A DNA stretch of 41,113 nt, from the NCBI GenBank assembly GCA_021323595.1, contig JAJPKR010000050.1:1-41113 (forward strand). The letters run 5' to 3'. This document shows, in pieces, positions 1-41,113 of the stretch. The position numbers and the translations under genes are program-made. The notes below the pieces were generated by a model. It was not told the origin of the DNA. It worked only from the letters and a program-made list of their open reading frames with translations, and did no database searches. The first letter of the stretch is position 1. Each line of letters starts with the position of its first letter. The stretch comes from Terriglobia bacterium (lineage in GTDB: Bacteria; Acidobacteriota; Terriglobia; Terriglobales; SCQP01).

Positions 1-308
1 CCATCACCGAACACTCCTTCCAAGGCATGGCCCCTCCTCCCAGAGAAGGAGCCAGTGTCACCCATGTGTCCGGTACGAACTGTCACCCATGTCTCGGGCC
101 GCTCACCCGCAAATCGCAGGGTCAGTCCCTATCCCCCCGTCGCCGCCGTCTAGAACTGCCCGCCGCTGTGCTTTCAAAGTCTGGCCGGGCGGCCAGTTCG
201 AAGCAAGCACGGCGATAGGCGGGACGGCCGAACCAAATCGATCACTCACAAGCAAGAATTCCGCCATCAACAGCCGGCCAGCGTACCCTTTTCCGTGAGG
301 AGGTGTGC
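1..308. other. Left-edge non-coding stretch with transposon-end-like repeat
   Basis: No convincing gene is seen here. The only clear structure is a 12-base direct repeat, TGTCACCCATGT, at 56-67 and again at 81-92 (25-base period). The similarity runs on as TGTCACCCATGTSTCSGG. The rest (about 100-296) is featureless GC-rich sequence up to the ribosome binding site of the first gene. Short open frames exist on both strands, but their composition looks random. Confidence 0.5.
56..97. repeat. Tandem 12-mer repeat resembling an IS end
   Basis: Two copies of TGTCACCCATGT start at 56 and 81 and are followed by GTCCGG and CTCGGG. Closely spaced repeats of this kind are typical of the multiple transposase-binding sites at the tips of some insertion sequences, and the motif resembles termini I associate with IS481-like integrase-type elements. 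That family link is from memory. No transposase is visible in the window, so this may be the right end of an element lying to the left, or a remnant. Confidence 0.35.
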
Positions 309-578
309 ATGGGCAAATTACCGGTAGCGGGATTATCCGTGTTCTGCTTGGTGGCCGGGCTGACGACGAGTCTCTGGGCGGGTCATAAACGGGATTGGGC
401 GCCGGGCACCATCGTGGCCATGAAGTCCTCCGAGTGCGGCGCTCACGTGAGCGCAGGCAATTCGGTTCTGGGTACCGTGCTGGGCACGCAAGGGGAATCG
501 GCCAAGCGCCAGGTCGTGCTGTGCAAGGATTACACCTTGCGCACCGATTCGACCATTTACACAATCCGGCCCAAGTAG
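309..578 (+). CDS. Small exported protein, cut short by in-frame TAG
   Basis: This is an 89-residue product. The ATG at 309 is chosen because GAGGAGG (297-303) lies 5 bases upstream; a GTG at 303 in the same frame overlaps that site and is less likely. The N-terminus (about residues 1-24, ending SLWA) is a Sec-type signal peptide, so the product should be exported. The mature part has two Cys (in SSEC and VVLC) and a C-terminal stretch, DYTLRTDSTIYTIRPK, that looks like the first half of a small beta-rich domain seen, to my recollection, in short acidobacterial secreted proteins of unknown function. The frame ends at TAG 576-578 but stays open and protein-like for 49 more codons, so this is probably a truncated gene or one read through. 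Function is not known. Confidence 0.6.
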   Translation: MGKLPVAGLSVFCLVAGLTTSLWAGHKRDWAPGTIVAMKSSECGAHVSAGNSVLGTVLGTQGESAKRQVVLCKDYTLRTDSTIYTIRPK

Positions 579-728
579 CAAAACGCTGATTTGCTTCCCG
601 TCAACGCGGCGGTGGAGTTCTATATCGACAAAGACAAAATGAAGCTGCGCCGCGCCGACAGCAAGAAGCAGCAAGAATTCATGGTTCTGGCCGAGCTGCC
701 GGCCACGCCCGCCAAGACCGGCAATTAG
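579..728 (+). pseudogene. In-frame 3' continuation of the small exported protein
   Basis: Directly after TAG 576-578 the same frame continues for 49 codons to TAG 726-728. The translation is not random: it contains LLPVNAAVEFYIDKDKMKLR and then a Lys/Gln-rich segment and FMVLAELPA, and it reads as the natural second half of the upstream domain. One C-to-T change (CAG to TAG) would create the interruption. The 728 end also overlaps the stop of the convergent PIG-L gene (725-727), a tight tail-to-tail junction that fits the full frame having been the original gene of about 139 residues. Alternatives are real amber read-through or a sequencing error. Confidence 0.55.
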
Positions 729-3481
729 CGCCCCTCCGCCCCTCCGCGGGTGGTTTGCACGCGATCCCGGCCAGCGGCGTGTGGCGCTTTGGGCAACGAA
801 ACAAGGTTGGCAAGCAGGCGAAAGGCGCCGGGCACGCCTTGCGGCAACTGGCGATAGAGCGCCAGCGCCACGTAAACGTACACGCCGCGGCCATAATGCG
901 CGACCAGCAGCCCGCCCTCCTGCGGCGCCTGGCCCTGATCGTGGGTTTCGAGCAGCGGCTCGTACTGCGGCGCCCAACGATCCCAAAAGCCGTGCCCCCG
1001 CTCCTCGACCCAGTTGTCGAAATCGGCGGCGGTGATGTGGTTGGGGTAGGTGAAGATCGGCGAGGCGGGCTGGAGGATGCGCACCGGTTCTTCTTCTTGC
1101 GTCACGCGCGTGCCGCCGCTCATGTCGTAAGGGTACGGGCCGTAATCGTGATTCATTTCGCCGGTGTTGTACTGCACCACCAGCACGCCGCCATCGTGGA
1201 CGTATTGCAACAGCCGCTGGTTGAAGCGGCGCAGATCGTCGCGCGCGGCATAAGCGCGCACCCCCAACATGATCTCGTCATAACGGCGGAGGTCGCCGCT
1301 CGCCAACTCCTGCGGGCCAATGAGATGAACGTTGACGCCGAGCGTCGCCAGCGCTTGCGGCACTTCATCACCGGTGCCCATGACGTAGCCGAGGCGCAGG
1401 TCGGGTGCGACCCGCACGGGAACGCCAATGGCCCGCGTCGCCGCCGGCTGATAAAAGGGATAGGGGCGAATGCCGTCATAGCCGACCATGCGGTAGCCTT
1501 CGCCGAAGTCGCGGCCGCCGAGTTGTGCCTGCGCGGATAGGACGTACGTGCCGGCGGCGATAGCGCCCGGCGAGATCACGAACTGCTGCGTCGCCTCCGC
1601 GCCCAATCGCGGCAGCGTGAATTGGGCCGCGGCCGGCGCGCTTCTCCAGCCGGGGGGGAGCTGCAAGCGCAAAGTCCCATTCGCCGGACCGTTGACGTTG
1701 CTCGCCAATTCCGCGGTGACGGTGAAAGACGCAGTGGCGCCGCCGCCGCCGATCGGAACCACGGCGGCGCGAGGCAGCAACGAGACCGAGAGCTCCGGAC
1801 CGACCAGGAGAGGCAGAAGGACTTGGCCGAGACCCGTCTCGTGCCGGGACGTAAGCACGACGCGGCGCACCCTTACCGGCACGCCGTCCACGGAGAGAGT
1901 CACGACTGCGTGCAGCGGGTAAGGCGCGAACGGCCGCAGAATGTCCTGCGGCACCGCCAGTTGATACCACGACTCCTCGACCGAAGCGCGCGGCTTCCAA
2001 TAGGGCCGCGTGTAAGCGGCATCGGCGGGCACATTGACTTGAAACGACCAACTCGAGACGTCTTCGCCGGAGATGGCACCGGACGTTGCCGGGCGCAGGG
2101 CGGAGATCGTGGCGCGTTGCCCCGGCTTCCACTGGGCATCCAAGACGACCGAGCTGACCTGCACCGGCAGAGGGGAACGGCTGGAAACATCGACGGTGAC
2201 GCCGAACCGCGAGCCCGGCACCGCGATACGCAGCGTGTCACTCCAGGCGAAGCGGGCGAAAAAGCCAGTCGGCTGGCGTTCCGGCTGGACCATGGGCAGC
2301 ACTTGCACGCCCAGCGCGTCGGCGATCGCCGTTTGAAACTGCTGTTCTTTCAGCGCCAACTCGGCGCCAATATCGGCTCGCGGTTCTGGGGCGATCTCGG
2401 TCGCCGCGCTCAGCCGCTGCTCGAGCGCGCGCGTTTGCTCCAGCCCGCGCGCCAGCGCGGGGACGCAATCGGCGGGCGCGGTCATGCGGAAGGCGGCGGT
2501 GGCGGCGCTAACCTGCTCCGCGATCCGGCGCAGGCCAGCGGCCAGCCAGGCTGGCGGATGCGAGCCGGCCCAGGCGGCCAGCCCGGGCAAGGTGGTGTCT
2601 ACGCCGGCGAAGAAGCCACGCTCGTGATCGGCGCCGGCCGGGTCGGGCGCCAGCCGCTTGTAATAGCTGTCGTAAGCGCCGGGGTGGGCGATCGCGCCGC
2701 CGCCGTATTGGCTGACATGCTGCCACCAGCCTTGGCGCGCGATCTCGATATAGGTCTCGCCGAGCACGGGATCGTAGGCGCCCTCGGGAACCGCCACATT
2801 CCAGACTTCTTGGCGGCGAACGTTATCCATGTACAGCTTGCGTGCGCGCCACGGCCGCAGGCCTTCGCGCAATTGCTCGGGAAATTGCCGGGGATCGGCG
2901 GCGGCGGCGAAAGCCGCGCGCGCTAGAATGCCGGCCATCTGGTGATGCGCGTGGCCGTCGCGCGGCTTGCCCTGAAAACGCGACAAGATCACCAGCGGCC
3001 GGAAGGTGCGGATGGCGCGCACCACGTCGCCCAACACCCGCTGCTCGCCCCATTTTCGCCGCGCCTCGTCCACGGAACGCGAGTAGCCGTAATCCACGGC
3101 GCGAGTGAACATCTGCGTGGAAACGCCGTAGAAGCGATCGGCGTCCAGCACCTCGCGCGTGCGCAGCAGGCCGGCGGCATCGAAGTAATCGTCGTTGATG
3201 ACGTTTTGGCCGCCTTCCCCGCGCGTCAGCGTCAGCAGCCCCATGCGCACGCCCTGGCCGCGCGCCTCGTAGGTCAGCATGCCGCCATCTTCGTCGTCGG
3301 GATGAGCGGTGATTTGCAAGGCGCTGGCGGTGGTCGCCAGCTGCTTGAGCATCTGCCAAGTGCCGGCGGCGCCGCGGTCGATCGGCAAGGGCAAGACCGC
3401 GGAGCCAAGCCAGTCGAAGTTTTGCGCGGCCGCCAATACCACCACGACCGCGAGCACCGCCGGCAAAGTCCGAATGCGCAT
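725..3481 (-). CDS. Secreted PIG-L (LmbE) family deacetylase, large form
   Basis: This is a 918-residue protein with a hydrophobic N-terminal signal segment (about residues 1-20) and then a PIG-L/LmbE domain. The family is made of zinc-dependent N-acetylglucosamine-type deacetylases. The hallmark AHPDDE lies at residues 59-64, LTRGEGGQN at about 85-93, and the zinc-ligand HAHHQMAG segment follows. The long C-terminal part (roughly 450-918) has beta-sandwich-like sequence and then a flavodoxin/GATase-like segment with GVRAYAARDDLRR and LLQYVHDGGVLVVQYNTG. This architecture is common in Acidobacteriota; the natural substrate is unknown. The frame is open upstream to 3952, but that would overlap metH, and the ATG at 3481 places the signal peptide at the N-terminus. 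No clear Shine-Dalgarno is seen. It is divergent from metH. Confidence 0.8.
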   Translation of the reverse strand: MRIRTLPAVLAVVVVLAAAQNFDWLGSAVLPLPIDRGAAGTWQMLKQLATTASALQITAHPDDEDGGMLTYEARGQGVRMGLLTLTRGEGGQNVINDDYFDAAGLLRTREVLDADRFYGVSTQMFTRAVDYGYSRSVDEARRKWGEQRVLGDVVRAIRTFRPLVILSRFQGKPRDGHAHHQMAGILARAAFAAAADPRQFPEQLREGLRPWRARKLYMDNVRRQEVWNVAVPEGAYDPVLGETYIEIARQGWWQHVSQYGGGAIAHPGAYDSYYKRLAPDPAGADHERGFFAGVDTTLPGLAAWAGSHPPAWLAAGLRRIAEQVSAATAAFRMTAPADCVPALARGLEQTRALEQRLSAATEIAPEPRADIGAELALKEQQFQTAIADALGVQVLPMVQPERQPTGFFARFAWSDTLRIAVPGSRFGVTVDVSSRSPLPVQVSSVVLDAQWKPGQRATISALRPATSGAISGEDVSSWSFQVNVPADAAYTRPYWKPRASVEESWYQLAVPQDILRPFAPYPLHAVVTLSVDGVPVRVRRVVLTSRHETGLGQVLLPLLVGPELSVSLLPRAAVVPIGGGGATASFTVTAELASNVNGPANGTLRLQLPPGWRSAPAAAQFTLPRLGAEATQQFVISPGAIAAGTYVLSAQAQLGGRDFGEGYRMVGYDGIRPYPFYQPAATRAIGVPVRVAPDLRLGYVMGTGDEVPQALATLGVNVHLIGPQELASGDLRRYDEIMLGVRAYAARDDLRRFNQRLLQYVHDGGVLVVQYNTGEMNHDYGPYPYDMSGGTRVTQEEEPVRILQPASPIFTYPNHITAADFDNWVEERGHGFWDRWAPQYEPLLETHDQGQAPQEGGLLVAHYGRGVYVYVALALYRQLPQGVPGAFRLLANLVSLPKAPHAAGRDRVQTTRGGAEGR

Positions 3482-3601
3482 GGAAGCATCATTGTGCCAC
3501 GCCGATGCTTGCCTTCGCCGCGCCGGATGCGAGGGCGCCGGCCCTGGTTGCCGGGATGGCCCCCTGCCGGCCGCGGGCCGATGCGGGCCGGAAACGCCGC
3601 T

Positions 3602-3613
3602 TAAAATTGATAG
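3602..3613 (+). promoter_or_regulatory. metH -10 element, leaderless arrangement
   Basis: TAAAAT at 3602-3607 is followed by exactly six bases and then the metH ATG (3614). With the usual 6-7 base distance, transcription would start at the A of the start codon, giving a leaderless mRNA. No Shine-Dalgarno is present and no consensus -35 is visible. Confidence 0.5.
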
Positions 3614-6600
3614 ATGCTCACCGCCGCCGAACGCCTGGAAGCGCTGCACGCCGCGCTCGCGGAGCGCCTGCTCGTGCTCGACGGCGCGATGGGCACGATG
3701 ATCCAGCAGCGCCATCTCACTGCCGCCGACTTCGGCGGCGACGCGTTCGAGGGCTGCAACGAATTGCTGGTGCAAACCCGCCCCGACGTCATCACGGCGA
3801 TTCATCGCGAATATCTCGACGCCGGCGCCGATCTCATCGAAACCGATACCTTCGGCGCGACACGCATCGTCCTGGCCGAATACGGCCGCGCCGCCGAGGC
3901 CCGCGCCCTGAACCTGGCGGCCGCGCAGTTGGCGCGCCAGGCCGCCGATCAAGCCGCCGCCGGCGGGCGGCCGCGCTGGGTGGCGGGCTCGATGGGCCCG
4001 ACCACGAAGTCGATCACCGTCACCGGCGGCGTGACCTTTACCGAGCTCGAAGAGACCTTTTACGAACAGGCGCTAGGGTTGGTCGAAGGCGGTGTGGATC
4101 TGCTGCTGGTCGAAACCTGCCAGGACACGCGCAACATCAAAGCGGCGCTGCTGGCGATCGCGCGGGTGCGGGCGCAAACCGGCCGTCCCGTGCCGGTCAT
4201 GATCTCCGGCACCATCGAGCCGACGGGCACGATGCTGGCCGGCCAGAACGCCGAGGCGCTGTGGGTGTCGCTGGCGCATGCGGACTTGCTTTCGATCGGG
4301 TTGAACTGCGCCACCGGTCCGGAGTTCATGACCGACCACGTGCGCACGCTGGCGACGATGAGCCCGCGCTACGTCTCCTGCTACCCCAACGCCGGCCTGC
4401 CCAACGAAGATGGCAAGTATGGCGAAACGCCCGAGAGCTTCGCGGCGCAACTGGCGCGCTTTGCCGACCACGGCTGGCTCAATATTGTCGGCGGCTGCTG
4501 CGGCACCACGCCGGCGCACATCCGTGCCGTCGCGGCGATGGCGGCGGGGCGGCCGCCCCGCCGTCCCCCGGCGCCCAGCCACCGGGCGTTCTACTCGGGC
4601 ATCGAGGCCATTGAGGCCGAGGAGAGCGCGCGGCCGCTGTTGGTCGGCGAGCGCACCAACGTCATCGGCTCGCGCGCGTTCAAGGAGCTGATCGCCGCCG
4701 AGCAATGGGAAGAGGCGAGCGAAATCGGCCGCCGGCAGGTGAAAAACGGCGCCCAGATCGTGGACGTTTGCCTGCAGAGCACCGAGCGTGACGAGCGTAA
4801 GGACATCCCGCCGTTCTACGAAAGGCTGATCCGTAAGATCAAGGCGCCCGTGATGATCGACACCACCGATCCCGCCTCGATCGAGCTGGCGCTGACCTAT
4901 TGCCAGGGCAAGAGCCTGATCAACTCCATCAATCTGGAAGATGGCGAAGAGAAGTTGCAGCGGGTCTGCCCGCTGGCGCGCCGTTACGGGGCCGCGATCG
5001 TCGCGGGCTGCATCGATGAGGACCCGACGCAGGCGCAGGCCTTCACTCGCGAGCGCAAGCTGGAAGTGGCGCGGCGCACGGTGCGGCTGATGACCGGAAA
5101 GTATGGCATTCCGCCCGAGGACATCATCATCGACCCGCTGGTGTTTCCTTGCGCCACCGGCGACGAAAACTACATTGGCGGCGCGGTCGAAACCATCGAG
5201 GGCGTGCGCGCGGTGCGGCAGGAGATTCCTTATGTCAAGACGGTGCTGGGAATATCGAATATCTCCTTCGGCCTGCCGCCGGCGGCGCGCGAGGTCGTCA
5301 ACTCGGTTTTCCTTTATCACTGCACCAAGGCCGGCCTCGATCTCGCCATCGTCAACAGTGAAAAGATCGAGCGCTTCGCCTCGATCCCCGAGCAGGAGCG
5401 GCGGCTAGCCGAAGATCTGCTGTTCAACTATCCTCCGGCGGTGGTGCCGGACGGCCACCCCGACGCCCCGCTTCTGCGCGGCGCGCCGGCCGATTGGCGC
5501 GAGCAGACGCGCGAGCAAAAGATCGCGATCAACCAGTTCCACATTGCGGCGCTGACCGAGCACTTCCGCGGTGCTGCAAAGCAGCGGAAGGCAGCCGCCG
5601 ATCTGCCGCTCGACGAGCGCCTGGCGCGCTACATCATCGAAGGCGTCAAGGATGGCCTGGTCGCCGATCTCGACCGCAAGCTCGCGGAAGGCGCCGCCCC
5701 CCTGGAGATCATCAACGGCCCGCTCATGGCGGGAATGAACGAGGTCGGCCGCCTCTTCAACAACAACGAACTGATCGTGGCCGAGGTTTTGCAATCGGCC
5801 GAGGCGATGAAAGCCGCCGTCAGCTATCTTGAGCGCTTCATGGAGAAAACCGAGTCGGCGCGCAAGGGCACGATCATCCTCGCCACGGTCAAGGGCGACG
5901 TGCACGATATCGGCAAGAACTTGGTCGAGATCATCCTCGCCAACAACGGCTTTCAAGTCGTCAATCTCGGGATCAAAGTACCGCCCGAGACGCTGATCGA
6001 GGCCTGGCAGCGGCATCAGCCCGACGCCATCGGGCTCTCCGGACTGCTGGTGAAAAGCGCGCAGCAGATGGTGATCACGGCCGGTGACCTGCGCGAAGCG
6101 GGCGTGGACGTGCCGCTGCTGGTCGGCGGCGCCGCGCTCTCCGACCGCTTCACGCGCAGCCGCATCGCCCCCAACTACCATCTGCCCGTCTGCTACGCCA
6201 AGGACGCGATGTCGGGACTGGCGCTGATGAACGAGTGGATGGACCCGTCGCGGCGCGAGGCGCTAGCGGCGCGGCACGCCCCGCAGGCCGCGGCCGCCGC
6301 GCCCTCCGCCGTGGCGGAGCCGGCGCCCATGCCGGCCGCGCGCAGCTCCAAAGTGCGGGCGGACCTGCCCATTCCGCCGGTGGCGTCGCTCGCGCGGCAC
6401 CAGCGCGATGTGCCGCAGCTTGAGGAGATCTGGAGCTATATCAATCCCCAGGTGCTCTATCGCCACCACCTCGGCTTCAAGGGCAACTTCGAAGTCGCCC
6501 TGCGCGAGCGCGACCCGCAAGCGCTGGAGCTGGTGGCCCTGGTCGAGCAGCTCAAGCGCTCCGCCGCGGAGTTCATGAAGGTGCGCGCGGTATGGCAGTT

Positions 6601-7207
6601 TTTCCCCGCCGAGCCCGAGGGCAACTCCTTGCATCTTTACTCCGCCGACGGCGCCCGGCTGCACACCTTCCACTTCGAACGCCAGCGCCGTGCCGATGGG
6701 CTCTGCTTGGCCGATTACGTCCTGCCGCCGCAGAACGGCCGCCGCGATCACCTGGCGCTGATGGTGGTCACCGCCGGCGAGGGCGTGCGCGCGCGCGCCG
6801 AAGCCGCCAAGCAGGCCGGCCGTTACGTGGAATCGCATGGGTTGCAAGTGCTGGCGCTCGAAACCGCCGAAGCGGCAGCAGAGTGGCTGCACCGGCGCAT
6901 TCGCGAAGATTGGGGCTTCCCCGATCCGCCCGAGATGACGATGAAGGAGCGCTTCACCGCCCGCTATCGCGGCAAGCGCTATGCCTTCGGCTATCCCGCT
7001 TGCCCCAACCTGAACGACCAAGAGGGCATCTGGAAGTTGCTCGCGCCCGAGCGCATCGGCGTGACCTTGACTGAAGGCATGATGATGGAGCCGGAGGCCT
7101 CCACGAGCGCGCTCGTCTTCCATCATCCCGCCTGCGTGTATTTTTCCGTCAGCGACGAGGCCGCCGGACGCGCGCCCGCCCCGGCCGAAGCGGCGACCAG
7201 CGCGTAA
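3614..7207 (+). CDS. metH: Cobalamin-dependent methionine synthase
   Basis: This is a full-length MetH (1197 residues; the E. coli enzyme is about 1227). It transfers a methyl group from 5-methyl-tetrahydrofolate to homocysteine through cobalamin. The homocysteine domain carries the three zinc cysteines C232 (LNCATGPE) and C295-C296 (GGCCGTTP). The pterin domain opens with [15 protein letters not shown] (about 346-360). The cap/B12 domain has the lower-ligand motif D762-x-H764-x-x-G767 (GDVHDIGKN). An Ala/Pro-rich linker (about 894-925) leads to the reactivation domain, which binds S-adenosylmethionine, with [13 protein letters not shown] near 1116-1128. All modules are in one chain in the canonical order. 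No cobalamin riboswitch is apparent in the 132-base divergent gap with the PIG-L gene. Confidence 0.97.
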
Positions 7208-7262
7208 GCGCGTTCGGCGGAGCCGGTGCCGCGCTTTGCCGCGGCCGAAACGACGCCGCCCC

Positions 7263-7373
7263 CTAGTCGCGGCTCCAGAGGGTAGCGAGCGTGATTACGA
7301 CCGCTTGCCATACGGCGCCGACCGCCACATCCCAGGCGAAATTGCCAAGTTGGTATTGCTGGATCGCGAGCAT
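7263..7373 (-). CDS. Possible 36-residue micro-protein behind CBS gene
   Basis: A short frame begins with ATG at 7373, two bases after the TGA of the CBS gene (TGACGATG), and ends with TAG at 7263-7265. The product is 36 residues: a polar start, then a hydrophobic stretch (about 15-32, with FAWDVAVGAVWQAVVITLATL) that could span a membrane, and a charged tail, WSRD. The tight spacing allows translational coupling. No separate ribosome binding site is clear. I do not recognise it, and it may be chance. Confidence 0.3.
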   Translation of the reverse strand: MLAIQQYQLGNFAWDVAVGAVWQAVVITLATLWSRD

Positions 7374-7375
7374 CG

Positions 7376-7801
7376 TCAAGCGGCCTTGGGCTGCGAGACA
7401 TCCTCGAGGATTTTTTGTGCTTCTTTGGGCTTTTCCCGGGCGAAGTCGGCTTGCGAGATGATACCGACCAGCCGGTTTTCCTGCACGACCAGAACGCGGC
7501 GAAGCTGATGCTGCCGCATCTTCTCTTCCGCCGTTTTGACGTCGTCGCTGGGGGCGACGAAGATCACCGGTCGGCTCATGACCTGCCGGCAAAGGACTTC
7601 GGAAGGCCGCTCGTCGTGCTGCGCCAGGTACAACGCCGCGTCGCGGTCGGTGATAATGCCGAGCGGCACCCGTGTGGCGCGCGAATCCACGACCGGCATC
7701 GAGCCCACGTTGTGCGCGCGCATGAGGTTCAGTGCGTCCAGAAGCCGATCCTCGGGAATCACCACTTCCGGTTCCGGCTGCATCAGCTGGCTGCACTCCA
7801 T
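7376..7801 (-). CDS. CBS-domain pair protein
   Basis: A 141-residue protein made almost entirely of two CBS motifs. The first spans about residues 8-62 (with HNVGSMPVVDS and PLGIITDRDAA) and the second about 72-125 (RPVIFVAPSDD, RRVLVVQENRLVGIISQADFA). CBS pairs form a Bateman module that binds adenosine ligands; stand-alone proteins of this kind are usually putative energy-state sensors or signal transducers with unknown partners. The start at 7801 is preferred over the ATG at 7807 because AAGGGG ends at 7808, six bases away from it. The gene is divergent from bioA. The C-terminal tail (EKPKEAQKILEDVSQPKAA) is charged and outside the CBS fold. Confidence 0.85.
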   Translation of the reverse strand: MECSQLMQPEPEVVIPEDRLLDALNLMRAHNVGSMPVVDSRATRVPLGIITDRDAALYLAQHDERPSEVLCRQVMSRPVIFVAPSDDVKTAEEKMRQHQLRRVLVVQENRLVGIISQADFAREKPKEAQKILEDVSQPKAA

Positions 7802-7857
7802 CGCCATCCCCTTTTCGGGTTGAGACGGCGATGGCGCAAGCGGCGTTGTCCACGGCG

Positions 7858-7875
7858 GGCTCCTATAATCGAGCC
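7858..7875 (+). promoter_or_regulatory. bioA promoter -10 inside a small palindrome
   Basis: A perfect TATAAT (7864-7869) sits in the centre of an inverted repeat, GGCTC-CTATAATC-GAGCC. An ATG follows six bases later (7876), opening a 50-codon frame that ends by overlapping the internal bioA ATG at 8025. The hexamer is probably the -10 for bioA transcription. The flanking palindrome could be a repressor site, but it does not resemble the classical BirA operator. No convincing -35 was found. Confidence 0.45.
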
Positions 7876-7988
7876 ATGCGGGCTGGCTTGGGCTGCGCTT
7901 GCGGTGGTGGATTACCGCGATGGACGCGTCAGGAACGTTGTCCCACACGGGACGGCATGGACCCGGTGCGTCACCCGAAGGCAATGGC

Positions 7989-9344
7989 ATGGCGGCAGGA
8001 GCGGAATTGGGGAACGGGCCGGGGATGACCGGCGTGGAGGCGATCGGCACGGGGCGCGTCTGGCGGCCGTACACACAGATGGCGACGGCGCCGCCACCGC
8101 TGCGGATCGCGCGCGGCGAAGGCGCCTCGCTCTATGACGAAGCCGGCCGCCGCTACATCGACGCCATTTCCTCTTGGTGGGTCACGCTGCATGGCCACGC
8201 GCAGCCGCGAATCGCCGCTGCGATCGCCCGCCAAGCCCGCGAGTTGGAGCAGGTGATCTTCGCCGCCTGTACGCACCGGCCCGCCGAGGCGTTGGCCGAG
8301 CGGCTGGTGGCGCTGCTGCCCGCCGGGCTGACCCGCGTGTTCTATTCCGACGACGGCTCGACTGCGGTGGAAGTGGCGCTGAAGATGGCCCTGCAGTACT
8401 GGGCCAACCGCGGCCGGCCCGAGCGGCAGCGCCTCATCGCGCTCGAGCACGCGTATCACGGCGACACCACGGCGGCCATGGCGGTCAGCGCGCCTTCCTA
8501 CTTCACCGCTCCGTTTTCGCCTTGGCTCTTTCCCGTGGCGCGGGCGCACACCGCCTATTGCCACCGCTGCCCCGTGGGGCGGCGGCGCGAGAGCTGCCAC
8601 ATCGAATGTCTCGGCCGCTTGCAAGAGTTGCTGGCCGCGCACGCCGCCGAAACCGCCGCCGTCATCGTCGAGCCGCTGCTGCAGGGCGCCGGCGGCATGA
8701 TCGTGCAGCCGGCGGAGTTTCTCGCGGGCGTACGCCGGCTTTGCGACGAATTCGGCGTGTTGCTGATCGCCGACGAGGTCCTCACCGGCTTCGGCCGCAC
8801 CGGCACCATGTTCGCCTGCGAGCAGGCCGGCATCGCGCCCGACATCATTTGCCTTTCCAAAGGCCTGACCGGCGGCTTTCTGCCGATGGCCGCGACGGCG
8901 TGCCGCGAAGAGATCTTCGCCGCCTTTTTGAGCGAAGACCGCCGCCGCACGTTTTTTCACGGCCACTCCTTCACCGCCAATCCCCTCGGCTGTGCGGCGG
9001 CGTTGGCCAGCCTGGAGGTCTTCGAGCAAGAGGCGGTCTGGGAGCGCATTGCCGCGATCGCGGCGGCGCATCGCCGACATCTCCAGGCGCTGCGCTCGCA
9101 CCCGCGCGTCGCCGATGTTCGCCAGGCGGGCACGGTCGCGGCGATCGAACTGCGCGACCGCGACGGCGCGCCCGACTATCTGGCGGAGATCGGGCCGCGG
9201 CTGACGCGCTTCTACCTCGAGCGCGGCGTGCTCTTGCGCCCGCTCGGCAACGTGGTGTACGTGCTGCCGCCTTACGCGATCGAGCCGCGCGATCTGGAAT
9301 TCGTGTGGCAGACCATCCAAGATTCGCTGGAGGCCGCGGCGTGA
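7989..9344 (+). CDS. bioA: Adenosylmethionine-8-amino-7-oxononanoate aminotransferase
   Basis: A PLP-dependent class III aminotransferase that makes 7,8-diaminopelargonate in biotin synthesis, using S-adenosylmethionine as amino donor. Visible motifs are WRPYTQM near the N-terminus, SSWWVTLHGH, GSTAVEVALKMALQYW, AYHGDT, the cofactor-binding DEVLTGFGRTG, and the Schiff-base lysine in LSKGLTGG (K291 with this start). The length is 451 residues. The start at 7989 has GAAGG seven bases upstream; an internal ATG at 8025 (439 residues, closer to the E. coli length) is the alternative. A Cys-rich insertion (CHRCPVGRRRESCHIEC) is seen about 155 residues after the WRPYTQM motif; similar segments occur in other bacterial BioA proteins. 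The gene ends in GTGA, shared with tag. Confidence 0.93.
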   Translation: MAAGAELGNGPGMTGVEAIGTGRVWRPYTQMATAPPPLRIARGEGASLYDEAGRRYIDAISSWWVTLHGHAQPRIAAAIARQARELEQVIFAACTHRPAEALAERLVALLPAGLTRVFYSDDGSTAVEVALKMALQYWANRGRPERQRLIALEHAYHGDTTAAMAVSAPSYFTAPFSPWLFPVARAHTAYCHRCPVGRRRESCHIECLGRLQELLAAHAAETAAVIVEPLLQGAGGMIVQPAEFLAGVRRLCDEFGVLLIADEVLTGFGRTGTMFACEQAGIAPDIICLSKGLTGGFLPMAATACREEIFAAFLSEDRRRTFFHGHSFTANPLGCAAALASLEVFEQEAVWERIAAIAAAHRRHLQALRSHPRVADVRQAGTVAAIELRDRDGAPDYLAEIGPRLTRFYLERGVLLRPLGNVVYVLPPYAIEPRDLEFVWQTIQDSLEAAA

Positions 9345-9955
9345 GCCGCGAACGAACACGATGCCGCTGGGCGGCATCGGAGCTCTCGATTGCTTATCAC
9401 GACCAAGAATGGGGCGTGCCGGCGCACGACGACCGGCGGCTCTTCGAATTCTTGCTGCTTGAGGGCGCGCAGGCGGGTCTGAGCTGGGAAACGGTGCTGA
9501 AAAAGCGCGCGCGCTACCGGGAGGCGTTCGACCAATTCGATCCTGAGCGCGTGGCGCGCTACGGCGAGGCCAAAATCGCTGCCCTCCTCGCCGATCCCGG
9601 GTTGATCCGCAACCGGCTCAAGATGCGGGCGGCGGTGGCCAATGCTCGCGCCTTCTTAACGGTCCAGGAGGAGTTCGGGAGCTTCGATGCCTATATCTGG
9701 CGCTTCACCGGCGGCGCGCCTTTGCAGCCGAACCGCCGCCGTCCGAGCGCGGTTCCGAGCCGCAGCCGCGAATCGGACGCGCTGAGCCGCGATCTCGTGC
9801 GCCGCGGCTTCCGTTTCGTCGGGACGACGATTTGCTATGCCTGGATGCAAGCTTGCGGGCTGGTGAATGATCACTGGGTGAGCTGTTTCCGCTGCGCCGA
9901 ACTCGGTGGCGGAAAAGCAAAACGGCGGCCCGGAGCCAACCGAGCCGCCGTCTGA
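9341..9955 (+). CDS. tag: DNA-3-methyladenine glycosylase I
   Basis: A 204-residue base-excision repair enzyme that removes 3-methyladenine from alkylated DNA. It starts at GTG 9341, which overlaps the bioA stop (GTGA), with GGAGG seven bases upstream, so translation is probably coupled. Family features are present: IAYHDQEWGVP, the catalytic Glu in LLLEGAQAGLSW (E41), SDALSRDL, RGFRFVGTTICYAWMQACGLVNDH, and a zinc site that can be assigned to C8, H20, H178 and C182. The last about 20 codons are Gly/Lys/Arg-rich and lie in the hairpin that serves as the cspA terminator. Pairing with bioA has no obvious metabolic logic beyond co-expression. Confidence 0.93.
   Translation: MSRERTRCRWAASELSIAYHDQEWGVPAHDDRRLFEFLLLEGAQAGLSWETVLKKRARYREAFDQFDPERVARYGEAKIAALLADPGLIRNRLKMRAAVANARAFLTVQEEFGSFDAYIWRFTGGAPLQPNRRRPSAVPSRSRESDALSRDLVRRGFRFVGTTICYAWMQACGLVNDHWVSCFRCAELGGGKAKRRPGANRAAV
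9913..9951 (-). terminator. Rho-independent terminator of cspA
   Basis: The inverted repeat ACGGCGGC (9922-9929) / GCCGCCGT (9944-9951) has a 14-base loop. Read on the minus strand it is followed by TTTTGCTTTT (9922 down to 9913). It lies about 20 bases after the cspA stop and inside the 3' end of tag. On the plus strand no T-run follows, so it should act mainly for cspA. Confidence 0.65.
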
Positions 9956-9970
9956 AATGCCGCGCGCCGA

Positions 9971-10174
9971 TTAGAGGACGTTGACGTTCTCGGCCAGCAG
10001 GCCCTTGGGGCCTTGCTTGACTTCGAACTCCACCGCCTGGCCTTCCACGAGCGAACGATAGCCGCTGCCCTGGATTGCGCTATAGTGCACGAACACATCC
10101 TCCCCGCTCATGCGGGTGATGAATCCGTAGCCCTTGGCATTGTTGAACCACTTGACTGTCCCTTGTTCCTTCAC
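9971..10174 (-). CDS. cspA: Cold-shock / CspA-family RNA-binding protein
   Basis: A 67-residue single cold-shock domain protein that binds single-stranded RNA or DNA and melts mRNA structure. RNP1 is KGYGFITR (about 14-21) and RNP2 is DVFVHYSAI (about 26-34); the domain ends with [10 protein letters not shown]. It starts with GTG at 10174, with AAGAGGT about 10 bases upstream. The first residues, [14 protein letters not shown], are typical. It has its own sigma-70-like promoter (10268-10297), an untranslated leader of about 85 bases and its own terminator. The sequence alone cannot tell whether it is cold-induced or constitutive. Confidence 0.95.
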
Positions 10175-10267
10175 GAGAACAAATACCTCTTTTGAGCTGG
10201 AATTCGTTTGAAACCCGACTGGCTTGCTACTGGAAGGCTCCGACTTCGGCCTGCGATGGCTTGGCGG

Positions 10268-10297
10268 ATACTACCGGAAGAAGCGGCGCGCGTTCAA
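10268..10297 (-). promoter_or_regulatory. cspA promoter
   Basis: On the minus strand, TTGAAC (10297-10292) and TAGTAT (10273-10268) are separated by 18 bases, a good vegetative promoter. Transcription should start near 10260, leaving an 80-90 base 5' leader before the GTG at 10174. A long leader is characteristic of cold-shock genes. Confidence 0.6.
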
Positions 10298-10318
10298 ACT
10301 CGGCCCGAGGATACCACG

Positions 10319-10336
10319 AAAGTTCCGTGCCGGAAC
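10319..10336 (-). terminator. Possible weak terminator after dacB
   Basis: The perfect hairpin GTTCCG-TGC-CGGAAC (10322-10336) is followed on the minus strand by TTT. It lies 22 bases after the dacB stop and just upstream of the cspA promoter, so it could separate the two transcripts. The T-run is too short for a confident call. Confidence 0.3.
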
Positions 10337-10357
10337 ACTGTTCTTTTCCGAAAGCAG

Positions 10358-12001
10358 TCACTTTCTGCTTACCGTGACTGTCGCGCGGCCGGTGACCAGG
10401 CTCGTGGCAATTTCATCCATCACGGTCTTCACCTGGCTCGCGGGCATGTCGTCGTCGTTGACCATGATGGAAAAGGCCAGGTGTTCGCCGCTTAATGCGG
10501 TGGCATAGCCGCTTAAGGCGAAAACATGCTCGACAAAGCCGGTTTTTGCCTGAATTCGCCCGGCGGCGGGGGTGTTCTTGAAGCGATCCTCGAGCGAACC
10601 GTCCACGCCGGCGATGGGCAGCAACGAATGCCAGGCGGCGCTGGTTGGTTGGCCATCCATGAAGGCCAGCAGTTTGACGATGGCGGAGGGCTGCACCAGA
10701 TTTTCCCGCGAGAGACCGGAGCCATCCCGGAGATAGAAATCGTGTGCGCCGAGGCCGACCTGCGCCAGGAATTGGCGGCGCACCTCGCGGCCCGCCGCGA
10801 GCGAACCTTGTCCGGCCTTCAATTTGCCCAGCAGGCGCAGCGCCAGCTCGGCGTGGAGATTTTGGCTAATCTTGTCGATGAGTTGCAGGTCCTCGAGCAA
10901 CGGCACCGACACGTGGTCGGCCAACTGCACCTGGGGTGAAGCGGCGTCGGCATCCATCGCGACGGCGCCGGCTTTGGCCGGCAGGAGCAAAGGCAAGGGC
11001 GGAAGCGGTGGCGGCGGCAGAGGAGCATGACGCGCGGTCGCCGGACCATAAACGGCGATGCCGCGGCGCTCGAGCGCCTGCTTCAGCAGGCGCGCGGCGA
11101 AAAGCGCGGGCCGCTGCACGCCCAGCGCCTCCCAATCACCTTTATCGCCGGTGGGGATGGAGCCCTCCAACACTAGATTGTTCGAGTCCGGATCGCGGTC
11201 AAAGTAGAGCCGGCGTTCGGTGCCCGGAGGCGCCGTGTCGATTTTGTTCGTGAGGTGATATATGCCCGTCCAGGGCGTCAACTGCACGTCGGCGGGATCG
11301 CCCGCATGCACGCCCGGCGTTACGTGCAACAAGATCGAGTTGTCGTCCACGCACAACCCGGAGACCGCCGCGCCGTAGCCCCATAGCAGATCGTCTTGCG
11401 CCCAGCCTTCGGGAAAGCGCTCGAACGAATAATAGGAATCATCGCCGACCACGCCGCCCTCGACGATCTTGACGCCGCGTTGCTGAATCTGGTCGGCGAG
11501 TTCTTCGATCGGCAGGTCGGGCTGTTGCGCCAAGACTTTGGGATCGTCGCTGACCGGATAGCGATACGGCAGCGGCCGGCCGGAAAGATTGGGATCGCCG
11601 CGGCCGATCAATACCAGGTCGCCGTGAACGATTCCCTCCGCATCGGGCGCGGCGGCGCTGACCACGGAGGTGTGAAAGCGATAGTCGGGGCCGATCAGCG
11701 CCAGCGCGGCGGCGGTGGTGAAAAGTTTGGTGTTCGAGGCTGGCGTAAACAGCGATTCGCCGTGATAGTTGAAGAGCACCCGCTTCTGATCGAGCGAGTA
11801 AACGTAAACGCCCCAATGGCCGCGCTGTTGATCCGGCTGGTTCAATAACGCCTGCGCGGCCGCGATCCAGGCAGGCGCTTTGGGGCGGCGATGCCGGCTC
11901 GGCGCGGTGCGGGCGCCGGCGAGGGGCAAAACGCCGGTTACCGCAACGGTTACGGCGGCTAAGGTGAAGCGCCGATAGGCGTACGCGAGAGCAAAGAACA
12001 T
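10358..12001 (-). CDS. dacB: D-alanyl-D-alanine carboxypeptidase/endopeptidase (PBP4, S13)
   Basis: A 547-residue low-molecular-weight class C penicillin-binding protein that trims or cuts peptidoglycan peptide cross-links in the periplasm. A hydrophobic signal segment (about 10-30) comes first. The serine-acyl enzyme motif SxxK is PASNTKL (S89, K92). The second active-site region is YLRDGSGLSREN and the third is KTG in IQAKTGFVEHVFALSGYA. The large insertion domain typical of family S13 lies between SxxK and the second motif, here carrying an Ala/Pro/Leu-rich linker (PLPPPPLPPLPLLLPA). The start at 12001 has no Shine-Dalgarno but does have TAAAAT six bases upstream, so the mRNA may be leaderless. 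It is divergent from the 76-residue membrane protein and upstream of cspA. Confidence 0.93.
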   Translation of the reverse strand: MFFALAYAYRRFTLAAVTVAVTGVLPLAGARTAPSRHRRPKAPAWIAAAQALLNQPDQQRGHWGVYVYSLDQKRVLFNYHGESLFTPASNTKLFTTAAALALIGPDYRFHTSVVSAAAPDAEGIVHGDLVLIGRGDPNLSGRPLPYRYPVSDDPKVLAQQPDLPIEELADQIQQRGVKIVEGGVVGDDSYYSFERFPEGWAQDDLLWGYGAAVSGLCVDDNSILLHVTPGVHAGDPADVQLTPWTGIYHLTNKIDTAPPGTERRLYFDRDPDSNNLVLEGSIPTGDKGDWEALGVQRPALFAARLLKQALERRGIAVYGPATARHAPLPPPPLPPLPLLLPAKAGAVAMDADAASPQVQLADHVSVPLLEDLQLIDKISQNLHAELALRLLGKLKAGQGSLAAGREVRRQFLAQVGLGAHDFYLRDGSGLSRENLVQPSAIVKLLAFMDGQPTSAAWHSLLPIAGVDGSLEDRFKNTPAAGRIQAKTGFVEHVFALSGYATALSGEHLAFSIMVNDDDMPASQVKTVMDEIATSLVTGRATVTVSRK

Positions 12002-12013
12002 GCTGGGATTTTA
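12002..12013 (-). promoter_or_regulatory. dacB -10 element, leaderless arrangement
   Basis: On the minus strand TAAAAT (12013-12008) is followed by six bases and the dacB ATG (12001). The spacing is the same as at metH and pyrF. No Shine-Dalgarno is present. Confidence 0.5.
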
Positions 12014-12055
12014 CCGAAAGCGGCTGGGTTGGCCGCGCCGACGGCCAAGACGCCC

Positions 12056-12286
12056 ATGTGGCTCATTGCTTCATTGTTGTTCCTCGCGCTGGCCGCAACC
12101 GCCGTGTTCTGGCTACGCCATCTCCACCGCTGCCAGCATCGCTTCGGCGTTCCCGTGAGCCAGCACGTGCGGTGCATGAAGTGCTATCGGCGCTACCGCA
12201 TCGAGGCCACGCCCGCCGGCGAATGGCGCATCGCCCGTCACCCAGAGATCGAGACCTATCCCAGCCAACTGACACATTTACAATAA
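12056..12286 (+). CDS. Small membrane protein with CxxC
   Basis: A 76-residue protein that I do not recognise. Residues about 2-21 (LIASLLFLALAATAVFW and neighbours) form one transmembrane helix. The rest is a basic cytoplasmic or extracytoplasmic part with C34, the pair in VRCMKC (CxxC, about 48-51) and several His, reminiscent of half a zinc ribbon. The start at ATG 12056 is chosen because it puts the helix at the N-terminus; an upstream TTG at 12029 is possible. No ribosome binding site is obvious. It is divergent from dacB with a 54-base gap, which suggests a shared regulatory region. Codon use looks like that of its neighbours. Confidence 0.5.
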   Translation: MWLIASLLFLALAATAVFWLRHLHRCQHRFGVPVSQHVRCMKCYRRYRIEATPAGEWRIARHPEIETYPSQLTHLQ

Positions 12287-12541
12287 GTTGTTGAATTCGC
12301 GGCATTGACGCAGCAGTCAGTAGCGCGCTAGACACACCCCATATTTTGCGGTTGCAGGCCATTCGACCAGGCCCCTATCCTAGAAAAGCCTAAAGCGAAA
12401 CCGAGCGCCCTCCCCGCGGTGGCGGGTGATTGGGTCAAGGCACAATGAGGCTTTCTTAAGCCGGGAGCAACCGTTCAAGTTGCCAGTGCCTTCCCAGCGA
12501 CAGGCGCGGGCCGAACCCCTTAAATTTTGGAGGCTAGAGTG

Positions 12542-12955
12542 ATGCGCAAAACTTGCTGCATATTGGTGCTGGGGCTGATTCTGGCCCTGGCGCCGGGCGC
12601 CAGTTCCAGCACCGCTGGGGTCGTTACGAATCCGAAGTCGGCGAAGCCCTATCAAATTGGGCTGGCCTCGTGGTATGGGCCACGCTTCCAAGGCCGCGAA
12701 ACCACGAGCGGCGAGCCGTTCAACATGATGGCGTTCACAGCAGCGCATCGCGAATTGCCCTTGGGCACGCGAGTCGTGGTCACGAATCTTTGCAATGATC
12801 GTTCCCTCGTCGTTCGCATCAACGATCGCGGTCCGCTCGTCCCAGGCCGCATCATTGACCTCAGCTTGGGCGCCGCCCGAGTCTTGGGGTTCAAGGCCGC
12901 GGGCCTGACGCCCGTGAGCCTGCAAGTGCTCTCCCACCGTCATTCCGTCAACTGA
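12542..12955 (+). CDS. rlpA: RlpA-like septal ring lytic transglycosylase-type protein
   Basis: A 137-residue protein with a signal peptide (about 1-20) and a double-psi beta-barrel domain: ASWYGPRFQGRETTSGEPFN (about 41-60), LPLGTRVVVTN, and VRINDRGPLVPGRIIDLS with the acidic catalytic-type Asp. RlpA proteins cleave or bind glycan strands lacking stem peptides at the cell envelope. There is no C-terminal SPOR domain, and no canonical lipobox is seen despite the early C5-C6. Shine-Dalgarno GGAGG lies eight bases before the ATG at 12542. The 255-base gap upstream holds GC-rich, possibly structured sequence. The gene stands alone between the small membrane protein and pyrF. Confidence 0.88.
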   Translation: MRKTCCILVLGLILALAPGASSSTAGVVTNPKSAKPYQIGLASWYGPRFQGRETTSGEPFNMMAFTAAHRELPLGTRVVVTNLCNDRSLVVRINDRGPLVPGRIIDLSLGAARVLGFKAAGLTPVSLQVLSHRHSVN

Positions 12956-12987
12956 GCGCTCGCATCCGGCGAAATACGGGCTCGGGC

Positions 12988-12999
12988 TAGACTGAAAAC
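12988..12999 (+). promoter_or_regulatory. pyrF -10 element, leaderless arrangement
   Basis: TAGACT (12988-12993), then GAAAAC, then the pyrF ATG at 13000. This is the same six-base spacing as at metH and dacB. No ribosome binding site is present. Confidence 0.45.
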
Positions 13000-13716
13000 A
13001 TGACCGCGGCCGCTGCGCCAGCGACCGGCAAAGACCGTCTCATCCTGGCGCTGGATTTTCCGAGTGCGACGGAAGCGCTGGCTTGGAGCCGGCGGCTGAA
13101 GGCCGAGGTAGGTCTGGTCAAGGTTGGGCTGGAGCTCTTCGTGGCCGCCGGCCCGAGCCTGGTGCGGCAGTTAGCGGGCGAGGGCCACGGCGTTTTTCTC
13201 GATCTCAAGCTGCACGACATCCCGAATACCGTGGCCGGAGCCGTGCGCTCGGCCGCGGGGCTGGGCGTGCGCATGCTGACGCTGCATGCCGCCGGCGGCG
13301 CGGGCATGCTCGCGGCCGCCGCGCAGGCCGCGCGCGCGGCCGACCCGGCCCCGCTGCTCCTCGGTGTTACCGTGCTGACCAGTTTGGATGAACCCGCGCT
13401 CGCGTCGCTGGGAATCGCCGGCCCGGTGCCTAGGCGCGTCCTCGCCTGGGCGGAACAATGCCGCGATGCCGGGCTGGCGGGCGTAGTGTGCGGCGTTGCG
13501 GAAGCCCAGGCCGTGCGCGCCGCGTGCGGCCCGGATTTTTTGATCGTCACCCCGGGCATTCGCCCCGCGGGCGCGCCACGGCACGATCAGGCACGGGTCG
13601 CGACCGCCCGCGAAGCGCGTGCCGCCGGCGCCGACTACCTCGTGGTCGGCCGCGCGGTCACTTCCGGAGACGATCCCGTTGCCGCCGCCCGCGCTCTGGC
13701 GGCTGAAGCGCAGTAA
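13000..13716 (+). CDS. pyrF: Orotidine 5'-phosphate decarboxylase
   Basis: A 238-residue TIM-barrel enzyme catalysing the last step of UMP synthesis. The substrate-binding Asp is in LILALDF (D19). The catalytic tetrad segment is FLDLKLHDIPNT, with D68, K70 and D73. The phosphate loop is PGIRPAG, and the C-terminal barrel strand is ADYLVVGRAVT. The length is normal for the short bacterial type (PyrF group I). selB begins nine bases after the stop, so the two are probably co-transcribed. The start codon is preceded by a -10-like hexamer and not by a Shine-Dalgarno. Confidence 0.96.
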   Translation: MTAAAAPATGKDRLILALDFPSATEALAWSRRLKAEVGLVKVGLELFVAAGPSLVRQLAGEGHGVFLDLKLHDIPNTVAGAVRSAAGLGVRMLTLHAAGGAGMLAAAAQAARAADPAPLLLGVTVLTSLDEPALASLGIAGPVPRRVLAWAEQCRDAGLAGVVCGVAEAQAVRAACGPDFLIVTPGIRPAGAPRHDQARVATAREARAAGADYLVVGRAVTSGDDPVAAARALAAEAQ

Positions 13717-13725
13717 GCGCCCGCC

Positions 13726-15678
13726 GTGCCGGCCCCTGCTAATCCGCTGCCGATTTCGCTCACGGTGGGCACCGCCGGCCACATCGATCATGGCAAGAGC
13801 GCGTTGATCGAAGCGTTGACGGGAACCCATCCCGATCGACTCGCGGAAGAGCAGCGGCGCGGGATTACGATTGACCTCGGCTTCGCCCATCTCGGGCTCT
13901 CCGCGGCCGACGGGCGGCGCGTGCAGATCGGCTTCATTGACGTGCCGGGCCATGAGCGGTTTGTTCGCAACATGCTGGCCGGCGCCGGCGGGATCGAACT
14001 GGTGCTGCTCGTGGTGGCGGCGGATGAGGGCGTGAAGCCGCAGACCCGCGAGCACTTCCAGATTTGCCGCCTGCTCGGCATCGAGCGCGGCATCGTGGCG
14101 CTGACCAAATGTGATTTGGCCGACGCCGAAACCCGTACTCTGGCCGCCGCTGAAATCGCCGATCTGGTGCGCGGCTCATTCTTGGAGGGCGCGCCGGTCA
14201 TCCCGGTCAGCGCCAAGACCGGCGCCGGGCTCGAAGAACTGCGGCAAGCGCTGGCCGCGGCGGCCGTGAAGGTCAAGGGACGCGCCAGCATGGGGCCGGC
14301 GCGGCTGCCGCTGGATCGCGTCTTCAGCCTGCGCGGCTTCGGGACCGTCGTGACCGGCACGCTGCTGGCCGGCCAAATCGCCGTCGAGAGCGAGTTGGAG
14401 GTGCTGGCGCCGCGCGGCCTTCGGCGCCTGCGCGTGCGCGGCGTCCAGGTGCACGGGCAGCCCGTCGAACGGGCGTTGGCAGGGCAGCGCACGGCTATCA
14501 ACTTGGCCGGCGTCGAGCCGGCCGCCTTGGCCCGCGGCCTGGTGCTGGCCGAGCCGGGCGTGTTTCGGTGCAGCGCGCGGCTGACCGTGGATCTGGAGTT
14601 GCTGGTTTCGGCGCCGCCGCTGAAGTCGGGCGCGCCGCTCCATCTGCATGCGCTCAGCGCCGAGACGGTCGCGCGCGTAACTCTTTTCGACGCGCCGCGC
14701 TTAGCCTCGGGCAGCCGCGGTTTGGCGCGGCTGCGCCTGGCCGAGCCGCTGCCGCTCATTCCCGGCGACCGGTTCATCGTGCGGCAATTTTCGCCCTTGA
14801 CCACGATCGGCGGCGGGCGCGTGCTGGCCACCGATGCGCTGCGCCTGCCCGCTAACGATGCGCCCGCGCGTGCGCAGGCGCTGGCGCGACTGGCTGCCGC
14901 CGGCGCCGAAGAACACTTGCAGCTCTGGCTCGAGGCCGCGGGCCTGGACGGGCTCACTCCTGCCGCCCTCGGTTTGGCGTTGGGCCGGCGCGCGGCCGAG
15001 GTCGCCGCCGATCTCGCCAGGCTCGAGGCCGCGGGCCGCGTGGTTCTGGCCGGGTCCGCCGCGCTCAGCCGCGCCGCCGCGCAGGCGTGGGAGCAGGCCA
15101 TTCTCGCGGCGCTGGCCGCCTTTCACGCCGGTGAGCGGCTCGTGCCCGCGATCGGCGCCGACACGTTGCGCGGCCGCCTGCAGCCGGCACGGCTGCGGCG
15201 GCCCGAGCAGGCGCTGGTCTATCGCGCCATATTGCAGAAGCTCATCGCCGCCGGGCGCGTGGAAACCGCCGGCGAGGGCGTGCGCTTGCCCGGGCAAGGG
15301 CCGCGGCTCGACGCCGGCGAAAGCGAGGCGCGGCAGCGCATCGAGGCCGCCTTCCGCGCCGCCGGTTTGCGCGCGCCCGCCGTGGACTCGGTGCTGGCGC
15401 AATGCCGGGTCGAGAGCCGCCGCGCCGCGCAACTGCTGCAATTGCTCCTGCGCGACGGCAGCCTGATCAAGATCAACGAAGAGTTGATCTTGCATCGCGC
15501 GGCGCTCGAGGAGCTGCGCCGGAGCTTGGCGGAACGCAAAAAGACGGCGCCGCGCCTGAGCGTGCCCGCCTTCAAGCAATTGACCGGCGTCACCCGCAAG
15601 TACGCGATCCCGCTTCTCGAATACCTCGATCGCGTTCACGTCACCCGCCGCGTCGGCGACGACCGGGAAATCCTGTAG
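13726..15678 (+). CDS. selB: Selenocysteine-specific elongation factor SelB
   Basis: A 650-residue translational GTPase that delivers selenocysteyl-tRNA to in-frame UGA codons marked by a SECIS hairpin. The GTPase motifs are G1 GHIDHGKS (18-25), the switch [13 protein letters not shown]3 DVPGHERF (D72), G4 TKCD (127-130, a Thr variant of NKxD common in SelB) and SAKTG. Domains II and III follow to about 340, then the four winged-helix repeats of the SECIS-binding C-terminus, ending [29 protein letters not shown]. It starts with GTG at 13726. No selA, selD or tRNA-Sec is in the window, so the rest of the pathway must lie elsewhere. Confidence 0.96.
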
Positions 15679-15706
15679 CCGCTGCGAGGCCGCGGGGTGC
15701 TGCCGC

Positions 15707-15722
15707 TATAATCGAAATTCCC
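15707..15722 (+). promoter_or_regulatory. Chorismate mutase gene -10 element
   Basis: TATAAT at 15707-15712 lies 28 bases after the selB stop and 10 bases before the ATG at 15723. Transcription from it would leave a leader of only three or four bases. It marks the start of a new unit holding the chorismate mutase gene and aroF. Confidence 0.5.
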
Positions 15723-16031
15723 ATGGACATCGCGGGTTGGCGGGCTCACATCGACGAGATCGACCGGCAAGTAGTGCAGCTGCTCAACGAACGCTGCCGC
15801 TGCGCCCTGGCCATCGGCCAGCTCAAACGCGACGGCAGCCTGCCGGTCTACGAGCCCCGGCGCGAAGCGGCGATCATGGAAAACGTCGCCCGCCATAACA
15901 CCGGCCCGCTCAGCGACCGCGCCTTGCGCCTGATCTTCGAGCGCATCATCGACGAAATGCGCGCCGTGCAGAAATACGAGATGCTGGCCGCGGATAATCC
16001 CATGGCCCAGGACCATACCCCGGAAAAGTGA
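15723..16031 (+). CDS. aroQ: Chorismate mutase, AroQ class
   Basis: A 102-residue all-helical chorismate mutase that converts chorismate to prephenate for phenylalanine and tyrosine synthesis. Helix 1 is HIDEIDRQVVQLLNERCR with the conserved Arg, followed by AIGQLK, the loop PVYEPRREAAIMENV, and RLIFERIIDEMRAVQ in helix 3. The frame is open further upstream inside selB, but TATAAT at 15707 and the family length fix the start at 15723. It precedes a DAHP synthase by 11 bases. In Bacillus-type bacteria these two activities are fused in one chain and the mutase domain mediates feedback control; here they are separate neighbouring genes, so the proteins may associate. Confidence 0.92.
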   Translation: MDIAGWRAHIDEIDRQVVQLLNERCRCALAIGQLKRDGSLPVYEPRREAAIMENVARHNTGPLSDRALRLIFERIIDEMRAVQKYEMLAADNPMAQDHTPEK

Positions 16032-16042
16032 ACTAGCCAGAG

Positions 16043-17101
16043 ATGATCGTTGCCATGCAGCCCGGCGCCGATGAGGCGCGCATCCAAGAAGTCATCAATC
16101 GCCTAATGGCGCTCGGTTTCGACGTCCATCGCACCACCGGCGTGGAGCGCACGGTCCTCGCCTGCGTCGGCGTCCCGCCGGAATTCGACGCCCGCGATAT
16201 CGAAGTCTTGCCCGGCGTGGCGGAAGCGCATCGCATCACCACCCCCTACAAGCTCGCCGGACGCGCGTTTCGCCCCGAAGGCACGCGCATCGCCATCGGC
16301 GGCAGTGACGCCGCTCCGGCCATGGTCGTCGGCGGCGGCGAGGTCGCGGTCATCGCCGGCCCCTGCTCGGTCGAGTCGCGCGCCCAGCTCTTCGCCGTGG
16401 CCGAACAAGTGGCGGCGGCCGGCGCGCGCGGCCTGCGCGGCGGCGCCTTCAAGCCGCGCACCTCGCCCTATAGCTTCCAGGGCCTGGGCGAAGAAGGCCT
16501 GCGACTGCTGCGCGAAGCCTGCGACCGTTTCGGCCTGGTGGCCGTCAGCGAGGTCATGTCGGAAAAGCAGATTCCGCTGATGCTGCGCTATGTGGACGTG
16601 CTTCAGATCGGCGCCCGCAACATGCAGAATTACGACCTGCTGCGTGAGATCGGCAAGCTGCGCAAGCCGGTGCTCCTGAAACGCGGCATCTCGGCGACCA
16701 TCGAGGAATTGCTGCTTTCGGCCGAATACATCATGGCCGGCGGCAACTACCAAGTCATGCTGTGCGAGCGCGGCATTCGCACCTTCGAAAACTACACTCG
16801 CAACACCCTCGACCTATCGGCCATTCCCGTCGTGCATCAGCTTTCGCATTTGCCGATTCTGGCCGATCCCTCGCACGGCACCGGCCGGCGGGACAAAGTG
16901 CCGCCGATGGCACGCGCGGCGGTGGCCGCCGGCACCGATGGCTTGCTGATGGAAGTGCATTGCGATGCCGATCATGCCCTCAGCGACGGGGCGCAATCGC
17001 TCTACCCCGGGCAATTCGCGGCGCTCATGGATGAATTGCGGCTGATCGCCCGCGCCGTGCACCGCGAAGTGGCATCCGCCCGCGCCGCGGCTTCGGCCTA
17101 G
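16043..17101 (+). CDS. aroF: 3-deoxy-7-phosphoheptulonate synthase, type I-beta
   Basis: A 352-residue enzyme that condenses phosphoenolpyruvate and erythrose 4-phosphate at the entry of the shikimate pathway. The N-terminal about 70 residues ([17 protein letters not shown]) form the ferredoxin-like regulatory domain known from Thermotoga DAHP synthase. The TIM barrel holds AGPCSVES with the metal Cys, [16 protein letters not shown], the PEP-site [35 protein letters not shown] with the metal His, and [10 protein letters not shown] with the metal Glu and Asp. The start at 16043 follows the chorismate mutase stop by 11 bases. Feedback by tyrosine or phenylalanine through the N-terminal domain is likely from family knowledge. 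Confidence 0.96.
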
Positions 17102-17134
17102 GCGAGCGCGCCCGTTCCCGCGCCGTTCGCCGGC

Positions 17135-18661
17135 TCAGTCGAGGCCGAGCTTGGGCCAGAGCTCGTCCACGCGCTTTTTCGTTTCCGCGTCCATGAGGAT
17201 TTCCTTCGGCCAGGGGCGCAGGAAGCCTTCGTTCGGCCATTTGCGCGTCGCATCGACGCCCATCTTCGAGCCGAAGTTCGGCAGTCGCGAGGCATGGTCG
17301 AGCGCGTCCACGGGCCCGAGTGTGAACTGGATGTCGCGCTCCGGGTCGATGTGGTTCAACACCTTGAGCACGACCTCGGCCACGTTCTGCACGTCCGTGT
17401 CGTGATCCACGACCACGATGCACTTGGTGAACATCGCCTGCCCCAATCCCCAGATGCCGTTCATGATCTTGCGCGCATGGCCGGGATAGGACTTTCGGAT
17501 CGAGACCAGCATCAGGTTATGGAACACGCCTTCGAAGGGCATGTTGATGTCCACGATCTCGGGAAACTGAAGCTGCATCAGCGGCAGAAAGATGCGGCCC
17601 ACGGCCTCGCCCATCCAAGCGTCTTCCATCGGCGGCTTGCCCACGATGGTGGTGGCGTAGATGGCGTCGGGGCGGTGGCTGAGGCAAGTCAAGTGCAGCA
17701 CCGGGTAAGAATCGGCCAGCGAATAGAAGCCGGTGTGATCGCCGAACGGACCTTCTACGCGGCGCTCGCTCAGATCCACGTAGCCCTCGAGCACGATCTC
17801 GGCGTCGGCGGGCACCTCCAGGTCCACCGTCTCGCACTTCACCAGCTCGACCGGCTTTTGCCGCAGAAAACCCGCGAGCATCAATTCGTCCACGCCGGGC
17901 GGCGCGGGCAAGATGGCGCTGAAGGTGGTCGCCGGATCGGTGCCGATGGCCACCGCCACTTCGATGCGCCCTTCCGCCGCCGCCGGGGGCGCTTGCGTTT
18001 CCGGCAGCCCGTGCGCCCGGCCCAAGATCTCTTCGGCGGCGGCGCCGGCCGCCGCGCGCACGTGCTCGCGCATGTGCTCCGCGCCGTGCTTGTGAATCTG
18101 CCAATGCATGCCCAGCGTGCGGCCGTCGAAGACTTGCAGGCGATACATGCCGACGTTGCGGCGCCCGCTGCGCGGATCGCGCGTGAAGACGCAGGGCAGC
18201 GTGATGTACCGGCCGCCATCCTCTGGCCAGCATTGCAGGATCGGAAACTCGAGCACCGAGAAGCCGTCGCGCCGCACCACGCGCCGCGCCGCGCCGCTCT
18301 TGACCGTGCGCGGGAAGAAGGCGCCGAGCTCGGCCAGCATCGGCAGCATCTTCAGCTTGTCGAGGAGGCCGGGCGCGGGCTTGAGGTCGAGGAATTTGCG
18401 AATGCGCCCGGCGACTTCGTCGGCGTGCTGGACGCCCAGCGCCAACTGCATGCGCCGCCGCGAGCCGAATTGGTTGATCAGCAGCGGCTTGCCCGCGTAG
18501 CCGCGCGGGTTCTCGAAGAGCAGCGCCGGCCCGCCGCGCTTGCTGACGCGATCGGTGATCTCGGTGATCTCGAGAATCGGGTCCGCGGGCGCTGCGATGC
18601 GCCGAAGCTCCCCCGCGCGTTCCAGCGCCGCGATGAACTCCCGCAGGTCGGCATAGGCCAT
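17135..18661 (-). CDS. ubiD: UbiD-family prenyl-FMN-dependent decarboxylase
   Basis: A 508-residue (de)carboxylase that uses prenylated FMN. The E. coli member acts on 4-hydroxy-3-polyprenylbenzoate in ubiquinone synthesis; related enzymes serve the futalosine menaquinone route or aromatic degradation, so the substrate here is open. Seen are MAYADLREFIAALERAGEL at the N-terminus, GGPALLFENPRG, RNVGMYRLQVFDGRTLGMHWQ in the cofactor region, the catalytic EGPFGDHTGFY, and DINMPFEGVFHN. An Ala-rich stretch (about 203-232, AAAGAAAEEILG and on) is a small insertion. No ubiX partner is nearby. It starts six bases after the SYLF gene stop, so the two form an operon. Confidence 0.93.
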   Translation of the reverse strand: MAYADLREFIAALERAGELRRIAAPADPILEITEITDRVSKRGGPALLFENPRGYAGKPLLINQFGSRRRMQLALGVQHADEVAGRIRKFLDLKPAPGLLDKLKMLPMLAELGAFFPRTVKSGAARRVVRRDGFSVLEFPILQCWPEDGGRYITLPCVFTRDPRSGRRNVGMYRLQVFDGRTLGMHWQIHKHGAEHMREHVRAAAGAAAEEILGRAHGLPETQAPPAAAEGRIEVAVAIGTDPATTFSAILPAPPGVDELMLAGFLRQKPVELVKCETVDLEVPADAEIVLEGYVDLSERRVEGPFGDHTGFYSLADSYPVLHLTCLSHRPDAIYATTIVGKPPMEDAWMGEAVGRIFLPLMQLQFPEIVDINMPFEGVFHNLMLVSIRKSYPGHARKIMNGIWGLGQAMFTKCIVVVDHDTDVQNVAEVVLKVLNHIDPERDIQFTLGPVDALDHASRLPNFGSKMGVDATRKWPNEGFLRPWPKEILMDAETKKRVDELWPKLGLD

Positions 18662-18667
18662 GGGGCG

Positions 18668-19354
18668 CTATTCGCGGCTGTAATCGCGCAGCGCAGCCAG
18701 CAGATCGCCGGCTTCGGGCGGCGCGCCCACCCGCCCGCTGAGAATCTGCTGGGCGGTCTCGCTCCCGTAAAAGGTCTTGTTCGCGCTGTGGTCTTGCTTG
18801 ATCACTCCGCCTTTCAAGGTAATGCCGCCGAACAAGCCGCGGCTGCGCGAGTAGGCCAGCATCTCCGCGTGCATCAAGGCGTCGGTCTGGGCGTCGGCGC
18901 TGCGGCCGACAGGGCCGGCGGTGGCCTCCATGTCCCCGCCCAGGGCAAACTTATCCTTGAGCAGATAATGCGCGCCTTCCTGGTTCATGATCAGCATGAC
19001 CAAGTCGGATTCTTGCGCGCCGATCTGCAAGCCGAAGCTGCCGCCGCCCACCGTCAAAAACAAGGGCGCCGACCACCCTCGGCCGGTGCGGCACGAGACC
19101 ACGCCGCGGCCGAAGTTGCCGCCCAAGCCCAGGCCCGCCCGCTTCATGCCCGGAATCACGATGACGCACTGCGCGCGATGCAGCAGGCCGCGGGGGATGC
19201 CGCCGTCCGGGGCGGACATGATCTCGTGAAACACCACGGCGGCCCGCTGCAGCCGGGCTGCCGGCTTTTCCGCTTGGGCCGGAGGCACTAAGGTCAGCAT
19301 CATCACCGCGGCGCACAGCACCGCCAGAGTAGTTCCTCGCGCGAATCGAGCCAT
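18668..19354 (-). CDS. Secreted SYLF-domain (lipid-binding) protein
   Basis: A 228-residue protein with a clear signal peptide (about 1-28, ending AQA) and then a SYLF/DUF500-type domain: QCVIVIPGMKRAGLGLGGNFGRGVVSCR, PLFLTVGGGSFGLQIGAQ, SDLVMLIMN, and the C-terminal GGITLKGGVIKQD. Eukaryotic SYLF domains bind phosphoinositides; the bacterial secreted ones have no settled function. The ATG at 19354 is selected because AAGAGGT lies seven bases upstream and the signal peptide begins there; the frame is open to 19504. It is the first gene of an operon with ubiD and is divergent from a polytopic membrane protein. Confidence 0.85.
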   Translation of the reverse strand: MARFARGTTLAVLCAAVMMLTLVPPAQAEKPAARLQRAAVVFHEIMSAPDGGIPRGLLHRAQCVIVIPGMKRAGLGLGGNFGRGVVSCRTGRGWSAPLFLTVGGGSFGLQIGAQESDLVMLIMNQEGAHYLLKDKFALGGDMEATAGPVGRSADAQTDALMHAEMLAYSRSRGLFGGITLKGGVIKQDHSANKTFYGSETAQQILSGRVGAPPEAGDLLAALRDYSRE

Positions 19355-19415
19355 TCTGGCCACCTCTTGGCTAACACTAACACCGAACCGGGCATCGTAG
19401 TTGCCAAGTACAGGA

Positions 19416-20969
19416 ATGTCCGCACCCGGCCTTCGGCCAGCCCCTGCGACGGGGCGAAACGTGCTCCCGCTCACAGCCGGCCTGGTGGCGCTGGCTTTGC
19501 TCACCCGCGTGTGGCCGTTTCTCGCGGCCGGCGGTCTGCGCGAAGGCGAGAGCGATTCGGCTTTGTTCGCGCTGGGGGTCTGGCGCTGGAGCCGCTTGGG
19601 GCCGCACGCGACCTTGCTCTACGACAGCCACTTCTCCCCCGGCTACTACTGGTTCTGCGGCGGCCTGGCGCGGCTGGCGCACTGGCCGCTGGCGGCGATC
19701 ACGCCGGCCCTCGATCTGCTCAGCGCCGCTGCCGCGCTCGCTACCGCCGTCTGCGCCTTTGCCGTGGCGCGGCGCTTGGTTTCGCTGTCGGCGGCGTTTT
19801 GGTCCACCATGCTGTTTTTGCTCGCGCCCGGCGTGTGGATGCTCGGCTTGGAACCGCATCCGCAGGGGCTGGGCATCGTCCTCGTGCTGCTGGCGTTCTA
19901 TTTGTGCTTGCGGGCGGGCGAGGCGCCCGCGCGGCGCTGGGCGCTCGAGCTCGGCTGGGTCGCCGCTCTGGTGGCGGCGCTGCTCGTCCGCAACGACGCC
20001 ATCTTTCTCTATCCGGCGTTTCTGCTCTGCGCTCTCGCCCCGGCTTGGCGTCCGCGGTTCCGCGCCCAAAGAGCCGTCGTGATCGCTGCCGGTCTGGCGA
20101 TCGCGGCCGCGTTCTACTTCGGCCTCCGCTCCGTCATGCTCGCCGAATCGTTGGCCGCGAGCGAAGCCACTTCCTGGCGCCGCATCGTCGGGTTCCTCGG
20201 CCACCTCAGCCCTTTGCGGCAACTCCTGCCTGTCGTCACCGGCCTCGGCCCGCTGCTCTGGCTCTTTGCGGCGGCGGGTCTGGTCTTGCTTTGGCGCTTC
20301 GGTTCGCGCGCGCGCTTCGACCTGGCTCTGCTCTGGATTCTGGTCTGGGCGGCGCCCGGCTCTTTGTTTTGGCTCTTGATCCGTGGCAATAACGCCCGCC
20401 ATATGGCCATCTATTCGCTGCCGCTGCTCTGGTTCGCCTGCGAGGGCTGGGCGCGGCTGCAGCCGCGCCGGCGCGCGGCCTCGTGGCTGGCGCTCGCCGC
20501 CGCCGCGGCGCTGGTCCTGGATGTCCTCCTGGTGCCGGCCTCTTCCGATGTAACGATCTATCCCTCCGGCAACGTGCCCGCCAGCTATCGCGATTTGGCC
20601 CGGCGGGAAAACGACATGCGTGCGCTGGCGCGAGCGCTCGCCGCGGAGGCGCGCCCGGGCGCGACCGTGCATTACCTGGGCACCGCCACCAACCCCTACT
20701 TGATCCTTTACGCGCGCGAAGAAAATCCCGGCGCGTCGCTATTTCACGCCGGAGTCGTCACCGCCCTGAGCTGGCCGCGCGGCGGACGCCTGATCTTCGT
20801 CAACGTGTTTTCCGGCGCCGATTTTGTCGCCGCCGCGCGCCGCCTTGCGCGTGTGCATAGTCTCGAGTACGATGCGCGCGGTCGTCACTTGTGGTTCTTG
20901 GGACAAGAGTGGACCTGGCTGCCGCTGCATCGGCGCTGGTATGTCGCCCGCGCGCGTCCGGGCGTTTAG
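19416..20969 (+). CDS. Polytopic GT-C-like membrane protein, glycosyltransferase-39 type
   Basis: A 517-residue integral membrane protein with about ten hydrophobic helices up to about residue 370, then a soluble C-terminal region of about 140 residues. The first extracytoplasmic loop carries GGLREGESDSALFALGVW, with acidic residues where GT-C enzymes (PMT/ArnT/GT39) have their catalytic Asp, and DSHFSPGYYWFCGG. Such proteins usually move a sugar from a polyprenyl-phosphate donor to a lipid or protein on the outer face of the membrane. Acceptor and donor cannot be told. The start at ATG 19416 is tentative; TTG at 19401 is in frame just after a stop codon. The last residues are Trp/Arg-rich. 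It is divergent from the SYLF gene. Confidence 0.65.
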   Translation: MSAPGLRPAPATGRNVLPLTAGLVALALLTRVWPFLAAGGLREGESDSALFALGVWRWSRLGPHATLLYDSHFSPGYYWFCGGLARLAHWPLAAITPALDLLSAAAALATAVCAFAVARRLVSLSAAFWSTMLFLLAPGVWMLGLEPHPQGLGIVLVLLAFYLCLRAGEAPARRWALELGWVAALVAALLVRNDAIFLYPAFLLCALAPAWRPRFRAQRAVVIAAGLAIAAAFYFGLRSVMLAESLAASEATSWRRIVGFLGHLSPLRQLLPVVTGLGPLLWLFAAAGLVLLWRFGSRARFDLALLWILVWAAPGSLFWLLIRGNNARHMAIYSLPLLWFACEGWARLQPRRRAASWLALAAAAALVLDVLLVPASSDVTIYPSGNVPASYRDLARRENDMRALARALAAEARPGATVHYLGTATNPYLILYAREENPGASLFHAGVVTALSWPRGGRLIFVNVFSGADFVAAARRLARVHSLEYDARGRHLWFLGQEWTWLPLHRRWYVARARPGV

Positions 20970-20986
20970 GACGCCGGGCGGGGCCG

Positions 20987-21394
20987 CTACGACGACGCGG
21001 GACGGGGCGGCAGGTAAAACGTCTGCGTCACGTCGCCCGCCGGGCAGGCGGCCGTCCAACGCAGCGTTTGCCGGATCACCGGGTCCTGCTCCTCGCCGGT
21101 TTCGCACTCGACGTCATGCCGCAGGCAGCGGAACACCCCGCCCCCGGCGTGCACGATCTCGCAGCCGCTGCGCGCCGCCAGCACCTGCCGCGCCTGTTCC
21201 ACCGCCTTGCGAATCTCGGCGTCGTTGACGGTCGCCGGGTCGAACTGCGCGAGATCGGAGTCGTAGTCCTCGACCGTGAACACCGCGCTCACCGCCGCCG
21301 TGCCTTCGATCTGGCCGGGCAAAAGGAAATACGTCTGCAAGCCGGCATGCGCCGCCGCCAGGCGAATGCGCTCCCGGCATTCGGCTTCCGTCAT
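20987..21394 (-). CDS. Protein of unknown function, last gene of AAA/VWA operon
   Basis: A 135-residue soluble protein that I do not recognise. It begins MTEAECRERIRLAA, has an acidic central part (VEDYDSDLAQFDPATVND), a predicted helix, DAEIRKAVEQARQVLAA, and five Cys overall. No signal peptide or membrane segment is seen. ATG at 21394 is preceded by GGGAG about six bases away. It lies 57 bases after the alkB stop, so it is probably the last gene of the ATPase-VWA-alkB operon, and converges with the GT-C-like gene (18-base gap). Confidence 0.7.
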   Translation of the reverse strand: MTEAECRERIRLAAAHAGLQTYFLLPGQIEGTAAVSAVFTVEDYDSDLAQFDPATVNDAEIRKAVEQARQVLAARSGCEIVHAGGGVFRCLRHDVECETGEEQDPVIRQTLRWTAACPAGDVTQTFYLPPRPASS

Positions 21395-21451
21395 GCCGCT
21401 CTCCCGGCGCCGCCGGCGACCGGCGATGCCGCTGCTGCGATGATCATAGCT

Positions 21452-22063
21452 TCAATCCGGAAGCATGTGCCGAAACGTTAGATTGATGCGCGCGCCGCAC
21501 GCCCGCCGGCTCTTGGGCACCCGGTGCCGCCACTCCTGCTGCATGCCGGCGGCCATCAGCAGCAGGCTGCCGTGCGCGAGAGAAAGCGCCACCGGCGGCG
21601 CCGCGCCGTGGCGCATCTCGAAGCGCCGTTCGGCGCCGAGGCTGAGCGAGGCGATGGGATGCGCCGCCGACATCTCCGGTTCGTCGTCGGCGTGCCAGCC
21701 GACCGAATCGTTCTCGTTTTCGTAAAGGTTGGCCAGCACGGAGTTGTACGCGCAGCCGGCGGCCGCCTCCACGCGCGCCTTCAGCTCCAGCAGCGCCGGC
21801 GTCCACGGATGCGGCTCGTAGCGCCGGCGGGAATAAGTATAAGCGCGCGCCGCGACCCATACTTCGCCGCGAGGCACGGCGATCGCGCGGCCGTAGATGC
21901 GGCTCGCGCGCCGCTGCCACGGCAGCTCCGCCCGCAGCACCGCGAACGCGCGGTCGGCCTCCGCCGCGCGCAGGAACGCCGGCCAGTACCGAACCGGCGG
22001 CGCGCCGGCCGCCACTGCGCCGCGCGTCCCCTCGCTCGGCGAAATCGGCGCGGAGGGCGGCAT
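21452..22063 (-). CDS. alkB: AlkB-type 2-oxoglutarate/Fe(II) dioxygenase
   Basis: A 203-residue oxidative demethylase, probably repairing N1-methyladenine/N3-methylcytosine-type damage in DNA (ABH2/ABH3-like subgroup). The iron ligands are H124 and D126 in VGWHADDEPE and H180 in EWRHRVPK. The 2-oxoglutarate and substrate arginines are R192 and R198 in RINLTFR. The preceding NSVLANLYENENDS is typical. It starts eight bases after the VWA gene stop. The frame is open upstream through the VWA gene, but that part is not the VWA reading frame, so this is no fusion. It is the second alkylation-repair gene in the window, 12 kb from tag. Confidence 0.93.
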   Translation of the reverse strand: MPPSAPISPSEGTRGAVAAGAPPVRYWPAFLRAAEADRAFAVLRAELPWQRRASRIYGRAIAVPRGEVWVAARAYTYSRRRYEPHPWTPALLELKARVEAAAGCAYNSVLANLYENENDSVGWHADDEPEMSAAHPIASLSLGAERRFEMRHGAAPPVALSLAHGSLLLMAAGMQQEWRHRVPKSRRACGARINLTFRHMLPD

Positions 22064-22071
22064 CGCGGCGC

Positions 22072-23313
22072 TCAGTGGATCGTGCGCGTCTTGCGGCTCA
22101 TGTAATCGAGCAGCAGATATTGGCCGAGCGTCGCCGGCGTCGTGAAATAGGCCTTGCCGCGGCAGGCGGCCGTGACTTGCTGCACGAAGCGCACCAGGCT
22201 GAAATCGCTCGCCAGCATGAAGGTGTTGATCAGAATGCCCGCGCGCCGGCATTGCCCGACCTCCTGCATCGTCTTCTCGATCACCAGCGGGTCCAGCCCG
22301 AACGCGTTCTTGTAAATTCGCCCGTCGTCGAGCGTCAGCGCCGAGGGCTTGCCGTCGGTGATCATCACGATCTGCTTCATGTCCTTGCGCTGCCGCTGCA
22401 AGAGCCGCTGCGCCAGCCGCAAGCCCTCGCGCGTGTTGGTGTAATAGGGGCCGACCTGCACTTGCGCCAGCCGCGCCAGCGGCACCTCTTCCGCGCTGTC
22501 GTGGAAGAGCACGAGCTGCAGCGAATCGCCGGGATACTGCGTGCGGATCAAATGCGCCAGCGCCAGCGCCACGCGCTTGGCCGGCGTGAAGCGGTCTTCC
22601 CCGTACAAGATCATCGAGTGGCTGCAATCGAGCAGCACCACGGTGGCGCAGGAAGATTGATATTCCGATTGCCGGACCATCAGATCCTGGTGCCGCAGGT
22701 CGAGAAACGGCTCGCCCCCCTCCCGCTTGTCCGGCAGGGTTTGCCGCCGCCGCAGCGCCCGGCCGATGGTCTCGCTGATATCCAAGTTGAGCGTGTCGCC
22801 GAACTCGTACTCGCGCGAGGCGCCGCTGGTTTCGATGCCGGTCGCCCATTCCCGCGTGTCGTGGCGGCCGAAGCTGGCTTTGCCGAGCCCGGCCAGCAGA
22901 TCGCGCAGCGTCTTGAACCCTAAAAAGTCGAGGGCCTTGTCGGTGATCTCGAAGCGCACCGGCGGCATCTGGCCCTGGCCGAGGCGCGGCTGGCCTGGGC
23001 CGGGCTGCGGCGGCGCGTCCACGCGGATGTATCCCTCCTCTTCCAGGCGCTCCGCCAGCCGCTGCAGCATCCGCTCCAGTTGTTCGGCGCTCGCTTCGGC
23101 CAGGGCGCGGCGCTGCTCGTCATCCAGCAGATCGTCGAGCTCGGAGCTTTCGAGCGCGCGCCGGATCGCTTCCGCGAGCGATTCCATCGTGTGCTCGCTC
23201 CACATCTCGTAGCCGCTGGCGAGCAGGAAGTCGCCCAGCGCCGCCAGCAGGCGCTCGAGATCGAGATCGGCGAACGGATCGCCCTCGTACTTGCCGTAGC
23301 GGATCTTCTTCAT
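22072..23313 (-). CDS. VWA-domain (MIDAS) protein, partner of AAA+ ATPase
   Basis: A 413-residue cytoplasmic protein. The N-terminal half is helical and acidic/Gln-rich (about 1-120), followed by a Pro/Gly linker. The C-terminal von Willebrand A domain (about 222-405) keeps a full metal-ion site: DCSHS at 229-233, Thr in PYYTNTREG, and D320 in [11 protein letters not shown] proteins of this type are encoded beside MoxR/Mg-chelatase-like ATPases and are thought to act with them as a chaperone or metal-insertion machine. The target here is unknown. It starts 25 bases after the ATPase stop. The ATG lacks a good Shine-Dalgarno. This is not ChlD: the chelatase pigment genes are absent. Confidence 0.85.
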
Positions 23314-23338
23314 GGCGGGCTCGCGCCGGCGCCGCCGG

Positions 23339-24829
23339 CTAATTCAGCGGACGGCGGCCGTACTCCTCGCGCCGCGCGCCGGCCTCGGCGGCGGCGCGCG
23401 GCTTGGGCGCGGCATGATAGCCGAGTTCTTCGTTGCGGCCGATGCGCTTGTGGGCGTGCAGCCCCTCGAGAATGAATTCCCCCGCCGCCACCTGCTCCGC
23501 CGCCGTCGCCCTCGCCTCCAGCCCCAGCGCGGCGAAGTGCTGCTCCAGGCCTTGAATTTTGCGCAGCCGCGCTAGCGCTTCCTTGGCCGGCGTGTCTTCC
23601 GCCAGTTGCAGCGCCCCGCCCAGCTCGAACCATTGCACCACCGGCTGCAACTCGGCCAGCTTGAAATAGGCGTCGAAGACGCGGCCGATCGCCGCCCGCA
23701 CCAGCTCGCGCGCCACGTGGTCGGGACCCCGCAATTCGCCCTCGTACTCCAGCTCCAATTTGCCGGTCAGTGCCGGCAAGGCCTCGTGAATATCCAGCAC
23801 GCGCACCACGATCTGCGCCTCTCCCCGCGCCAAGGCGCGGCGCTCGGCGTTGGAGACGGCGTTCTCCAAGCAGGTGATCGGCAGCCGCTGGCTGACGCCC
23901 GAGCGCTGATCCACCCGCTTGTCTTCACGCGCGGCGAAGGCGATGGCCTCGACGACTTCGCGCACGTAGCGCGGCACCACCGGCTGGGTCCCGTTCCGCT
24001 CGATGCGCGCTTCCTGCGCGGTGATCGCCACCGCGAGATCGAGCGTCTGGGGATAGTGCGTGCGAATCTCGCTGCCGATCCGGTCCTTGAGCGGGGTGAC
24101 GATCTTGCCGCGGGCGGTGTAGTCCTCGGGGTTGGCGCTGAAGACCAGCGCCACGTCCACCGGCAGCCGCAGCGGATAGCCTTTGATCTGTACGTCCCCC
24201 TCCTGCATGATGTTGAACAGCCCGACTTGAATCTTGCCGGCCAGGTCGGGCAGTTCGTTGATGGCGAAGATGCCGCGATGCGCGCGCGGCAGCAGGCCGA
24301 AGTGGACGGTGAGCTCGTTGCCCAGCGCCATGCCGCCGCGCGCCGCCTTGATCGGGTCAATGTCGCCGATCAGGTCGGCGATGGTCACGTCCGGCGTCGC
24401 CAGCTTCTCCACGTAGCGCTGCTCCGGCGCCAGCCACTCGATCGGCGCGTCGTCGCCCGCTTGCGCCAGCAATTCGCGGCAGCGGCGGCAGAGAGGCGCG
24501 GCGGGATTGTCGTGAATCTCGCAGCCCGCGAGCGCCGGCATCGCCGGATCGAGCAGGGCGGTGAGCTGCCGCAGGATGCGGCTCTTCGCTTGCCCGCGCA
24601 AGCCCAGCAAGATGAAGTGGTGCCGCGACAAGATCGCATTGATGATCTGCGGCACGACGGTCTCGTCGAATCCGAGGATGCCCGGGAACACCGGCTTGCC
24701 CCGGCGGAGCATGCTGGCCAGGTTCTCGCGCATCTCCTCTTTGACCGAGCGCGAGGCGAGGCGGGCAGGATCGAATTCGGGCGAGTGCTTCAACTCGCCC
24801 CAGCATCGGGCGGCGGGGGAATGGGACAC
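23339..24829 (-). CDS. AAA+ ATPase, Mg-chelatase/MoxR-like
   Basis: A 496-residue ATPase of the helix-2-insert (ChlI/MoxR) clade. Walker A is GLRGQAKS (76-83), lacking the third Gly of the classical P-loop. Walker B is GIFAINE (186-192) with Asn in place of Asp. Sensor 1 is SANPEDYTARG, and an arginine-finger-type segment, PLKDRIGSEIRTHYP, follows. Both Walker variants recur, as I remember, in this subfamily, so they are probably not inactivating. A Cys cluster (C103, C114, C117 in CEIHDNPAAPLCRRC) may bind zinc. The start is GTG at 24829, with AGAGGT about 12 bases upstream. It is the first gene of a four-gene operon and presumably works with the VWA protein. Confidence 0.87.
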   Translation of the reverse strand: MSHSPAARCWGELKHSPEFDPARLASRSVKEEMRENLASMLRRGKPVFPGILGFDETVVPQIINAILSRHHFILLGLRGQAKSRILRQLTALLDPAMPALAGCEIHDNPAAPLCRRCRELLAQAGDDAPIEWLAPEQRYVEKLATPDVTIADLIGDIDPIKAARGGMALGNELTVHFGLLPRAHRGIFAINELPDLAGKIQVGLFNIMQEGDVQIKGYPLRLPVDVALVFSANPEDYTARGKIVTPLKDRIGSEIRTHYPQTLDLAVAITAQEARIERNGTQPVVPRYVREVVEAIAFAAREDKRVDQRSGVSQRLPITCLENAVSNAERRALARGEAQIVVRVLDIHEALPALTGKLELEYEGELRGPDHVARELVRAAIGRVFDAYFKLAELQPVVQWFELGGALQLAEDTPAKEALARLRKIQGLEQHFAALGLEARATAAEQVAAGEFILEGLHAHKRIGRNEELGYHAAPKPRAAAEAGARREEYGRRPLN

Positions 24830-25219
24830 GGCCGGGAGAAACCTCTATTGGCGATGGTAAACCACCCGCCCGCTTCGGCACCGGCGCCGGATGCCGCTCG
24901 CGGCTGTCGCCGCGAGTGTGCGCCTGGAGCCGCGAACCGCTCGCGCACCCCGCCGGCCGCCATTCATTTGTTCTGAACCGCCACTCTGGCGTATAGTGGT
25001 GGGTAGCTTTGGCAGTTCTCTCCGTAGTCCTTCCTTAAAGCAGCTTTCAAGCCGTGCCGCCGGGGCTTTGCCTTGTGCCGCTGCGAAACCGCAGCCCTAT
25101 GCGCGGGAGCGCGCGCCAGACCAGGCCCAACATGTTGTGGAATTTCGCTTGCTTCCCCGGTGGTCAACGGCTACATTCGAGTACGCGCGCTGCTTCCCCC
25201 TCGGAATGAGAGGACCCAG
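24830..25219. other. Divergent intergenic region between ATPase operon and smc
   Basis: No gene is supported in these 390 bases. They hold a promoter for the smc side (24968-24997), a leader of about 215 bases with a small hairpin, GCTGCG-AAAC-CGCAGC (25080-25095), and presumably the promoter of the ATPase operon near the left end. Short open frames on both strands (for example minus 25167-24964) have no ribosome binding site or protein-like composition. Confidence 0.5.
24968..24997 (+). promoter_or_regulatory. smc operon promoter
   Basis: TTGTTC (24968-24973) and TATAGT (24992-24997) are separated by 18 bases, a reasonable vegetative promoter pointing to smc. It implies a 5' leader of about 215 bases. 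Confidence 0.45.
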
Positions 25220-28200
25220 GTGCTAAGGCTGAAGAAACTCCAGATTCACGGCTTCAAATCGTTTGGCGATCGCACGGAGCTCGTCTTCTCCGGTCAAGGC
25301 ATTGTCGGCGTTGTCGGGCCTAACGGCTGCGGTAAATCGAATCTGGCGGACGCGATTTGCTGGGTGCTGGGCGAGCAGTCGGCGCGCAGCTTGCGCGGCC
25401 AGCGCATGGAAGACGTCATCTTCAGCGGCACCCGCGAGCGTCCGGCGACGGGCATGGCGGAGGTCAGCCTGACCCTCGTCAATCCCGAGGAGCTCGATGC
25501 CGCCGATGACGACGCCGAACTGCCGCTGATTGAAGCCGACGACGATTGGGAAGAAGCGCTGCCCGCGCCGGCGCCCGACGGCGCGCCGCCGGAGGCCGCG
25601 GCGGTCGTGGATGCGGGCGCGGCGCCGCCGGCGGAGGCAGTCGCCGCCGGCCAGCCCGGCGTGGTGCTGACCATGCGCAAGCGGCGCAAGTTCACCCCCC
25701 ACAACCGGCGCGGCGAGATCGTGGTCACCCGCCGGCTCTACCGCAACGGCGAGAGCGAGTACCTGATGAACGGCCGCCCCTGCCGCCTGCGCGACATCCA
25801 AGACTTGTTCATGGGCACCGGCCTCGGCCCCGAGACTTACGCCATCATCGAGCAGGGGCGCATCGGCCAGATCCTGAGCTCGAAGCCGCATGACCGCCGC
25901 GCCATGATCGAGGAAGCGGCGGGAGTCACGAAGTACAAGGCGCGCAAAAAGCTCACCGAGGCCAAGCTCGAAGCGGCGCGGCTGAATCTGGCGCGCGTCA
26001 ACGATATCTTCGAGGAAGTCGCGCGGCAGATGGGCTCGCTCAAGCGCCAGGCTGCCAAGGCGCGCCGCTACCGCGAACTCAAGACCGAGCTCGACGCGCA
26101 GCAACGGCGCATGCTGCTGGCCAAGGCGGCGTTGCTCGAGCGCGAAATCGCGGCGGCGGACCTCAACCACCGGGAACTGGCCGCCGCCCTGGTCGAGCGG
26201 CAACGCGAGCTCGACCAGGCCGAGGCGGGCCGCGCGCATTGGTTCGCCGAAATCAGCCGCCGCGAGAGCGAGTTGCGCGAGATCACCGAAGCCCTCGGCC
26301 GCTGGTCGATGGAACTCGATCGCGCCGAGCGCGGCATCGAATTCAACCGCCGGCAGATCGAAGATTTGACGCGCCGCGAGCGCGCCCTCGGCGACGAACT
26401 GGCGCATTTGGGCGGCGAACAATCCGCCGCCGCCGCGGCCGCCGAGCGCGCCGCCGCGGAGTGGCAGGCGCTGTCGGCGGAGGCCGGTCGCGCCGAGGCG
26501 GACTACGAAACGCTGCGGCAGACGAGCGAGCGCGGGGCGCAGCGCCGCGCCTGCCTCGAAGACCGCCAGCGCCAAACCCGCGCCTTGCTGCTCACCAGCA
26601 TGGGCCGGCTGGCGCAGTGGTCCACGGAGATGGCGCGCAGCCGCACGCTGCTGGCCTCGTTCGACCGCCAGTTGGAGCGCATCGAGCAGGAGCGCGCGCA
26701 GGCGCGCGAGGAATTGACGGCGCTGGGCGCCCGCCAAGGCCAGTTGCAGCTCGCCTTCAGCGGCCGCCAGGACGAGCTGGCCTCGGTCACCGCGGCGCTG
26801 GCCGCGACCGAGGCGCAAGTGGCCGAGCTCGAGCACGCGCGCGAGGAGGCGCGCAGCCGCCGCGATGCCGCGAAAGACGAATTGGCCCGCGTCGCCGCGC
26901 GCCGCCAGTCGCTCGAAGACATCGTCGCCCATCACGGCTATAGCACCGAGGCGGTGCGGGCGCTCTTCGAGGGCCCGGCCAAGGCCGGCGCGCCCGCCAG
27001 CGGCTTTCAGCCGCTCGGCTTGCTGGCCGACTTTCTCGAGGTCGAGCCGGAGTTCGAAGCCGTGGTCGAGGAGTTCTTGCGCGAAGAGCTGAACTTCGTG
27101 GTGGTCAAAAACTGGGACGAAGCGACGGCGGGCGTGGGCCTGCTGCGGCGCGATGCGCAAGGCCGGGCGACTTTCCTGGTTCATCCCGAAGACGGCCAAT
27201 ACGCCATGTTTTCCGCCGGCGAGGCGCCGCCGCCCCTTGCGCCCGCCGTGGAATCCGCCGCGCCGGTCCCGCTCCGCCATTGCGTGCGCGTGCTCAACGG
27301 CTTCGGCCGCTCGCTCGAACAAATCTTGCCCAAGCTGGGCAGCGGTTTCATCCTGCGCGATCCGGGGCCGGCGCGGGACTTGGCGGCGCGCAACCCCCAG
27401 GCTTACTTTCTGACCGCCGGCGGCGAGTGCTTTCACAACCAGACGGTGACCGCCGGCACGCGCGGCGGCGCCGGGCCGCTCACCCTCAAGCGCGAACTCC
27501 GCGACCTCGCGCGCCAGGAAGCCGCGGCCGCCGCCGCCATCGAAGGCTTCGAAGCCCAGTTCGCGCTGCGCGCGCGCGAAATCGCTCTCGCCGCCGCCGA
27601 GCGCGCCCGCCTGGCGAGTCTGCGCCATGAGCTCGAGAAGGAGCTGCTGACCGGCGGCGAGACCCTCAAGCAACTGGCCGGCGAAGTCCGCCGCGTCGAG
27701 GAGCGCCTGCAGCTCTTCGCCTTGGAAGCCGAGCGCGGCCGCGTCGAGCGGCAGCAATCGGCCGGCCGGCTGGCCGAGCTCGAAAGCCTCGCCGCCGCCG
27801 CCGAAAGCGAGCGCGCCGCCGCCGAAACCGAGGAGGCCGCGATTGTCGCCGAATTGACCGCGGCGGAGCGGGAGCGCGAGGTCTCGGCGCAAGCGCTGGC
27901 CGATGCGCAAGCCGCGGTGGCGCGCTGCCGCGAGCGCGCGCGCGCCGCCGAGGAGGCGCGCGCCGCCAGCGAGCGCTCGCTGGCCGATCTCGCGCGCCGC
28001 CTGGCGCAGGCCCGCCAGGACCTCGATCGCCTCGCGGGCCAGCGCGGCGAGCTGGAGGCGCAGTGCGCGGCGCTGGCGGCCCAGCGGGCGGCGCTGACCC
28101 AGGCGCGGGTCGAGGCCGAAGCCCGGCGCGACGCGCTGCGCGCGGAGTTGACCGCGGCGCAGGGCGCCGGCGCCGCCTGGGAGCAGGCCATCGCCGCTGC

Positions 28201-29056
28201 GCGGCAAACGCTCGAGGAGAGCCGCCAGCGGCACGGCGAAGCCGACGTCGCGCGCGCCCGCCTGCAATCCCAGGCCGAATACCTCAACGAGCTGTGCCGC
28301 AACGAATTGCATTGCGAGCTCGCCGAACTGGCCGCTGCGCCGCCGCCCGAGCTTGAGGCCGCCGCCGCGCCGCTCGCCGCCGCCGAGATCGCCGCGCTCG
28401 AATCCGCCGTGCGCGAGCTGCGCGAAAAGATCGATCATCTCGGTCCCGTCAATATGATGGCGATCGAGGAATACGGCGAAATCGAGCAGCGGCATAGCTT
28501 CCTGGGCGCGCAGCGCCAGGATTTGCTCGATTCCATCGCCGACGCGCAGCGCGCGATCCAAGAAATCGACGCGGTGTCCCGCCAGCGCTTCAACGACGCT
28601 TTTGCCAGCATCAACGGCTACTTCCAGAAGACCTTTCAGGAGCTCTTCGGCGGCGGCCAGGGCTTTTTGCGCCTGACCGATGCCGAGAACGATCCGGAGA
28701 GCGGCGTGGATATCGTCGCCCAGCCGCCCGGCAAGAAGCTGCAAAACGCGCTGCTGCTCTCGGGCGGCGAAAAGGCCATGACCGCGATGGCCCTGCTCTT
28801 GGCGATCTTCCAATATCAGCCCAGCCCCTTCTGTCTGCTGGACGAGGTGGATGCCCCGCTCGATGAAGCCAACGTCGGCCGCTTCACCGAGATGGTGAAG
28901 CGCATGAGCACGGAAACGCAGTTCATCCTCATTACTCACAGCCCGCGCACCATGGAGAGCGCCGCCGTGCTCTACGGCGTCACCATGCCGCAGGCGGGCG
29001 TCTCCCGGCTCGTCTCGGTGCAGCTCGAACAAGCGCGGCGAGCGGCGGTATCCTGA
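25220..29056 (+). CDS. smc: Chromosome segregation protein SMC
   Basis: A 1278-residue SMC ATPase that organises and separates chromosomes as a coiled-coil dimer with ScpA/ScpB. The start is GTG at 25220, with GAGAGGA five bases upstream. The N-terminal head has [16 protein letters not shown] and Walker [10 protein letters not shown]. After [14 protein letters not shown] there is an acidic, then Ala/Pro-rich, insertion (about 92-165) before the conserved [18 protein letters not shown]. Two long coiled coils flank a hinge (about 590-760). The C-terminal head carries the signature [20 protein letters not shown] and Walker [17 protein letters not shown]. The length exceeds the usual about 1190 mainly because of the insertion. 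scpA/scpB are not in the window. Confidence 0.96.
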
Positions 29057-29063
29057 AGGCTCC

Positions 29064-29978
29064 ATGACGACCACTCTTTCCGCCACGCTTTGGGAAAGCA
29101 ATCTGCGGGGCTTGCCCTTGCTGTCACGCGGCAAGGTGCGCGACCTCTACGATGGCGGCGACGCGCTGCTGATGATCGCCTGCGACCGCCTCTCCGCCTT
29201 CGATGTCGTGCTGCCCACGCCGATTCCCGACAAGGGCCGGGTGCTGACGCAGATCTCGCTTTTCTGGTTCGACTACCTGAAGAACACCGTCCGCAATCAC
29301 CTGCTCTCGACGCGGCTCGAGGACTATCCCGCCGCCGTGCGCGGGCAGGCCGAGCAGCTCGCCGGCCGCTCCATGCTGGTGCGCAAATTGAAGATGGTGC
29401 CCATTGAGTGCGTGGTGCGCGGCTATCTTTCGGGTTCCGGCTGGAAGGATTACCAGCGCACCGGCGCGGTTTGCGGCGTCAAGCTGCCCGCCGGCCTGCG
29501 CGAATCCGACCGCCTGCCCGAGCCGATCTTCACCCCCGCGACCAAGGCGCAGACCGGCCACGACGAGAACATCTCCGTCGAGCAAGCCGGCGAGATCGTC
29601 GGCGCGGCGGTGGCCGCGCGCCTCGCCGAGCTGAGCCTGCGCATCTACCGGCAAGCCGCCGATTACGCCGAGAGCCGCGGCATCATCCTGGCCGACACCA
29701 AATTCGAGTTCGGCTTCGCGCCCGGAGCCGAAGGCGGCGAGCTGATCCTGGCGGATGAAGTGCTCACGCCGGACTCCTCCCGCTTTTGGCCGCGCGACCG
29801 CTATCAACCCGGCCGCGCGCAGGACTCCTACGACAAGCAGTACGTGCGCGATTATCTCGAGCAAATTCACTGGAACAAGCAGCCGCCCGGCCCTGAACTG
29901 CCGGCCGAAGTGGTGGCGGGCACCACCGCCAAGTACCGCGAGGCCTATCAGGCGCTCACCGGCCGCCCGCTGCCCTAG
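29064..29978 (+). CDS. purC: Phosphoribosylaminoimidazole-succinocarboxamide synthase
   Basis: A 304-residue SAICAR synthetase, eighth step of purine synthesis, joining CAIR and aspartate with ATP. Motifs are [78 protein letters not shown] and [14 protein letters not shown]. The length matches the longer yeast/actinobacterial-like form rather than the about 240-residue E. coli form. ATG lies seven bases after the smc stop, so it is in the smc operon; cvpA follows after eight bases, repeating the frequent purine-gene/cvpA linkage. Confidence 0.97.
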
Positions 29979-29986
29979 AGGGCGTC

Positions 29987-30532
29987 ATGCACCTGCTGGA
30001 TTGGATTTTGCTGCTGATCCTCGCCGTGTCCGTCATCTCGGCGCTGGTGAAGGGCTTTGTCCATGAGGTGCTGATGATGACGGCGACGGTGCTCGGCATC
30101 TTGCTCGCCACCTGGAAGTACCAGGCGCTGGCGGCGCACTGGACCGTCATGCACCAGCCCGCCCTGCGCGACTTTCTCGCCTGGATGGCGATCCTCTGCG
30201 CGGTGCTGGTCGCGGCCGCGCTCATCGCTCATCTGGCGCGCAAGCTCATCGAAGCCGCGGGCTTGCGCTGGTTCGATCGCTTGCTGGGCGGCGCGCTGGG
30301 GCTGGTGCGCGGGGTGGTGATCTGCATCGTGCTGCTGGTGATGCTGACGGTGTTTCCCTTCAATTTGGAGTTGCTGCGCAATTCGCGCCTGGCGCCGGAT
30401 CTGCTCGTGGCCGGCGATCTTTTCGCCGACGTCTTGCCCGGCACGATGCAGCGCGACTTCCAAACCGGCTTGGCCCGCCTCCGCCGCTCGACCGATCCGC
30501 CCATCGCCTGGTCCACTCCGCGCGGCAAGTAG
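29987..30532 (+). CDS. cvpA: CvpA family membrane protein
   Basis: A 181-residue inner-membrane protein with four hydrophobic segments (about 4-40, 63-85, 97-123) and a short charged C-terminus. LDWILLLILAVSVISALVKGFVHE and LGGALGLVRGVVICIVLL are typical of the CvpA (colicin V production) family. The biochemical role is unsettled; links to purine loci and envelope homeostasis are known. It is the last gene of smc-purC-cvpA and converges with ribA across 130 GC-rich bases in which no clear terminator is visible. Confidence 0.85.
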   Translation: MHLLDWILLLILAVSVISALVKGFVHEVLMMTATVLGILLATWKYQALAAHWTVMHQPALRDFLAWMAILCAVLVAAALIAHLARKLIEAAGLRWFDRLLGGALGLVRGVVICIVLLVMLTVFPFNLELLRNSRLAPDLLVAGDLFADVLPGTMQRDFQTGLARLRRSTDPPIAWSTPRGK

Positions 30533-30662
30533 CCGCGCGAGTAGCTGGGCGTCGCCCGAGAGTGATGACCCGTGGCCTGCGAGCCGTGCGCCTTGGCCCG
30601 AGGGCGGTGGTCCGCGAGCCTTATCCCCTGGACCCGCGCGCCTCGGCCGCGATCCGTGAGCG

Positions 30663-31268
30663 CTACCCGCCCAGGTGCCCGAGCTTTTCCTTCTTGACGC
30701 GCAAGTACTCGCGCGCGAAATCGCTGGCGGGTTCGGGCGCGCAGGGCACTCGTTCGACCACCCGGATCCCAGCCCGCTCGAGCGCGGCGATCTTGTCGGG
30801 GTTGTTCGAGAGCAGCCGGACCGCACCGATGCCCAGCGCGCGCAAGATCGCGGCGGGCAAGGCGAAGTCGCGATGGTCGGCGGCGAAACCGAGCTGCTCG
30901 TTGGCCTCCACGGTATCGGCGCCCCGGTCTTGCAGTTGATAGGCCAGCAGCTTGTTCATCAGGCCGATGCCCCGGCCTTCCTTGTCTTCGTAGATCAGCA
31001 GTCCTTCGCCTTCGGCCGCGATCATTTGCAGCGCCAGCTCCAACTGCTGCCGGCAGTCGCAGCGCAGCGAGCCGAACACGTCGCCGGTAAGGCATTGCGA
31101 GTGGATGCGCACCAGCGGCGCGGCGCGGGTCCGTCCGGGCGCGCGCAAGACCACCGCGGTTTCGCCATCGAGCTCGAATCCCAGGATGCGGAATGGACCC
31201 CAGCGAGTAGGGAAGTCTGCCTCCGCCACCAGGCGGGCCGCGGCGGCATGGGCGGATGCGGGCTGCAT
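30663..31268 (-). CDS. ribA: GTP cyclohydrolase II
   Basis: A 201-residue stand-alone RibA, first committed step of riboflavin synthesis (GTP to 2,5-diamino-6-ribosylamino-4-pyrimidinone phosphate). The zinc site is SQCLTGDVFGSLRCDC with three Cys. The catalytic region is YEDKEGRGIGLMNKLLAYQLQD, followed by TVEANEQLGFAADHRDF and RLLSNNPDKI. Two ATGs are possible: 31280 and 31268. The first overlaps the TATAAT on the minus strand (31284-31279), so a transcript from that promoter would lack it, and 31268 is chosen. There is no fused RibB domain. The gene is divergent from the sensor kinase gene. Confidence 0.94.
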   Translation of the reverse strand: MQPASAHAAAARLVAEADFPTRWGPFRILGFELDGETAVVLRAPGRTRAAPLVRIHSQCLTGDVFGSLRCDCRQQLELALQMIAAEGEGLLIYEDKEGRGIGLMNKLLAYQLQDRGADTVEANEQLGFAADHRDFALPAAILRALGIGAVRLLSNNPDKIAALERAGIRVVERVPCAPEPASDFAREYLRVKKEKLGHLGG

Positions 31269-31278
31269 CTCTAGCTTC

Positions 31279-31286
31279 ATTATACT
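31279..31286. promoter_or_regulatory. Shared symmetric -10 for ribA and sensor kinase
   Basis: The octamer ATTATACT reads TATAAT on the minus strand (31284-31279), towards ribA, and TATACT on the plus strand (31281-31286), towards the sensor kinase; the two hexamers share the central TATA. Minus-strand transcription would leave a leader of about four bases before the ribA ATG at 31268. Plus-strand transcription would begin at about 31293, forty bases before the kinase ATG. Symmetric -10 elements driving divergent transcription are a known class. Confidence 0.5.
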
Positions 31287-31332
31287 GGCCGCATGCTGAC
31301 CCGCGGCGCGCCTGCGCGCCCGCGGCCCCATC

Positions 31333-32676
31333 ATGCCGGCCACCTTCGAAGGGCAACATCTCGTCCTCGTCGCCTTCCTGCTCAAGCTGGGCGTGATCGC
31401 GACCATCGCCGCCGTGCTGGTGCGCTCCATGGCGTTCAAGCGCTATCTGTATCGCGACGAGCGCAACCTGCGGCAAAAGCTGATCTTCACGCTCTTTCTG
31501 GTGATTCCGCTGGCCGGCGACGTGATGATGCGGCTCTTCGTTCCCGGCTTCGGCATCGCCGACTTGACGCTGCCGGGCGTGATCTTGATCGGGCTGATGG
31601 CTGGGCAGACGGCGGGCGTGGTGGGCGGCTTCTTCGTGGCGCTGCCCGCGGCTGCGGCCGCCGGCGAATGGCTCGGCTTGGTGGTCGCCGTCGTCGCCGG
31701 TTGGGCCGGCGGCCTCTGCCGCACCGCGGCCCCGAGCACGGAGGAGATCTGGCACTTCTCCCCCTTCATCGACCTGGAGCTGTGGGGCTGGCTGCGCAAC
31801 CGCCTCGATCGCCCGCTGCGCGACTGGCAGGCGCTGATGTTCGGCGTGCTGGTGGCGCTCACGCTCGTGCAATGGGACCTCGCGCGCAGCTTCCCCGGCC
31901 GCATCTACTCCTGGCGCCTGCACAACGGTTGGGAGCTGCTGGCGGCCATCCTGGCCACGATTCTGGGCGTGGCGATTCCCATCAAGATTTGGAACAACAC
32001 CCGCATCGAGATGAAGCTCGAAGAGCAGCAGCGGCTGCTGATGCAGGCGCGCCTCGACGCGCTGGCCAGCCAAATCAACCCCCACTTCCTCTTCAACACC
32101 CTGAACTCGGTGGCCTCCTTGGTGCGCTTCGATCCCGACACGGCGCGGCTGCTGATCGTCAAGCTGTCGGGGATTTTGCGGCGGCTGTTGCGCCGCCACG
32201 AGCCCTTCGCCGAACTGCAGGACGAGCTGGCGTTCGTCAACGACTATCTCGACATCGAGATCGTGCGCTTCGGCCCCGAGCGCCTCCGCTTCATCCAGGA
32301 GGTCGAGCCGGAGGTGCTGCGTCAGCCCATCCCGAGCATGTTGCTGCAGCCCTTCGTGGAAAACTCGATCCGGCATGGACTGGCTTCCGCAGTCGAGGGC
32401 GGCTGCATCATCCTGCGGGCGCGCCGCGAGCGCGACCGCCTGCTCATCGAGATCGAAGACAACGGCGTGGGCATGAGCGCCGAGCGGCTGGCGGAAGCGC
32501 GGCAGAGCGGCATCGGCATCTCCAACGCCCAGGAGCGGCTGCGCGTGCTGTACGGCGATGCTTCCTCGCTTCTGATTCGCAGCCAGCCGGGCCGCGGCAC
32601 CTGGGTGCAGATCGGCTTGCCGGCCGCCGCCGTTGCCCCGCCGCGTCCCGCCGCCGCGGCGCGGCACTCCTGGTAG
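31333..32676 (+). CDS. LytS/YpdA-type sensor histidine kinase
   Basis: A 447-residue membrane sensor kinase. The N-terminal half has about six hydrophobic segments (10-34, 48-68, 78-130, 168-182, 200-218). A short coiled coil leads to the His_kinase domain with [12 protein letters not shown] (phospho-acceptor H251), then the ATPase: N-box [13 protein letters not shown] (N344), G1 EIEDNGVGM (D376), and [11 protein letters not shown]. This family usually signals to a LytTR response regulator on cell-wall or metabolite status. No such regulator is adjacent, so it is an orphan here. An in-frame stop at 31297 rules out earlier ATG starts. Its TAG stop (32674-32676) is part of the carA -10. Confidence 0.9.
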
Positions 32677-32679
32677 AAT
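32674..32679 (+). promoter_or_regulatory. carA -10 element overlapping kinase stop codon
   Basis: TAGAAT (32674-32679) fits the TANNNT pattern and its first three bases are the stop codon of the sensor kinase gene. It lies 215 bases before the carA ATG. No clear -35 is seen. Confidence 0.4.
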
Positions 32680-32894
32680 CGGAACTGGGTTTCGCGCGGC
32701 GCGTTTCGCCGGTTCGGCAAGGCCGCGACATTTCACCAGGACACCCCGCCGTCCGCGAGCGCCCGCGCCGGGCGCGAGCGCGGCGGCCAAGGCCGCGAGG
32801 TTCCCTGCGCGCTGGCGCGCGGGGAAGGGCCCAGCGCGCCGGCGCGCCGGCAGGAGCGAAGGCCGCGCTGATCGCCCCGCCCGCACGATTTCGC
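32680..32894 (+). ncRNA. Structured 5' leader of carA, candidate regulatory RNA
   Basis: This 215-base stretch without a convincing gene can form several hairpins: GCGCCC/GGGCGC (32759-32775, loop 5); GCGGCC-AA-GGCCGC (32783-32796); and a 10-pair stem, CCCTGCGCGC/GCGCGCGGGG (32803-32812 with 32815-32824). A direct repeat, GCGCGCCG, follows twice (32834-32849). Pyrimidine genes are often controlled by leader RNA, so this may be an attenuator, but it matches no riboswitch I recognise and high GC alone gives many stems. Confidence 0.3.
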
Positions 32895-34022
32895 ATGGAG
32901 GCAATTCTCGCTCTTGAGAACGGTCGCATCTTCCGGGGCGCCGCCTTTGGCGCGCGCCAAGCCGGCGGCGGCGAAGTCGTTTTCAACACCTCCATGACCG
33001 GCTACCAGGAGATCTTCACCGACCCCTCCTATGCCGGGCAGATGGTTTGCCTCACCAATCCCCAGATCGGCAACTACGGCGCCAACGCCCTCGATGACGA
33101 AGCCGCCCGCCCCTACATCGAGGGCTTGATCGTCCGCGATTTTTCGCCCATCGCCAGCAACTGGCGCAGCCAGGAATTGGCCGAGACCTACTTGCGGCGC
33201 CACGGCATTCCCGGGATCGCCGGCATTGACACGCGCGCGCTGGTGCGCCATCTGCGCGACCACGGCGTGCAGCGCGGCGTGATCGCCACCAGCGGCGCCG
33301 CCGAAGAGGCCGTCGCGCGCGCGCGTGCGCTGCCGAAAATCGACGGCGCCGATCTGGCCCAGGGGGTTTCCACCGCCAGCCCTTACGACTGGCGCGAAGG
33401 CTTGGTCGCGCTCGGCCCGCCCCTCGCGCGCCCGGCGCCGCCCTCGCCGTCGCTGCGCGTCGTGGCCTATGACTTCGGCATCAAGCGCAACATCCTGCGG
33501 CAGTTGACCGAGAAAGGTTGCGAAGTCACCGTCGTGCCCGCCACCACCAGCGCCGAAGACGCGCTGGCGCTGCGCCCCGACGGCGTCTTCCTCTCCAACG
33601 GCCCCGGCGATCCCGCGCCTTGCACCTATGCGCAGGCCGCCATCCGCCGCCTCGCCGGCCGCGTGCCCATCTTCGGCATCTGTCTGGGGCACCAACTGAT
33701 CGGCCTGGCCCTTGGCGGCAAGACCTACAAGCTGAAGTTCGGTCATCACGGCGGCAATCATCCCGTGCGCCGGCTGGCCACCGGCAAAGTCGAGATCACC
33801 GCTCACAATCACAACTTCGCCGTGGATGCCGATTCGCTCCCGGCCGGCGAAGTCGAAGCGACGCACGTGGACCTCAACGACCAAACCCTCGAAGGCATGC
33901 GCCATCGCTCCTATCCGCTCTTCAGCGTGCAGTACCACCCCGAAGCCGCCCCCGGCCCGCACGATTCCCACTATCTGTTCGACGAGTTCGTCGCCCTCAT
34001 GCGCGAAAGGAAGCGGACCTAG
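32895..34022 (+). CDS. carA: Carbamoyl-phosphate synthase small subunit
   Basis: A 375-residue glutamine amidotransferase subunit that feeds ammonia to CarB for pyrimidine and arginine synthesis. The N-terminal domain has [21 protein letters not shown] and [19 protein letters not shown]. The class I amidotransferase triad is C263 in GICLGHQL and H348 and E350 in [17 protein letters not shown] is also present. The ATG at 32895 opens the conserved [14 protein letters not shown]; the open frame extends far upstream without coding signs. carB follows after seven bases. Confidence 0.96.
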
Positions 34023-34029
34023 CTCCCCG

Positions 34030-37401
<3,372 letters not shown>

Positions 37402-38090
37402 CTCGCCCGCGTCCCCGGCCCGTTCCTGCAACGCCAGGTCCCCCAGCGCCCTCCGCGGATCGCAACCGAGCCAAAAATGCAGCCCAGTCGCGGCCACTCG
37501 CCAGGGGGCCCGCCGGAGCCGCCGGCGCCCGGCCGCCAGCCAGCGAACGCACGCCGCCCCGTCGCGGACATTTCTCGCGACCCAATCAAGGCGCCAGTTG
37601 CCGATTTCCCGCGGCGCCGGCCTGCGGGGCCGCCCGTGTCGGCGCCGGCCGCGAGATAAGGCGAGCTATATCACTCCACGAGACGATTACCCCTGTCCCC
37701 GGCGCCAATTTTGCACGGGAGCTCGCCAGCGCCCCGGCCGAACCACGACGGTAAATAAGCACGTCATCCCGCCGGCCCGAGCCCCCGGATGGCCGCGGCC
37801 ATTAGCGGCCTCGCCCCGCTGGCGCCAGCCGTAAGCCGCTGCCAGCCCGCCAGATACGCTGCCTCTAACCGCCCGCGCCGCGGCTTTCCCACGCGGCGAA
37901 AAACTGGCGAAAACAACGTGACGCCGTGTGGCCCGAATGCACTCGCAGGAGCCGAGGCCGCGGATCGTGGGCCTGTTCTCCCACCGAAACGCATCGCTCT
38001 GGGATACGGTTCAGTGCAAGCGGCGCAGCGCTGCACGGGACGTCCCGACCGGCGCCCGGGAGCGCACGGCCCGAAACAGAGACGAAAGCC
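37402..38090. other. Long intergenic region between carB and RHS gene
   Basis: These 689 bases hold no gene I can support. The sequence is GC-rich with a few AT-richer spots (around 37660-37680 and 37750). The palindrome GGCGCC occurs seven times (37524, 37590, 37613, 37641, 37701, 37821, 38051), and GGCGCCGGCC is repeated at 37613 and 37641. No tRNA, riboswitch or strong terminator was recognised. It separates the housekeeping block from the RHS gene and may be a junction. Confidence 0.45.
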
Positions 38091-41000
38091 ATGAAGTTCA
38101 GCCGAATATGCCCGGCGCTCCTTGCAGCCCTCCTCGTATCGCCCGCTTGCGCGCAGGTCGCAACCGGCGCCCCCCCCTTCGCGACCATGGCGCCGATGGC
38201 GGAAGGCCAGCTCAACCTCGCCAACCTTAACCTCCTGCTCCCAGTCCCTGTCGTCGCCAAGGCCGGGGCGGGAATGCCGTTCTCCTACACGCTCGTCTAC
38301 AACAGCGCGGTCTGGAGACCGGTCGCCAGCTCCTGGCAGCCGGCAACCAACTTCGGCTGGAACGCGGAGACGAACCCGCTCACGGGCTACGAAACATACC
38401 AGGCCACGTCCAACCAATGCGGCTACGGCTACCCGACCCAGATGTACAGCTTCACGATCTACGCAGGCTTCGCCTACACGGATGCATTTGGCGTCCAGCA
38501 CGACTTCCCGCTCGTGATCCAGTATCCGACCGGGCTGCCCTGCGGGCCCCAGTACGCCTCCTCGGGGACCGCCGTGGCCACCGACGGCAGCGGCTACACC
38601 CTGACCGCCTCGACCAGCGGCGGCGCCCCCTACGTGTCCTTATCCTCCGCCTCTGGTCAGGGCATAAGCGCCCCGCTCTTTCTCGCGGGCTCCCCGATAA
38701 CACCCGCGCCGAACTCCGTCACGGACCCAAACGGCAACAAGATCTCGACCGACGGCAGCGGCAATTTCTACGACACACTCGGGCTCAAGGCGCTCGCCAT
38801 TTCAGGCAGCCAGTCGCCCAATGGCTCGATGACGTTCACCTACTCCGTCGCCGGCGGCGCTACCGCACAGCTGGTCGTCAGGTTCGGCAGCTACTCGGTC
38901 CGTACCAACTTCGGCTGCGCCGGCGTCAGCGAGTACTCCAAAAGCAGCGTGCCGCTCGTCAGCGAAATTGACCTGCCCGACGGCACCAGCTATACGTTTG
39001 GTTACGAGGCCACGCCAGGCTACTCCGGCGACGTCACCGCCCGCATCGCCTCGATTAAGCTCCCAACCGGCGGGACAATTTCCTACGGCTACTCCGGGGG
39101 CAGCAACGGCGTCGTCTGTGCCGACGGCTCAACGGCGACCCTGACGCGCACACTGCCGGACGGCGGCCGCTGGACCTACGCACACGCAGAAAGCGGCCAC
39201 GCCTGGACCACCGCGGTCACCGACCCCTCCGGCGACGTGACCAACTACTCCTTCCAGGACATCTACCAAACCGAGCGCCAGGTGAACTCAGGGTCGAGCA
39301 CGACGCTCGAGACGGTTTTCACCTGCTACAACGGCGCCGTTGCGCCCTGCAACTCAACGTCCGTGACCCTCCCGATCACAAAGCAAGCCGTCACCACGCA
39401 GACCGACACCAACCTCCAATCCAGCGCCGTCACCTCTTTCAACGCCTACGGCCTGCCAACGGAGGTGGATGAATACGGTTGGGGCAGCGGCGCGGTCGGG
39501 CCGCTCTTCAGGAAGACGCTGACGCAATACGCCTCTCTCGGCGCGATCGTGGACCGGCCCGCGAGCGTGCAGGTGACCGACGGCAGCGGCACCCAACGAG
39601 CGCTCACGAATTATTCCTACGACTCGCGCGGAAACACGCTCACGGTCTCGCGTTGGGTCGCCGGGGCGAACTACGACACGACGACCTATACCGTCAACCC
39701 CAACGGCACCGTGGCCACCGCGAAAGACCCACGCGGCTACACGACCACCTACAGCTACGGCTCAGGCTCCTGCAACGGCGCCTTCCCGACCAATGTGACC
39801 CTCCCGAGCAACCTGACGACCGCCGCCACCTGGGACTGCGGCATCGCACTGCCCACCGCTGTCACCGGCGTGGACGGCCAGACTACGACGTTTCACTACG
39901 GCGCCCCGGGCGCGCCCGACCCGTTCGCGCGCATCACCCAGATTGACGCGCCGGGCCCGAGCGCCGGCAGCCCCCGCGAGGCGGTGATCCAATATAGCGA
40001 CACCTCGAACCAGGTGGACCGCTGGATCAGCACGACTTCCGACTCGCTGCCGGCGAGCGACAGCGGCTATCGGCACGAGCGCGACATCGCCGATTCACTG
40101 GGGCGGGAAATCGAGCACGATTTGGTGAACGATCCGGCGGGCTTAACGAGGACCTTGACGACGTACGACTCGCTGGGGCGCGTCGCGACGGTCACGAACC
40201 CCTTCCGCCAAACGACCGACCCGACATACGGCATCACGAAATATTCCTACGACGCGCTCGGCCGCGCCACCGCGATCACCAACCCCGACAACTCCGTAAC
40301 GACCCTCGCCTATGGAGGCGGCGTCACTGGCGCCGGGGGGCTGGGCACGTCGCAGTGCAGCGCGAAGGCCTACCCCGTCCTGAGCGACAGCGCGGCCGGC
40401 CGGCCCAGCCAAGTCTGGCTCGACGCCGATGGCAACGTGCTCGAAACCGATGAGCCCAACCAATCGAGCGGCAGCATGACCTCGGGCGAACTCGCCACCT
40501 GCTACACCTACACGACACTCGACCAGTTGGCGACGGTCTCGCAGGGCGGTCAGCAGCGCTCGCTCGATTACGACGGACTGGGGGAGATGCTCTACTCGCG
40601 CTTCCCGGAATCCGCCGCCAACATCGCGGGTCCGGCCGACGGGTTCGGGAACACTAACTGGTCGGAGGCGCTGACGTACGACGCCGACGGCAACGTCCTG
40701 ACGCGCAAGGATGCGGATGGCGTCACGACCACGTTCGGGTACGACGCACTCAACCGGCTCACCAGCGAGACCTTTTCCGATAGCACGCCCGGCCGGTATT
40801 TCATTTACGATTCCACCACCGGATGCACGCTGCCCAGCGGAGCGAACGTCACCTATTCCACCGGCCGGCTGGTCTGCGCCGGCCTCGCGAACACCAGCCA
40901 GTACAATCTGATCAGCCACGACCCAGCAGGCGAGGCTATCGAGACCTGGGACCAAGGCCCGGCGGGCTCCCCCGCCCACCAGGCGTACGCCTACTTCTTC

Positions 41001-41113
41001 AACGGCCAGTTCAGCTCCTACACCAACCCGAACGGCAACGTGTTCACCTACGCGCTCGACAATCCCGGGCGGATCGTCAAGCTTCAGGCCGACGGCACAT
41101 GGAACGGCGGCGA
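38091..41113 (+). CDS. Secreted RHS/YD-repeat protein, 3' end outside window
   Basis: An open frame from ATG 38091 to the window edge (1007 codons, no stop). It has a Sec signal peptide (about 1-21, ending ACA; the Cys lacks a proper lipobox), an N-terminal beta-rich region of about 450 residues, and then YD repeats: YDSRGNTLTVSRW, YDSLGRVATVTNP, YDALGRATAITNP, YDGLGEML, YDADGNVLTRKDADG and YDALNRLTSETF. RHS proteins form a hollow shell, often around a C-terminal toxin; that end is not visible here. Codon use differs from the genes to the left: many Tyr, Asn, Ser and Thr, and more CTC, AAC and ACG, fewer Ala/Arg. GA-rich bases, with no clear Shine-Dalgarno, precede the ATG. It is probably an accessory or transferred gene. 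Confidence 0.88.
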   Translation, partial: MKFSRICPALLAALLVSPACAQVATGAPPFATMAPMAEGQLNLANLNLLLPVPVVAKAGAGMPFSYTLVYNSAVWRPVASSWQPATNFGWNAETNPLTGYETYQATSNQCGYGYPTQMYSFTIYAGFAYTDAFGVQHDFPLVIQYPTGLPCGPQYASSGTAVATDGSGYTLTASTSGGAPYVSLSSASGQGISAPLFLAGSPITPAPNSVTDPNGNKISTDGSGNFYDTLGLKALAISGSQSPNGSMTFTYSVAGGATAQLVVRFGSYSVRTNFGCAGVSEYSKSSVPLVSEIDLPDGTSYTFGYEATPGYSGDVTARIASIKLPTGGTISYGYSGGSNGVVCADGSTATLTRTLPDGGRWTYAHAESGHAWTTAVTDPSGDVTNYSFQDIYQTERQVNSGSSTTLETVFTCYNGAVAPCNSTSVTLPITKQAVTTQTDTNLQSSAVTSFNAYGLPTEVDEYGWGSGAVGPLFRKTLTQYASLGAIVDRPASVQVTDGSGTQRALTNYSYDSRGNTLTVSRWVAGANYDTTTYTVNPNGTVATAKDPRGYTTTYSYGSGSCNGAFPTNVTLPSNLTTAATWDCGIALPTAVTGVDGQTTTFHYGAPGAPDPFARITQIDAPGPSAGSPREAVIQYSDTSNQVDRWISTTSDSLPASDSGYRHERDIADSLGREIEHDLVNDPAGLTRTLTTYDSLGRVATVTNPFRQTTDPTYGITKYSYDALGRATAITNPDNSVTTLAYGGGVTGAGGLGTSQCSAKAYPVLSDSAAGRPSQVWLDADGNVLETDEPNQSSGSMTSGELATCYTYTTLDQLATVSQGGQQRSLDYDGLGEMLYSRFPESAANIAGPADGFGNTNWSEALTYDADGNVLTRKDADGVTTTFGYDALNRLTSETFSDSTPGRYFIYDSTTGCTLPSGANVTYSTGRLVCAGLANTSQYNLISHDPAGEAIETWDQGPAGSPAHQAYAYFFNGQFSSYTNPNGNVFTYALDNPGRIVKLQADGTWNGG

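Follow-up and report, generated by a model that had tools for sequence, protein, structure and literature searches.

As in pyrrolysine and amber-suppressing systems, an in-frame UAG is followed by coding sequence at the locus described here. Programmed read-through of UAG is exemplified by the UAG-CAR-YYA of tobamoviruses, and in the present gene CAA likewise directly follows the UAG. With nonsense-mutation pseudogenes the locus has in common a single in-frame stop, intact relatives, a gene that appears dispensable, and normal termination at UAG. The gene is probably a recent nonsense allele of a single-copy, dispensable exported-protein gene, that is, a young pseudogene.

The window, meaning the whole stretch of 41,113 nucleotides that was analysed, is one contig (C14) of a 65-contig genome of 3.55 Mb (G000) that is 97.6% complete, and the site lies near the start of this contig. 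The exported-protein gene, which has a copy number of one in the genome, opens with an ATG at position 309 that is preceded by GAGGAGGTG, with a Shine-Dalgarno-like GGAGG just upstream, and comprises 140 codons in the read-through frame. A single frame is kept throughout. The first 89 codons (309 to 575, plus strand) correspond to a signal peptide and the first half of the mature domain, as judged from the sequence, its translation, homology, and model strands; an in-frame TAG (576 to 578) occupies codon 90; a further 49 codons (579 to 725) carry the second half of the domain with the frame intact, according to homology, coding score, and model strands; and the original terminator, also TAG, is located at 726 to 728, with same-family homologues ending within a few residues on either side. 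An earlier note on this DNA had reported an in-frame TAG interrupting an exported-protein gene, and its coordinates and codon counts were correct when checked against the sequence and translation. The tail-to-tail overlap with the next gene was also recovered, the stop of a minus-strand ORF (725 to 3952) lying at 727-725 and giving an overlap of four bases. This ORF was named PIG-L-deacetylase-like from an HPDDEDGG motif recognised by reading and not by a profile match, and its true start is probably some 157 codons inside the open frame. No match to this neighbour was found beside the relatives' copies of the exported-protein gene, and there was no synteny.

Homologues were sought in 14 genomes of the family, where the gene was found in eight other genomes, and in 299 genomes of the class, where it was found in 41 genomes besides the window's own. 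A same-family alignment search returned five loci in four metagenome-assembled Acidobacteria genomes, and a search of the contig collection with a single protein as query returned no match. Whole copies from the family search aligned across the stop position without a break, the same-family alignments spanning residues 6 to 136 with no stop and with starts that varied between residues 4 and 16. The TAG column held a sense codon in 37 of 37 aligned homologues, eight of them from the same family; the residue was Asp in 31 (GAC 23, GAT 8), Glu in two, Thr in two, Val in one, and Gln in one. All 37 extend beyond this column across the LLP and K-D-K-M/L blocks and have their C-terminus near 726, and TAG at the codon-90 column is unique to the window's genome and is not conserved. 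The earlier note had considered that homologues might all end at the TAG, and none of those aligned does so; its statement that 49 protein-like codons after the TAG complete the upstream domain is borne out by homologues that align across the stop and by a coding score that is positive in their own frame only. The CAG to TAG change that it had proposed is only partly borne out: CAG is a plausible ancestral codon at 576-578 given that the sole Gln in this column is encoded by CAG in a genome of the same family (G001), but most relatives carry Asp (GAC or GAT) and the ancestral codon is therefore not settled. Identity to the same-family copies was 37-56% in the part upstream of the stop and 39-43% in the part downstream; pairs of intact homologues gave similar ratios between the two parts, so that no relaxation of constraint past the stop can be detected.

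The coding score of the 49 codons after the TAG was +22 in their own frame, compared with -30 and -39 in the two alternative frames of the forward strand. Because this codon score is rough (it missed the PIG-L-like neighbour and broke up the exported-protein gene), the argument is carried by homology. A scan for further in-frame TAGs covered the window and 20 other stretches (383 kb in all, or roughly 11% of the genome), and no comparable coding extension past another stop was present in this sample once two ordinary neighbouring genes had been set aside. These were the two strong post-stop extensions, one being rpoC after rpoB and the other a gene that follows a TGA and is cut by the end of its stretch. 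The search for other in-frame TAGs that the earlier note had suggested gave no second case of a gene coding past a TAG in the 383 kb.

UAG is an ordinary stop codon in this genome, and recoding of UAG is not supported. RF1 is intact (531 bits) with an unbroken reading frame, and the stops of 314 predicted genes in the window and the 20 stretches were TAG in 118 (about 38%), TGA in 142, and TAA in 54. The TAG-ended genes include selB, purC, carA, and carB in the window, all named by reading, and rpoB outside it. Among 43 tRNAs, found with Rfam models in the 97.6% complete genome and with anticodons read using ARAGORN, none had a CUA anticodon, and the suppressor or pyrrolysine tRNA suggested in the earlier note was accordingly not among them. 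The best matches to PylS, at 30 and 20 bits, fell short of the cut-off of 178; in the control, matches were obtained in 13 of 14 genomes and only one of them exceeded it. Positions 13765-15678 of the window encode a selenocysteine elongation factor resembling SelB, as recognised by reading, and in view of this gene UGA recoding may occur in the genome.

The contig begins with a repeat (1 to 107) in which TGTCACCCATGT occurs twice in direct orientation. This segment is identical to the ends of two other contigs of the same genome (C34:1-106 and C35:1-107), and related repeat ends were found at four more contig ends (C33, C20, C21, and C4), making seven places in total. The repeat is probably an insertion-element terminus, with the element type inferred. 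Several copies are immediate neighbours of tRNA genes (Ser on C35, Leu on C20, and Arg on C21), and on C4 an ORF for a phage-integrase-like recombinase, recognised by reading, is located about 370 bases from the repeat. In the window the end of the repeat is about 200 bp upstream of the exported-protein gene. No sigma-70-like promoter was seen in positions 1-800, though promoter scans are a weak test.

A model of the read-through protein was built from a five-sequence alignment and had a mean pLDDT of 71, with values below 50 in residues 1-25 and 47-64. It contains six strands (31-46, 68-78, 82-88, 101-107, 110-115, and 121-131), and the intact protein is predicted to be a small exported beta-rich protein with function unassigned. 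Two same-family copies, L009 (G005) and L010 (G006), are without model positions 49-63, which make up the loop that joins strand 1 to strand 2 and are also of low model confidence. No Pfam or NCBIfam family was assigned to the protein and its relatives, save one weak beta-barrel match in one of 11, and a Foldseek search of the model gave no match under an E-value of 0.3. A likeness to PmrD reached a best VIA-align Z of 6.8; common small beta arrangements give scores in this range, and for this reason no function is claimed from the fold search. Nothing specific to this protein or case was found in the literature. Since the stop at codon 90 removes strands 4-6 of the modelled six, the 89-residue product that remains is without half the domain; judging from the model, it most likely does not fold and would be non-functional.

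The gene was not found by protein and profile searches in the sister genus g6 (none of five genomes, two of them at least 95% complete). A homologue from another family of the class (L039, G295:C14:23657-23986, minus strand) is interrupted independently by an in-frame TAG elsewhere in the gene (KDKL*LRDPEG); the same genome also has a second copy without the stop. Loss of the gene therefore seems to be tolerated, and from these comparisons the gene appears dispensable in the lineage.

Among the explanations offered in the earlier note, a nonsense mutation is the best supported, and an assembly or base-call error is possible but unlikely. The latter, in which the organism would have a sense codon and an intact gene, is the main rival because the reads were not examinable and the site is near the contig end: 576 bases separate the codon from this end, where the assembly breaks in a repeat, the same-family metagenome assemblies have coverage of about 1.3 to 4 (figures that belong to the relatives and not to the window's genome), and the remainder of the gene looks wholly intact. 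However, the frame is free of indels and shows no other fault, and in general genuine pseudogenes are more frequent in a genome than single consensus errors that happen to create a nonsense codon. The remaining option of the earlier note, suppression, read-through, or pyrrolysine insertion, was contradicted by every test run. Production of some full-length protein by read-through of UAG-CAA, through near-cognate decoding or an unseen suppressor tRNA, is very improbable. The second half is intact in frame, and the base after the TAG is C, which is commonly regarded as a weak termination context; yet C is the commonest base after natural TAG stops (64 of 118), RF1 is intact and no CUA tRNA was found, the RNA fold after the TAG was no better than that of shuffled sequence (z -0.21) and so not unusually stable, the site is not conserved beyond the window's genome, and the real terminator of the gene is also TAG. 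We give still less credence to the 89-residue truncated protein being itself the functional product, for although it keeps the signal peptide, both conserved Cys residues (43 and 72), and three strands, the conserved LLP block and the KDKM motif fall after the stop and no aligned homologue ends at codon 90. Least probable of all is read-through at a useful level, whether through near-cognate decoding or through a suppressor tRNA encoded in sequence missing from the assembly, that would yield both short and full-length exported proteins; if true, the gene would be a natural case of UAG read-through in a bacterium, apart from those in phages and in users of pyrrolysine.

Under the preferred reading, a young nonsense pseudogene, a single-copy dispensable gene would recently have gained a premature UAG at which RF1 would terminate, leaving the 89-residue product; as a guess, the probable insertion element upstream may have displaced the promoter and so weakened selection. 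The change is taken to be recent because there is no frameshift and the coding character after the stop is undiminished. Against this reading, there is no decay beyond the single codon, and the only sign of lost function is the stop itself.

The observation holds, but it is an ordinary one. The case itself matters little, being one more dispensable gene in early decay or else a base-call error, and it carries the caution that, where the release factor, the tRNAs, and the use of stop codons are all normal, a frame that stays intact past a stop should not be taken as evidence of recoding. Compared with pyrrolysine and amber-suppressing systems, the window's genome differs in having no PylS above the cut-off and no CUA tRNA, in using UAG as a common terminator where avoidance would be expected, in having no series of internal UAGs (in the sample of about 11% of the genome), and in a site that is unconserved. 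Compared with the tobamovirus signal, the gene differs in that the codon after CAA is AAC and not YYA, in the lack of a stimulatory structure or context, and in the lack of a conserved stop. With nonsense-mutation pseudogenes, in contrast, there is no essential difference: every aligned homologue has a sense codon at the position, the host terminates at UAG, and the gene appears to be one that its lineage can dispense with.
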